The notes under the pieces: model-generated | Told to the model about the DNA's origin: nothing | The model's input: the letters and a program-made list of their open reading frames with translations, nothing else | Databases searched by the model: none | Program-made: the position numbers and the translations under genes | Part shown: piece by piece, positions 1 through 64,000 of the stretch | Layout of the letters: every line of letters begins with the position of its first letter | Numbering within the stretch: position 1 is the stretch's first letter | Assembly (NCBI RefSeq): GCF_002216795.1 | Contig: NZ_CP022316.1 | Location: forward strand, 372,001-436,000 | Source of the DNA: Brachybacterium avium | GTDB taxonomy: Bacteria > Actinomycetota > Actinomycetes > Actinomycetales > Dermabacteraceae | Direction of reading: 5' to 3' | Length of the DNA stretch: 64,000 nucleotides

Positions 1-76
1 GCTCGGGGTGCGAGCGCTCGTTCCATAGTGTGCCGGTCCACGATGCGGCGCACTTGCGTCTCACACAATAAGACGG

Positions 77-82
77 CAGTAT
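77..82 (+). promoter_or_regulatory. -10 element of IclR gene, leaderless
   Basis: CAGTAT lies exactly 6 nt before the ATG at 89 and there is no purine-rich ribosome site, so transcription would begin at or next to the start codon. The remaining 1-76 is the left part of an intergenic region; no gene can be assigned in it. A minus-strand ATG at 26 opens a frame that runs off the window. Confidence 0.45.
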
Positions 83-88
83 CGGACC

Positions 89-823
89 ATGGACAAGACC
101 TCGGAGGAGAACGGCAGCGGCGTCGGCGTGCTGGACAAGGCGGCGATCGTGCTCGGCGCCCTGGAGGCGGGCCCCGCCACGCTCGCCCAGCTCGTGCAGT
201 CGACAGGCCTCGCCCGGCCCACCGCCCACCGGCTCGCAGTGGCGCTCGAATACCACCATCTGGTCGCCCGGGACATGCAGGGCCGCTTCGTCCTCGGCCC
301 GCGCCTGGGCGAGCTGGCCGCCGCAGCCGGCGAGGACCGCCTGCTGGCCTCGGCAGGGCCGGTGCTGGCAGCGCTGCGGGACCATACCGGGGAATCCGCC
401 CAGCTCTATCGTCGCCAGGGCGAGCACCGCATCTGTGTGGCCGCAGCGGAGCGGCCGATCGGGCTGCGCGATTCGGTGCCCCTGGGATCCGCGCTGACCA
501 TGCGCGCCGGCTCCGCAGCCCAGATCCTGCTGGCCTGGGAGGAGCCGGACCGCCTCCACCGCGGTCTGCTCGGAGCCCGATTCACCGCCACGCAGCTCTC
601 GGCAGTGCGCCGACGCGGTTGGGCGCAGTCCATCGGCGAGCGGGAGCCCGGGGTGGGATCCGTCTCCGCGCCGGTGCGCGGACCCAACGGTCGCGTGGTC
701 GCTGCGCTGAGCATCTCAGGTCCGATCGAGCGGATCACCCGCCAGCCGGGTCGCCTGCATGCCGCCTCCGTGATGAGCTCGGCGAACCATCTCACCGAGC
801 TGCTGCGTCGCTCGGGCTCCTGA
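89..823 (+). CDS. IclR-family transcriptional regulator (NdgR/LtbR-like)
   Basis: A 244-residue IclR-type regulator. An N-terminal winged helix-turn-helix (about residues 15-65, containing TLAQLVQSTGLARPTAHRLA) is followed by the IclR effector domain to the C-terminus. In actinobacteria an IclR protein of this size next to gltX/tRNA-Glu and divergent from leuCD is NdgR/LtbR/AreB, which controls leuCD and other amino-acid genes. The divergent neighbour is outside this window, so the target is inferred. The gene converges with the Usp gene, 24 bp away. The ATG at 89 is chosen because a -10-like CAGTAT sits 6 nt upstream, indicating a leaderless message; the overlapping upstream frame from 28 has no support. 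The family is certain, the NdgR identity fairly likely. Confidence 0.85.
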   Translation: MDKTSEENGSGVGVLDKAAIVLGALEAGPATLAQLVQSTGLARPTAHRLAVALEYHHLVARDMQGRFVLGPRLGELAAAAGEDRLLASAGPVLAALRDHTGESAQLYRRQGEHRICVAAAERPIGLRDSVPLGSALTMRAGSAAQILLAWEEPDRLHRGLLGARFTATQLSAVRRRGWAQSIGEREPGVGSVSAPVRGPNGRVVAALSISGPIERITRQPGRLHAASVMSSANHLTELLRRSGS

Positions 824-847
824 GCGCCGGGCCCAGCACGAACCCGT

Positions 848-1666
848 TCAGTCCCGCTCGATCCAGACCGGGGTGTTGGCGAAGCGCAGCACGTTCACCA
901 GCTGGCGCGGGGCGGAGACCTTGCCCCCGGCCCCGGGGGACCGCTCCCCCGCGACCACCATCATGCTGGCGTCCTCGCTGGCCTGGACCAGCTCCTTGGG
1001 AGTATCCGAAGCGGCGATCCGCACATCCCTGACGAACACCGAGGGGTGGGTCGCGGCGATCCGCTGTGCGACTCCGGCGAGGATCTCCTGGGCCTCCTCC
1101 GGCGTGGTCTCCGGCCGCACCACGAGATGGATGTCCCGCCCGTAGGCCTCGGCGAGATCCGCCGCGCGCGTGACCACCTCGGTGGCCATGTCGTGGTGGA
1201 TCAGCCCGATGGGACCGCTCCCGTCGATCCGCCCTCGCACCACCACCACCGGGCAGTGCGCCCGCGCCGCCAGGGCGAGGCTCTTGGAGCCCACGATCAG
1301 CGTCATCAGCCGACCCAGGCCGCGGCCGCCGAGCACCAGCAGATCGGATTCCTCACTGGCCTCGACCAGCACCGGCACGGCATTGCCGTCGACGATCTCG
1401 GACGTCACCGGAACGTCGACCCCGCTCTCGCGCACGAGTGCGACGGCGTCCTGGATCAGGGCATGGGCGGCGCCCCGGAACCCGGAACCGGCCATCCCCG
1501 AGATCGGGTCGATGTTGACATCGAGCTCGGTCCACACGAAGGCGTGGACGAGATGGAGGCTGCCGCCGACTGCGTCGGCGTGGCGGGCCGCCCAGCGGAC
1601 CGCCTGATCGGACTCGTCGGCATCGAACACACCGACCGTGATGCGGGGACCCGTGCTGTGTTCCAT
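848..1666 (-). CDS. Tandem-domain universal stress protein (UspA family)
   Basis: A 272-residue cytoplasmic stress protein with two Usp folds in tandem (about 8-140 and 148-272). The first carries the ATP-binding signature, seen as LVLGGRGLGRLMTLIVGSKS followed by CPVVVVR. In the second domain the equivalent glycine-rich loop is replaced by MMVVAGERSPGAGG, so it may not bind nucleotide. Two-domain Usp proteins are abundant in actinobacteria and act in stress and dormancy responses; the exact role here is unknown. TATCGT lies 6 nt upstream of the ATG at 1666, suggesting a leaderless transcript, and the gene lies downstream of the tRNA terminator. Confidence 0.88.
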   Translation of the reverse strand: MEHSTGPRITVGVFDADESDQAVRWAARHADAVGGSLHLVHAFVWTELDVNIDPISGMAGSGFRGAAHALIQDAVALVRESGVDVPVTSEIVDGNAVPVLVEASEESDLLVLGGRGLGRLMTLIVGSKSLALAARAHCPVVVVRGRIDGSGPIGLIHHDMATEVVTRAADLAEAYGRDIHLVVRPETTPEEAQEILAGVAQRIAATHPSVFVRDVRIAASDTPKELVQASEDASMMVVAGERSPGAGGKVSAPRQLVNVLRFANTPVWIERD

Positions 1667-1725
1667 ATCACGACGATACCCTGCGCTTCAGGTGGCCTGC
1701 GGCCGAATTCGGCAACCGAATGCAG

Positions 1726-1757
1726 AAGGAGCCGACACCCGAAGGTGCCGGCTCCTT
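1726..1757 (-). terminator. Terminator of the tRNA operon
   Basis: On the minus strand a 12-bp stem (GGAGCCGGCACC pairing with GGTGTCGGCTCC, one G-U pair) encloses a UUCG tetraloop 4 nt after the last tRNA-Glu. The following TTCTGC is only weakly U-rich, but the stem is very stable. Confidence 0.75.
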
Positions 1758-1761
1758 TTCG

Positions 1762-1834
1762 TACCCCGTACCGGATTTGAACCGGTGTTACCGCCGTGAG
1801 AGGGCGGCGTCCTAGGCCGCTAGACGAACGGGGC
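1762..1834 (-). tRNA. tRNA-Glu (anticodon CUC), copy 2
   Basis: The minus strand folds as a 73-nt cloverleaf: acceptor GCCCCGT with ACGGGGT (first pair G-U) and discriminator A, anticodon stem CCGCC/GGCGG, loop CTCTCAC giving CUC, T arm ACCGG/CCGGT. CCA is not encoded. The sequence is identical to the copy at 1863-1935, 101 bp away. Confidence 0.95.
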
Positions 1835-1862
1835 CGGAGCGATCTCTTGCGATCTCGCGTCG

Positions 1863-1935
1863 TACCCCGTACCGGATTTGAACCGGTGTTACCGCCGTGA
1901 GAGGGCGGCGTCCTAGGCCGCTAGACGAACGGGGC
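1863..1935 (-). tRNA. tRNA-Glu (anticodon CUC), copy 1
   Basis: Same 73-nt cloverleaf as 1762-1834, with anticodon CUC in the loop CTCTCAC and no encoded CCA. It lies between tRNA-Gln and the second tRNA-Glu copy and is probably part of the same transcript. It is a substrate for the GltX encoded just upstream. Confidence 0.95.
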
Positions 1936-1970
1936 GCGGACTGCGCAACTTCCGAGGAAGCCGCGAAGCG

Positions 1971-2042
1971 CTGGGGTACCAGGACTCGAACCTAGAATGA
2001 CGGTACCAGAAACCGTTGTGTTGCCAATTACACCATACCCCA
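1971..2042 (-). tRNA. tRNA-Gln (anticodon CUG)
   Basis: A 72-nt cloverleaf on the minus strand: acceptor TGGGGTA with TACCCCA, discriminator G, anticodon stem ACGGT/ACCGT with loop TTCTGGT giving CUG, T loop GTTCGAGTC. CCA is not encoded. It is the first gene of the tRNA operon. With GltX and GatCAB in the same window, it is probably charged by the indirect Glu-to-Gln route; absence of GlnRS is inferred. Confidence 0.95.
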
Positions 2043-2135
2043 TGGTCAAAGCACGCTTTCCGCTCTTTCCACTCCGTTCCCCGAGTGGATTTCGAGGACT
2101 TCCAGGACTGAACTTCGTTGCCGTACCGAGGTAAG

Positions 2136-2164
2136 ACTCTACCGGGTCTTCTCCGCCATGACAA
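2136..2164 (-). promoter_or_regulatory. Promoter of the tRNA-Gln/Glu/Glu operon
   Basis: On the minus strand TTGTCA (plus 2159-2164) and TAGAGT (plus 2136-2141) are separated by exactly 17 bp, a good housekeeping-sigma promoter about 95 bp before tRNA-Gln. Confidence 0.65.
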
Positions 2165-2181
2165 AGCGAGAAGGGCCCTGA

Positions 2182-2215
2182 GCGCTGTGAGGCTGAGCAC
2201 GCCGCCCCACAGCGC
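2182..2215 (-). terminator. Possible terminator after gltX
   Basis: Perfect 8-bp inverted repeat GCGCTGTG/CACAGCGC with an 18-nt loop, starting 9 nt after the gltX stop. There is no U run. Confidence 0.4.
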
Positions 2216-2223
2216 CCCTGAGC

Positions 2224-3744
2224 TCAGGCTGCTGCCGCGAGCCGATCGCGGAGGGAGCGCAGCCTCGCCAGGCTCGAGGCCCTGCCCAGCAGCTCCATCG
2301 ACTCGAACAGCGGGGGCGAGACCCGCCGGCCCGAGATGGCGCTGCGCAGCGGCCCGAAGGCCAGACGCGGCTTGATGCCCATCTCCTCGATGATCGCCGT
2401 CCGGAGGGCGTCCTCGAGCGCGGCGGCGGCGAAGGTATCGGCAGGGACCGCCTCGATCTCGGTGATCGCCCGGTCGAGCACGGCGACCGGATCATCCCCG
2501 AGCTTCTTCAGCGCATCATCCTGCACCACCAGGTCCTCATCGGCGATGAACAGGAAACCCATCAGATCCGGCGCCTCGCCGAGCAGGTTCATGCGGGTCT
2601 GGACCAGCGGGGTGGCCGCGGTGACCAGGGCACGCTGCTGCTCGGTGATCTGCTCGCCCAGCACCCCTGCGGCCTGGAGGTACGGGAGCAGCCGCGCGGC
2701 GAGCTCCGCCTCCGGCAGCAACCGGATGTGATCGGCGTTGATCGCGGTCGCCTTCTTGAGATCGACGCGAGCCGGGTTCGGGTTCACGTCCGAGGCGTCG
2801 AAGCGCTCCACGAGCTGCTCACGGCTGAAGATGTCCTCATCGGCACTGAAGCCCCAGCCCAGCAGCGCGAGGTAGTTGACCATGCCCTCGGGCGTGAAGC
2901 CCTGATCACGGTAGTGGAACAGATTGGCCTGCGGATCGCGCTTGGAGAGCTTCTTGTTGCCCTCCCCCATCACATACGGCAGGTGCCCGAACTCGGGGAC
3001 GCGCTCGGCCACACCGATCTCGATCAGTGCCCGGTAGAGGGCGATCTGCCGTGGGGTGGAGGAGAGGATGTCCTCGCCGCGCAGCACGTGCGTGATCCGC
3101 ATGAGCGCGTCGTCGATCGGGTTCACCAGCGTGTACAGCGGCTTCCCGTTCGCGCGCACCACCACGAAGTCCGGGGTGGAGCCGGCCCTGAAGGTGATCT
3201 CTCCGCGAACCATGTCGGTGAAGGTGAGGTCCTCCTGGGGCATCCGCAGCCGCCAGGTGGGCTCGCGTCCCTCGGCCCGGAAGGCGGCCTTCTGCGCCTC
3301 GGTGAGGTCACGGTCGTAGCCGTCGTAGCCCAGCTGCGGGTCGCGGCCGGCGGCCCGGTGCCGCTCGACGATCTCCTCCGCAGTGGAGAAGGACTCGTAG
3401 ATGTGGCCGGAGGCCTTGAGCCTCTCGATGACGTCCTGGTAGATGTCCCCGCGCTGGGACTGGCGGTACGGGCCATCGGGGCCGCCCACCTCCACGCCCT
3501 CGTCCCAGTCGATGCCGAGCCAGCGCATCGCCTCGAGCAGCTGGTGATAGGACTCCTCGCTGTCGCGGGCGGCGTCGGTGTCCTCGATCCGGAAGATCAG
3601 CTTGCCGCCGTGGTGACGGGCATGCGCCCAGTTGAACAGGGCGGTGCGCACCATGCCCACGTGCGGGGTGCCGGTGGGGCTGGGGCAGAAGCGCACCCTG
3701 ACCTCGGCGGTCGGGGCGGGGCTCGAGGCGGGGACAGTGGTCAC
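2224..3744 (-). CDS. gltX: Glutamyl-tRNA synthetase (possibly non-discriminating)
   Basis: A 506-residue class I aminoacyl-tRNA synthetase that charges tRNA-Glu. The HIGH-type motif appears as [10 protein letters not shown] near residue 20 and the KMSKS loop as KLSKRD near residue 250; length is normal. The GTG at 3744 is chosen because AGGAG lies 8 nt upstream; an in-frame ATG at 3786 has no ribosome site and would touch the stop of the preceding gene. It follows the fumarylacetoacetase-family gene by 47 bp on the same strand and precedes the tRNA-Gln/Glu operon. Because GatCAB is also encoded here, the enzyme may also mischarge tRNA-Gln; this is an inference. Confidence 0.96.
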
Positions 3745-3791
3745 GCGAGGGACTCCTGGAGTGGTCGGGATGGTGGGGGCCGGCATGGCGC

Positions 3792-4568
3792 TCAGCGGCG
3801 CACGATCGGGTTGGACAGGGTGCCGATGCCCTCGATGGTGATGTCCACGGTGGAACCGGCGGGGACGGTGCGCACGCCGGCGGGGGTGCCGGTGAGCACC
3901 AGGTCGCCGGGCAGCAGGGTGACGACGGAGGAGATCTCGGAGATCAGCTCGGCGACCGAGCGGACCATGTCCGCGGTGGAGCCCTGTTGGGCGGTCTCGC
4001 CGTCGACGGTGCTGGAGATCTCGAGGGAGGAGTGGTCGAGATCGGTCTCGATCCAGGGCCCGATCGGGCAGGAGGTGTCGAAGGCCTTGGCCCGGAACCA
4101 CTGGTTCTCCGCGCGCTGGGCGTCCCGCGCGGTGAGGTCGTTGGCACAGGTGTATCCGAGCACGTGATCCGCAACCTGCTCAGGGGCGAGGTCCTTGGCC
4201 ATCCGCTTGATGACCACGGCGAGCTCGGCCTCGAGGCTGACCTCCTGCGAGTAGGCGGGCATCACGACGGGATCGCCGGGGCCGACGACCGCCGTGTTGG
4301 GCTTGAGGAAGAACAGGGCCTGCCCGGGCAGCTCGTCGCCCATCTCGGCGGCGTGGGCGGCATAGTTCCGCCCCACGCACACCACCTTCGAGCGCGGGAT
4401 GACGGGCGCCAGCAGGCGCACATCCTGAAGCGGCACGATGGTGCCCGTGGGGCGGATCTCTGTGTACAGGGGGTCCCCGGTGATCCCGTAGACCATGTCC
4501 TGGCCGTCCTTGGACTGGACGATGCCGTACATGGGGTCGTCACCGGTGGTGAATCGAGCGATGCGCAT
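3792..4568 (-). CDS. Fumarylacetoacetate hydrolase family protein
   Basis: A 258-residue FAH-fold enzyme. Visible family motifs are [31 protein letters not shown], the metal ligand region [31 protein letters not shown] and the closing LTGTPAGV. Members include fumarylpyruvate hydrolase, oxaloacetate tautomerase/decarboxylase and homoprotocatechuate isomerase; sequence alone does not decide the substrate. A gene of this type just upstream of gltX is common in actinobacteria. TAGACT lies 7 nt before the ATG at 4568 and no Shine-Dalgarno is seen, so it is probably leaderless and heads an FAH-gltX transcript. Confidence 0.88.
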
Positions 4569-4575
4569 ACGCGCC

Positions 4576-4581
4576 AGTCTA
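4576..4581 (-). promoter_or_regulatory. -10 element of FAH-family gene
   Basis: TAGACT on the minus strand, 7 nt from the ATG at 4568, consistent with a leaderless FAH-gltX transcript. Confidence 0.45.
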
Positions 4582-4592
4582 GGTCGTCGAGA

Positions 4593-4916
4593 TCAGTTGA
4601 CCTCGTCGGCCACCTCGATGCTGAAGTTGACCTCGTCGTCCTCGACGGTGGTGACGGAGACGAAGACATCGATGGTCTCGCCCTCAGCGCTGAGGACGCA
4701 GGTCATCTCGGCACCCTTCTCGGCAGGCAGATCCTCCGGGCAGGAGACGTCCTCGGGCTCCTGCCCGACCATCTCGGTCAGCTGATCGTGGATCTGGGCC
4801 TCGATGTCCTCGGCGGGCACGGAGCCGGCGCCCAGGAAGCCGCAGCCGGCGAGCGCGAAGGTGGCGGCCGCAGCGAGCACGAGAGGACGGGTGAGGGAAC
4901 GATGACGGTTCTGCAT
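4593..4916 (-). CDS. DUF4333 lipoprotein
   Basis: A 107-residue secreted lipoprotein. A basic N-terminus and hydrophobic stretch end in the lipobox LAGC with Cys25 as the lipidated residue. The rest matches the small DUF4333 domain: two conserved cysteines (in VSCPEDL and MTCVLS) about 15 residues apart, followed by alternating beta strands. The function of DUF4333 is unknown. The ATG at 4916 is preferred over upstream in-frame codons because AGGAG lies 9 nt before it and the signal peptide begins immediately. Confidence 0.8.
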   Translation of the reverse strand: MQNRHRSLTRPLVLAAAATFALAGCGFLGAGSVPAEDIEAQIHDQLTEMVGQEPEDVSCPEDLPAEKGAEMTCVLSAEGETIDVFVSVTTVEDDEVNFSIEVADEVN

Positions 4917-5086
4917 GGGGAGGTTCTCCTGTTCGGGGGCGGGCGCCGGGCCGGCCTTCGCTACCGGCGGCGCGCCGAGATTCCGCTCCATCCTGGAGGA
5001 ACGCTCCGAAGCCGTCGATGGGGAGAGCTCCCCATCGACAGCTGTGGGGACCCCGGTGGTGACGACCAGCACCACCGCAGGGACGG

Positions 5087-5629
5087 TCACCGCTCCGGGC
5101 CCTCCAGCAGCATCGAGCGGATCCGCAGCTCCGCCTCCTGCCTGCTGACCCCCTCCCGTGCCTCCTGCTCCAGCGCATGACCGGATCCCGGCTCCGGCGT
5201 GATCACCGGTGGAAGCCGACCGGGAGCCAGCACCCGCATCGGCACCGAGAGCGAGTCCTCATGGCCCGGCAGCTCATTGGCGAGGGTGGCGCGGAAGTCA
5301 CCGCGGAAGCGCGGGTGCTCCCAGTGCTCCACGAGATCGAGATAGTCCTCCTCGCTGACCCGTACCCACAGCTGATGGAGGAGCAGCGCCTGCTCCCCCA
5401 CGATGGGCAGTGACAGGAAGCCCGTCAGATAGCAGTCGACCGTGCGGCCGTTGTCGATCAGACACAGCTCCTCGGTGGATCGAGTGCGCATCAGCTGTTC
5501 CCAGGGACTCATCCGCAGGAACGCCTCGGGGCGGTCGAACTCGAGCAGCGGCCAGGGGTTGGCCGCGGTCCCGTCGGCTCCCTCGTGACGACGGCCGCAG
5601 CCGGCGCAGTCGTAGTCGATGTCAGTCAT
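5087..5629 (-). CDS. DUF2199 domain-containing protein
   Basis: A 180-residue cytoplasmic protein of unknown function. It starts with a zinc-knuckle-like CAGCGRRHEG, typical of the DUF2199 family, followed by the family pattern LIDNGRTVDCYLTGFLSLPI and a WVRVSEEDYLDL segment. The ATG at 5629 is chosen because GGAGGAG lies 9 nt upstream; a longer reading to 5719 has no support. The tail is charged and probably helical. It has no obvious functional link to its neighbours. Confidence 0.75.
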   Translation of the reverse strand: MTDIDYDCAGCGRRHEGADGTAANPWPLLEFDRPEAFLRMSPWEQLMRTRSTEELCLIDNGRTVDCYLTGFLSLPIVGEQALLLHQLWVRVSEEDYLDLVEHWEHPRFRGDFRATLANELPGHEDSLSVPMRVLAPGRLPPVITPEPGSGHALEQEAREGVSRQEAELRIRSMLLEGPER

Positions 5630-5802
5630 CTCCAACGCTCCTCCCCACCCGCGACGCTCTGCCACGAGATGGCGGCACGCTATGCCCGACCCGAGGGCCC
5701 GGGCCCTCGGCAGCGGCACGGCTGTGGACGGCGACCAGGTGGGGAGGAACCGTGGGACTCGTAGGATGGTGCGGTCATCATCCCCCGCGCCCGGAGGTCT
5801 CC

Positions 5803-6765
5803 GTGAGTACGCCGTCCCTCACCGCTGCGGTCCGCACGCTGACCGTCGCCGAGGCCGCGGATGATCGTCGAGCCCATGAGGAGCGCGCCGATGCGCTCAC
5901 CGCCTCCCATCGTGCGCGCAGGGCCCGGGGTGAGAAGCACCCGGTCGAAGACTTCCTGTTCACCTACTACCCGTTCTCCGCCGCGCGGCTGCGTCGCTGG
6001 CACCCGGGCTGGGAGTTCGGCTACGACGCGGCGGCCGACGTCGCCGACGACGGGACCAGCCTGATCGCGGACATCGACGGGGCCGGGCACCGCTCCTGGT
6101 ATCTCGACACCTCCGGCGGCTCTCCCGATCCGGTGACGTGGCGTCGCGCGGACGTCGCCCGATTCCTCGCCGAGCGCGGTGACGCGCTCGACTTCATGAC
6201 GCGACTGCTCTCCTCCTCCTCGCTGGCGCGACGGCGCCCGGATTTCGGCTGCTTCGGTCTGCACGAGTGGGCGATGGTCCATCGCGTGCCCGCGGGCGAG
6301 CAGCGCCACGAGGACCTGCCGCTGCGGCTCTCAGCGGCCGAGACCGACGCCGTGGTGGAACGGGAGAAGCTGGTGTGCTCCCATATCGACGCCTTTCGCT
6401 TCTTCACCCCGTCCGCCGCTCCGCGCAATGCGCTGGAGCCCACCCGCGCCTCACAGGTCCAGAACGACAATCCGGCCTGTCTCCATGTCGGGATGGACCT
6501 CTACAAGTGGGCCATGAAGCTCACGCCGCTGGTGCCCTCCTCGCTCGTGCTGGACTGCTTCGAGCACGCCCGCGAGACGCGGGTGCTGGACATGGAGGCG
6601 AGCCCCTACGACGTGCGACCGCTCGGATACGGGGTGGTGCCGATCGAGACGCCTGCGGGCAAGGCCGAGTACGTGCGGCGCCAGCGGGCGCTGGCCACGC
6701 GGGCCGATGCGCTGCGGGAGCGGCTGCTGACGGCGGTCGCGCCGCTCGTCGCGGACCGTCAGTGA
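5803..6765 (+). CDS. Conserved protein, family often labelled 3-methyladenine DNA glycosylase
   Basis: A 320-residue protein conserved in actinobacteria. Recognisable blocks are HPVEDFLFTYYPF and RRWHPG near the N-terminus, CFGLHEWAMV in the middle, and QNDNPACLHVGMDLYKWAMK with LDCFEHARETRVLDMEASPYD near the C-terminus. Databases often call this family 3-methyladenine DNA glycosylase, but I see no classical glycosylase motif, so the activity is unproven. The GTG at 5803 is preceded by GGAGG at 5-nt spacing; the longer open frame back to 5410 is only the antisense shadow of the DUF2199 gene. It lies 48 bp before the helicase on the same strand. Confidence 0.7.
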   Translation: MSTPSLTAAVRTLTVAEAADDRRAHEERADALTASHRARRARGEKHPVEDFLFTYYPFSAARLRRWHPGWEFGYDAAADVADDGTSLIADIDGAGHRSWYLDTSGGSPDPVTWRRADVARFLAERGDALDFMTRLLSSSSLARRRPDFGCFGLHEWAMVHRVPAGEQRHEDLPLRLSAAETDAVVEREKLVCSHIDAFRFFTPSAAPRNALEPTRASQVQNDNPACLHVGMDLYKWAMKLTPLVPSSLVLDCFEHARETRVLDMEASPYDVRPLGYGVVPIETPAGKAEYVRRQRALATRADALRERLLTAVAPLVADRQ

Positions 6766-6801
6766 CGTCGCCGGGAGTTCGGCGCCGTCTGACCTGCCTG
6801 G

Positions 6802-6807
6802 CAGACT
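6802..6807 (+). promoter_or_regulatory. -10 element of DUF3516 helicase
   Basis: CAGACT lies exactly 6 nt before the ATG at 6814 and no Shine-Dalgarno is present, suggesting a leaderless message. Confidence 0.4.
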
Positions 6808-6813
6808 GGGATC

Positions 6814-9375
6814 ATGCCGATCCTGATGCCGTTCCTGCCCGAGCGCTCCGCCGATGCCGACGAGGACGCGATCGTCGAGGGCTTCGTCAAGGCTCAGGAG
6901 TCCGTCGGCCGCACCCTGTATCCGCATCAGGAGGAGGCGCTGCTGGCGATCGCGGCCGGTGACCACGTCATCGCCGCCACCCCTACCGGGTCCGGGAAGA
7001 CCACGATCGCGTACTCCGCGATCTTCGCCGCCATGGCCCGCGGGGAGCGTTCGTACTACACCGCCCCGATCAAGGCGCTGGTGAGCGAGAAGTTCTTCGA
7101 TCTGGTCGCCCACTTCGGGGCCGAGAACGTGGGCATGATGACCGGGGACTCGGCGGTCAACCACGACGCCCCGATCATCGTGTGCACCGCCGAGATCTTC
7201 GCCAATCACGCCCTGCGTGACGGCGCCGGCAGCGAGGTGGGCCTCGCGGTGATGGACGAATTCCACTACTACGGCGATCCGCAGCGCGGCTTGGCCTGGC
7301 AGGTCCCCCTGGTCGAGCTCCCCCAGTGCCAGTTCGTGCTGATGAGCGCCACCCTGGGCGATGTGACCCGCTTCGTCGAGGACCTCGCCGAGCGCACCGA
7401 GCGGGACGTGAGCGTGATCGACGACGCCCCGCGTCCGGTGCCGCTGGACTTCCGCTGGTCGCTGGATCCGCTGCCGGAGACGATCGAGACGATCCTCACC
7501 GATCGCGACGCGCCCGTCTACATCGTCCACTTCACCCAGAAGGACGCGCTCGAGCAGGCCCAGGCGCTGCAGGGCCAGAAGATCCTGGGCCCGGAGGAGA
7601 AGGTCCGGATCCGCGAGATCATCGGCGACTTCCGGTTCTCGAAGGGTTTCGGCCAGATCCTCTCCCGGCTGGTCCGCGAGGGCATCGGGGTCCATCACGC
7701 CGGGATGCTGCCGAAGTACCGGCGCCTGGTGGAGAAGCTCGCCCAGTCCGGGCTGTTGAAGATCATCTGCGGCACCGACACCCTCGGGGTGGGCATCAAC
7801 GTGCCGATCCGCACCGTGCTGCTGACGGGGCTGGCGAAGTTCGACGGCAAGCGGATGCGGCTGCTGAACGCGCGTGAGTTCCATCAGATCGCGGGCCGTG
7901 CGGGCCGCGCCGGCTTCGACACCATCGGCCACGTCGTGGTGCAGGCGCCGACGTGGACCATCGAGTTCGAGAAGGAGCGGGCCAAGTACCAGGCACGGGA
8001 GGAGTCCGGCAAAGTCTCCAACAATGCCAAGAAGCGCAAGAAGGAGCCCAAGCCACGGATCCCCGAGGGCGCGGTCTCCTGGTCCGAGGCGAACATGACC
8101 AAGCTGGTCCAGAACGCCCCGGAGCCGCTGCGCCCGCACCTGAAGATCACTGCGGGCATGGTGCTGTCCCTGATCTCCCGGCCGGGTGACGCGATCGCCT
8201 CGGGCCGCCACCTGATCATGACCAGCCATCAGACGACGGGTCAGAAGCTGGCACTGGTCAAGGATGCGGTGGAGATCTTCCGCGGGCTGCGGGACGCGGA
8301 GATCATCGAGGTGCTGGACGGCCCGGACCATCTCGGGCGGCGCTTCGCTCTGGTCGAGGATCTGCAGCTGGACTTCACCATGAACCAGCCGCTGGCGCCC
8401 TTCGCGATCGCGATGATCGACTCTCTCGATGAGGAGGCCGAGTCCCTCACCCTCGATACCGTCTCGATCCTCGAGGCGATCCTCGAGGACCCCCGGCAGA
8501 TCCTGCTCGCCCAGCAGAACTCCGCCAAGGGCGAGCTGCTGGCGGAGCTCAAGGCCGAGGGGGTCGAGTACACCGAGCGGATGGCGCGGCTGGACGAGGT
8601 GTCCTGGCCGAAACCGCTCGAGGAGGACCTCGAGGCGGCGCTCGAGATCTACGCGCGCTCCCGGCCATGGGTGCCGGCGGACGACCTCTCCCCCAAGTCC
8701 GTGGTCCGCGAGATCTACGAGACAGGGCAGACCTTCAGCGAGTTCGTGCAGCGCTACGGCCTGCAGCGGTCCGAGGGCATCGTGCTGCGCTATCTCTCCG
8801 ACGCCTATCAGGCGATGCGCCGCACCATCCCCCAGGAGCTGCGCACCGAAGGGCTCGAGGACATGATCGAGTGGCTCGGCGTGCTGGTGCGGGGCATCGA
8901 CTCCTCCCTGCTGGACGAGTGGGAAGCGCTGACCCATCCGGAGGACCTCGCGGAGGACGCCGCCTCCGAGATCCGGCCCAGCACTCCCCGCGGACTCTCG
9001 GCGCAGACGAAGGTGCTGCGCACGATGGTGCGCGCCGCCATGTGGCAGCGCATCGAGCTCTTCGCCTTCGAGCGGGAGGCGCGCCTGGCCGAGCTCGACG
9101 GCGCCTCCGGCTGGGACCGGCCGCGCTGGGCGGCGGCGATGGACGAGTACTACGACACCTACGACGACGTCGGCATCGACGGCGCCGCCCGCTCCCCGCA
9201 GCTGCTGCAGATCACCGAGGAGTCGAAGGTTTGGAGGATCCGCCAGGCATTCGCGGATCCCGATGGCAACCACGACTGGGCCATCGAGGCCGAGCTGGAC
9301 CTCGAGGCGACCGATGAGACCGGGGAGCCGGTGCTGACCATCACCCACGTCGGCACAGCGGAGAACCGGCCCTGA
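6814..9375 (+). CDS. DEAD/DEAH-box helicase, Ski2-like, with DUF3516
   Basis: An 853-residue superfamily 2 ATPase. The helicase core covers about residues 30-400: Walker A ATPTGSGKTT (55-64), DEFH Walker B (about 148), SATL motif III and the QIAGRAGRAG motif VI. The long C-terminal part matches the actinobacterial DUF3516 region. The core resembles Ski2/Mtr4-type RNA helicases, so an RNA-processing role is plausible but unproven. A lysine-rich insert follows motif VI (NAKKRKKEPKPR). The gene has its own -10 element and converges on the VQINPQ repeat gene with a terminator between them. Confidence 0.9.
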   Translation: MPILMPFLPERSADADEDAIVEGFVKAQESVGRTLYPHQEEALLAIAAGDHVIAATPTGSGKTTIAYSAIFAAMARGERSYYTAPIKALVSEKFFDLVAHFGAENVGMMTGDSAVNHDAPIIVCTAEIFANHALRDGAGSEVGLAVMDEFHYYGDPQRGLAWQVPLVELPQCQFVLMSATLGDVTRFVEDLAERTERDVSVIDDAPRPVPLDFRWSLDPLPETIETILTDRDAPVYIVHFTQKDALEQAQALQGQKILGPEEKVRIREIIGDFRFSKGFGQILSRLVREGIGVHHAGMLPKYRRLVEKLAQSGLLKIICGTDTLGVGINVPIRTVLLTGLAKFDGKRMRLLNAREFHQIAGRAGRAGFDTIGHVVVQAPTWTIEFEKERAKYQAREESGKVSNNAKKRKKEPKPRIPEGAVSWSEANMTKLVQNAPEPLRPHLKITAGMVLSLISRPGDAIASGRHLIMTSHQTTGQKLALVKDAVEIFRGLRDAEIIEVLDGPDHLGRRFALVEDLQLDFTMNQPLAPFAIAMIDSLDEEAESLTLDTVSILEAILEDPRQILLAQQNSAKGELLAELKAEGVEYTERMARLDEVSWPKPLEEDLEAALEIYARSRPWVPADDLSPKSVVREIYETGQTFSEFVQRYGLQRSEGIVLRYLSDAYQAMRRTIPQELRTEGLEDMIEWLGVLVRGIDSSLLDEWEALTHPEDLAEDAASEIRPSTPRGLSAQTKVLRTMVRAAMWQRIELFAFEREARLAELDGASGWDRPRWAAAMDEYYDTYDDVGIDGAARSPQLLQITEESKVWRIRQAFADPDGNHDWAIEAELDLEATDETGEPVLTITHVGTAENRP

Positions 9376-9383
9376 ACAGCACG

Positions 9384-9415
9384 ACAGGCCAGCACCCCGA
9401 GGGGCACCGGCCTGT
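9384..9415 (+). terminator. Terminator after DUF3516 helicase
   Basis: Inverted repeat ACAGGCC/GGCCTGT with a nested CCCC-GA-GGGG, 9 nt after the helicase stop. A second small hairpin (GCCGCA/TGCGGC, 9428-9442) lies on the side of the convergent gene. Either could act in both directions. Confidence 0.55.
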
Positions 9416-9453
9416 GGTACGAATCCTGCCGCACGGTGCGGCTCAGTCGCTGG

Positions 9454-9768
9454 TCACTGGGGGTTGATCTGCACCTGCGGATTGATCTGGACCTGCGGCT
9501 TGTTCTGCGCCTGCGGATTGATCTGCACCTGCGGATTGATCTGCACCTGCGGATTGATCTGCACCTGCGGATTGATCTGCACCTGGGGGCTGATCTGCTC
9601 GAACTTCGTGGAGGAGACCTGCGGGTTGATCTGGACGGCGGAGGCGGCGCCCGCCCCGGCCACACCCAGTGCCACGCCGAGCGTCAGCCCACCGGCGAGT
9701 CGTGCTGCCCGCCCGGTCCAGCGGCGGGGGCGGGCGATCTCGCCCTGCACATCCTTGTCAGCAATCAC
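9454..9768 (-). CDS. Secreted hexapeptide-repeat protein (VQINPQ)10
   Basis: A 104-residue protein with no family I recognise. Residues 1-44 form a Sec signal peptide: basic start, hydrophobic core LAGGLTLGVALGVAGAG and cleavage site ASA. The remaining 60 residues are exactly ten hexads: VQINPQ, VSSTKF, EQISPQ, four VQINPQ, AQNKPQ and two VQINPQ. The DNA shows matching 18-bp tandem units (9457-9636), four of them identical. The mature protein is therefore all repeat, rich in Gln, Asn and Pro, with alternating hydrophobic and polar residues that suggest an extended or beta structure. The GTG at 9768 has GAGAGGA about 10 nt upstream. It is monocistronic. Confidence 0.75.
   Translation of the reverse strand: MIADKDVQGEIARPRRWTGRAARLAGGLTLGVALGVAGAGAASAVQINPQVSSTKFEQISPQVQINPQVQINPQVQINPQVQINPQAQNKPQVQINPQVQINPQ
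9457..9636 (-). repeat. 18-bp tandem repeat encoding hexapeptides
   Basis: Ten consecutive 18-bp units fill the mature part of the secreted protein. Units 4 to 7 from the C-terminal end are identical at the DNA level; the others differ at one to several positions. Unequal crossing-over could change copy number without breaking the frame. Confidence 0.85.
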
Positions 9769-9872
9769 AACGATCGTCCTCTCGAGAAAAGATGGGCGGC
9801 ACGGAAGTGAAGCCTGCCTCTTACCCTACAGTACCCTGCGTGAGATTCAGCACAAGCGCCCGTCGCCGATAT

Positions 9873-10141
9873 CTAACGCTCCACAGCTGCGGTGACGTGC
9901 TCCACGGCAGCGCACGCCTCCTCGAGACTCGCCCCCGGGCGACGGCTGCACCCACCAGGAAGGCGGAGATCGGGGCCATCGATCGTTGAACGCCTTCGGC
10001 GACCACCCCGGTCATCAGATGGACCCGATCCACGTCCAGGTCCACGCCCGCCACGTCGAGCTGCGCGGAGACCCGGTCCAGCCACGGCTGCAGCGTGGTC
10101 GTCCAATCGTCCTGGAGCGTCACCGGCGGCTTCGTCGCCAT
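9873..10141 (-). pseudogene. DUF6457 protein, frameshifted (nar operon)
   Basis: A small gene at the end of the nar operon, whose ATG overlaps the narI stop as TGATG. The first part reads as a DUF6457 domain (WLDRVSAQLDV, then RSMAPISAFLVGAAVARG). The proper C-terminus (ASLEEACAAVEHVTAAVER, stop at 9873) is in another frame. Adding one G to the run at 9932-9936 joins both halves into 89 residues. DUF6457 is often found with or fused to MobA-like molybdopterin nucleotidyltransferases, which suits a molybdenum-enzyme operon. Whether the shift is real or an assembly error cannot be told from the sequence alone; error is favoured because four other genes show the same defect. Confidence 0.7.
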
Positions 10142-10872
10142 CAGAACTTCACCTTCTCCCAGCCACGGCGCTCGGCCTCGCGGCGGGGGTCCTTGCTGCG
10201 GTAGACGATGTAGGGGCGGGTCAGGTAGCCCACCGGTGCGGCGAAGACGTGCACGAGGCGGGTGAAGGGCCAGATCGCGAACAGCGAGAGAGCGCTGAGC
10301 ACGTGCAGCTGGAAGAAGATCGGAGCCTGGCTCATCAGCTCCGTCGAGGGTTGCAGGGTCCAGAACTGCCGGAACCAGATCGAGACCCCCTCCCGGTAGT
10401 CGTAGGTGCCGACCGCTGTATGCACCACGGTCGCCAGCACTCCGCACACGATGGTCATCGCCAGCAGCAGGTACATGAGCTTGTCACCGGCGGTGGTGGC
10501 TCCGAAGACACGCCGGTTGGTGCGCCGCCGGTAGAGCAGGATCAGCAGGCCGCCCACGCACGCCACAGCGGCGGCGAGGCCGATGATGATGGCCATCAGG
10601 TGGTACATGTGATCGGTGATCCCGACGAAGCGGGTCCAGGACTTCGGGATGCCCAGGCCCACGACATGCCCGAAGAAGATCCCGATGATCCCGTAGTGGA
10701 ACATCGGCGAGCCGATCGAGAGCAGTTTCGACTCGTACAGCTGGCTGGAGCGGGTCGTCCAGCCGAAGCGGTCCTGTCGGAAGCGCCAGATGTGCCCGAG
10801 CACGAACACGGCGAGCACCATGTACGGGAACACCACCCACAGCAGCAGCTGGAGCGTCGTCATGTCATTCAT
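10141..10872 (-). CDS. narI: Respiratory nitrate reductase gamma subunit
   Basis: The 243-residue cytochrome b subunit that anchors NarGH in the membrane and passes electrons from menaquinol. Five hydrophobic segments are visible, starting with LLLWVVFPYMVLAVFVLGHIW. Histidines suited to ligating the two b hemes include those in SPMFHYGIIGIFFGHVVG and IFFQLHVLSALSLFAIWPFTRLVH. The C-terminus is charged and cytoplasmic. The start overlaps the narJ stop as ATGA and the stop overlaps the DUF6457 start, so translation is probably coupled. Confidence 0.96.
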   Translation of the reverse strand: MNDMTTLQLLLWVVFPYMVLAVFVLGHIWRFRQDRFGWTTRSSQLYESKLLSIGSPMFHYGIIGIFFGHVVGLGIPKSWTRFVGITDHMYHLMAIIIGLAAAVACVGGLLILLYRRRTNRRVFGATTAGDKLMYLLLAMTIVCGVLATVVHTAVGTYDYREGVSIWFRQFWTLQPSTELMSQAPIFFQLHVLSALSLFAIWPFTRLVHVFAAPVGYLTRPYIVYRSKDPRREAERRGWEKVKF

Positions 10873-11690
10873 GAGGGTCGTCCTCTCAACAGGTCCACGG
10901 GGACAGGTCCGGGGGCCGCGGAATCGGAGCCGCAGCCGCTCGAGGCGAAGGTCTGCCCTGCCATGTCACCGGCGTCGCCATCGAGGCCGTAGCCGTCCAG
11001 CCCCACGGTCTCGTCCTCCGGGCCCTCCTCGGCCAGCTTGAGCACCGCCGCGCGATCGTCGGCATCCAGGGGCGGCAGGGTCGCGCACAGCGCGATCAGG
11101 GTGCCGTGCCACGGGGAGGAGATGTCCGCCAGATGCAGACGGAGCAGCTCGACACCCGGGCGGTTCGAGCGCAGGATCTTCGCGCCGCGCTCGGCGTCAT
11201 GGGCGGCGGCGAACTCGAGCACCACCGGCAGGTGGTCCGGCAGCTCCTCGCTGCCGATCTCCAGGCCCGCGGTGCGGAAGTCCTGTTTGATGCGCAGCAG
11301 CGCCATGCCCCGGCGGCGGGTGTCGCCGTGGCTGAAATAGGTCAGGTGCAGACAGCCCCGGCGGCGAGTGTCGAAGGTGTCGACGTACTCCTCCTGGACA
11401 GACACCGCATCCCGTTCGCTGAGCAGGTCGATGGTGCGCAGCAGACCGCCCCGGACCGGCTCCGGCAGCTCCGCCGCCAGCTGGCGGACCAGGGGATAGC
11501 GCGCGAGCGCCTCCTCATCCGGATAGGTGAGCAGCCAGGAGACCGCGATCCATGCGACCCGCATCTGCTCGGTGCTCATCCCGGAGGCGTGCAGCAGATC
11601 CTTCGGCGCGCGGCCCCGCGGCGGCAGGGTCGCGGTGGCTCCTGCGCCGGGATCGCTGCGTCGGCTCAGCAGTCGTGCGAGGGCGCCCAT
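10869..11690 (-). CDS. narJ: Nitrate reductase molybdenum cofactor assembly chaperone
   Basis: A 273-residue TorD/NarJ-type chaperone that assists cofactor insertion into NarG before membrane attachment. Family features are WIAVSWLLTYPDE, the motif YVDTFDTRRRGCLHLTYFSHGDTRRRG and ELPDHLPVVLEFAA. An N-terminal extension of about 35 residues and an acidic, Gly-rich C-terminal tail go beyond the usual core. The ATG overlaps the narH stop (TGATG) and the stop overlaps the narI start (ATGA). The name is not in doubt given the context. Confidence 0.95.
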   Translation of the reverse strand: MGALARLLSRRSDPGAGATATLPPRGRAPKDLLHASGMSTEQMRVAWIAVSWLLTYPDEEALARYPLVRQLAAELPEPVRGGLLRTIDLLSERDAVSVQEEYVDTFDTRRRGCLHLTYFSHGDTRRRGMALLRIKQDFRTAGLEIGSEELPDHLPVVLEFAAAHDAERGAKILRSNRPGVELLRLHLADISSPWHGTLIALCATLPPLDADDRAAVLKLAEEGPEDETVGLDGYGLDGDAGDMAGQTFASSGCGSDSAAPGPVPVDLLRGRPS

Positions 11691-13327
11691 CAGACGCTCC
11701 CCGTCACCGGTGACGGGAACAGGCCGTCGGGCCTGCCGCGGCCGTCCCAGTTCAACAGGTTGATCCGCACGCCCTCCGGGCGTTCGACGGCGTTCTCCTG
11801 CCGCTTGCTGGAGAAGCCAGGACCGGACATCCCCATCGACTCCTCCGGCAGCGACATGCTGCTCATGCCGGGACCGCCGGGGGCGTTCAGGGGGCAGTCG
11901 GTGCCGGTGGACTCGAGGTCGTGGGCGGACTCGTGGTGCCCCACCGGGATCACGTAGCGGTCCTCGTACTTCGCGATCGCGAGCAGGCGGTACATCTCCT
12001 GCATCGTCTCGCCGTCCATGCCCACGGCGTTGGCGATCCCCTCCCGGGGCTCATTGCCGAGGTTGATGTCCCGCATGTACGAGCGCATCGCGGCCATCCG
12101 GTACAGCACCCGCTCGACCGTGGGCACATCTCCGGCCGTGAACAGGTTCGCGAGGTACTCCACCGGGATCCGCAGCGCGTCGATCGCGGCGAACAGGCTC
12201 TCCGCGTCCTCGGCGTCGTAGCCGGTGTCCCGGACCACGTCCACCACCGGCGACAGCGGGGGGATGTACCAGACCATCGGCATCGTTCGGTACTCGGGAT
12301 GCAGCGGCAGCGCGACCTCGTACTCCTTGATGAGCTTGTAGGTCGGGGAGTTCTGCGCGGCGAGGATCCAGTCGTGGTGGATCCCGGCGGCCTCGGCCCC
12401 GCGGATGACCTCGGGGTCGTGCGGGTCCAGGATCACGTCCATCTGGGAGCGGTAGAGGTCCTGCTCATCGGTGACGGAGGCGGCCTCGGTGACCTTGTCC
12501 GCGTCGTAGAGCACCAGGCCGATGTAGCGCAGGCGCCCCACGCAGGTCTCGGCGCACACCGTCGGCTCGCCCTGCTCGAGGCGGGGGTAGCAGAAGGTGC
12601 ACTTCTCGGCCTTGCCGGTCTGGTGGTTGAAGTAGATCTTCTTGTACGGGCAGCCGGTGATGCACATGCGCCAGCCGCGGCAGCCGTCCTGGTCCACCAG
12701 GACGACCCCGTCCTCCTCGCGCTTGTAGATCGCGCCCGAGGGGCAGGAGGCCACGCAGGTGGGGTTCAGGCAGTGCTCGCAGATGCGCGGCAGGTAGAAC
12801 ATGAAGGTCTGGTCGAACTCGAACTGGACCTTGTCCTCGATGCCCTTGAGCATCGGGTCCTTGTCCTTGTGCAGGTAGGTGCCGCCGAGGTCGTCGTCCC
12901 AGTTGCCCGACCACTGGATATCCGTGCGCTCACCGGTGATCAGCGACTTCGGGGGCGCCGTGGGGATGGTCTCCTGCTGAGCCGGGGCGTGGAGCAGGTT
13001 GTCGTACTCATAGGTCCATGGCTCGTAGTAGTCCTCGATGCTGGGCAGCTTCGGGTTCGAGAACAGCTGCATCAGCTTGGTGAGACGCCCGCCGGCCTTG
13101 AGCTTCAGACGTCCGTTCTTCCCGAGCTCCCAGCCGCCCTTCCATTTCTCCTGGTCCTCGTAACCACGGGGATACCCCTGGCCGGGCCGGGTCTCGACGT
13201 TGTTGAACCACATGTACTCGGTGCCGGACCGGTTCGTCCATGCCTGCTTGCACGTGACCGAGCAGGTGTGGCAGCCGATGCACTTGTCGAGGTTCATCAC
13301 CATCGACATCTGGGCCATGACTCTCAT
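11690..13327 (-). CDS. narH: Respiratory nitrate reductase beta subunit
   Basis: A 545-residue iron-sulfur subunit that relays electrons from NarI to NarG. Four cysteine groups are visible: CIGCHTCSVTCK, CEHCLNPTCVASCPSG, CRGWRMCITGCPYKK (Trp in place of one Cys, giving the [3Fe-4S] cluster typical of NarH) and CTFCYPRLEQGEPTVCAETC. The C-terminal NarH-specific region contains IPPLSPVVD and RDINLGNEP. The ATG at 13327 is chosen because AAGGAG lies 7 nt upstream; the longer open frame to 14038 is antisense to narG sequence. It lies 35 bp after the narG stop. Confidence 0.97.
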   Translation of the reverse strand: MRVMAQMSMVMNLDKCIGCHTCSVTCKQAWTNRSGTEYMWFNNVETRPGQGYPRGYEDQEKWKGGWELGKNGRLKLKAGGRLTKLMQLFSNPKLPSIEDYYEPWTYEYDNLLHAPAQQETIPTAPPKSLITGERTDIQWSGNWDDDLGGTYLHKDKDPMLKGIEDKVQFEFDQTFMFYLPRICEHCLNPTCVASCPSGAIYKREEDGVVLVDQDGCRGWRMCITGCPYKKIYFNHQTGKAEKCTFCYPRLEQGEPTVCAETCVGRLRYIGLVLYDADKVTEAASVTDEQDLYRSQMDVILDPHDPEVIRGAEAAGIHHDWILAAQNSPTYKLIKEYEVALPLHPEYRTMPMVWYIPPLSPVVDVVRDTGYDAEDAESLFAAIDALRIPVEYLANLFTAGDVPTVERVLYRMAAMRSYMRDINLGNEPREGIANAVGMDGETMQEMYRLLAIAKYEDRYVIPVGHHESAHDLESTGTDCPLNAPGGPGMSSMSLPEESMGMSGPGFSSKRQENAVERPEGVRINLLNWDGRGRPDGLFPSPVTGSV

Positions 13328-13362
13328 CGCGGCTCTCCTTCGCTCTGCGTTGTAGGTGGGGC

Positions 13363-16300
13363 TCAGTACTCGACGGGGGCGGTGCGCTTGCGGATCATCG
13401 TGACCTCGTCGCGCTGGTTCCCGGTCGGGCCGTAGTAGTTGAAGGCGAAGGACAGCTGCGCATATCCGCCGATCAGATGCGAGGGCTTGATCATGATGCG
13501 CGTCAGCGAGTTCGTGATCCCGCCACGTTTGCCGTCCCGCTCCGTCAGCGGCACGTTCACGGTGCGCTCCTGCCCGTGATGCATGAAGGCCGTCCCCGAG
13601 GGCATCCGGTGGGAGACCACGGCGCGGGCCGAGACCACGCCGTTGCGGTTGGTGACCTCGACCCAGTCGTTGTCGGTGATGCCGACGGCCTCGGCGTCCT
13701 GCACGCTCATCCAGATGTTCTGCCCACCGCGGGACAGGTTCATCATGAAGAAGTTCTCCTGATACATCGAGTGGATCGCCCACTTGTTGTGCGGGGTCAG
13801 GTAGCGCACCGAGATCGACTTCCCTCCCTCGTCCTTCTCGCCGATCGCCTTCTCGCCGAACAGTGCCGTCATGTCCAACGGCGGTCGGAAGACGGGCAGC
13901 GCCTCCCCCATCTCCAGCATCCAGTCGTGGTCGAGGTAGTAGTGCTGGCGCCCGGTCAGCGTGTGCCAGGGCTTCTTGCGCTCGACGTTGATCGTGAACG
14001 GGCTGTACCGACGCCCGCCGCTCTCGGAGCCGGACCATTCGGGGCTGGTGATCACCGGGACCGGCGCCGCCTTGGTGTCGGCGAAGTGGATCCGCTTGCC
14101 CTCGTGCTCGGCGGCGAGATCGTGCATCTGCGTACCGGTGCGCTTCTCGAGCGTCTTGAAGCCCTCGGTGGCCATGCGCCCGTTGGTGGTGCCCGACAGG
14201 CTCAGGATGAACTCACAGGCGTGCAGATCGGTGACGAGCTTGGGACGCCCTGCGGCGGGCCCGGTGCGGTGGACGCCGTTGAGCTGGCCGAGTTCCTCGA
14301 CGAACTCCGTGACGTCGTAGGTCAGCCCCTTGGTGGTCATGCCCTTCTCCTCCAGGAGCGGGCCGACCGAGGTGTACTTGGCGTGGATCTGGGTATAGTC
14401 CCGCTCGACCTCCACCAGGGCGGGCATGGTCAGGCCCGGGACCGCCTCGCACTCGCCCTTCTTCCAGTCCCGCACCCGGCCGTGCGGAGTGGCCATCGCC
14501 CCCGGCGAATCGTGCTGCAGGGGGGAGGCGACGACGTCCTTGCGGGTGCCCAGATGGGTCTCGGCGAGCTGGCTGAAGCGCTCTGCGATCGTCGACCAGG
14601 TCTCCCAGTCCGTGCGCGACTCCCAGGGGTTCGAGATCGCCGGGTTGAAGGAGTGCACGAAGGGGTGCATGTCGGTGGTGGAGAGATCGTGCTTCTCGTA
14701 CCAGGTCGCGGCTGGCAGCACCACGTCCGAGTGCAGGGTGTGGCTGGTCATGCGGAAATCGAGGGTGAGCATCAGATCGACCTTGCCGATCGGGGCGTCC
14801 TCCCGCCAGCGCACGTCCTTGGGTCGGAGGTGTTCGGGGGTCTCCTCACCGGTGGCGGAGCTGTCCACGCCCAGCAGGTGCCGGAAGAAGTACTGATCTC
14901 CCTTGGCAGAGGAGCCGAGCGTGTTCGCGCGCCAGATCGACCAGATCTTCGGGTGGTTCTCCGGGGCGTCCGGGTCCTCGGCGGCGAAGTTGATGCCGCC
15001 GCTCTTGAGCTGGTCGACCAGGTACGGGATCGTCTCCTGCCCCGCCTCCGCGGCGCGGTCGGCGACATCCAGCGAGCTGATGTCGAACTGGGGGTAGAAG
15101 GGCTGCCAGCCCAGCCGCTGCGAGAGCGCGATCGCATCGGCGGTGGTCATGTCCGCGAAGGTTCCGGCCCCCGTGGTCGCGGCCAGGGTGTCGGCGCCGA
15201 AGCGGTCGTACCGCCACTGGTCGGAGTGCATGTACCAGTAGGTGGTCTGCGTCATCTGCCGGGGCGGGCGCGCCCAGTCCAGGGCATTGGCCAGATGCGA
15301 CCAGCCGGTGATCGGCCGCACCTTCTCCTGGCCGACGTAGTGGGCCCAGCCGCCGCCGTTGACCCCCTGGGTGCCGCACAGGTTCGTGAGCGTCAGGAAG
15401 GAGCGGTAGATGGTGTCGGAGTGGAACCAGTGGTTCGTGCCGGCGCCCATGATGATCATCGAACGACCGCCGGAATCGATCGCGTTCTGCGCGAACTCGC
15501 GGGCGATGCGCGCCACGGCCTGGCCGGGCACGCCGGTGATCGTCTCCTGCCACGCCGGGGTGTAGAGGGCCTCGGCGTCATCGAGGCCCGTGGCCCACTG
15601 GCCGGGGAGCCCCTCGCGGCCCACGCCGTACTCGGCCAGCAGCAGGTCGAAGACGGTGGTGACGAGGCGCCCGTCGATCGTGCGCACCGGCACCCCGCGC
15701 GGCACGTCCCCGCGGCCGCCCTGGCCGACGGTGTCGAAGCGGGGCAGGAGCACCTCGGCCACGTCCTCGTGATGGCCCAGCAGCGACAGCGCGGGGTCGA
15801 GGTCGCCGAGCTCCAGGTTCCAGCGGCCCTCCCCGTCGGCGGAGAAGCGGTGGCCGAGGGTGCCGTTGGGGGTGGCGATGCCGTCGCGGGCGCGGTCGAA
15901 GAGCATCGGCTTGAAGTCCGCGTGCTCGGTGGTGGCCTCGGCGGTGCGGTGCTCTCCCGCCTCGCTCGCGACCAGGAACTTGCCCGGCAGCAGCGTGCCG
16001 TCCTCCCGGCGCTCGAGCTGGACCAGGAACGGCAGGTCGGTGTACTGCTTCGAGTAGGCCTCGAAGTACGGGACCTGCTGGTCGACGTAGAACTCGCGCA
16101 GGATCGTGTGGCCCATGCCCATGGCGAGCGCTGCATCGGTGCCGGGATGCGGTGCGAGCCATTCGTCGGCGAACTTCACCGATTCCGCGTAATCGGGGGC
16201 GACCGAGATGACCTTCTGGCCGCGGTAGCGCGCTTCAGTCATCCAGTGCGCGTCCGGGGTGCGGGTCAGGGGCACGTTCGAGCCCCACATGATGAGATAG

Positions 16301-17148
16301 GCCGCGTCCCACCAGTCGCCGGACTCGGGCACATCGGTCTGGTCGCCGAAGACCTGCGGGGAGGCGGGAGGCAGATCCGCGTACCAGTCGTAGAAGGACT
16401 GCATGGGGCTGCCGATGAGCTGATGGAAGCGGGCTCCGGAGGAGAAGGAGACCTGGCTCATCGCCGGGATCGGGGAGAAGCCGGTGGCCCGGTCGGGGCC
16501 GTACTCCTTGACGGTGTGGACATAGGCGGCGGCCACCATCTCCACCGCCTCGTCCCAGGAGGCGCGCACCAGACCGCCCTTGCCCCGGGCGCGCTTGTAG
16601 CGCATGGCCTTCTCCGGATCGGAGACGATCGCCTTCCAGGCCTCGACCGGGTCGTGCCCCGGGGCCTTCGCCTTCTCCTCGCGGTACAGCCGCAGCAGCT
16701 CCGAGCGCACATAGGGATAGCGCACGCGGGTGGGCGAGTAGGTGTACCAGGAGAAGGAGGCGCCGCGCGGGCAGCCGCGCGGCTCGTACTCGGGCTTGTC
16801 CGGGCCGACGGAGGGGTAGTCGGTCTCCTGAGACTCCCAGGTGATGACCCCGTCCTTGACGTAGACCTTCCAGGAGCAGGAGCCCGTGCAGTTGACCCCG
16901 TGGGTGGAGCGCACCACCTTGTCGTGGCTCCAGCGCTCACGGTAGAAGGAGTCCCCGCTGCGCCCGCCCACCTTGTGGGTCTCGCGGTTGTCCTCGCTGA
17001 TCTTCTCCGAGCGGGAGAACATCTTGCGCGCGCCGATCAGGGCATCGAACAGCGGTGAGTCGATGCCGGGCGCCCCGCCGCCGGCGGGAGCGGACCGGGC
17101 CCCGCGATCCTGGGGCTGCTGCTGGTTCTGCTGGTTCTGGATGGTCAT
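13363..17148 (-). CDS. narG: Respiratory nitrate reductase alpha subunit
   Basis: The 1261-residue catalytic subunit, which reduces nitrate to nitrite at a bis-MGD molybdenum centre facing the cytoplasm. The N-terminal iron-sulfur motif is seen as HGVNCTGSCSWKVYVKDG followed by a later Cys in RGCPRGASFS. The molybdopterin fold and the C-terminal dinucleotide-binding domain (DNDWVEVTNRNGVVSARAVV) are present, and length is normal. Residues 1-30 are a Gln/Asn-rich then Gly/Pro-rich extension. The ATG at 17148 has AGGAGGAG at good spacing. It lies 64 bp downstream of narK. Confidence 0.97.
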   Translation of the reverse strand: MTIQNQQNQQQPQDRGARSAPAGGGAPGIDSPLFDALIGARKMFSRSEKISEDNRETHKVGGRSGDSFYRERWSHDKVVRSTHGVNCTGSCSWKVYVKDGVITWESQETDYPSVGPDKPEYEPRGCPRGASFSWYTYSPTRVRYPYVRSELLRLYREEKAKAPGHDPVEAWKAIVSDPEKAMRYKRARGKGGLVRASWDEAVEMVAAAYVHTVKEYGPDRATGFSPIPAMSQVSFSSGARFHQLIGSPMQSFYDWYADLPPASPQVFGDQTDVPESGDWWDAAYLIMWGSNVPLTRTPDAHWMTEARYRGQKVISVAPDYAESVKFADEWLAPHPGTDAALAMGMGHTILREFYVDQQVPYFEAYSKQYTDLPFLVQLERREDGTLLPGKFLVASEAGEHRTAEATTEHADFKPMLFDRARDGIATPNGTLGHRFSADGEGRWNLELGDLDPALSLLGHHEDVAEVLLPRFDTVGQGGRGDVPRGVPVRTIDGRLVTTVFDLLLAEYGVGREGLPGQWATGLDDAEALYTPAWQETITGVPGQAVARIAREFAQNAIDSGGRSMIIMGAGTNHWFHSDTIYRSFLTLTNLCGTQGVNGGGWAHYVGQEKVRPITGWSHLANALDWARPPRQMTQTTYWYMHSDQWRYDRFGADTLAATTGAGTFADMTTADAIALSQRLGWQPFYPQFDISSLDVADRAAEAGQETIPYLVDQLKSGGINFAAEDPDAPENHPKIWSIWRANTLGSSAKGDQYFFRHLLGVDSSATGEETPEHLRPKDVRWREDAPIGKVDLMLTLDFRMTSHTLHSDVVLPAATWYEKHDLSTTDMHPFVHSFNPAISNPWESRTDWETWSTIAERFSQLAETHLGTRKDVVASPLQHDSPGAMATPHGRVRDWKKGECEAVPGLTMPALVEVERDYTQIHAKYTSVGPLLEEKGMTTKGLTYDVTEFVEELGQLNGVHRTGPAAGRPKLVTDLHACEFILSLSGTTNGRMATEGFKTLEKRTGTQMHDLAAEHEGKRIHFADTKAAPVPVITSPEWSGSESGGRRYSPFTINVERKKPWHTLTGRQHYYLDHDWMLEMGEALPVFRPPLDMTALFGEKAIGEKDEGGKSISVRYLTPHNKWAIHSMYQENFFMMNLSRGGQNIWMSVQDAEAVGITDNDWVEVTNRNGVVSARAVVSHRMPSGTAFMHHGQERTVNVPLTERDGKRGGITNSLTRIMIKPSHLIGGYAQLSFAFNYYGPTGNQRDEVTMIRKRTAPVEY

Positions 17149-17212
17149 GGGGGCTCCTCCTGGGGGCGAGGGTGCGGATCGACGGTGACGGAGCGGGGCA
17201 GGGCCGGAGGGC

Positions 17213-18430
17213 CTAGGCGGCCGCGGGGACGCGCGCTCCACGGGCGATGAACAGGGTGACGACCACGGCGCCGAACGTCGCCACCAGCAGCATGGCGATG
17301 CCGGGCGCGTAGGTTCCGCTCTCGGCATGGATCGCGGCCATCACCAGCGGAGGTACGAAGCCGCCGAGCCCGCCGGCGGCACCGACGAATCCGGTGACGG
17401 AGCCGACGACGGCCGGGTCAGAGGTCTGGGCGACCAGCGCGAAGACCGCGCCGGAGCCGAGGCCCAGACCGGCGGCCATCACGATGAAGGCGACGGTGCC
17501 GATCGGCATCAGATCGGGTTGGAAGGTCAGGGCGAGGGCGGCCAGCCCGACGGCGACATAGGAGACCAGCAGGGTGTTGGCAGCGCCGAGCCGGTCGGCG
17601 AGGGTGCCGCCGAACGGGCGCATGATCACCGCGACGATCACGAAGCCCGCCATCCGGAAGGAGGCATCGGCCGCCTCGAGCCCGTACCAGTTCTGCAGCA
17701 TCGTGGGCAGGAAGACGGAGAAGGCGACGTAGCCGCCGAAGGAGAGGGCGTAGAGGTAGCACGCCTGCCAGGTCACCTTGAGCTTCATCACGGCGACGGA
17801 CTGATCGATGATGTTCTTGCGCGAGGGCTTCCAGGTGGGGGCGTCGCGCATGAACAGCCAGCCCACCACCGCGTAGGCGACCAGGGCGAGGGCGGTGAGC
17901 ACGAAGGGCGCGACGTCGCCCACCGACTTCAGCAGCGGCACGGTGGTGAAGGCGCTGATCGCGGTGCCGCCCATGCCCACACCGTAGAGGCCGGTGGCCA
18001 TGCCGCGCTTGGCGGGCGGGAACCATGAATTCACATACGGGACGCCGATCGCGAACGTGGTGCCCGCAATGCCGAGGAAGAATCCTCCGAGAAGCAGGGT
18101 CGAGTAGGTGTACTGACCGACGAATCCCAGAAAGAGCACCGGAATGACGGTGAGCAGGGAGACCAGCGGGAACATGAGATGCCCGCCGAAGCGATCGGTC
18201 AGCGCACCCATCACGATGCGTCCCAGGGAGCCCACCAGCACGGGGATCGCGACGATCAGGGACGCGTCGGTGGCCAGCCCTCGCTCGACGTAGACGGGAC
18301 CGAGGGGGCTCAGCAGGGCCCAGGCCCAGAAGTTCACGCCGAACCCGATAGTGACCAGCGCAAGTGCCTTCCATGCGCCGGCCGGGACGGTGGTGGACGT
18401 CGCCGTGGCGGCAACGGGGGACGTGGTCAT
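17213..18430 (-). CDS. narK: Nitrate/nitrite transporter, MFS NarK type
   Basis: A 405-residue major facilitator with about 12 hydrophobic segments. The nitrate signature glycines are seen in GGFFLGIAGTTFAIGVPYVN and in the repeat region FVIVAVIMRPFGGTLADRLG and AAGLGLGSGAVFALVAQ. It exchanges nitrate and nitrite or imports nitrate with protons; the sequence does not settle which. It is the first gene of the nar operon, so supply and reduction are co-expressed. The GAGAACC upstream of the ATG at 18430 is a weak ribosome site. A possible -10 (TAGGAT, plus about 18536-18541) lies roughly 100 nt upstream. Confidence 0.93.
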   Translation of the reverse strand: MTTSPVAATATSTTVPAGAWKALALVTIGFGVNFWAWALLSPLGPVYVERGLATDASLIVAIPVLVGSLGRIVMGALTDRFGGHLMFPLVSLLTVIPVLFLGFVGQYTYSTLLLGGFFLGIAGTTFAIGVPYVNSWFPPAKRGMATGLYGVGMGGTAISAFTTVPLLKSVGDVAPFVLTALALVAYAVVGWLFMRDAPTWKPSRKNIIDQSVAVMKLKVTWQACYLYALSFGGYVAFSVFLPTMLQNWYGLEAADASFRMAGFVIVAVIMRPFGGTLADRLGAANTLLVSYVAVGLAALALTFQPDLMPIGTVAFIVMAAGLGLGSGAVFALVAQTSDPAVVGSVTGFVGAAGGLGGFVPPLVMAAIHAESGTYAPGIAMLLVATFGAVVVTLFIARGARVPAAA

Positions 18431-18540
18431 CGATGGTTCTCCACGCTCGAGGGCGAGTACGCGCGGCGAGGACTGCTCGACGGCGCTGCGCGGGAACTCC
18501 CCGCACTGCTCCAGGGTCCCCGCCCTTGAGCGCCATCCTA

Positions 18541-18555
18541 GGGGACTTCGGTCCC
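18541..18555. promoter_or_regulatory. Inverted repeat upstream of narK
   Basis: GGGAC-TTCG-GTCCC next to a TAGGAT -10-like hexamer on the narK strand, about 110 bp before narK. It could be an operator or a leader hairpin. The rest of 18431-18679 shows a second palindrome, CGTGATCACG (18668-18677), but no FNR box and no gene. Confidence 0.3.
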
Positions 18556-18679
18556 GGATTACCTGCGTTCAGATGAACACGGACGTCTCCACGTCGGGAT
18601 TCCTCAGGTTTCCACCCGAAAACCGTCCGGGAACGAATTCAGCAATGTCGACGTCGCGATATTCATTCGTGATCACGCC

Positions 18680-19222
18680 TCATTCCGGGGCGTCAAGCTC
18701 CAGCTCCACCATCAGCTCCGCGGCGATCGTCTCGAGCGCCTCGCGGACCCCGTCCTCGTCCGCGTCGGCCGGCAGGCGCACCTCGGCCTCGGCCTCGAAA
18801 AGCATGCCGCCGCCCTCCGGTGCCTCCCGGGTCCAGCTTCGCAGCCCATCGATCGTCGCCCCCTGGGAGCGCAGCGCGGAGGACACCTCACGGACCATGC
18901 CGGTGCGGTCCTGGCCGAGCAGGTGCAGGCGCAATGCGCTGTGCGGAGCCGCATCGATGGGAGCGCCGGCGGCGGTCGCCTCCACGTCCAGCCCCACCTC
19001 GTCGGCCAGGACCGACAGCGCGTCAAGGAAGGATTGCGCCCGCTCATCGGGCACATCGACCTGCACGATCCCGGCGAACTTGCCGGCGAGCAGGGCGAGC
19101 TGGCTGTCGACCCAGTTCCCCCCGTGCTCGTCGACGGCGGCGGCCAGCGCGGCGACGAGACCAGGGCGGTCGTCTCCGATGGCGGTCAGCACGAAAGCGG
19201 TGGTCGGCGCGTGAGTCGTCAT
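18680..19222 (-). CDS. Tandem ACT-domain protein (GcvR-like)
   Basis: A 180-residue protein made of two ACT domains (about 8-80 and 95-175). Each begins with the typical ligand-loop pattern, seen as IGDDRPGLVAALAAAVDEHGG and LLGQDRTGMVREVSSALRSQG. The layout matches the GcvR-type regulator family, which senses small molecules such as glycine, but no DNA-binding domain is present and the partner is unknown. TACCCT sits exactly 6 nt before the ATG at 19222, so it is probably leaderless. Its neighbours are cimA upstream and narK downstream, both on the same strand. Confidence 0.8.
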   Translation of the reverse strand: MTTHAPTTAFVLTAIGDDRPGLVAALAAAVDEHGGNWVDSQLALLAGKFAGIVQVDVPDERAQSFLDALSVLADEVGLDVEATAAGAPIDAAPHSALRLHLLGQDRTGMVREVSSALRSQGATIDGLRSWTREAPEGGGMLFEAEAEVRLPADADEDGVREALETIAAELMVELELDAPE

Positions 19223-19228
19223 GGCCTC

Positions 19229-19234
19229 AGGGTA
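19229..19234 (-). promoter_or_regulatory. -10 element of ACT-domain gene
   Basis: TACCCT on the minus strand, 6 nt before the ATG at 19222, with no Shine-Dalgarno. Confidence 0.45.
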
Positions 19235-19272
19235 GCGTCAGGGGACGCCCGGGACCACGGATCCCGCCGGGC

Positions 19273-20897
19273 TCAGACCCCGGACTTGAACAACCCGAAG
19301 GTGTAGGCGTCGTAGATCGCCTCCCAGGAGGCTTCGATGACGTTCGGCCCCACGCCCACGGTCTGGAACTCCAGGCCGCGCCCGGAGGTGCGCACGAGCA
19401 CCCGGGTGGTGGCATCGGTGCCGTGATGGGCATCGAGGATCCGCACCTTGAAATCACGCAGTTCGAACTCGTCGACCTCGGGATGGCGCTCGCGCAGCGC
19501 TGCACGCAGGGCGAGATCCAGGGCGTTGACGGGACCGTTCCCCTCGGCGATCGCCACCTTGCGCTCATGCGCGCTCCCGACGCCCTGCTCACCGTCGGCG
19601 AGGAGCTTGACCGTCGCCTCGGACTCCAGGGTGCCGTCCCGGCCCAGCTGCGAGGTGGCCCTCCAGGACTCCACCGTCGAATAGCTCGGGACGCGGCCGA
19701 GCTGATCGAGCAGGAGCAGCTCGAAGGAGGCGTCCGCCGCCTCGTACGAGTAGCCCACCGCTTCGCGCTGTTTGATGGCGGAAGCCAAGCGCGAGAGCAG
19801 CTCCGGATCGCCGGCGAGGTCGAATCCGAGTTCCCGGCCCTTGAGCTCGATGGAGGCTCGACCTGCCATGTCGGAGATGATCATCCGCATGTCGTTGCCG
19901 AGCAGCTGCGGATCGGTGTGCTGGTAGAGATCCGGGTCCACCCGGATCGCGCTGGCGTGCAGACCGGCCTTGTGCGCGAAGGCGCTCGCTCCGACGTACG
20001 GGGCCCGCGGGTCACCGGCATGTTCACCAGTTCGCCGATCGCGTGGGCGATCCGTGTGGTCTCGGCGAGGGTGTCGACGGGGACCAGGTCCATGCCCATC
20101 TTCAGCTGCAGGTTCGCCAGCAGGGTGACCAGATCCGCGTTGCCGGTGCGTTCCCCGTAGCCATTGATGCAGCCCTGGACGTGGGTGATCCCGGAGCGCA
20201 CGGCGGCCATCGCATTGGCCACCGCACAGCCGGTGTCGTTGTGGGTGTGCGCGCCGAGCCGGGCGCCGCCCGCCCCCGCCGCGACGAGGCGGTCGCGCAG
20301 GTCCTCGATGATCTCGGTGACCTGGTGCGGGAGCATCCCGCCGTTGGTGTCGCACAGCACCAGCACTCCGGCACCGGCCTCGTGGGCGGTCACCAGCACG
20401 GAGGTGGTGTACGCGGGGTCGTGGAGGAACCCGTCGAAGAAGTGCTCCGCGTCGACGAACACCTCGCGGCCCTGCCGAACCAGGTGCTCCACGGTGTCCC
20501 GCACCATGGCGAGGTTCTCCTCGGCGGTGGTGCGCAGCGCCCCGATGACATGGCGCAGATCCGACTTCGCGACCAGAGTGATCGTCGGGGCGCCGGAGTC
20601 GACGAGCGCGGCGACCTGCGGATCCTCCGCAACGGGGACCCCGGCCTTCCGGGTCGCGCCGAAGGCCGCGAGCCGGGCATGGCGCAGTCGGAGCTCCCCC
20701 GCCGCGCGAGCGAAGAACTCGGTGTCGCGCGGGACCGCTCCGGGCCATCCGCCCTCGATGTAGGTCACGCCGAGGTCGTCGAGGTGGCGGGCGACGGCGA
20801 GCTTGTCGGCCACCGAGAGGGTCAGCCCCTCCTGTTGGGAGCCGTCGCGCAACGTGGTGTCGTAGAGGTGGAATGCGGGGATCGGGGCGCTCGTCAT
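19273..20897 (-). pseudogene. cimA: Citramalate synthase, frameshifted in this sequence
   Basis: Encodes (R)-citramalate synthase (pyruvate plus acetyl-CoA to citramalate), the entry to isoleucine that bypasses threonine. The N-terminal catalytic barrel starts FHLYDTTLRDGSQQEG and includes the metal site GAHTHNDTGCAVANA. After GELVNMPVT the frame is lost. The continuation PRAPYVGASAFAHKAGLHAS and the C-terminal LeuA-type regulatory domain, ending at 19273, are in another frame. One extra base near 20012 (VT becoming VDP) restores 541 residues, the normal length for this family. The gene lies 5 bp after ilvE in a serA-leuB-ilvE-cimA unit. A real lesion in such a gene would be surprising, so an assembly error is likelier. 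Confidence 0.85.
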
Positions 20898-20902
20898 CGC
20901 GG

Positions 20903-21994
20903 TCAGATCAGACGGGTCAGCCAGCCGTGACGGTCCGGGATCCGGCCGTACTGAATATCGGTGAGCTCCCTGCGCAGGGCCAGCGTGACCTCGCCGGAGC
21001 CTCCCTCCCCCACCGTCCAGGATCCCCCGCGCGCACGCAGCTCGCCGATGGGGTTGATGACCGCGGCCGTACCGGCGGCGAACATCTCGGTGATCTCGCC
21101 GCGGTCGACCTGGCGGAGCACCTCGCCCATCACCAGCTGCTGCTCGACGACCTCGAGGCCGCGGTCGGCGGCCAGGCGGAGGATGGACTCCCGGGTGACG
21201 CCCTCGAGGATCGAGCCGGTCAGTGAAGGAGTGAGCAGGCGGCCGTCAGCGGTGACCGCGAAGACGTTCATGCCCGAGAGCTCATCGATGCTGGAATGCG
21301 TCTCCGAGTCCAGGAACATGACCTCATCGGCCCCGTTCTCGGCGGCCTCCTCCTTCGCCAGCAGCGAGGAGGCATAGTTGCCGCCGCACTTGGCCGCGCC
21401 GGTGCCGCCGGCTCCGGCGCGCGCGTACTCGTCGGAGATCCACACCACGAGCGGCTGCACCCCGCGGGGGAAATAGGGACCTGCGGGCGAGGCGATCACG
21501 TAGTAGTCCACGCAGTGGGAGGCCCGCACCCCGAGGAACTCCTCACTGGCGAACATGAACGGACGCAGGTACAGCGACTCCTCGCTGGTCGCCTCGGGCA
21601 CCCACGGCTCATCGGCCGCGGTGATGGCGCTCAGCGATCCCAGGAAGTCCTCCACCGGCAGCTCGGGGAGCGCGAGGCGGCGGGCGGAGCGCTGCATGCG
21701 CTCGGCATTGCGCTCGGGACGGAAGGTCCACACCGAGCCGTCGGCGTGACGGAAGGCCTTCAGCCCCTCGAAGATCTCCTGCCCATAGTGCAGGACTGCC
21801 GCGGCGGGCGAGAGCTCCACCGGGCCGAAGGGCACGATCTCCGCCCCGCCCCAGCCGTCCTCGAGGGTCCACCGGGCATGGGCCATGAAGTCGGAGTAGT
21901 ACTGACCGAACCCGGGAGCGGCCAGGATCCGGGCACGCTCATCATCACCCACTCGACGAGTGGTGCTGGTCTGGGTGAAGTCGAGCGCGCTCAC
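20903..21994 (-). CDS. ilvE: Branched-chain amino acid aminotransferase
   Basis: A 363-residue class IV PLP transaminase that performs the last step of valine, leucine and isoleucine synthesis with glutamate as donor. The PLP lysine lies in GAAKCGGNYASS (about residue 200). The family motifs LHYGQEIFEGLKAFR and LRPFMFASEEFLGV are present, and length fits the BCAT type II family. The GTG at 21994 has GAGGAG at good spacing. It lies 49 bp after leuB and 5 bp before cimA on the same strand, consistent with one operon. Confidence 0.96.
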   Translation of the reverse strand: MSALDFTQTSTTRRVGDDERARILAAPGFGQYYSDFMAHARWTLEDGWGGAEIVPFGPVELSPAAAVLHYGQEIFEGLKAFRHADGSVWTFRPERNAERMQRSARRLALPELPVEDFLGSLSAITAADEPWVPEATSEESLYLRPFMFASEEFLGVRASHCVDYYVIASPAGPYFPRGVQPLVVWISDEYARAGAGGTGAAKCGGNYASSLLAKEEAAENGADEVMFLDSETHSSIDELSGMNVFAVTADGRLLTPSLTGSILEGVTRESILRLAADRGLEVVEQQLVMGEVLRQVDRGEITEMFAAGTAAVINPIGELRARGGSWTVGEGGSGEVTLALRRELTDIQYGRIPDRHGWLTRLI

Positions 21995-22043
21995 GGGGAT
22001 CTCCTCAAATCGGGGGCAGGGTCAGTCTGACAGGACCGGACGG

Positions 22044-23111
22044 TCAGCGTCCGGCGATCGCGGACACCAGTGCGTCTCCGATCTGGGCGGTTCCGCGCGC
22101 GCTGAGCTCCGCCGAGGTGGCGCGGGCGGCCAGGTCGTTCTCAACCGCGGCGCGGACCGCGGCGGCCGGCTCGAGGTGGCCCAGGTGGTCCAGCAGCAGG
22201 GCGACCGAGAGCACGGTGGCGGTGGGATCGGCGAGGTCCTTCCCGGCGATATCAGGGGCCGAGCCGTGGACCGGCTCGAACATCGAGGGGAAGGCACCGG
22301 TGGGGTTGATGTTGCCGCTCGCGGCCAGACCGATGCCGCCGCCCACTGCGCCGGCGAGATCGGTGACGATGTCGCCGAAGAGGTTGTCGGTGACGATCAC
22401 ATCGAAGCGGGAGGGATCCTGGACCAGGTAGATCATCATCGCGTCGACGTGGGCGTAGTCCACCTCGACCTCCGGGTGCTCGGCACCGACCTGTTCGACG
22501 ATGCGGCGGTAGAGGTGCCCGGCATGGACCAGCACGTTGTGCTTGTGGACCAGGGTGAGCTTCTTGCGACGACGCTCAGCCTGCTCGAAGGCGTAGCGGA
22601 CCACCCGCTCGACGCCGACGGCGGTGTTCAGGGAGACCTCGGTGGCGACCTCGAGCTCGGTGCCGGTGCGCAGCGAACCGCCGTTGCCGACGTACGGCCC
22701 CTCCGTGCCCTCGCGGACCACCACGAAATCCATCTGCCCCGGGTTCGCCAGCGGCGAGGTCACGCCCGGGAAGAGCCGGGTGGGACGCAGGTTCACGAAG
22801 TGGTCGAAGGCGAAGCGGAGCTTGAGCAGCAGTCCCCGCTCGAGCACTCCCGAGGGCACGCCCGGATCGCCGACCGCCCCCAGCAGGATCGCATCGTGCT
22901 CGGCCAGGGACGCCATGTCCTGGTCGGTGAGCGTCTCGCCGGTGCGGTGCCAGCGGCCCGCGCCGAGGTCGAAATCGGTGGTCTCGACGGTGACGCCGAT
23001 CGGCTCGAGCGCCGCCCTCAATGCGCGCAGGCCCTGGGGCACGACCTCCTGGCCGATGCCGTCGCCCTCGATGACGGCGAGCCGCAGAGTGCTGGGGGTG
23101 GGGGTGCTCAT
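22044..23111 (-). CDS. leuB: 3-isopropylmalate dehydrogenase
   Basis: A 355-residue NAD-dependent beta-decarboxylating dehydrogenase for leucine synthesis. Visible features are [18 protein letters not shown] at the N-terminus, the substrate-binding [30 protein letters not shown], the metal-binding [12 protein letters not shown] and the NAD loop [13 protein letters not shown]. The ATG at 23111 has GAGGAGG at good spacing; the longer frame to 23318 is antisense to the end of serA. It lies 34 bp after the serA stop. Confidence 0.96.
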
Positions 23112-23145
23112 GGGGATTCCTCCTCGGCGGAATGCGGGACGGGGG

Positions 23146-24753
23146 TCAGTAGACGAGGTCGACGGCGTGGATGGAGCGGGCGTCGATGGCGGCGCCGAGC
23201 TCCTCGGCGAACTCGCGGTCGACGGACTCATCGAGGTCCAGGACGACCAGCGCCTCGGCGCCGCGGGCGCTTCCCGCCCGCGAGACCTGCATGCCGGCGA
23301 TATTGACGCCCGCCTCACCGAGTCGGAGCCCGTAGGTGCCGATGAGGCCGGGGCCGTCCTCGTAGCGGATGATCAGCAGGTGGTCGCTCAGCGGCACGTC
23401 CAGAGCATGCCCGAAGACTTCGGTGAGCTTGTGCTCCTGGTCCACCCCGCTGAGGGTGCCGGAGACGGTGACGACCTCGCTGTTGCGCAGGGTGCCACGC
23501 AGGCTGACGACGTTGCGGAAGCGCTCGGAGGACTCGTCGGTGACCAGCTGCACGTTGATGCCGCGCTCCTCGGCGAGGACGGGGGCGTTGACGTAGCTGA
23601 CCTGCTCGGTGACCACCGAGCGGAACACGCCGCGCAGCGCGGAGAGCTTGAGCGCGGTGACGTCGCGGGAGGCGATCTCGCCGTGCACCTCGATGTCCAG
23701 CACCTCGGGCAGCTCCCCCGCCAGCGTCGTGAACAGCTGGCCGAGCCGGTCCGCGAGCGCCACACCGGGACGGACCAGGTCATCGATCGCCCCGCCGGCG
23801 ACGTTCACCGCATCGGGCACCAGCTCTCCCGCCAATGCCAGGCGCACCGACTTCGCGACCGCGACACCGGCCTTCTCCTGCGCCTCGGCGGTGGAGGCCC
23901 CCAGGTGCGGGGTGAGGGTGACGTTGTCGAGGTCGAGCAGCGCCTTCGCGGTCTCCGAGGAGGCCGGCGGCTCGGAGGAGTACACGTCCAGTGCGGCGGC
24001 AGCGATCTTTCCGCTGGTGAGCGCCTCGTGGAGCGCCAGTTCGTCGATCAGGCCGCCGCGGGCGGCGTTGACCACGTGGAGGGACGGCTTGGCGAGCGCG
24101 AACTGCTCGGCACCGATCAGACCGGTGGTCTCGGGGGTCTTGGGCATGTGCACCGTGACCACGTCGGATTCGCGCATCAGCTCATCGAGCTCGACCACGC
24201 GGGCGCCGAGCTCGGCGGCTCGGGCGTGGTGGACATAGGGGTCGTAGGCGAGCAGCTCGACGCCGAAGGGCGCCAGACGCTCGGCGACCAGCTGGCCGAT
24301 GCGGCCGAAGCCCACCACGCCGACGGTCTTGCCCAGCAGCTCGACGCCGGCGAGCTGCTTGCGCTCCCACTTACCGGACTTCACCGAGGCGTCGGCGCGA
24401 CCGAGGTTGCGCAGCGACGCCAGGATCAGTGCGACCGCGAGCTCGGCGGCAGAGGTGATGTTCGAGGTCGGGGCGTTGATGACCATGACGCCCGCCGTGG
24501 TGGCGGCGGGCACGTCCACGTTGTCCAGTCCCACGCCCGCGCGGGCGACGACCTTCAACTGCTGGGCGGCGGCGTAGACCTCGGCGTCGACCTGGGTCGC
24601 TGAGCGGACCAGGAGCGCGTCGGCGTCCTTCACCGCCTCCAGCAGCGCGCCACGGTCGGTGCCGTCCACGCTCCTGACCTCGATCTCGGACCCCAGGACC
24701 TCGACGGTCGCGGGTGACAGCTCTTCGGCGATGAGCACGACAGGACGCGTCAC
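23146..24753 (-). CDS. serA: D-3-phosphoglycerate dehydrogenase
   Basis: A 535-residue type I enzyme for the first step of serine synthesis. It has an N-terminal substrate-binding part, the Rossmann motif [14 protein letters not shown], the catalytic region [11 protein letters not shown] and [15 protein letters not shown], an ASB domain (about 320-455) and a C-terminal ACT domain (about 460-535, [20 protein letters not shown]). Serine inhibition through these domains is known for the actinobacterial type. The GTG at 24753 has GGAGGAG 5 nt upstream. It heads a serA-leuB-ilvE-cimA unit, an unusual joining of serine and branched-chain genes. Confidence 0.95.
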
Positions 24754-24817
24754 AGGAACTCCTCCGGTACGGATGGTTGGCGTCGCACGCATCCTCGGGG
24801 GCGACGGGTACGGGGAC

Positions 24818-24849
24818 AGCCTAGACCGCTGTCCGCCATGCGGTCCGCA
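24818..24849 (-). promoter_or_regulatory. serA promoter region with palindrome
   Basis: On the minus strand TAGGCT (plus 24818-24823) is a good -10. The 11-bp palindrome TGCGGTCCGCA (24839-24849) covers the expected -35 position and could be an operator. The transcript would have a leader of roughly 60 nt. Confidence 0.35.
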
Positions 24850-24873
24850 CAGTCAGGATGCGAGACGCACGAC

Positions 24874-24904
24874 GGCGGGTGCACCACGTCCAGGTGCACC
24901 CGCC
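24874..24904 (-). terminator. Terminator after ilvC
   Basis: Perfect 12-bp inverted repeat GGCGGGTGCACC/GGTGCACCCGCC with a 7-nt loop, 19 nt past the ilvC stop. There is no long U run. It separates ilvC from serA. Confidence 0.7.
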
Positions 24905-24923
24905 GCTGTGGGAGAGGCGTCGC

Positions 24924-28392
<3,469 letters not shown>

Positions 28393-28480
28393 CGGAACTC
28401 CTTCGTCGTCTCGGGCGGTGGCTTCAGCGGTGAACCGCACACATCCCCGTCCCCCGTGATCGTGGCCCGGCCGGGACACG

Positions 28481-28513
28481 AAAAAGCCCCTCCGCCTGGG
28501 GCTGGGGAGGGGC
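28481..28513 (-). terminator. Attenuator terminator in the ilvB leader
   Basis: On the minus strand an 8-bp perfect stem GCCCCTCC/GGAGGGGC is followed directly by TTTTT. It stands 31 nt after the leader peptide stop and about 90 nt before ilvB, so it is a rho-independent terminator placed to be controlled by translation of the leader peptide. Confidence 0.88.
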
Positions 28514-28544
28514 GCGGGTGACGTGCTCGTGAAACGAACGGGCG

Positions 28545-28583
28545 TCAGCCGCGCTCTGTAACTACGAGAATCGTCGTGTGCAT
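28545..28583 (-). CDS. ilvBN leader peptide ([12 protein letters not shown])
   Basis: A 12-residue open frame with four regulatory codons in a row, ATT CTC GTA GTT (Ile-Leu-Val-Val), ending 31 nt before the attenuator stem. ATT, GTA and GTT are rare in this GC-rich genome, which would make the ribosome more sensitive to shortage of charged Ile and Val tRNAs. The peptide is too short for standard gene finders. The ATG lies 6 nt after the -10 hexamer TATGGT, so its message is probably leaderless. Leader peptides of this kind control ilvBNC in corynebacteria and other actinobacteria. Confidence 0.85.
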
Positions 28584-28589
28584 GAGCTC

Positions 28590-28595
28590 ACCATA
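28590..28595 (-). promoter_or_regulatory. -10 element of the ilvBN attenuator transcript
   Basis: TATGGT on the minus strand, exactly 6 nt before the leader peptide ATG. No convincing -35 is seen. The rest of the interval to 28713 shows nothing else. Confidence 0.5.
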
Positions 28596-28713
28596 GCCTG
28601 CGGGAGCGGGAACGCCCGCCGAGTCCAGCATGCGGACTTCGCGGCGTGCGCGCGCACCGCTGCGCCCGGCCCCGGGGAGGGACGGACGCGGCGGTGCGGG
28701 TCGGCGATCACCG

Positions 28714-30546
28714 TCAGTCCAGCGGCCGACGGGTGGCGCCGTAGGTGGCGGAGCGCACCAGGTGCGCGTACACCTTCAGAGCCTGGGAGACCTGGCGCTC
28801 GCGATGCTCGGGGCGCCAGGGCAGCGGGCCCTTCAGCTCTCGGCGGCGCGACAGCTCGTCCTCGGCCACGTCGAGCTCGAGCAGGCGCTTGTCGACATCG
28901 ATGATGATCCTGTCGCCGTCCTCGATGAGGCCGATCAGCCCGCCCTCGGCGGCCTCCGGGGAGATGTGCCCGAGGGAGACCCCGCTGGTGCCGCCGGAGA
29001 AGCGGCCGTCGGTGATCAGGGCGCAGGTCTTGCCCAGCCCCCGTCCTTTGAGGAAGGAGGTCGGGTAGAGCATCTCCTGCATGCCGGGGCCGCCCTGCGG
29101 CCCCTCGTAGCGGATCACCACGACGTCGCCGGCCTTCACCGTCTTGTCGAGGATCTTCTGGACCGCCTCCTCCTGGGAGTCGCAGACCACTGCGGTGCCC
29201 TCGAAGTGGAAGAGGTCCTCGGTGATGCCCGCGGTCTTGAAGACGGCGCCGTCCCGGGCCAGGTTGCCCTTCAGCACGGCGAGCCCGCCGTCCTTGGTGT
29301 AGGCGTGCGGGACGGAGCGGACCACGCCCTCCTCGCCGTCGGTGTCCAGCTCGTCCCAGGTGTTCGTGGTGGAGAAGGCCTGCGTGGTGCGCACCCCTCC
29401 GGGGGCGGCGTGGAACAGCGCCTCGGCCTTCTTCGAGGCCGTGCCGCCGCGGATGTCCCACTCGGCGAGCCAGCTGGAGAGGTCCGGGGAGTGCACGGTG
29501 TGGATGGTGTGGTCCAGCAGGCCGGCGCGGTCCAGCTCGCCGAGGATCGCGGGGATGCCGCCCGCGCGGTGGACGTCCTCGACGTGCGCGGTGCCGTTGG
29601 GGGCGACCTTGGACAGGGTGGGCACCAGGCGTGAGATGCGGTCGATGTCGTCCAGGGTGAAGTCGACCCCGCCCTCGATCGCGACGGCGAGGATGTGCAG
29701 GATGGTGTTGGTCGATCCGCCCATCGCGACGTCCATCGCCATGGCGTTGCCGAACGCGGCCCTGGTGGCGATCGAGCGGGGCAGCACCGATTCGTCCTCG
29801 TCCTCGTAGTAGCGCTTGGCGAGCTCGACGATCTTCCGGCCGGCCTCGAGGAAGAGCTCCTTGCGGAAGGCGTGGGTGGCCAGCGTGGTGCCGTTGCCGG
29901 GCAGGGACAGGCCGAGCACCTCGGTGAGGCAGTTCATCGAGTTCGCGGTGAACATGCCCGAGCAGGAGCCGCAGGTGGGGCAGGCGTTCTCCTCGACCTC
30001 GGCGAGCTGCGCATCGGTGATCGAGTCGTCGGCGGACAGCGCCATCGCGTCGACCAGGTCGATGCGGTGCTCGGTGACGCCCTCGATCGGCTTGCCGGAC
30101 TCGGAGGGGCCGCCGGAGACGAAGACGACGGGGATGTTCAGGCGCATCGCGGCCATCATGTGGCCGGGGGTGATCTTGTCGCAGTTGGAGATGCACACCA
30201 GCGCGTCCGCGGTGTGGGCGTTGACCATGTACTCGATGGAGTCGGCGATGATGTCGCGGCTGGGCAGCGAGTAGAGCATCCCGCCGTGGCCCATCGCGAT
30301 GCCGTCGTCCACGGCGATGGTGTTGAACTCCTTGGAGACCCCGCCGGCCTCCGCGATCGCCCCGGCGACCAGGTCGCCCATGTTCTTGAGGTGGACGTGG
30401 CCGGGCACGAACTGGGTGTAGGAGTTCGCGATCGCGATGATCGGCTTCCCGAAGTCGCCGCTCTTCATACCGGTGGCGCGCCAGAGGGCACGAGCGCCTG
30501 CCATATTGCGGCCATGGGTGGAGGTGCGGGAGCGGAGCTGGACCAT
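28714..30546 (-). CDS. ilvD: Dihydroxy-acid dehydratase
   Basis: A 610-residue iron-sulfur dehydratase, the third common step of valine and isoleucine synthesis. Cluster-binding cysteines are seen in [11 protein letters not shown] and [39 protein letters not shown] opens the protein and [16 protein letters not shown] lies near the C-terminus. The ATG at 30546 is the family start; an in-frame reading to 30621 adds a non-homologous segment. The ribosome site is weak (AAGGTGG about 14 nt away). It lies upstream of ilvBN on the same strand but is separated by the ilvB promoter and attenuator. Confidence 0.95.
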
Positions 30547-30590
30547 ACGGATATCTGACCACCTTCCGCACCTCGGCACCAAGACGCCGT

Positions 30591-30616
30591 CACTACTAGT
30601 GGTGGAACTGATAGTT
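30591..30616. promoter_or_regulatory. AT-rich operator-like region between ilvD and XRE gene
   Basis: Between divergent ilvD and the XRE regulator, an island of low GC carries ACTAGT (30595-30600) and AACT-GAT-AGTT (30606-30616). These could be the regulator's own operator or promoter elements; no sharper call is possible. Confidence 0.3.
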
Positions 30617-30677
30617 TTCACGCCGGGACCCGCTGGCCCACGCCCGCGACCTGCTGAGACCCCGACCGAGAGGCGCC

Positions 30678-31508
30678 ATGACCGACGGACCCCGCACCGA
30701 GCTCGGCACCTTCCTGCGCCGACGCCGCAACGAAGCCCTGCGGGCCGACTACGACCTGCCCCCGGTCGGTCGCACGCGCACCAAGGGCCTGCGTCGGGAG
30801 GAGATCGCCTTCCTCTCCGGGGTGAGCGTCACCTGGTACACCTGGCTCGAGCAGGGCCGGGACATCAATCCCTCGCGCCAGGTGATCGACGCGATCGCCG
30901 TGAACCTGCGTCTGACCGAGCCGGAGCACGACTACGCGCTGGGCCTGGCGGGGTTCACCCCTCCCCCGCGCCCGGTGCTCGCCGAGCCCGCGCCGGTCCC
31001 CGCGCACGTGCAGCATCTGCTCGACGCCCTCGACCCCGCCCCGGCCTTCGCGCTCACGCCGCACTGGGACATCGCCGCCTGGAACCGCGCCTACGAGGGG
31101 CTGTTCCCCGCGGTCCGGGAGGCGGAGGCGACCCAGCGGAACCTGCTGCAGTTCATCTTCACCGACCCGTGGGTGCGCTCGATGCTCCCGGACTGGGAGC
31201 GCACCAGCAGGCAGTTCCTGGCCGAGTACCGTTCCGAGGCCGGTGGCCGCGCCGGCGGGCCGCAGCATGTGCGCCTGGTGGGGCATCTGCGCGCCGAGAG
31301 CGAGGAGTTCTCCCGCGCCTGGGACGCCCATGAGGTGGAACGCTTCGCGTCACGGCGCCGCGAGTTCCAGCACCCGCTCGTGGGCGAGCTCGTGTTCGAA
31401 CAGGTCAACATCGTGCCGCAGGACGCTCCTGACCTGCACGTCGTCTCCTACCTCCCGCTTCCCGAGAGCGACACCCGCGCTGCAGCAGGACAGCTCCTGG
31501 AGAGCTAG
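30678..31508 (+). CDS. XRE-family regulator with MmyB-like ligand domain
   Basis: A 276-residue regulator. The N-terminal helix-turn-helix (about 10-85) contains [29 protein letters not shown], and the C-terminal domain (about 105-270) matches the MmyB-like ligand-binding fold ([15 protein letters not shown], then RHL-type region [10 protein letters not shown]). MmyB-type proteins control methylenomycin genes in Streptomyces; most relatives are uncharacterised and bind hydrophobic ligands. GAGAGG precedes the ATG at good spacing. It is divergent from ilvD; a role in branched-chain regulation is possible but unsupported. Confidence 0.85.
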
Positions 31509-31544
31509 CTCGGCGGAGGGCGGCGCAGCGGAGCGGAGACGACA

Positions 31545-31588
31545 GGAGCGCCCGGGGCAGCCTCATGGGGCTGCGCCAGGCGCTCCTG
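31545..31588. terminator. Bidirectional terminator between XRE gene and gatB
   Basis: Perfect 9-bp stem AGGAGCGCC/GGCGCTCCT with a nested GCAGCC/GGCTGC, flanked by an outer GGCGGAG/CTCCGCC pair. It lies between convergent genes. Confidence 0.65.
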
Positions 31589-31622
31589 CGCTCCGGTGAC
31601 GCTGTGCGCTCTCCGCCCGGAC

Positions 31623-33134
31623 TCAGCTCACGCCGAGCTTGTCCATGATGATCTCGCGCACGCGGCCGGCGTCGGCCTGGCCACGGGTGGCCTTCATGAT
31701 CGGGCCGATCAGCGCCCCGATGGCCTGGACCTTGCCGCCCTGGATCTTCGCGACCACATCAGGGTTGTCGGCGATCGCCTGATCGACGGCGTCGGTGAGC
31801 ACCGAGTCATCGGAGACCACTGCCAGACCCTCGGCCTCGACGATCGCGGCCGGGTCGCCCTGGCCGTCGAGCACCTTGGTGAGGACCTGCTTGGCGATCT
31901 TGTCGTTGATCTGCTTGCCGTCCACCAGGCCCTGCAGCTCGGCGACCTGGGCCGGGGTGATCTCCAGTGCCGTGATGTCGCTCTCGCGGTCCTTCGCGAT
32001 GCGAGCCAGCTCGCCCATCCACCACTTGCGGGCGCTCTGGGCGCTCGCACCGGCGGCGACGGTGGCCTCGATGAGGTCGAGGGCGTCGGCGTTGATGACG
32101 TCCCGCATCTCGAGATCGGTGAATCCCCATTCGCCTCGCAGACGGCGGCGACGGGCGGCCGGCAGCTCCGGCAGCGTCTCGCGGATCTGCTCGACCCACT
32201 CGCGGCTCGGGGCCACGGGCACCAGATCGGGTTCGGGGAAGTAGCGGTAGTCCTCCGCGTCGGACTTCGGGCGGCCCGAGGAGGTGCCGCCGGTGTCCTC
32301 ATGGAAATGGCGGGTCTCCTGGACGATCTTCTGCCCGGCGTCGAGCACGCCCGCCTGACGGGAGATCTCGTAGCGCACCGTGCGCTCGATCGAGCGGAAC
32401 GAGTTCACGTTCTTGGTCTCGGTGCGGGTGCCCAGCGGTGACTGAGCGTTCTCGCGGAGGGAGACGTTGATGTCGGCGCGGACATTGCCGCGCTCCATCT
32501 TCGCCTCGGAGACGTCCAGCGCCCGGAAGATGTCGCGCAGGGTGCGCACATACGCCGCGGCGACCTCGGGGGCCCGGCCCTCGGTGTTCGGGATCGGCTT
32601 GGTGACGATCTCGACCAGCGGCACGCCGGCGCGGTTGTAGTCGACCTGGGAGTGGGTGGCCCCGTGGATGCGCCCGGTGGCGCCGCCGACGTGGGTGTTC
32701 TTGCCGGCGTCCTCCTCCATGTGAGCGCGTTCGATCTCGACCCGGATGATCTCACCGTCGTCGAGCTCGACGTCGACCCAACCCTCGTAGGCGATGGGCT
32801 CGTCGTACTGAGAGGTCTGGAAGTTCTTGGTGAGGTCCGGGTAGAAGTACTGCTTGCGCGAGAACCGGCAGGACTCTGCGATCGAGCAGTTCAGCGCGAG
32901 CCCGATCCGGATCGCGTACTCGACGGCCCGGTGGTTCACCACCGGCAGCGCGCCGGGCAGGCCCAGCGAGGTGGGGGTGATGGCCGTGTTGGGCTCAGCG
33001 GCGAAGATGTTCGGCGCGCCGTCGAACATCTTGGTGGCGGTGCCCAGCTCGACATGGACCTCGATGCCGAGGACGGGGTCGTAGCGGTCGATCGCGTCGT
33101 CAAAGTCGACGAGGTCGATATCCGTGGCAGTCAT
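31623..33134 (-). CDS. gatB: Asp/Glu-tRNA amidotransferase subunit B
   Basis: A 503-residue subunit that activates Glu on mischarged tRNA-Gln (and Asp on tRNA-Asn) for transamidation. It opens with [20 protein letters not shown]; metal and active-site motifs include [21 protein letters not shown] and [12 protein letters not shown] GatB/YqeY tail domain (about 360-503) binds tRNA. The ATG at 33134 overlaps the gatA stop (TGATG). The longer frame to 34343 is antisense-like sequence within gatA. Confidence 0.96.
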
Positions 33135-34654
33135 CAGTGCGCTCCTCCGGTGAGTTCGGGGGCCTTCGCCAGCAGCGGTCCGCCCCAGGCGTCCTCGAGC
33201 AGTGCCTCCAGGGCACCGCCGACCCGGTAGAGCCGCTCGTCGGCCCGGGCCGGCGCGAGGAACTGGATACCGGCGGGCAGACCATCCTCGGCGAGACCGC
33301 TCGGCAGGGAGATGCCCGGCACTCCCGCGAGGTTGGCGGGGATGGTCGCGATGTCGTTCATGTACATCGCGGTGGGATCGTCGACCTGTTCGCCGAGACG
33401 GAAGGCGACGGTCGGCGCGGTCGGCGAGGCGAGCACGTCGACCTGTTCGAAGGCGGCGGTGAAGTCGCGCTGCACCAGGGTGCGGACCTTCTGGGCGCTG
33501 CCGTAGTAGGCGTCGAAGTAGCCGGCCGAGAGGGCGTAGGTGCCCAGCAGGATGCGGCGCTTGACCTCGTCGCCGAAGCCCGCCCCGCGGGTGGCCTTCA
33601 TGACGTTCTCCGCAGTGGAGTGGTCCTCGGGGACCACCCGCAGTCCGAAGCGCATGCCATCGAACTTCGCGAGGTTGCTCGAGGCCTCCGAGGGCATGAT
33701 CAGGTAGTAGGCACCCAGCGCGTAGGTGAAGTTCGGGCAGGAGACCCGCACGATCTCGGCACCGGCGCGCTCGAGCTGGGCGAGCGACTCGGTGAAGCGG
33801 GCGCGGACCTCGGGGGCGAAGCCCTCGCCCTCGAGCTCCTCGATGACGCCCACGCGCAGACCCTTGACGTCCCGGGCCCGGGCGGCCTGGGTGAAGGCGC
33901 CGACGGGGTCGGTGAGGGAGGTCGAGTCGTGCGGGTCGTGGCCGGCGATGAGTTCGTGCAGCATCGCGGAGTCCTCGACGGTGCGGGTGACGGGGCCTGC
34001 CTGATCCAGCGAGCTGGCCATGGCGATCAGTCCGTAGCGGGAGACAGACCCGTAGGTGGGCTTCACGCCGACGGTGCCGGTGACGGCGCCGGGCTGGCGG
34101 ATCGAGCCACCGGTGTCGGTGCCGATCGCGAGCGGGGCCTCGTAGGAGCCGACGGCGGCGGCGGAGCCGCCGCCCGAGCCGCCGGGGATCCGGTCGCGGT
34201 CCCAGGGGTTGCGGGTGGGGCCGTAGGCGCTGGACTCGGTCGAGGAGCCCATCGCGAACTCGTCCATGTTGGTCTTGCCGAGCAGGGGAAGCCCGGCAGC
34301 TCGCAGCTTCGTGACCAGGGTCGCGTCGTAGGGCGGGATCCATCCCTCGAGCATCTTCGAGCCCGCGGTGGTGGGTTGGCCCTCGGTGACCACGACGTCC
34401 TTGACGGCGATGGGCACGCCGGCGAGCGGGGGCAGCTCCTCCCCGGCTGCGCGGCGGGAGTCGACCTCCCGGGCGGCGCTGAGCGCTTCATCGGTGTTCA
34501 CGTGGAGGAAGGCATTGAGGTCGCCGTCGATGGCGGCGATGCGGTCCAGGTGGGCTCGGGTGAGCTCCTCGGAGGAGGTCTCACCGGCACGCAGCGCGGC
34601 GGCCTGGGCGGCGGCGCTGGTGCGGATGATGTCGTTCTGCGGTGCGTCGTTCAT
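33134..34654 (-). CDS. gatA: Asp/Glu-tRNA amidotransferase subunit A
   Basis: A 506-residue amidase-signature glutaminase that supplies ammonia to GatB. The Ser-cisSer-Lys triad is visible: Lys in PIAVKDVVV, and the two serines in [14 protein letters not shown] and [10 protein letters not shown]. The C-terminus ends in a Gly-His tail. The ATG at 34654 has GGAGGAG 9 nt upstream and follows the gatC stop by 4 nt. The stop overlaps the gatB start. Order gatC-gatA-gatB is the usual one. Confidence 0.96.
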
Positions 34655-34658
34655 CAGG

Positions 34659-34955
34659 TCACTCCTCCCCGAGGATCTGCGGGACGGCGAAGCGGCCGTC
34701 CTGCGCCTCAGGAGCGCCGGCGAGCGCCTGCTCCTGGGTCAGTGTGTTCTCGACGACGTCCTCACGGAAGACGTTGGTCATGGCAATGGGGTGGGACGTC
34801 GCGGGAACATCCTCGGAGGCGACCTCGGAGACGGAGGCGACAGCGTCCATGATGGAGTCGAACTCGCCGGCGAAGCGGTCGATCTCCTCATCGGTGAGCT
34901 GGATCCGTGCGAGGTCGGCGAGGCGTGCGACGTCATCTCGTCCGATCGAAGGCAT
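34659..34955 (-). CDS. gatC: Asp/Glu-tRNA amidotransferase subunit C
   Basis: A 98-residue linker subunit that stabilises GatA and GatB. It opens [20 protein letters not shown] and keeps the typical [18 protein letters not shown] helix and the closing [10 protein letters not shown]. Two ATGs are possible, at 34955 and 34964. The 34955 start is chosen because TAGAAT lies 7 nt upstream (a leaderless arrangement) and overlaps the other ATG. Confidence 0.93.
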
Positions 34956-34962
34956 GGGAGTC

Positions 34963-34968
34963 ATTCTA
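34963..34968 (-). promoter_or_regulatory. -10 element of gatCAB
   Basis: TAGAAT on the minus strand, 7 nt before the gatC ATG at 34955. Its first three bases are also the TAG stop codon of the upstream GNAT gene. Confidence 0.5.
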
Positions 34969-35781
34969 GGCCGGTGAACCGGGCGCGGCGTGCACCCGGT
35001 AGTGGTAGCCGCCGATGCGGCGGAAGCCGAGGCTCCGATAGAGGGTGCGCGCAGGGGTGTTCTCGACCTCGACCTCGAGCAGGGCGCGGTGCGCGCCCTG
35101 GACGGCGGCGAGCGCGAGCAGGGTGGTGGACAGCGCCCGGCCGAGGCCCCGTCGGCGCTGCGTCGGATCGACCGCGATCATGTTCAGGACCACGAGGGTC
35201 TCCTTGCCCCTGGTGACCAGGGCGGCGCGGCCGACGGCGGCCGTCTCCTCCCCTGCGGGCAGGCGGACCTGGATCGCGGGCGAGCCGGCGAGGATGTCGT
35301 GCATCGTCTCGCGGGCCTCCGTGCCCTCGCGCGGGGCCAGGCGCCAGGCCGCTTCGAACCAGTCCTCGTCCAGGGCGCCGGTGGAGATCTCCGCTGACGG
35401 ATGGGGGCGCGGCAGGGTCCCGGTCAGCGGCAGCTCGAGGATCTCGCTGGCTCCGATCGCCTCGTCACCGCGCTCGGCGAGCAGTGACTGCAGCGCGAGC
35501 GGGGTGACCCCGTCGATGATGCGGTGGGTGGGTGACTCCCCCGCCATCGCGACCAGCGACTCCACCCGTGCCAGGGCGGCGGCCAGCTCCGCTGGGGCAG
35601 CCGGCGGCTCGAGCGCGATGATGCTGTGGGCCCGACGGGTGATACCGCGGGAGCGCAGCAGCGCGAATCCCTCGGTGTCGAGGCGCTGCAACGGCTGCCA
35701 CCCGGCGATCAGCGCCTCCACGAGGCGGGTGCCGGTCAATGGGCGCAGGGACGGGGACGGTCGGCGGGTGCGTCGGTTCAC
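34966..35781 (-). CDS. GNAT-family N-acetyltransferase
   Basis: A 271-residue protein whose C-terminal half (about 165-265) is a GNAT fold. The acetyl-CoA loop is seen as LNMIAVDPTQRRRGLGRALS, followed by ALLEVEVENTPARTLYRSLGFRRIGGYHYR. The N-terminal half (about 1-150) is a less conserved GNAT-like segment, as in two-domain acetyltransferases. The substrate is unknown. The GTG at 35781 has TAGGCT 7 nt upstream, so a leaderless message is likely. The longer frame to 36381 is antisense to the genes beyond. Confidence 0.8.
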   Translation of the reverse strand: MNRRTRRPSPSLRPLTGTRLVEALIAGWQPLQRLDTEGFALLRSRGITRRAHSIIALEPPAAPAELAAALARVESLVAMAGESPTHRIIDGVTPLALQSLLAERGDEAIGASEILELPLTGTLPRPHPSAEISTGALDEDWFEAAWRLAPREGTEARETMHDILAGSPAIQVRLPAGEETAAVGRAALVTRGKETLVVLNMIAVDPTQRRRGLGRALSTTLLALAAVQGAHRALLEVEVENTPARTLYRSLGFRRIGGYHYRVHAAPGSPA

Positions 35782-35788
35782 CCGGGTG

Positions 35789-35794
35789 AGCCTA
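35789..35794 (-). promoter_or_regulatory. -10 element of GNAT gene
   Basis: TAGGCT on the minus strand, 7 nt before the GTG at 35781. Confidence 0.4.
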
Positions 35795-35829
35795 CCGAGC
35801 CGCTGGCGGTCCCCGCCGGTCGGCTTCGC

Positions 35830-35835
35830 TAGACT
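35830..35835 (+). promoter_or_regulatory. -10 element of small acidic protein gene
   Basis: TAGACT about 33 nt before the ATG at 35869, divergent from the GNAT gene promoter 36 bp away. Confidence 0.4.
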
Positions 35836-35868
35836 CGACGTCTTCATCGACCACGAAGGGACCTCGAC

Positions 35869-36099
35869 ATGTCCGTCGACCCGAACATCGACTATCACGC
35901 CCACGACCCGCAGGACGGGGAGCAGCAGTCGGAGGACCCCGCACTCCGGGAGGCGGAGGAGCTCGAGGCGCGGATGCGCCGGGCGCTGGCCACCAAGGAG
36001 GATCCGCTGCGCGACGACGAGTCCACCTCGGAGCGGCTGCGTCGCCTCGAGGCCGAGGAGTCCTCCCGCGCCGCGGACGGGGAGGCCTCGCCGTCCTGA
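35869..36099 (+). CDS. Small acidic charged protein, function unknown
   Basis: A 76-residue protein, mostly Glu, Asp, Arg, Ala and Ser, with no Cys, Phe or Trp. It has no signal peptide and no membrane segment. The middle (ALREAEELEARMRRAL and SERLRRLEAEESS) is likely helical and could form a coiled coil; both ends look disordered. The ATG has GAAGGGA at suitable spacing and a -10 element upstream, which supports expression. It precedes the RecQ-like gene on the same strand by 52 bp. No family is recognised. Confidence 0.6.
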   Translation: MSVDPNIDYHAHDPQDGEQQSEDPALREAEELEARMRRALATKEDPLRDDESTSERLRRLEAEESSRAADGEASPS

Positions 36100-36139
36100 C
36101 CCGGCAGCGTGCCCGGGCCCGGATGTCGGGCCGACTTGC

Positions 36140-36145
36140 CACACT
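36140..36145 (+). promoter_or_regulatory. Possible -10 element of RecQ-like gene
   Basis: CACACT exactly 6 nt before the ATG at 36152. It is a weak hexamer, listed because the spacing matches other leaderless genes in the window. Confidence 0.25.
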
Positions 36146-36151
36146 GGGGGC

Positions 36152-38349
36152 ATGGACTCCACCTCCCCCGCTCTGAGGGACGAGGCGCTCGCAGCGCTCC
36201 GCGCCCTGACCGACCGCACCGATGCCACCTTCCACGACGGCCAGTTCGAGGCGATCGCGGCGCTGGTCGAGCAGCGCCGGCGCGTGCTGGTGGTCCAGCG
36301 CACCGGCTGGGGGAAGTCGGCGGTGTACTTCCTGGCCGCCCTGCTGCAGCGTCGCCGCGGTTCGGGACCGGCCCTGATCATCTCCCCGCTGATCGCGCTG
36401 ATGCGCGATCAGGTGGCGGCCGCCCGGCGCGCCGGGGTGCGGGCCGAGGCGATCAGCTCGGCGAACCCCACAGAATGGGCCGCGATCGAGCAGTCGCTGG
36501 AGGCCGATGAGATCGACGTGCTGCTGGTCTCCCCGAGCGCCTGGTCAACCCTCGATTCCGCCAGGAGCAGCTGCCGCGCCTGGTGCAGCGCTGCGGTCTG
36601 CTGGTGATCGACGAGGCGCATTGCATCTCGGACTGGGGTCACGACTTCCGCCCCGACTACCGCCGGTTGCGGGACCTGGTCTCCGAGCTCGGTCCCGAGG
36701 TGCCGGTGCTGGCGACCACCGCGACGGCGAACACCCGGGTGGTGCAGGACGTCGCCGAGCAGCTGGAGGTCCAGGACGAGGGAGCCTCGCCCGTGCTCAC
36801 CCTGCGCGGTGCCCTGACCCGTGACTCACTGCGGCTGGGCTGCCTCTCGCTGCCCGACGACCGGGCGCGCCTGGCCTATCTGGTGGAGCATCTGGACGAG
36901 CTGCCGGGCTCGGGCATCATCTACACCCTCACCGTCTCCGCCGCTGAGGATCTCGCCGCCCTGCTGGATCGGCCGGGGCGCCGCGTGCGCGCCTACACCG
37001 GGCGCACCGACCCGGAGGAGCGGGCCGAGCTCGAACAGGCGCTGAAGAACAACCAGGTCAAGGCGCTGGCTGCGACCAGCGCGCTGGGCATGGGCTTCGA
37101 CAAACCGGATCTGGGGTTCGTGGTCCATCTGGGGGCGCCGAGCTCACCGGTGGCCTACTACCAGCAGGTGGGGCGCGCCGGTCGTGCCACCGACACCGCG
37201 GAGGTGCTGCTGCTGCCGGGCCGGGAGGACCGCGCGATCTGGGAGTACTTCGCGACCGCATCGATGCCCTCGCAGGAGAGTGCGAGCGCCGTGCTGGGCG
37301 CGCTGGCGTCCGCGGGCCAGCCGCTGTCCACCCCGGCGCTGGAGGCCCGGGTGGATGTGCGCCGCACCGCGCTCGAGCTGCTGCTGAAGGTGCTCGCGGT
37401 CGACGGCGCGGTGCAGAACGTCAAGGGCGGCTGGATCGCGACCGGGGCGCCCTGGGCCTACGACGGCCAGCGGTATGAGAACGTCGCCCGGGCACGCCGT
37501 CAGGAGCAGCAGGCGATGCTCGAGTACGAACGGCTGCAGCCCGGGGATCCGCAGCAGTGCCGGATGATGTTCCTGGCCCAGCAGCTCGATGACGTCACCG
37601 CGACGCCCTGCGGTCGCTGCGACGTGTGCGCCGGCCCCTGGTATCCCGCGCCCGGAGCGGAGCAGGGCTCGGGCGAGCCCGATACCGCCTCGCAGCAGGT
37701 CTCGGCGGTGCTGGACCGGGTGGGCGTGCCGGTGGCACCGCGGGCTCAGTGGCCGCAGGGCCTGGATCGGCTGGGGGTGCTCGGGGAGGACGGGAAGGTC
37801 CCGCGCGGGAACATCCCGGCCGCGCTGCGGGCCGAGGAGGGCCGGGCGCTGGCCCGCACCTCGGACCTCGGCTGGGCGGCGGTGCTGCGGCAGGTGCTGC
37901 GCACCGACGAGCAGGGCCGGCCGATCGACTCCGAGGTCCCGGAGGTGCTCGGACGCCGCATCATCGAGGTGCTCGCCGCCTGGGACTGGCAGCGGCGCCC
38001 CGAGGCGGTCGTCGCGATCCCCTCGATGACCCGGCCGCAGCTGGTGAGCTCCCTCGCCGCCGGGATCGCCTCCGTGGGCCGGCTCACCGACCTCGGCCGG
38101 CTCGCGCTGGCACCGCAGGCCGCTCCTCTGCGGGCGGGCGGCAACAGCGCTTTCCGCCTGGCGGACCTGTGGGACCGCTTCATGGTCACCGAGGAGCTCC
38201 GGCAGGCGCTCGCGCAGCTCGACGGCGCCCCGCTGCTGCTGGTGGACGACACCATCTCCTCGCGGTGGACCATGACGGTCGCGGCGGCCGCTCTGCGACG
38301 AGCGGGGGCCGGGCCGGTGCTGCCGCTCTCCCTGGCGCTGGAGGCCTGA
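36152..38349 (+). pseudogene. RecQ-like helicase with C-terminal PRTase-like domain, frameshifted
   Basis: An SF2 helicase of the RecQ family. The first 128 codons carry QRTGWGKSAVYF (motif I) and IISPLIALMRDQ. The frame then breaks after DVLLVSP and resumes at LVIDEAHCISDWGHDFRPDY, continuing with ATTATANTR, MGFDKPDLGFVVHLG and YYQQVGRAGR. A zinc site follows (CRMMF and CGRCDVC). Past about residue 560 the protein ends in a segment with LLLVDDTISSRWTMT, which resembles the PRPP loop of type I phosphoribosyltransferases. One extra G near 36535 (giving SPERLVNPRF) restores 732 residues. Assembly error is favoured over decay. Confidence 0.82.
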
Positions 38350-38393
38350 GGCCGGGCCCGGACGGGCGCCGCGCCACGGTCACTGCCGGCGCA

Positions 38394-41006
<2,613 letters not shown>

Positions 41007-42131
41007 TCAGGGCGCCAGACGCTCCGCCCACGCGGGCGCGATCCGCAGCAGAGCCTCCAGCGCCGACTCGTCCAGCAAGGTCGAGTTCTGCGGCTGTGCG
41101 GAGGGGTCGACGCGACCGGACTGGAGGTCGTGGGAGGCGCCCGTGTGGGCGATCACCGCGACCCCGGCGGCGTCGGCGTCGGAGTGGCCGAGCCGGCGCC
41201 AGGTCTCCAGCATCATCTCCAGCTCGGGCCCGAGGTTCCCGCCGGGGCGCGGATCCACGACCAGCTCGATCACGGCGCCGCTGTCGCAGGCCTCGGCGAT
41301 GCCCTCCCACAGGGCACGGCCGGTGTCGGTGGACAGCGGCGGCAGGCGGCGCGGGGCGATCGCCATGCGACGGATGCCGGCGTCGCGGGCCGCGCGCAGC
41401 AGGCGCAGATCGGCGCCGACGCCGACGGTGACCGCATCGGGGCCCAGCCCGTACTCCTCCAGCGCGACCATCAGGATGCGCCACAGCATCCCCACCTCGG
41501 GGGCGGGGACCGGGTCGTAGCGGCGCCGCCCGGACGGGGTGGGGATCCGGCCCTCGTGGACCGCCGCCAAGGCGTCCTCGCGCAGCAGCACGTGCTGGTG
41601 TGCGCCGGGCACCCGTTCGGCCATCACGCCGAGATGCTCGACGAGGCCCTCGGCCAGCAGCATCGGCAGGTCGCGGACCGCGCCGGGATCGCCCAGCGTC
41701 CGCTCCCCCGACTGCAGAAAGGTCGCCCCGGCGAGAGTGGCCGGACCCAGCGCGGTGGTCATCAGCGGGCCCTGGTAGCCCAGCAGGGCGATCCGCGCGG
41801 CATCGAGCATCCGCTCGCGCAGCTCCCGGGCGTGCCGCCAGGCGCGTCCGGTGCCGGTGCCCAGTCGCCAGCCGTAGCTGACCAGGTCGCCGGTGGTGTC
41901 GGCGAGCAGTGCGAGGGTCGCCGGCAGCAGATGGTCGGTCTCGTCCAGGCCCAGGGCGGAGGGCAGGTAGAGCCGCGTGGCGATCTGCTCCTCGAGATCA
42001 TCGCCCAGCAGGGCGCGCACCCGCATCAGGGCTGCCAGGTGCGGGTCCTCGGGCAGATCCAGGCGCAGGGACTCCTCGGGGGTGGGGGCCCGGAAGGTGC
42101 CATCGCCGGTGAGGGTGACCAGGGGCTTCAT
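41007..42131 (-). CDS. MetE/UROD-like protein of the mnmA-ligA locus
   Basis: A 374-residue protein of the fold shared by cobalamin-independent methionine synthase and uroporphyrinogen decarboxylase. Visible segments are GYQGPLMTTALGPATLAGATFL near the middle and AVIELVVDPRPGGN later. The zinc-binding Cys/His set of true MetE cannot be made out, so methionine synthase activity is doubtful even though the family is often given that name. A gene of this family between mnmA and ligA is a recurrent actinobacterial arrangement. The ATG overlaps the mnmA stop as ATGA, so the two are translationally coupled. Confidence 0.7.
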   Translation of the reverse strand: MKPLVTLTGDGTFRAPTPEESLRLDLPEDPHLAALMRVRALLGDDLEEQIATRLYLPSALGLDETDHLLPATLALLADTTGDLVSYGWRLGTGTGRAWRHARELRERMLDAARIALLGYQGPLMTTALGPATLAGATFLQSGERTLGDPGAVRDLPMLLAEGLVEHLGVMAERVPGAHQHVLLREDALAAVHEGRIPTPSGRRRYDPVPAPEVGMLWRILMVALEEYGLGPDAVTVGVGADLRLLRAARDAGIRRMAIAPRRLPPLSTDTGRALWEGIAEACDSGAVIELVVDPRPGGNLGPELEMMLETWRRLGHSDADAAGVAVIAHTGASHDLQSGRVDPSAQPQNSTLLDESALEALLRIAPAWAERLAP

Positions 42132-43243
42132 GAACGACGCTCCAGGGTGGCGGCGGCGAGGACCCGGTCGGCGTCGTAGAGGACGAGCGTCTGGCCGGGG
42201 GCGACCCCGCGGAGCGGGGTGCTGACCTCCACCCGCAGGCTGCCGTCGGCGGTCGCGGGATCTGCGGGCGCAGCGCTGGTGGTGGGGACCTCGAGGATCC
42301 GGGCGGGAATGGCCTCGCCGTGGGCACGGATCTGGGCGTGCACCTGCCGGCCCACCTCGAGCGGTTCGAAGGAGATCACCTCGGTGGCGCGCAGCTCGCG
42401 GGTGGACAGCAGCTCGGCGGCGCCGATGACCACCTGCCGGGAGGCGGGGTCGATGTCGACGACGTAGCGGGGGGCGCCGTCGGGGGCGGGCCGCTGGATC
42501 CCCAGGCCCTTGCGCTGGCCGATGGTGAACCCGTGGGTCCCGCGATGGGTGCCGAGCACGTTCCCGTCGTCATCGAGCACCTCGCCGGGCGACTCTCCGA
42601 GATGGCTCTCGAGGAAGCCGCGGGTGTCGCCGTCGGCGACGAAGCAGATGTCGTAGCTGTCGGGCTTGGTGGAGACGCCGAGGCCGCGGGCGCGCGCCTC
42701 GGCGCGCACCTCCTCCTTGGTCTCGTACTCACCCAGCGGGAACAGCGAACGGCCGACGGCGTCCGGGCCCATCACGGCCAGCACGTAGGACTGGTCCTTG
42801 GCCATGTTCCGCGAGCGGTGCAGGGAGGGGGCGCCGCTGGGGCCGTCGGCGCGGATCGAGGCGTAGTGGCCGGTGCACACGGCATCGAAGCCCAGCACCG
42901 TGGCGCGTTCGAGCAGAGAGGCGAACTTGATCCGCTCGTTGCAGCGCACGCAGGGGTTCGGGGTGCGCCCGGCGGCGTACTCGGACAGGAAGTCCTTCAC
43001 GACCAGGTCGTGGAAGTCGTCCGAGAGGTCCCAGACGTAGTACGGGATGCCGATCTTCTCGGCAGCGCGGCGAGCATCGGAGGCATCCTCGACGGTGCAG
43101 CAGCCGCGGGACCCGGTGCGGGTCTGATCGCGGTTCTTCGACAGCGCCATGTGCACCCCGACCACCTCGTGGCCGGCTTCGGCGGCGCGCGCCGCCGCGA
43201 CCGCGGAATCTACTCCGCCGCTCATCGCTGCCAGCACCTTCAC
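42128..43243 (-). CDS. mnmA: tRNA 2-thiouridylase
   Basis: A 371-residue PP-loop enzyme that thiolates U34 in tRNA-Lys, tRNA-Glu and tRNA-Gln with UUN anticodons. The PP-loop is seen as LAAMSGGVDSAVAA, with catalytic cysteines in RTPNPCVRCN and in CTGHYA/DICFV downstream. The C-terminal beta-barrel and OB-like domains are complete. The GTG at 43243 has a GGAAAGG ribosome site; the ATG at 43270 is possible but would lie only 2 nt past the -10. The Glu and Gln tRNAs in this window have C34 and are not substrates. The nearby cysteine desulfurase could be the sulfur donor. Confidence 0.94.
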   Translation of the reverse strand: MKVLAAMSGGVDSAVAAARAAEAGHEVVGVHMALSKNRDQTRTGSRGCCTVEDASDARRAAEKIGIPYYVWDLSDDFHDLVVKDFLSEYAAGRTPNPCVRCNERIKFASLLERATVLGFDAVCTGHYASIRADGPSGAPSLHRSRNMAKDQSYVLAVMGPDAVGRSLFPLGEYETKEEVRAEARARGLGVSTKPDSYDICFVADGDTRGFLESHLGESPGEVLDDDGNVLGTHRGTHGFTIGQRKGLGIQRPAPDGAPRYVVDIDPASRQVVIGAAELLSTRELRATEVISFEPLEVGRQVHAQIRAHGEAIPARILEVPTTSAAPADPATADGSLRVEVSTPLRGVAPGQTLVLYDADRVLAAATLERRS

Positions 43244-43272
43244 CCCGTCCGCCTTTCCTCGTCCGGCCATCC

Positions 43273-43278
43273 AGTGTA
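43273..43278 (-). promoter_or_regulatory. -10 element of mnmA
   Basis: TACACT on the minus strand, about 30 nt before the GTG at 43243, giving a short leader. Confidence 0.4.
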
Positions 43279-43368
43279 CGGAGCGCGGCCGCAGAGCCGA
43301 GGGGTGGGGAACGTGATGTTCGCCCCGGTGACGAAGGCGGGGACCGCGCCGGATCGCGGCGTTGCCGA

Positions 43369-43374
43369 TACGGT
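43369..43374 (+). promoter_or_regulatory. -10 element of APH-family gene
   Basis: TACGGT exactly 6 nt before the ATG at 43381; leaderless arrangement. Confidence 0.4.
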
Positions 43375-43380
43375 CCTGCC

Positions 43381-44223
43381 ATGGGGATGACCGCACTGAC
43401 CGAGCGCCAGCAGGCTCTGCTGGCCCGGTGGCTGCCGGGCGCCGAGCTGGTGGAGGACCACAGCTGGCCGCTGGTGCAGACCACCGTGCTCCAGCTCGAG
43501 ACGCCCACGCACGGCGCTGTCATCGTCAAGGCCGGCGGTCCCGCCGATCACCACCTCCGACGTGAGCTGCGCGCCCACCGGGAATGGCTCGAGCCCTGGA
43601 CCCGCACCGGGCACGCCCCGCGCCTGCTCCACGCCGAGGAGGGGGCGAAGCTCCTGGTGACCGAGTTCCTCCCCGGCACACTGGTCGAAGGGCACGCCGC
43701 GCAGGACTCTCCGGATACCTACCGCCAGGCCGGGGAGCTGCTGGCCCGCTTCCACGCCCAGCACGCCGAGACCGTCGGGGACTGGCACTCCCGCCTGGCG
43801 TGCCGGGCACGGGGATGGCTCGAGCGATCCCACCGGATCAGCGACGGTGCGGTCGCAGCATTGCGTGAGGAGATCGATGGCTGGGGCTCGGACGGCGAGG
43901 TGATGCTGGTGCCGACCCATGGCGACTGGCAGCCCCGCAACTGGCTCATCGATCACGGCGAGGTCAGAGCGATCGACTTCGGGCGCGCAGATCTACGGCC
44001 TCGCGTCGAAGACTTCGCTCGGCTGGCCCGTCAGGACTTCACCCGCGATCCCCGTCTCGAGGAGGCCTTCCTGAGGGGGTACGGCCACGATCCGCGCGAG
44101 TCCGATCTGTGGCGACCCACCCTGGTGACCGAGGCGATCGGCACTGCCGTCTGGGCATTCGAGGTCGGGAACGGGCCCTTCGAGCAGGTGGGCCTGCGCC
44201 AGATCGCCCACCTGCTCGGCTGA
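43381..44223 (+). CDS. Aminoglycoside/choline phosphotransferase-family kinase
   Basis: A 280-residue protein with the APH kinase fold. The catalytic loop is THGDWQPRNWLI (Asp as base) and the metal Asp is in AIDFGRADLRP. The N-lobe lysine is likely the one in AVIVKAGGP. Members phosphorylate small molecules such as choline, homoserine, fructosamines or maltose; aminoglycoside resistance should not be assumed. Nothing in the neighbourhood (mnmA divergent, cysteine desulfurase convergent) points to a substrate. It is shorter than typical maltokinases, so it is not an obvious Pep2. Confidence 0.8.
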   Translation: MGMTALTERQQALLARWLPGAELVEDHSWPLVQTTVLQLETPTHGAVIVKAGGPADHHLRRELRAHREWLEPWTRTGHAPRLLHAEEGAKLLVTEFLPGTLVEGHAAQDSPDTYRQAGELLARFHAQHAETVGDWHSRLACRARGWLERSHRISDGAVAALREEIDGWGSDGEVMLVPTHGDWQPRNWLIDHGEVRAIDFGRADLRPRVEDFARLARQDFTRDPRLEEAFLRGYGHDPRESDLWRPTLVTEAIGTAVWAFEVGNGPFEQVGLRQIAHLLG

Positions 44224-44250
44224 GCGAGCCCGGGCACCTGGAGGAACCTC

Positions 44251-45453
44251 TCAACCTCTCAGCGCACCGACGGCGCGGGCTCGGGCGAGCGATTCGGGAA
44301 GCGCCGCCAGCAGGATCTCCACGTCACGCTCGGTGCTGGACCAACCCAGAGACAGTCGCAGCGCGCCGCGCGCGTCCTGGTCGCTCACGCCCATCGCGGC
44401 GAGCACCGAGCTGGCCTGGGTCACCCCGGCCGAGCAGGCGGAGCCGGCCGAGCAGTCGATCCCGCGCTCATCGAGCAGGAAGAGGAGGGCGTCCGTGTCT
44501 GCGCCGGGGAAGACTGCGTGCACGATGTGGGCGGACTGCGGGGTGCCCTCAGCGAGGGTGAAGCGCGCCTCCGGATCGATCTCCCGGATCCCCGTCCGGA
44601 GCTTCGCAGCCAGACCGCGCAGCCGCGCGGACTGCTCCTCGCGCTCGGCGAGCGCCTCCTCGAGCGCGGCGGCGAAGGCGGCGGCGTGGGCGGCGTCCAG
44701 CGTCCCCGAGCGCACCCCGCGCTGCTGTCCCCCGCCGGTGCTGAACGCGGCGAAGGGCACCTCGGGGCGCGCTACCAGCGCCCCCACCCCGACCGGCGCG
44801 CCGAGCTTGTGCCCGGACAGCGACATCAGGTCCACGTCGTCCCAGCGCGGCAGCGGCACGTGTCCCGCGCCCTGCACCGCATCGGTGTGCACCAGGGTGC
44901 CGTGCTCGCGGGCGAGAGCGGCCAGCGCGGCGATGTCCTGGACGGCGCCGGTCTCGTTGTTCACCAGGGCGGCGCTGACCACGCCCACCGTGCGGTCGGC
45001 CAGCGCGTCCTCGATGCCCTGCCGGTGCAGTGCCCCGGTGCCGTCGACCTCGAGCTCGCGCACCTCGAACCCGGCCGGCCCTGCCGAGGCGCCCGTCGGC
45101 AGGGAGCGGGCGGTGGCGAGCACGGCGGGGTGGTCCGTCGCGGCCACCGCGACGGTGGTGCGCGAGGGATCCCGCTCGCGCAGGCCCTGGGGGACGGCGC
45201 GCAGGGCGAGGTTGTCCGCCTCGGTGCCGCCTGAGGTCATGAGCACCCAGCTGCGCGGCACGTCCAGCAGGGCGGCGATCCGTGCCAGGGCCTCGTCGAG
45301 CACGGCGCGTGCGCGCCGGCCCGAGGTGTGCACCGACGAGGGGTTCCCCCGCACCGTGGAGGCCTCGAGGAAGGCATCCAGCGCTGCCGGCCGCAGCACC
45401 GTGGTCGCGGCGTGGTCGAGGTATGCCCGCGCGTCACTGTCCTCCGTCGTCAT
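44251..45453 (-). CDS. Cysteine desulfurase (NifS/IscS family)
   Basis: A 400-residue PLP enzyme that releases sulfur from cysteine. It opens with AYLDHAATTVLRPAALDAFL, has TSGGTEADNLAL, the PLP lysine in SLSGHKLGAPVG and the catalytic Cys in CSAGSACSAGV. It is the NifS/IscS type rather than SufS. MnmA, encoded divergently one gene away, is a plausible sulfur acceptor. The ATG at 45453 has GAGAGGGGG upstream. It follows the MoxR/VWA cluster on the same strand by 20 bp and may be the last gene of that transcript. Confidence 0.92.
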   Translation of the reverse strand: MTTEDSDARAYLDHAATTVLRPAALDAFLEASTVRGNPSSVHTSGRRARAVLDEALARIAALLDVPRSWVLMTSGGTEADNLALRAVPQGLRERDPSRTTVAVAATDHPAVLATARSLPTGASAGPAGFEVRELEVDGTGALHRQGIEDALADRTVGVVSAALVNNETGAVQDIAALAALAREHGTLVHTDAVQGAGHVPLPRWDDVDLMSLSGHKLGAPVGVGALVARPEVPFAAFSTGGGQQRGVRSGTLDAAHAAAFAAALEEALAEREEQSARLRGLAAKLRTGIREIDPEARFTLAEGTPQSAHIVHAVFPGADTDALLFLLDERGIDCSAGSACSAGVTQASSVLAAMGVSDQDARGALRLSLGWSSTERDVEILLAALPESLARARAVGALRG

Positions 45454-45473
45454 CGGGGTCCCCCTCTCGCTCT

Positions 45474-46367
45474 TCACCACGGCTGGACCGGGTCGTCGCT
45501 GGTCTGACCGGGATCCTCGTCGCCGTCACCGCCCTGCGCATCGCGATTGCGCTGCTCGAGCTCGTCGTCCTTCTGCTCCTGTTCCGAGTCGCCGTCGGTG
45601 GGAGCCTCCTCCTCGGGTCCGTCATCCTCGGGATCCTCCCGGGTGGGGTCGCCGGGGTCCTGCTGGCCGGGGGTGCCGCCCTCTTCCTCGCCGCCTTCCT
45701 CGCCGCCGCGGGCGTCGGGATCGTTGCCGGCCTCCTCATCGGCCTCGCGACGCTTCTCCTCGACCCGCTCTCCGTTGTCCTCGGTGGTCTCGGAGTCCTC
45801 GTTGCCGGATCCGGAGCCGCCGCCCTGGCCCTCGCCCTCGCCCTCGCCGCCTCCGCCGCCGCCGGCGCAGGGGGCCAGCAGCTGCTCGGCCTCGAAGAGC
45901 CGGTCGGCACGCTGCTGCGGATCCTCGAGCAGATCCGCCTGGCGCTCGATGGAGATCGCGAGGTTGTTCAGGATCTTGCACTGGGCATGCAGCGGGGAGT
46001 TCAGGTCGCTGTGCGAGGTCCACTCCTGAAGTGCGGTCCGCAGCTCCTCCTCGGCGGCGGCGTCCTGCCCCTGCTGCAGCAGGGCGGTGCCCTTGGACAG
46101 GTGGGGCAGGTACGGCTCGAACCAGTTGGCGAACTCCACCGGGCCCAGGCGCTCCACAGCGGCGGGATAGTCCCCGCCCTCATAGGCCTGCAGGTGCGTC
46201 GCCTGGGTGATCGGCATCGAGACGAAGCGCACCGCCAGCAGGGCCAGCAGCAGGATCAGCGGCGAGAGGACCGTCAGGGTGATGATCCTGGTCAGCCGCA
46301 GCCGTTTCACGTTCAGCCCGAAGTTCTTCGGGCTGCCGCTCGGGTCCTGCCTCGGAGGTCTGCTCAT
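45474..46367 (-). CDS. Membrane-anchored TPR-like protein with acidic tail
   Basis: A 297-residue protein. Residues about 25-50 form a membrane anchor (LTVLSPLILLLALLAVRFV). The region to about 165 is helical and TPR-like (YEGGDYPAAVERLGPVEF and KGTALLQQGQDAAAEEELRTAL). The last 125 residues are Gly, Glu and Asp rich and probably disordered. It takes the place of BatC-like proteins in the MoxR/VWA cluster. The ATG overlaps the stop of the VWA gene upstream (ATGA). Its function is unknown. Confidence 0.75.
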   Translation of the reverse strand: MSRPPRQDPSGSPKNFGLNVKRLRLTRIITLTVLSPLILLLALLAVRFVSMPITQATHLQAYEGGDYPAAVERLGPVEFANWFEPYLPHLSKGTALLQQGQDAAAEEELRTALQEWTSHSDLNSPLHAQCKILNNLAISIERQADLLEDPQQRADRLFEAEQLLAPCAGGGGGGEGEGEGQGGGSGSGNEDSETTEDNGERVEEKRREADEEAGNDPDARGGEEGGEEEGGTPGQQDPGDPTREDPEDDGPEEEAPTDGDSEQEQKDDELEQRNRDAQGGDGDEDPGQTSDDPVQPW

Positions 46368-47359
46368 CTCTGCGCTCCTGAGATGTCGTAACGGTCGAGC
46401 TTGCGCGGGAGGCGGTAGGTCATCTCCCCCAGCTCCCAGATCAGCAGCGCGGCCAGCGGGATCGACGCGATCCAGTACCAGTCCTGATAGCTGGCCACAC
46501 GGCGCCGCGACTCGCTCGGGACCGGGCGCAGCGTGATCCCCTCCATGGTGCCCTCGATCGGCGCCTCGGGATCCTCGCGGTGGAGATAGGGGACGCCGAG
46601 CTCCCCGGCGATGGTCTCCAGCTGCTCCGGATCGATGCGCGAGATGCCCTTCTGGCCGCCGGGGCCGGTGATGTACTCGCCGTCGTCGTCGCCGCCCTCG
46701 GCCTTCATCGGCCCGCCCTCCGCAGTGCCGTAGCCGAGCACCGCGCCGCCGTCGACGAAGCCCGCGGCCGCGCTGAAGGACTCCGAGTCCTTCCCGTCGG
46801 TGTTCTCACCGTCGGCGAGGAAGTACACCAGCACGCTCGAGTCGGGATCATCCCGCTTCGCCTCGGAGATCTCCACCATCAGCGGCGTCAGCGCACGGTC
46901 GATGTTGGAGCCCTGCGAATAGGCGGTGGGCTCGGTGGTGAGGGTATCGATCCAGGCCTTCGCGGCCCCGGCATCGGTGGTCAGCGGCAGCTGCTTCGTG
47001 GCGGTGGAGTCGAAGGCGATGATCGAGTAGCGCGCCCCCTCTGTCATCCCCATGATCCGCGTCATGTCCGCCTTCACCCCGTCGAGCCGCGGCTGATCAC
47101 CCGCGTAGTCCTCGGCGTTCATCGAGCCGGTGCGGTCCACGACGAAGAACACGTTGGCGTTCATCCGCTCGGTCTGTTCGCCGTCGATCGGGGTGACCGG
47201 CCGCAGCGCCACCGCCAGCAGCAGCAGCACCATCAGCAACCGGCGCCCCCACATGATCCGCTGACGCGGACGGCGCACCAGCAGCACCACGGACAGAGTC
47301 ACCATCGCGGTGAACAGCGGGATCAGGGCCCACAGTGGCATCAGGAGCTCGAGATGCAT
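46364..47359 (-). CDS. VWA-domain membrane protein (BatB-like)
   Basis: A 331-residue membrane protein. Two transmembrane segments at the start (WALIPLFTAMVTLSVVLLV and RLLMVLLLLAVALRPV) and one near the end (YWIASIPLAALLIWEL) frame a von Willebrand A domain. The MIDAS motif is seen as FFVVDRTGSMNA with the downstream Thr region and Asp in FLADGENTDG. It probably binds a metal and a partner protein outside or inside the membrane. The ATG overlaps the stop of the preceding VWA gene (TGATG). Confidence 0.85.
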   Translation of the reverse strand: MHLELLMPLWALIPLFTAMVTLSVVLLVRRPRQRIMWGRRLLMVLLLLAVALRPVTPIDGEQTERMNANVFFVVDRTGSMNAEDYAGDQPRLDGVKADMTRIMGMTEGARYSIIAFDSTATKQLPLTTDAGAAKAWIDTLTTEPTAYSQGSNIDRALTPLMVEISEAKRDDPDSSVLVYFLADGENTDGKDSESFSAAAGFVDGGAVLGYGTAEGGPMKAEGGDDDGEYITGPGGQKGISRIDPEQLETIAGELGVPYLHREDPEAPIEGTMEGITLRPVPSESRRRVASYQDWYWIASIPLAALLIWELGEMTYRLPRKLDRYDISGAQR

Positions 47360-48381
47360 CAGCGGGCCCTCCATCCCAGCACCAGGATCCCCAGCAGGCT
47401 GAGGAAGGTGAGCACGAAGCCGACCCCGGGATGGTCCGTCCTCACCACGGTCGGGGTCGCTCCCATCACCTCGGCCTGCGTCTTCTGGATCTCGTTGATG
47501 ATCGAGGGGATCGCCTCCGGATCGGAGGACTCGTACAGCGCGCCGTCCTGGTCCTCGGTGGCGGTCTCGAGCTCCTCGAAGCATTGAGGCCCGCACTCGA
47601 AGGCCCCGGGATAGAAGGTGTACAGGTCGATCTCCCGCTCGGCGACCCGCTCGGTCGCCTCCTGGAGCGAGAAGATCGGATCGCCGTTGACCTCGTTGTC
47701 GGTCGCGAAGATGATCGATCTAGAACGGTCCTCGTCCGCCCGATCGAAGACCTGTGCGCAGGAGGCGAGGCCGTCGGGCACGACCGAGGCCTCGTTCGGG
47801 ATGCCACGGGTGCCCTCGACGAACTCCACGTACTGGCGCACCTTGTCCTCGGAGTAGTCCCGATTGCCCAGGCGGTACTCGAACTCGTCGAAGTCGATCG
47901 CCTCGGCGCCGGCCTCCAGCTCCCGCTGGATGAGGTCGTAGTCGTTGGTCAGCGGGAAGACGAGACGACTGGTCGAGTTGAAGATCGACAGCGCGACGCG
48001 CTCCCCGTCGAAGGTGTCCACCAGCTGCGCGAAGGTCTCGAGGATCTCGGCGTCGTACTCGTACATCGATCCGGAGATGTCCAGGCACAGCACGATGTCC
48101 CGGGAGGAGAAGTCCGGGGTCTGGATGCGCTCGCTGGCGATCCGGCCCGACAGCACCGAGGCTGCGATCACCGCGAGCGCGACCACGCCCACCTGGAGCA
48201 CCCGCACCACGCGCGCGGTGCGCTGGGCCCGCAGGAAGCTCGGGATCCTCTCCATGTAGCGGGAGTTCGCCACCAGCACCGGGGAGCGGCGCATGGCCCG
48301 CCGGTTCCAGAACGTGATCGCCCAGACGGCGAGCGCGGCCACCAGCAGCAGCCCCGTGACCCACCAGAAGATCATGACCAC
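47359..48381 (-). CDS. VWA-domain membrane protein (BatA-like)
   Basis: A 340-residue membrane protein with transmembrane segments at about 5-23, 60-78 and the C-terminus. The VWA domain carries a MIDAS motif IVLCLDISGSMYEYD and an Asp in FATDNEVNGD. The pair of VWA proteins in tandem matches BatA/BatB. The GTG at 48381 has GGGAGGTGA at good spacing; an ATG at 48375 (ATGA overlap with the upstream stop) is an alternative. Confidence 0.85.
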   Translation of the reverse strand: MVMIFWWVTGLLLVAALAVWAITFWNRRAMRRSPVLVANSRYMERIPSFLRAQRTARVVRVLQVGVVALAVIAASVLSGRIASERIQTPDFSSRDIVLCLDISGSMYEYDAEILETFAQLVDTFDGERVALSIFNSTSRLVFPLTNDYDLIQRELEAGAEAIDFDEFEYRLGNRDYSEDKVRQYVEFVEGTRGIPNEASVVPDGLASCAQVFDRADEDRSRSIIFATDNEVNGDPIFSLQEATERVAEREIDLYTFYPGAFECGPQCFEELETATEDQDGALYESSDPEAIPSIINEIQKTQAEVMGATPTVVRTDHPGVGFVLTFLSLLGILVLGWRAR

Positions 48382-48883
48382 GTGCGGATCACCTCCCTCG
48401 CCCGACGCACGGATTCGAGCAGGTCGTGATCAGAGGACATCGCGAAGTCGGGCTCGTACAGATCTCCGATCAGCTCACCGACGGACCGGGTGCGCGGATC
48501 GGCCAGCAGCGTCGCCAGATCCTGGCTGGTGACGTCGTGGCCGGTGGTGCGACGCACGAAGCGACGCATCACCCCGGTGAGCTCGTGGTGCCCGTCCCGG
48601 CCCCCAGCTGCCCGTCCTCATAGCGGTCGGCGATGTCGTTGACCGCGCGGAGGAACTCCGCCTTGAGCGCCTCGACGTCATCGGGGCGGCGGCGATAGGC
48701 GATCCGCTTCTCGATGGCGCGGGTGATCTTCAGGGTGCTCACGATCAGCGTGATGATCACCAGCACGCACAGCACGGCCAGGATCACCCAGGCGATCGAG
48801 TACTGGGGCGGGGTGATGATCTCCGGCGGTGCGGGATCCGCCAGCAGTCCGAGCCCCGCGCCGAGCAGGTCAGGAACGAGCAT
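48372..48883 (-). pseudogene. Membrane protein of the MoxR/VWA cluster, frameshifted
   Basis: A gene with one transmembrane segment near the start (IAWVILAVLCVLVIITLIV), then a charged cytoplasmic helix region. The first part ends prematurely at 48569. The second, MRRFVRRTTGHDVTSQDLATLL and onward to the stop at 48372, is in another frame. One extra G at 48595-48598 gives a continuous 170-residue protein with GDGHHELTG at the join. In related clusters a DUF4381-like small protein sits in this position. Its ATG lies 14 bp inside the end of the DUF58 gene. Confidence 0.68.
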
Positions 48884-49766
48884 TGCGATACTCCCTCGAC
48901 CGCAGCAGGGCGATCATGTCGTCCACGACGGTGGTCTCCCCCTGGGTGAGCATGTGGCTGATGTGCAGGCGGTCCAGCATCTCCGCGATGCCCTGCCGGC
49001 GCGCGTTCCGATAGGCCTCGACATCATGCGCGACGCGCTTCGAGGTCCGCGCCAGGGAGGCGATCTCCCGCGGGGAGTCCACATCGACCACGTCGTGGTC
49101 GAGTGCGGAGCCCTGCAGCGGGTCGGCGTCGGCGATCCGGATCACCATCACGTCATGCCGGGTCGTCAGCCGACGCAGCAGCGTGAAGTCCTCGACGCTC
49201 GGATGGGCCTCGTCGGTGATGATCGTCATCAGCGTGGGCCGGGCGGTGACCCGGAAGGCGCGCTCCAGCAGCCAGGCGCTGTCCGCCTCCCCGGCCGCGG
49301 TGGTGGTCGCCTGCTGGGCGGTGCGCAGCAGCAGCTCGAGGTGGCCGTCGCTCGATCGTGCCGGCAGCTGGATCGGCTGGTCGTCGTGGCCCGCGACCAT
49401 GCCCACGAGGTCACCGTTCTTCTGCGCGAGGAAGCAGACCATCCCGGCGGCCAGGATCATCGCGTCGCGCTTGGAGCTGCCGTCGGCAGCGGTCGCAGCC
49501 ATCGCCGAGGAGGTGTCCACGACGACCGACAGGTGCCGCACCCGCTCCTCGTTGAACTGCCGGATCAACGGTTCTCCGGACCGGGCCGTGGCCTTCCAGT
49601 CGATGTCGGAGATCTTGTCCCCGGGCTGGTAGTACTTCAGGTCATCGAAGTCCTCGCCGCTGCCCTTGAACAGCGAGCGTCCGCGACCCTGGATGAGCCC
49701 GCGCGCCCGGTTGGAGGTGTGCAGATCCACCCGTGCCTTGACGCGGGTCAGCAACGAGGTGGCCAT
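48870..49766 (-). CDS. DUF58 protein of the MoxR cluster
   Basis: A 298-residue VWA-like DUF58 protein. The family hallmark is GEDFDDLKYYQPGDKISDIDWKATARSGEPLIRQFNEER (residues about 37-75), followed by a VWA-like domain with VVVDTSSAM. DUF58 proteins are near-constant partners of MoxR ATPases. It probably works with MoxR as substrate or adaptor; that is inferred from gene pairing. It overlaps the next gene by 14 bp and follows moxR by 59 bp. Confidence 0.9.
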   Translation of the reverse strand: MATSLLTRVKARVDLHTSNRARGLIQGRGRSLFKGSGEDFDDLKYYQPGDKISDIDWKATARSGEPLIRQFNEERVRHLSVVVDTSSAMAATAADGSSKRDAMILAAGMVCFLAQKNGDLVGMVAGHDDQPIQLPARSSDGHLELLLRTAQQATTTAAGEADSAWLLERAFRVTARPTLMTIITDEAHPSVEDFTLLRRLTTRHDVMVIRIADADPLQGSALDHDVVDVDSPREIASLARTSKRVAHDVEAYRNARRQGIAEMLDRLHISHMLTQGETTVVDDMIALLRSREYRNARS

Positions 49767-49825
49767 GGGGTGGTGTCGCGCTCCGTCCTTCTCGTCCTGC
49801 TCGTCGTTCTTGTCCTGCGCGTCGT

Positions 49826-50947
49826 TCAGGGCATCGGCACGGCGTGGAAGACCGCGTCGATGATCTGCTCGGGCTTGATGCCGCTGGCCAGTGCGTCGAA
49901 GGTGAGCACCAGACGGTGACGCAGCACGCCGTACCGCATGGCGCGCACATCATCGGGAGTGACATAGTCCCGCCCCTGCAGGAGCGCGTGGGCCTGCGCC
50001 ACCCGCATCAGCGCGAGAGAGCCGCGGGGGCTCGCACCGACCCGCACCGACTGGGTGAGGTTCGGCACCGGGCGGGGACCGGAGCCGCGAGTGGTGAACA
50101 CCAGATCGATGATGTAGCGCTTGACCGCCGGGTCCACGTACACCTGGTCGACCATCGCCTGCAGGAAGCGCACATCCTCGAGCGTCACCGTGCCCACGGC
50201 CTGCCGCGGCCCGGTGAGGCTGCCCGCAGTGGAGCGGTCCAGGATCTCGTGCTCCTCGGCCGGGCGCGGATAGGTCAGGATCTCCTTCATCAAGAAGCGA
50301 TCCATCTGCGCCTCGGGGAGGACGTAGGTGCCCTCCTCCTCGATCGGGTTCTGGGTGGCCAGCACCATGAACGGGTCCGGCAGGCGATAGACCTCGCCGC
50401 CGATGGAGGTCTGCCGCTCCTGCATCGCCTCGAGCATCGCGGACTGCGTCTTCGCGCTGGAACGGTTGATCTCGTCCAGCAGGACCACGTTGGCGTGCAC
50501 CGGGCCCAGCTGGGTGGTGAAGGTCCCCGAGCCGTAGTTGAAGATCTGAGTGCCGATGATGTCGTTGGGCATCAGGTCCGGCGTGCACTGGATGCGGGCG
50601 AAGGAGCCGGTGATCGACGAGGCCAGCGCGCTGGCCGCGGTGGTCTTCGCCAGTCCCGGCACCGATTCGAGCAACACGTGCCCGCCGGCCGCGAGGGCGG
50701 CCAGCAGGGTCAGTCGCAGGTTCTCCTGCCCGACCACGCGGGAATGGAAGACCCCGGTGATGGTGTTGATGATCGCACCGCTGCGTTCGAGGTCGGCCGG
50801 GGAGACCGCAGGGCCGGACGGGGCGAAGTCGCCGGGACGGCGCGCGGCCGCTGGGCGCCCAGGCCCCGACGCGGAGGACGCCGACGGCGCAGGGTGCGCT
50901 GCGGGTCGGGCCAGGTCCCGGGGCTGCTGGCTGGGTGGGTTGCTCAT
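49826..50947 (-). CDS. MoxR-family AAA+ ATPase
   Basis: A 373-residue AAA+ ATPase of the MoxR type. A disordered N-terminal segment rich in Pro, Ala and Ser (about 1-55) precedes the ATPase core. Walker A is modified, SVPGLAKTT, as usual in MoxR; Walker B is VVLLDEINRSSAKTQ, and sensor 1 is VLATQNPIEEEGTY. MoxR proteins act as chaperones that fit cofactors or assemble complexes using VWA partners. It heads the cluster MoxR-DUF58-membrane protein-VWA-VWA-TPR. The ATG at 50947 has only a weak ribosome site. Confidence 0.92.
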   Translation of the reverse strand: MSNPPSQQPRDLARPAAHPAPSASSASGPGRPAAARRPGDFAPSGPAVSPADLERSGAIINTITGVFHSRVVGQENLRLTLLAALAAGGHVLLESVPGLAKTTAASALASSITGSFARIQCTPDLMPNDIIGTQIFNYGSGTFTTQLGPVHANVVLLDEINRSSAKTQSAMLEAMQERQTSIGGEVYRLPDPFMVLATQNPIEEEGTYVLPEAQMDRFLMKEILTYPRPAEEHEILDRSTAGSLTGPRQAVGTVTLEDVRFLQAMVDQVYVDPAVKRYIIDLVFTTRGSGPRPVPNLTQSVRVGASPRGSLALMRVAQAHALLQGRDYVTPDDVRAMRYGVLRHRLVLTFDALASGIKPEQIIDAVFHAVPMP

Positions 50948-51204
50948 GCGCTGCGGTTCCCCCGTCGTGCGTTCTGCTCGTGCGGCTGATGCCGCTGATC
51001 CGTCCATCGCATGACCGGCGCCCGCGGCCCTCCCCCGAGAAGGCCGGAGGCCACGATGGCCCTGGCCGTGCGGAGCGGTCCAGCGGAACGGTCGTGCGGC
51101 TGTGTCCTGCGGGTGGGCCCTGCCCGTCGGCGACGGATCGGGGACCACCGCGACGATCCTAGCGGCACTGGTCACCCCGGAGGCCATCCACGCGCGGGCG
51201 ATGG

Positions 51205-51210
51205 CAGAAT
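51205..51210 (+). promoter_or_regulatory. -10 element of glgX
   Basis: CAGAAT exactly 6 nt before the GTG at 51217. The rest of the 269-bp interval between divergent moxR and glgX (50948-51204) shows no gene. Confidence 0.5.
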
Positions 51211-51216
51211 GCCCGG

Positions 51217-53451
<2,235 letters not shown>

Positions 53452-53514
53452 GGGCAGTCACCGCGACCGTCGCGCAGCACCTCGTCCAGGACGAGTGCTC
53501 AGGCAGGAGGGCAC

Positions 53515-55542
53515 ATGTCCGAGACCACAGACCTCACGGGGCTGGGAGCCGGCATCGGCCGGATCCCGATCATGGGCGTGCAGCCGGTGGTCGATGACGG
53601 GCGCTTCCCGGCCCGCTGCGTCGCGGGCGAGACCGTCACGGTCAGCGCCAACGCCTTCCGCGAGGGGCACGATGCGATGGGCGTCCAGCTGGTGCTCGCC
53701 TCGCCCGACGGCCAGGAGCATCGGCAGAGCCTGCGCTGCGTCAATCCGGGGCTGGACCTGTGGGAGACCACCATCCAGCCCGCAGATACCGGGCACTGGA
53801 GCTTCCGGATCGAGGCGTTCTCCGCGCCCTACGACAGCTGGGTCCACACCGCCGAGGTGAAGATCCCCGCCGGCATCGACACCGACCTGGTCTGCGCCGA
53901 GGGCGCCCTCGTGCTGCGGCAGGTGCTCGCCGAGATCGAGGCCGGTGCCCGCCCGTCGGCCGACGGACCGGTGGTGCGCGCCGCGCTGGAGAGCCTGCGA
54001 GCCCCGGGGCTGCCGGCCTCCGCCCGGGTGGCCCCGGCACTGGCCGCGGACCTGCGCGGTGTCCTCGCTGAGCGTCCGCTGCGTGATGGCGTGACCGTCT
54101 CCGGCCCGTACTCCCTGATCGTCCAACGCCGGCGAGCGCTGTACGGCTCCTGGTACGAGTTCTTCCCCCGCTCCGAGGGTGCTCACTTCGACCCCGAGCA
54201 CGGCTGGTCCTCCGGCACCTTGCGCACCGCCGCCCGTGCCCTGGACCGGATCGCCCAGATGGGCTTCGACGTCGCCTATCTCACCCCGATCCACCCGATC
54301 GGCTCGACCTTCCGCAAGGGCCGCAACAACACCCTGGACCCACAGCCCGGGGACCCCGGCTCCCCCTACGCGATCGGCTCGGCCGAAGGGGGCCACGACG
54401 CGATCCATCCCGAGCTGGGCACCCTGGAGGACTTCGACGCCTTCGTGGCCCGGGCTCGACAGCTCGGCCTCGAGGTGGCGATGGACATCGCCCTGCAGTG
54501 CTCCCCCGACCATCCCTGGGTCACCGAGCACCCGGAATGGTTCACCGTGCGGGCCGACGGCACCATCGCCTATGCGGAGAACCCGCCGAAGAAGTACCAG
54601 GACATCTACCCGCTGAGCTTCGACACCGACTACGAGGGGCTGTACGCCGCGATCCGGGACATGCTCGAGCACTGGGTCGCGCACGGGGTGACGCTGTTCC
54701 GCGTCGACAATCCCCACACCAAGCCGGTGCGCTTCTGGGAGGAGCTGCTCGCGGAATTCGACCAGAAGCATCCAGAGGTGATCTTCCTGGCCGAGGCGTT
54801 CACCCGGCCCACGATGATGCACACCCTGGGCAAGGTCGGCTACCACCAGAGCTACACCTACTTCACCTGGCGCGAGAGCGCGCAGGAGCTGCGCGAGTAC
54901 CTCGAGGAGCTGGTGGAGTCGGCACCGTACATGCGGCCCAGCTTCTGGCCCACCACCCACGACATCCTCACCCCGTACATGAGCTCCGGCGGTCGCAGCG
55001 CTTTCGTGCTGCGGGCGATCCTCGCCGCCACCCTGGTCCCCACGTGGGGCATCTACAGCGGGTACGAGCTGGTCGAGGACGTGCCCCGGCCGGGAGCCCA
55101 GGAGCAGATCGACAACGAGAAGTACGAGTTCAAGCCCCGCGACTATGCCGGTGCTCTCGCCCGCGGGCAGAGCCTCGAGCCGCTGCTGGGGACGCTGAAC
55201 CGGATCCGTCGTGAGCATCCTGCGCTGCAGACCCTCACCACCATCCGCTTCCATGAGGCCGACGACGAGCAGGTGCTGGTCTTCTCCAAGCACCTCGATG
55301 CCGCCGCGAGCGGCACCGGCTCGCCGGACACGGTGCTGGTGGTCTCCCTGACCGCCCATGACCGCGATGCCTCCACCTCCGTGCACCTGGACCTCGATGC
55401 CCTCGCCGTGGGCGAGGCCTTCGAGGTGGAGGACCTGCTGACCGGCGAACGGTTCAGCTGGGGGCGCGACCCCTTCGTGATCCTGAGCGCGGCCGACCGG
55501 CCCGCCCATGTCCTGCGGATCATCCACCCAGAGGAGAGCTGA
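53515..55542 (+). CDS. glgE: Maltose-1-phosphate maltosyltransferase GlgE
   Basis: A 675-residue GH13_3 enzyme that extends alpha-1,4-glucans with maltosyl units from maltose-1-phosphate. N-terminal beta domain and an inserted helical domain precede the barrel. Active-site elements are LFRVDNPHTKP (nucleophile Asp) and FLAEAFTRP (acid Glu); the family blocks YGSWYEFFPRSEG and PPKKYQDIYPLSFDTDYEGLY are present. AGGAGG lies 4 nt before the ATG at 53515. Neither TreS nor maltokinase is encoded nearby, so maltose-1-phosphate may come from genes elsewhere or from GlgC/GlgM. Confidence 0.96.
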   Translation: MSETTDLTGLGAGIGRIPIMGVQPVVDDGRFPARCVAGETVTVSANAFREGHDAMGVQLVLASPDGQEHRQSLRCVNPGLDLWETTIQPADTGHWSFRIEAFSAPYDSWVHTAEVKIPAGIDTDLVCAEGALVLRQVLAEIEAGARPSADGPVVRAALESLRAPGLPASARVAPALAADLRGVLAERPLRDGVTVSGPYSLIVQRRRALYGSWYEFFPRSEGAHFDPEHGWSSGTLRTAARALDRIAQMGFDVAYLTPIHPIGSTFRKGRNNTLDPQPGDPGSPYAIGSAEGGHDAIHPELGTLEDFDAFVARARQLGLEVAMDIALQCSPDHPWVTEHPEWFTVRADGTIAYAENPPKKYQDIYPLSFDTDYEGLYAAIRDMLEHWVAHGVTLFRVDNPHTKPVRFWEELLAEFDQKHPEVIFLAEAFTRPTMMHTLGKVGYHQSYTYFTWRESAQELREYLEELVESAPYMRPSFWPTTHDILTPYMSSGGRSAFVLRAILAATLVPTWGIYSGYELVEDVPRPGAQEQIDNEKYEFKPRDYAGALARGQSLEPLLGTLNRIRREHPALQTLTTIRFHEADDEQVLVFSKHLDAAASGTGSPDTVLVVSLTAHDRDASTSVHLDLDALAVGEAFEVEDLLTGERFSWGRDPFVILSAADRPAHVLRIIHPEES

Positions 55543-55543
55543 C

Positions 55544-57778
55544 ATGACCGAGACTCCCGACCGTCCCACGGCCACCACCCCGGCAGCTCGGCCCCTCACC
55601 GCGGCGGTGATGCCGCTGGGTGAGCACGAGCTGGGAGCCACCGCGACCGGCAGCTATCACGAGCCGCATTCGGTGCTGGGTGCCCACGAGTACGAGGGCG
55701 GCTTCACCGTCCGCACGCTGAAGCCCTTCGCCCATGAGGTCGCCGTGGTGCTCCCCGAGGGCGGCACCGTCGCCATGGAGCACGAGTACGACGGCATCTG
55801 GGTCGCCGTGGTCGAGCGCAGCGAGCTCGCTTCCCACCGGATCCGGGTGACCTGGTCCCCGCAGGCCGAGCCAGTCGAGGTCGAGGAGCCGTACCGCTTC
55901 CCGCCGACCCTCGGAGAGCTGGACCTCCACCTCATCCATGAGGGTCGCCACGAGGAGCTGTGGCAGGCGCTGGGCTCGCATGTGCGCAGCGTCGATAGCG
56001 TGGAAGGCACCTCGTTCACCGTCTGGGCGCCGAATGCCCGCGCGGTGCAGGTCGTCGGCGCCTTCAACGGCTGGGATGGTCGCCTGCACGCTCTGCGCTC
56101 CCTCGGCGCCTCCGGGGTCTGGGAGATCTTCGTCCCGGGAATCGGGGACGGCGAGATCTACAAGTACCGGATCCTGGGGGCCGACGGAGTCTGGCGCGAC
56201 AAGGCCGATCCGATGGCTCGCTACGCGGAGGTCCCGCCGGCGACCGGCTCCGTGGTGACCACCAGCGACTTCGAGTGGACCGACGATCGCTGGCTGGCCG
56301 AGCGCGCGGCGCAGGATCCGCTCGCCTCGCGGATGTCGGTCTACGAGGTGCACCTGGCCAGCTGGCGGCCGGGCCTGGGCTACCGGGACCTCGCGACGGA
56401 GCTGACGGACTACGTCACGGAGATGGGCTTCACGCATGTGGAGCTCATGCCGGTGGCGGAGCACCCCTTCGGCGGCTCCTGGGGGTACCAGGTCACCGGG
56501 TACTACGCGCCCACCTCCCGCCTGGGCACGCCCGACGAGCTGCGCCATCTCATCGACACCCTCCACAACGCCGACATCGGCGTGATCCTGGACTGGGTGC
56601 CCGCCCATTTCCCCAAGGACGAGTGGGCCCTGGGCCGCTTCGACGGGACGCCGCTGTACGAGCACGCCGACCCGCGCCGCGGCGAGCACCCCGACTGGGG
56701 CACGTACATCTTCGACACCGGGCGCAACGAAGTGCGCAACTTCCTGGTCGCCAACGCCTGCTACTGGCTGGAAGAGTTCCATGTCGACGGCCTGCGGGTC
56801 GACGCCGTCGCCTCCATGCTGTACCTCGACTACTCTCGTGAGGACGGGCAGTGGGTCCCCAACCGCCACGGCGGGAGAGAGGACCTGGAGAGCATCGCGT
56901 TCCTGCAGGAGGCGACCGCCACTGCATACAAGCGGGCCCCGGGCATCGTGATGATCGCCGAGGAGTCCACCTCGTTCCCCGGCGTCACCCGTCCCACCGA
57001 CGCGGGTGGCCTGGGCTTCGGCTTCAAATGGAACATGGGCTGGATGCACGACACCCTCGAGTACCTCGGGCAGGATCCGATCCATCGCCAGTACCACCAC
57101 GGCGAGATGACGTTCTCGATGGTCTACCAGTACTCCGAGAACTTCGTGCTGCCGCTGAGCCATGACGAGGTCGTGCACGGCAAGGGATCTCTGCTGCGCA
57201 AGGCCCCGGGCGACGACTGGCAGCAGGCGGCGACGCTGCGCACCTACCTGGCCTTCCAGTGGACCCATCCGGGCAAGCAGCTGGTCTTCATGGGCATCGA
57301 GTTCGCCCAGGGCACCGAGTGGTCCGAGCAGGCGGGGCTGCCGTGGTGGCTGCTGGAGTACCCGCTGCACCGCGGCACCCAGCAGCTGGTGAAGGATCTC
57401 AACGCCGTGCAGGCGGAGTTCCCCGCGCTGTACGAGCGAGATCAGGATCCGGGCGGCTTCGAATGGCTGATCGGGGACGACGCGGCCCACAATGCGCTGT
57501 CCTATGTGCGGCGGGACGAGGCCGGCGACCCGGTGGTCGTGGTCGTGAACTTCTCGGCGCAGCCCTGGCACGAGTACCGCATCCCCCTGCCCGAGGGCGG
57601 GACCTGGCTGGAGGTGCTCAACTCCGACTCCCCCGTGTACGGCGGCAGCGGGGTCGGGAACCTGGGCCGGGTCCACGCCGAGCAGCTGCCCCTGCACGAC
57701 CGCGACCACTCGGTGCGCCTGACCGTGCCGCCGCTGGCCGCGGTGATCCTCGTCCCCGAGCGACTGCGGGAGGACTGA
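55544..57778 (+). CDS. glgB: 1,4-alpha-glucan branching enzyme
   Basis: A 744-residue GH13_9 enzyme that introduces alpha-1,6 branches. It has a duplicated N-terminal CBM48 region (HSVLGAHEYEGGFTVRTLKP, and SFTVWAPNARAVQVVGAFNGWD), the barrel with nucleophile Asp in HVDGLRVDAVASMLYLDYSR, acid Glu in MIAEESTSFPG and third acid in LPLSHDEVVHGKGS. The ATG at 55544 starts 1 nt after the glgE stop, with AGAGGAG upstream; the frame to 55508 is extra. The pairing with glgE is typical of the GlgE pathway. Confidence 0.96.
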   Translation: MTETPDRPTATTPAARPLTAAVMPLGEHELGATATGSYHEPHSVLGAHEYEGGFTVRTLKPFAHEVAVVLPEGGTVAMEHEYDGIWVAVVERSELASHRIRVTWSPQAEPVEVEEPYRFPPTLGELDLHLIHEGRHEELWQALGSHVRSVDSVEGTSFTVWAPNARAVQVVGAFNGWDGRLHALRSLGASGVWEIFVPGIGDGEIYKYRILGADGVWRDKADPMARYAEVPPATGSVVTTSDFEWTDDRWLAERAAQDPLASRMSVYEVHLASWRPGLGYRDLATELTDYVTEMGFTHVELMPVAEHPFGGSWGYQVTGYYAPTSRLGTPDELRHLIDTLHNADIGVILDWVPAHFPKDEWALGRFDGTPLYEHADPRRGEHPDWGTYIFDTGRNEVRNFLVANACYWLEEFHVDGLRVDAVASMLYLDYSREDGQWVPNRHGGREDLESIAFLQEATATAYKRAPGIVMIAEESTSFPGVTRPTDAGGLGFGFKWNMGWMHDTLEYLGQDPIHRQYHHGEMTFSMVYQYSENFVLPLSHDEVVHGKGSLLRKAPGDDWQQAATLRTYLAFQWTHPGKQLVFMGIEFAQGTEWSEQAGLPWWLLEYPLHRGTQQLVKDLNAVQAEFPALYERDQDPGGFEWLIGDDAAHNALSYVRRDEAGDPVVVVVNFSAQPWHEYRIPLPEGGTWLEVLNSDSPVYGGSGVGNLGRVHAEQLPLHDRDHSVRLTVPPLAAVILVPERLRED

Positions 57779-57801
57779 CCGCCCTCGGGCCCGGACGCAA
57801 C

Positions 57802-57872
57802 GGTCACCGCACGGTCATGCGCACCGCAGATCCGACGAGGGATCCGGCGCGCCCATGGACTGTGCGGTGACC
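57802..57872. terminator. Long inverted repeat between glgB and ybbN-like gene
   Basis: Perfect 11-bp arms GGTCACCGCAC (57802-57812) and GTGCGGTGACC (57862-57872), 49 nt apart, between convergent genes. It has no U run. Termination is a guess based on position. Confidence 0.35.
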
Positions 57873-57904
57873 TGTGTCGCCTGTTCCCAGATGGGCCCGG
57901 GAGA

Positions 57905-58804
57905 TCAGAACAGCAGGTTCGCGAGCCGCTTGCGGGCCGGGGCCACACGCGGATCCGCGGGCCCCGCCACCTCGAACAGCTCCAGCAGCCGGGAGCGCAC
58001 GGCGTCCTTGGTCTCCTGATCCGCTCCGCGCAGCAGATCGAGCAGGCGCCCGAAGGCATCATCGACGTGGCCGCCGATCATATCGAGATCTGCGACCAGC
58101 AGCTGCGCGCCCAGGTCCTCGGGCCGCTGAGCCGCCGCCTCCCGCGAGGCCGCGAGATCCGCATCCTGGGTACGACGCATGAGGGAGACCGTGGCCAGAC
58201 CCGCCTTCGCCTCCGCATCGGCCGGGCTCTCCTGCAGCTGCTTCCGGTACGCCGTGACGGCAGCATCGAGATCACCGCGCTCGATCGCCTCATAGGCCTC
58301 GGCGATCAGCGGCGGCAGCGGCTCCTCCTGCGGCTCCTGGGCCGCGCCCTCGCCTTCGGGCAGCTCCATGCCCTGCTGGCGTGCGACCTCCACCACCTGG
58401 GTGAGGAGGTTGTCGATCTCTGCCTCGGGGATCACCGACTGGACGATCGGCTGGAGCTGCCCCTGGATCAGCAGCAGCAGGGTGGGCAGCTGCTGGACGC
58501 GCAGGGCTCCGGCGATCTGCTGCTGGCTGTCCGCATCGACGATGCCCAGACGGATCGCTCCGCCCTTGCCGTCGACAGCACGGCGCAGCCCGGTCAGGAA
58601 CTGTTCCGACTCCGGCACTCGAGCGCTGGTGACCAGCAGCAGGGTGGGGATCTGCTGGGAGTCGGCGATGAGCTGCTCGAGCCCCTGCTCGGTGACGGCG
58701 ACCTCGTGGAGGGACGGCGTACCGGCGGAGGCCGTCCCGCCCGCCGCAGCTCCGGCGGGCTGCTTCAGCGCGGCGAGGTCGATGATTCCGTACGGATCGG
58801 TCAC
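57905..58804 (-). CDS. Thioredoxin-like/TPR co-chaperone (YbbN/CnoX-like)
   Basis: A 299-residue protein. Residues about 35-140 form a thioredoxin fold without a CXXC pair (no cysteine in the usual loop), and residues about 165-299 are helical repeats (EAYEAIERGDLDAAVTAYRKQL, then a VADLDMIGGHVDDAFGRLLDLL helix). This is the layout of CnoX/YbbN, a holdase that protects proteins under stress, but redox activity is unlikely here. The GTG at 58804 has AAGGAG upstream. It is convergent with glgB. Confidence 0.8.
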   Translation of the reverse strand: MTDPYGIIDLAALKQPAGAAAGGTASAGTPSLHEVAVTEQGLEQLIADSQQIPTLLLVTSARVPESEQFLTGLRRAVDGKGGAIRLGIVDADSQQQIAGALRVQQLPTLLLLIQGQLQPIVQSVIPEAEIDNLLTQVVEVARQQGMELPEGEGAAQEPQEEPLPPLIAEAYEAIERGDLDAAVTAYRKQLQESPADAEAKAGLATVSLMRRTQDADLAASREAAAQRPEDLGAQLLVADLDMIGGHVDDAFGRLLDLLRGADQETKDAVRSRLLELFEVAGPADPRVAPARKRLANLLF

Positions 58805-58879
58805 AGGTGAACTCCTTCGATGACTTCGGGACGCCCCCAGTCTAAGGAGTCCGCCCGAGGGCGCGCTGTGGCGCTCCGG

Positions 58880-59926
58880 TCACTCGCCGGTGGCGCTGAG
58901 CGCGGTCTGGGTCGCGCCGATCGGCTGGATCTGGCCGCCGGCATCCGCCGAGGGGATGAACAGGGCGATATGGGTGCCGAACTTCCGGATGAACTCGGAG
59001 GTGAACTCCTTCTTCCCGATCACCTTGGTGTACTTGTTCTCCTCGGCGTAGCGCATGGTGGCACCATCCTTGATGCTCACCTTGCGGGTGGACAGCAGCG
59101 TCGCCATCACGATCGCGCCGCCGTCATCCGTGCGCACCCCGGCGAACTCCTCCGACTGCACGGAGAAGGACTCGTGGATGGTCGCCGCCTCGTCCCACTC
59201 GACGCCCGCGTTGAGCTCCTCGCGCTCGGTCTGGATGCGCTCGTGGGTCGCGGTCTGGAACGGGTTCTCCGCCAGCTGGTCCTCAGGATCTTTGTCATCG
59301 CCGGCGGTGAGCACATCGGCGTACAGCGCCAGCGCCTCCTGCGGCGTCATCACGAGGCCCTTGCTGTCCGGGGTGACCTGCTCCGAACCCACCACGGCAT
59401 TCGCCACCATCGGCATCTCGATGCCCACGGCCTGCTGGGCCCAGCCCCACGCGGAGTACGGGGATTTCGCGTCGGCCTGCTGCAGGGCCACGAAGTACGG
59501 CACTCCCTCCTCGGTGGAGTCCTCGACCAGGGCCATCGCCACTCGCGGGAATTCTGCGGTCACCGAGGTCATGGGCACCAGGAGCTCGGCGCCGGGGACC
59601 GTGAGCTCTTCGGCCCATTCCTCGGCCTTCTCGATCATCTCGTAGGCCGCGGTGCGGAACTCGGCAGCGGAACCGGAGACGCGCGGAGCGAGCTTCTTCG
59701 CCTTCAGCGCCTTGTCCGCGGCGACGACAGCCGTATTCACCTCCGGCACGATGCTCGTGAGCTGCTCGGTGGTCTGGACAGGGGTCGGTTCGGCGAGCTC
59801 CTTGCCCGTGGGCGGAGCTGCGGGCGGCTCGACCTCGGAGCCGCAAGCGGCGAGGAGACCCGTGGCGAGCAGGCTGCCCGCTCCCAGGAAGAGGCCGCGA
59901 CGGCCGACGGGGCGAGTGCTCATCAT
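58880..59926 (-). CDS. Lipoprotein of unknown function
   Basis: A 348-residue exported lipoprotein. The start is basic with a twin Arg (RPVGRRGLFLGAGSLLATG) and ends in a lipobox LAAC with Cys28, so Tat- or Sec-dependent lipidation are both possible. The mature part is mostly helical, Ala- and Glu-rich, with no domain I recognise; the last third contains beta-like VMATLLSTRKVSIKDGATMRY. The ATG at 59926 is chosen for its AAGGA at 5-6 nt; an ATG at 59968 overlapping the upstream stop (ATGA) is also possible. It forms a two-gene unit with the membrane protein upstream. Confidence 0.72.
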   Translation of the reverse strand: MMSTRPVGRRGLFLGAGSLLATGLLAACGSEVEPPAAPPTGKELAEPTPVQTTEQLTSIVPEVNTAVVAADKALKAKKLAPRVSGSAAEFRTAAYEMIEKAEEWAEELTVPGAELLVPMTSVTAEFPRVAMALVEDSTEEGVPYFVALQQADAKSPYSAWGWAQQAVGIEMPMVANAVVGSEQVTPDSKGLVMTPQEALALYADVLTAGDDKDPEDQLAENPFQTATHERIQTEREELNAGVEWDEAATIHESFSVQSEEFAGVRTDDGGAIVMATLLSTRKVSIKDGATMRYAEENKYTKVIGKKEFTSEFIRKFGTHIALFIPSADAGGQIQPIGATQTALSATGE

Positions 59927-59964
59927 GAGATCCTTCCGCGCACTGCGGCGCAGTTCGTGGCGGG

Positions 59965-60996
<1,032 letters not shown>

Positions 60997-61250
60997 GGTA
61001 GATGCTCCTTCAGGGTGGCTCGGCGCAGACCGAGCGGATGACCTGGCCACGATACGAGCGGGACGCCTCGCAGAACAGGGCCGAGTGAGCATCTGCACCT
61101 GGGTAAAGCGCTCCTCATGAGCATCTCATCGTCCGCTCATGCGCAGGCCTGGAATCGATCGGATCACACGGGAGTGCCCCCGTCGGCGCGCACGGACGGA
61201 GCGCCGGGTGATCGCTGCGGCCGGCGACCCCGGCAGTGCTGGTGGTGTCG

Positions 61251-61256
61251 TACCCT
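61251..61256 (+). promoter_or_regulatory. -10 element of nucS
   Basis: TACCCT exactly 6 nt before the GTG at 61263. The 60997-61250 interval also holds a possible TATCGT -10 for the divergent membrane protein gene (plus 61049-61054), and no gene. Confidence 0.5.
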
Positions 61257-61262
61257 GGCCGG

Positions 61263-61970
61263 GTGCGTCTCGTCGTTGCCCGTTGCTCTGTCGACTACAC
61301 CGGTCGGCTCACCGCCCATCTGCCCCTGGCCCCGCGGCTGCTGATCGTCAAGGCCGACGGCAGCGTGCTGGTCCATTCCGACGGCGGCAGCTACAAACCG
61401 CTGAACTGGATGACTCCGCCCTGCACTCTGACCACCTCTCGTCGCGATGACGAGGAGGCTCTCGAAGATCCCGAGGGTGAATGGATCGAACAGTGGGATG
61501 TGGTCCACGACAAGACCGGTGACCGACTGCGGGTGCGCCTGGTCGAGGTCTTCGAGGATTCCTCCCATGAGCTCGGCATCGATCCCGGCCTGCAGAAGGA
61601 TGGCGTCGAGGCCCACCTCCAGGCCCTGCTCGCCGAGAACATCGACACCCTCGGCGAAGGCTGGTCGCTCGTGCGCCGCGAGTTCTTCACCGCCATCGGC
61701 CCGGTGGACATCCTCGCCCGCGACGAATCCGGCGGCTCGGTCGCGATCGAGATCAAGCGGCGCGGCGAGATCGACGGCGTCGAGCAGCTGACCCGCTATC
61801 TCGAGCTGCTCAACCGTGATCCGCTGCTGGCGCCCGTGCGCGGCATCTTCGCCGCACAGGCCATCAAGCCGCAGGCGCGCGTGCTCGCCGCCGATCGCGG
61901 CATCGACTGCGTGACCCTCGACTACGACGCGCTGCGCGGCATCGATGATGCCGAGTCGCGCCTCTTCTGA
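61263..61970 (+). CDS. nucS: Endonuclease NucS (EndoMS), mismatch repair
   Basis: A 235-residue endonuclease that performs mismatch-specific double-strand cleavage in actinobacteria lacking MutS/MutL. It opens [20 protein letters not shown], with KPLNWMTPP in the N-terminal binding domain. The catalytic D-x-E-x-K set lies in [13 protein letters not shown] and [14 protein letters not shown]. The C-terminal beta-clamp binding region (SRLF end) is present. The GTG at 61263 is leaderless; the longer frame to 61236 is not needed. Confidence 0.96.
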
Positions 61971-62022
61971 GCACCGCACACGGTCCCGCTCAGTTCCTCG
62001 CCCCCGAGCACCTGGAGAAGAC

Positions 62023-63246
62023 ATGAGCACCGCTGCCGCCCCCACCCCCGTCATCGCTGAGCTGGCGCTGCGCGGCACCGCCGTGCTCGAGCAGGGACTC
62101 GTGCCGGACGCGCTGCTGCTGATCGACGGCGGTGACATCCTCTGGGCGGGCCCCTCGGCCCGGGCCCCGCAGCATCAGGCAGAGCGGACGCTCGAGCACG
62201 ACGGACTGATCCTGCCCGGACTGGTGGATCTGCACTGCCACGGCGGCGGGGGTGCCTCTTTCCCCGACGCGGCAACGTCCGAGGACCTGCTCACCGCGGT
62301 CCGCGAGCATCGCCGGCACGGCACCACCAGTCTCGTCGCCTCACTGGTCACCGCCGAAGCGGACACCTTGCGGGCGCGGGTCGCCGACCTGGCGCGGCTC
62401 GCCGCCGACGGGGAGATCGCGGCGCTCCACCTCGAGGGCCCGTTCCTCTCCGTGGCGCGCTGTGGTGCCCAGAACCCCGCACACATCGTCGACGGCGATC
62501 CGGATCTGGTGCGCGAGCTCGCCCAGCTCGCCGGCGGAGCGCTGGCCACGATGACCGTCGCCCCCGAGGTGAAGGGGGCGGAAGAGGTCATCGAGGCGCT
62601 GGCCGAGGTGGGAGCCGTGCCCTCGCTCGGCCACACCGACGGCAGCAGCGCCCAGATGACGGATGCCCTCACGCGGGCCCGGGCCGAGCTGCGCCGGGAG
62701 CATGGCCGCTCGCCGCTGCCCACCGCGACCCATCTGTTCAACGGGATGCGGCCGATCCACCACCGCGATCCCGGACCGGCCCTGGCTGCGCTGGATGCGG
62801 CCGCCGCCGGTGACCTGGTGGTCGAGGTGATCGCCGACGGCGTCCATCTCGATGCCCGCACCGTCGCCCATGTCTTCGCGATCGCCGCCGAGCAGAACGT
62901 GGTGCTGGTGACCGATGCGATGGCTGCGGCCGGGATGCCGGATGGGCAGTACCGCCTCGGGTCGCTCGATGTCACCGTCGCCTCGGGGGTCGCGACGCTC
63001 ACCGGCGGTTCTGCGATCGCCGGTGGGACCGCGCACCTGCTCGATGTGGTGCGCTTCGCCGTCACCGAGGCCGGGGTGGATCTGGTGCGTGCTGTGCGCG
63101 CCGCCTCGTCGGTGCCGGCCGCAGTGCTGGGGATGCAGGATCGGATCGGTGTGCTCGCCCCGGGCCGACGTGCAGATGCCGTGCTGGTGGATTCCGAGCT
63201 GGCACCGATCACCGTGCTGCGCGCAGGCGTCGTCGTCACCGACTGA
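62023..63246 (+). CDS. nagA: N-acetylglucosamine-6-phosphate deacetylase
   Basis: A 407-residue amidohydrolase that removes acetyl from GlcNAc-6-phosphate for amino-sugar catabolism and wall recycling. Metal and active-site motifs are DLHCHGGGGASF, HLEGPFLS, LGHTDGSSAQM, THLFNGMRPIHHRDPG and VTDAMAAAGMPDG. The substrate pocket and C-terminal APGRRADAVLVDSE are present. TGGAGAAG lies just before the ATG at 62023; the longer frame to 61945 reads through the intergenic gap. It follows nucS by 52 bp. Confidence 0.93.
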   Translation: MSTAAAPTPVIAELALRGTAVLEQGLVPDALLLIDGGDILWAGPSARAPQHQAERTLEHDGLILPGLVDLHCHGGGGASFPDAATSEDLLTAVREHRRHGTTSLVASLVTAEADTLRARVADLARLAADGEIAALHLEGPFLSVARCGAQNPAHIVDGDPDLVRELAQLAGGALATMTVAPEVKGAEEVIEALAEVGAVPSLGHTDGSSAQMTDALTRARAELRREHGRSPLPTATHLFNGMRPIHHRDPGPALAALDAAAAGDLVVEVIADGVHLDARTVAHVFAIAAEQNVVLVTDAMAAAGMPDGQYRLGSLDVTVASGVATLTGGSAIAGGTAHLLDVVRFAVTEAGVDLVRAVRAASSVPAAVLGMQDRIGVLAPGRRADAVLVDSELAPITVLRAGVVVTD

Positions 63247-63260
63247 GCGTCACTGAGCCG

Positions 63261-63333
63261 CCCCCGGGAGCGGCCGGGCCGCTCGCCCCCGGGAGCGGCC
63301 GGGCCGCTCGCCCCCGGGAGCGGCCGGGCCGCT
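63261..63333. repeat. Three 25-bp tandem repeats, possible terminator
   Basis: Units at 63261, 63286 and 63311 (the last one two bases short) contain CCCCCGGGAG then CGGCCGGGCC. Each unit holds an inverted repeat GCGGCC/GGCCGC. They lie between convergent nagA and the DUF2550 gene, so they may end transcription in both directions. Confidence 0.8.
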
Positions 63334-63346
63334 GCGGCGAGATCGG

Positions 63347-63792
63347 TCAGTCCGCGTCCCCGAGCACGGAGCCCATCGGGGCGGCCTCCAACCAGGAGTT
63401 CAGCGCTGCCCCGAGGCCGTATCGACGATCGCGCTGACCTCCCGGCCGCCGCGCAGACGGAACTCGATCAGGCACCGCTCCTCGCCGTCCTCCACCTGGG
63501 CGGGAAGGTTCTGCCGGGTGACGGACCGGATCTGGCTGCGACGCAGCACCAGCTCGGGACGCAGCCGCAGGGAGAAGGCGCGGAACCAGCGCAGGCGGTC
63601 GGTGCCGAAGCGCATCAGCCCGTGCTGCCAGCTGGACCCGCCCACGAGCCCGCGGCGGCGCACCGTGCATTCGAAGGCGCCGCGGCTCCGTGAGACCAAC
63701 AGCTGGCGCGCGACCAGCAACAGCACCACCACCAGCACGACGAAGAGCATCCCGATCCCCAGGAGGAGGATCGGGATGCTCAGGGTGTTCAT
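63347..63792 (-). pseudogene. DUF2550 membrane protein, frameshifted in this sequence
   Basis: A small membrane protein found directly after atpC in many actinobacteria, with unknown function. One N-terminal transmembrane segment (GIGMLFVVLVVVLLLVARQLL) precedes a basic domain FECTVRRRG and RLRWFRAFSLRLRPELVLRRS. The first frame stops at 63400. The expected end, YGLGAALNSWLEAAPMG to the stop at 63347, is in another frame. One extra base near 63424 joins them into 148 residues, the usual length. An assembly error is likely. Confidence 0.82.
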
Positions 63793-63810
63793 TCCGTCTG
63801 CGCAGTCAGC

Positions 63811-64000
63811 TCAGAGGCGGGGGGCCGCGGGCTCGACGACCACGGCGTCATCGACGCCGATGGTCACGACGTCCGCGTCGACGGAGACGAAGCCGCCCTC
63901 GACATCCAGCGCGTCGACGTGGCCGTCCTGGTCGATGATCCGCACCACCCCGGTGCCGAGGATGGCCAGGGTGGGCTGCATCTGGGGCAGGATGCCCATC
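63811..64000 (-). CDS. atpC: ATP synthase epsilon subunit (partial, 3' end)
   Basis: Only the C-terminal 60 or so residues of the gene are inside the window; the start lies beyond 64000. The visible part, MGILPQMQPTLAILGTG, then GGFVSVDADVVTIGVDDAV, matches the beta-sandwich of F1 epsilon, and it ends without the long helical hairpin, as in actinobacterial short epsilon subunits. The DUF2550 gene that follows by 18 bp is the usual neighbour. The rest of the atp operon should lie to the right. Confidence 0.9.
   Translation of the reverse strand, partial: MGILPQMQPTLAILGTGVVRIIDQDGHVDALDVEGGFVSVDADVVTIGVDDAVVVEPAAPRL

Follow-up and report, generated by a model that had tools for sequence, protein, structure and literature searches.

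What is the role of a small secreted protein that consists of little more than one hexapeptide repeated along the chain? The question is raised by an open reading frame (ORF) of Brachybacterium avium, found in the 64,000-nucleotide stretch analysed here (contig NZ_CP022316.1, positions 372,001 to 436,000; hereafter the window). Its parts are the following.

9454..9768, minus strand: candidate multi-copy hexapeptide precursor ORF, GTG start, 104 amino acids and a TGA stop; 18 further genomes of the genus have homologues.
9637..9768, minus strand: predicted Sec-type signal peptide, residues 1-44, ending in ASA before V (..GVAGAGAASA, then V); assigned by eye and kept in the alignment of precursors.
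9457..9636, minus strand: mature chain of 60 residues, that is, ten in-register hexads, seven of them exact VQINPQ.
9601..9618, minus strand: non-copy spacer hexad VSSTKF; a six-residue spacer after unit 1 is seen again in many relatives.
9511..9582, minus strand: VQINPQ four times in perfect tandem.

Translation gives the order of the mature hexads as VQINPQ, VSSTKF, EQISPQ, four times VQINPQ, AQNKPQ and twice VQINPQ. An initial annotation had described a secreted protein with an AxA signal cleavage site and 60 mature residues in hexad register, mostly VQINPQ, and our reading agrees on both counts (the signal by eye, the unit in 7/10 hexads). Its statement that the protein is made only of ten hexapeptide units was slightly generous: all hexads are indeed in register, but two are degenerate and VSSTKF is an unrelated hexad rather than a copy. 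The same annotation knew no named family for the protein, and Pfam and NCBIfam likewise hold no model that matches it at cut-off, the best Pfam match being Hexapep, which scores 19 bits where 27 are required. At the DNA level the array has a period of 18 and 7.5 copies, and with a score of 221 it ranks first among the eight tandem arrays of the window (the runner-up scores 150). The seven exact units are written in four different DNA spellings, so a fresh DNA duplication does not by itself account for the array. None of the papers listed on pheromone precursors, tandem cores or repeats of Brachybacterium concerned this gene.

At the protein level 98 genomes were searched, the window's own included, and the repeat gene was found in 19 of the 38 Brachybacterium genomes among them. 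Homologues that do not keep the repeat as a unit would have spoken against the initial annotation; the opposite is seen in the 18 other genomes, where the hexapeptide is kept as a unit and its letters differ between species. All 19 copies are convergent to one and the same helicase gene, and in the window the two genes are separated by a hairpin.

6814..9375, plus strand: DEAD helicase with DUF3516, convergent neighbour and landmark of all 19 copies (Pfam; synteny).
9385..9414, no strand assigned: strong hairpin in the gap where the helicase and repeat genes converge, a possible shared terminator with no T run.

On the other side of the repeat gene, nar genes are found in 13/19 regions, two of the 19 being short contigs. 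The neighbours in the window, identified with Pfam, are the helicase with DUF3516, a DUF6457 gene, narI and other nar (nitrate reductase) genes. The DUF6457-like gene, upstream of the repeat gene (9821-10141, minus strand), appears frameshifted, the C-terminal part known from its relatives (ASLEEACAAVE..) being in another frame.

A tree of the helicase from 37 genomes unites the carriers in one clade (support 98/98), in which they account for 19 of the 22 members. The gene is absent from the other three, G021, G020 and G003, a pattern most simply read as one gain and three losses, and these three members imply that the gene is dispensable. The frame is intact in 18/19 copies; that of G022 looks broken by a frameshift, and this genome was for that reason excluded from the sets of 18 precursors used below, which include the window's own. 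In G022 (L043) the adjacent protease gene also looks frameshifted, and the coincidence suggests assembly errors or decay. Judged from its conservation and synteny, the window ORF is a real, inherited gene.

When the 18 precursors were compared by tblastn with the helicase loci of 18 non-carriers (and with L073, a carrier's locus), the matches were confined to signal regions of proteases, apart from a single chance-like one in L068; a filtered listing of ORFs from the non-carrier loci, with a filter that could overlook a divergent gene, held no repeat gene either. Scanning the genome contigs with a pattern gave eight loci (five in Brachybacterium, one in an Actinomycetales metagenome-assembled genome and two unrelated), and since the pattern covers only two abutting units of narrow spelling, the scan is no proof of absence elsewhere. 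By eye, one of the two unrelated matches is a flagellar-switch-like protein (with MQMNPQ) and the other a TPR protein of Microcystis. An idealised tandem profile run class-wide (394 genomes) had three matches: one in the window's own genome, one to a subtilase (G215) and one in G532, where the matching frame may be antisense. In the genomes and at the thresholds searched, the repeat gene is found in one clade of one genus only. Several candidate homologues were rejected: that of G013, in the same genus (E 1.9e-5), has 25% identity and a different repeat, that on contig C26 of G018 is a weak match (E 1e-4), and that of G041, in the same family, is weak and has two internal stops. With the single window protein as query, G006, G022 and G033 also seemed to hold a second repeat gene, and in each this extra match (E 1.3e-5 to 1.4e-4) is the signal region of the neighbouring protease.

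Comparison of the 18 intact precursors shows what is constant in these proteins. The main spellings of the unit are VQINPQ, VEINPQ, VEVNPQ, VEVNPW, IEANPQ/IETNPQ, IETNPL and IQGNPQ. Within a genome the units are the same or nearly so (a single amino-acid spelling among motif-matching units in 10/18 precursors, two or three in 8/18) and between species they differ; the spelling changes largely as a set. Nearly every unit holds a proline. Copy number ranges from 3 to 13 and the mature chain from 28 to 85 residues. The first unit directly follows an AxA-type site (ASA, AAA or AGA) in 17/18 precursors, and the chain ends in a unit in 13/18. Many units abut, other spacers are of 1, 2, 4, 6 or 7 residues (the 12-residue spacer given for the window protein takes in a degenerate unit), and no single processing motif is common to the spacers. 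Because spacing is variable, the strict hexad register belongs to some species only, and from these alignments the constant feature is the unit, not the register.

We tentatively propose, at slightly less than even confidence, that the gene encodes a Sec-exported precursor carrying many copies of one short linear peptide. The protein would leave the cell through Sec and be cut, likely by signal peptidase, at the start of its first unit; extracellular proteases would then release hexapeptides (VQINPQ here) from the unfolded exported chain, or this chain would act as a multivalent linear ligand. The hexapeptide would be recognised by a partner, whether a receptor, an importer or a protease, and its spelling would be species-specific, as in peptide pheromones.

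The nearest parallel lies in the tandem Phr/RRNPPA propeptides of Bacillota. Passages of PMC11343458 describe extracellular proteases that release several pheromones from one tandem Phr chain, as well as a phage propeptide in which one hexapeptide occurs twice, unchanged, with a 4-residue spacer in between; up to six copies in tandem pheromone propeptides are given in passages of PMC9765709, and the two sources together put the maximum at 6 or 8. Like them, the window protein is a small Sec-exported precursor (its signal identified by eye and by alignment) and, compared with what these passages describe, it shares identical or near-identical short peptides, short variable spacers and a copy at the C-terminus. 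It differs from them in coming from Actinomycetota, in reaching up to 13 copies among its relatives and in lacking a pro-segment between the signal peptide and the first unit. Moreover, no TPR receptor adjoins the repeat gene, and RNPP_C (PF18768) was found in none of the 38 genomes of the genus, an absence of limited value because in the 14 controls this model gave matches in three and none over cut-off. We think that the window gene works in the manner of tandem Phr propeptides, but do not claim membership. No receptor or dedicated processing enzyme was found beside the gene, where the window has the helicase, DUF6457 and nitrate reductase genes. Neither did we notice a dedicated modifying enzyme, as encoded near multi-core RiPP precursors, among the window neighbours run against Pfam or in filtered ORF listings of the gap next to the repeat gene in 18 carriers, taken wider in five. 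If the hexapeptides were released and sensed, they would constitute a multi-copy linear-peptide signal outside Bacillota. To our knowledge, no such signal is known in this genus. A hexapeptide is simple to synthesise and add to cultures.

The main rival to a peptide precursor comes from a neighbouring gene. In 14/19 carriers the gene of a secreted S1-type protease lies no more than about 4 kb from the repeat gene, immediately upstream in nine (that of G022 in two frames) and across the helicase in five (that of G037 truncated). The protease of G023 is a relative of AL20 (PDB 3cp7, E 2.5e-63) and Anisep (PDB 3wy8, E 1.9e-68), for which a subgroup of their own is proposed in a passage of PMC6524800. 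The signal regions of these AL20/Anisep-type proteases resemble that of the precursor, which in contrast has no protease domain. Indeed, at E 1e-5 and in the genomes drawn from the genus, they were the only other matches of the precursor profile (E 2.8e-7 to 8.7e-6 in G018, G016, G011, G012 and G027). This resemblance implies that the repeat gene may have been born from the protease gene, probably by a partial duplication that took in its signal and pro-region, after which the unit expanded. Whatever its role, the repeat gene has the look of a young gene for a secreted protein that arose next to a protease gene and perhaps out of it.

The variable pro-region of the G028 protease holds an exact VEVNPQ, one of only two sites in the 19 genomes that code for VE[VI]NPQ outside the repeat gene; the other, in G018, is in a reading frame that may not be a gene. 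At the corresponding pro-region site we read VEVDPQ in G014, VAADPQ in G016 and AEASPQ in G018, and nothing similar in the other four near-type proteases aligned (an exact unit in one of eight, look-alikes in three). The unit could accordingly mimic the pro-region linker of the neighbouring protease, the repeat protein being a decoy or pseudo-propeptide that serves as a multi-site substrate or competitive inhibitor and shields the cell or tunes activation. We hold this to be unlikely, although it is a live rival. The presence of the protease near the gene in most carriers, the similar signal regions and the exact unit of G028 speak for it, as does the fact that the three clade members without the repeat gene are also without the protease (G003 being only 81% complete). 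However, at E 1e-10 no protease is found in 5/19 carriers, the window's genome among them, and 8/19 non-carriers have the protease without the repeat gene. Furthermore, the linker site is not conserved among the proteases, the AlphaFold model of the G028 protease is too poor (pLDDT 48.3) to position the linker, and local birth of the gene already accounts for the co-location.

A protease tree (16 of 22 sequences) separates the carriers' near-type proteases from their far-type ones. The carriers thus have two S1 protease groups on opposite sides of the same helicase (L042-L053 against L039, L048, L050 and L073), with one S1 protease per genome at E 1e-10 (that of G022 in two pieces). In the non-carriers G035, G025 and G029 the protease lies on the far side, yet groups with the near type.

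The second live rival is structural, and it bears on the fold of the chain. AlphaFold2, run on the 18-row alignment, yielded a model of low confidence (pLDDT 49.6, pTM 0.11) with the signal helix only and no strand; a model of this quality is compatible with assembly of the chain. The initial annotation had offered a surface fibre, an ice- or polymer-binding peptide or an amyloid-like element. A fibre, or an ice-binding or amyloid-like regular array, fits poorly with a spacing that varies, chains of 28-85 residues, the prolines and the absence of predicted strands. Together, free spacing, free copy number and the lack of a predicted fold argue against a solenoid, a fibre or an ice-binding face and in favour of a linear peptide. 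That related species retain the repeat under a changed spelling suggests that the hexapeptide itself, rather than a fibre, is the working unit.

The chain could still be a short unfolded spacer, or a matrix or wall peptide, extended or sticky by virtue of its proline-spaced repeats. Low complexity, richness in Gln, Asn and Pro, secretion as judged by eye, the lack of a predicted fold and the usually acidic character of the precursors are all consistent with this reading, which we nevertheless find rather doubtful: the chain is tiny, no anchor, sorting signal or second domain is seen in it, and near-identical units within each genome, spelled differently from species to species, exceed the needs of a spacer. 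Nor is charge preserved, since the window protein has a net charge of +1 against -10 to 0 in the other 17 precursors.

Returning to the precursor reading, the question is whether the peptide itself is maintained. The units of the 18 precursors differ from each other within proteins with a pooled pS of 0.336 and a pN of 0.017, a contrast biased towards low pN, as the units were chosen by motif. We also compared the mature chains of orthologue pairs position by position, without motif choice. Differences per sites were 9.0/26.8 synonymous and 2.0/99.2 non-synonymous for G014-G016, 8/22.7 and 2/85.3 for G024-G037, and 8/23.5 and 3/84.5 for G004-G037. For G024-G004 the contrast was weaker than in the other conserved pairs (11.3/38 and 15.7/142). 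The pair of the window lineage, G000-G024, is an exception to this conservation (7.2/37 and 31.8/143), its raised pN being due largely to the change from Glu to Gln across its units. pN was hence below pS in 4/5 pairs, and these counts indicate that selection acts on the hexapeptide at the protein level, the window lineage excepted.

The region upstream of the gene was also aligned across the 18 precursors, which have a promoter-like block in common. In the window it reads as follows.

9777..9783, minus strand: Shine-Dalgarno-like GAGAGGA, 8 nt upstream of the GTG start; relatives have GAGAGGA or GAAAGGT.
9828..9833, minus strand: putative -10 element TACTGT, from the alignment of 18 upstream regions.
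9850..9855, minus strand: putative -35 element TTGTGC, 16 bp before the -10 element, from the same alignment.
9839..9854, minus strand: CRP/GlxR-like palindrome TGTGCTGAATCTCACG, agreeing with TGTGA-N6-TCACA at 8/10 consensus positions.

TGTGA-N6-TCACA is the general consensus of CRP/GlxR-type regulators. A palindrome of this form with at least 8/10 positions precedes 12/18 precursors, starting 75-86 bp before the start codon and overlapping the presumed promoter; it is missing or weak in the other six (G036, G023, G015, G014, G016 and G018). Other gap lengths gave palindromes in 0-6 of the 18, and the palindrome of the window has a p of 0.03 in mononucleotide shuffles, which keep base composition only.

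These observations bear on the idea that the array is a minisatellite by-product, in which 18-bp slippage expands and homogenises a dispensable secreted frame and the peptide has no function. The tandem DNA array, the restriction of the gene to one clade with its absence from 3/22 members, and the fast change in the window lineage would all be expected of such a frame. We regard it as improbable, given the low pN relative to pS both within precursors and in most orthologue pairs, the conserved promoter-like block with its frequent palindrome, and a frame kept intact in all copies but that of G022.

Hexapeptide repeats of the bacterial transferase type (PF00132) have [LIV] at position 1 of their motif and form a left-handed beta-helix with regular coils of three hexads. 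That the window protein, which shares their six-residue period, should be such a beta-helix or another solenoid, as in ice-binding proteins, is very hard to credit and was dropped: in favour are the hexad register in the window species, the sub-threshold Hexapep match (E 0.0011) and weak NCBIfam matches to hexapeptide acyltransferases (E down to 2.7e-5, all far below cut-off), but the Pfam score of 19 bits stays below the cut-off of 27, spacers of 1, 2, 4 and 7 residues break the register in relatives, and AlphaFold2 predicts neither a strand nor a fold.

Work outward from the window gene further uncovered tandem peptide linkers, in subtilases from operons with the order ECF sigma factor, S8 and TPR-CHAT. 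When 396 genomes of the taxonomic order were searched with the alignment (E 1e-5), the tandem units turned up outside the genus only in subtilases, in two genomes of another family, and in a WYL-like protein. The latter (G238, L099 566-2158; identified by eye) has about ten VETNPE-like hexads in a linker and ends in another repeat, of pentads, (TTQPD)n. Relatives of the tandem-unit subtilase are present in at least 36 of 297 genomes of the order (E 1e-45), a lower bound because the window genome's own subtilase fell under this threshold. We read the subtilase linkers at 30 loci (L109-L138) and found at least three adjacent copies of a short peptide in 25, among them (IETNPF)4, (IETNPL)4, (TRTNPF)3, (MKTNPF)4, (FTQSHP)n, (YTQPFP)n, (YWDPVP)4 and (GGYWGGV)n. 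These peptides are tandem, species-specific, 6-8 residues long and placed ahead of the subtilase catalytic domain. The remaining linkers are an imperfect array in G263 and, in G310, G222, G105 and G058 (one genus), only two dispersed copies.

The operon was mapped in two genomes, G090 (L101, G090:C1:2293000-2307000) and G144 (L102), with protein families tested for G090, and in both its order is ECF sigma factor, small ORF, subtilase and TPR-CHAT. By gene order alone this matches the ECF54 context in the passages of PMC8999054 that describe it, and repeats are not mentioned in that description. Similarly, the literature matches listed, as far as their text goes, contain no description of tandem peptide linkers in subtilases of this context. 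The linkers are like the precursor in carrying species-specific peptides in tandem, and (IETNPL)4 even repeats the hexamer of G027 within the genus. In contrast to the precursor, they have the repeat inside the protein, as a linker leading up to the S8 catalytic domain, and the protease shows no obvious signal peptide. The window repeat gene has no S8 domain according to Pfam and hence stands outside the subtilase-linker class.

Standalone proteins with unrelated repeats were found as well, in two other actinobacteria, and offer a parallel to the precursor. G094 (L104 3766-4527) encodes one with a signal-like start and 27 units, (SYLPYK)n, and G079 (L142 5574-6509) one with a signal-like start and 17 units, (SWLPYK/E)n. 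Both genes are preceded by an ORF that by eye is methionine-aminopeptidase-like, and both lie directly before a TPR gene, in which a CHAT domain is shown for G079; the TPR gene of G094 runs off its contig. They resemble the precursor in the signal-like start and in tandem hexapeptides that differ between species, and differ from it in their unrelated unit, longer chain and direct pairing with a TPR gene; we claim no homology.

Taken with the precursor, these loci raise the possibility, an unlikely one in our view, of an undescribed actinobacterial class of multi-copy short-peptide messages, comprising standalone secreted precursors (of VQINPQ type in Brachybacterium and SYLPYK type elsewhere) and the linkers of subtilases in ECF sigma - S8 - TPR-CHAT operons, which in the manner of Rap-Phr would be read by TPR, TPR-CHAT or other peptide binders, with proteases and CHAT domains as partners.

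The window's own genome, alone of the 38 in the genus, has a TPR-CHAT relative (E 1e-5; L139 8062-13691, G000:C1:3308000-3326000), and the same locus holds an ECF-type sigma factor and a subtilase with GGMWAGV three times over in its linker. Within the window itself, two other repeats are a perfect (TCGGCG)9 array at 60086-60139 and three exact 25-bp repeats at 63259-63333.
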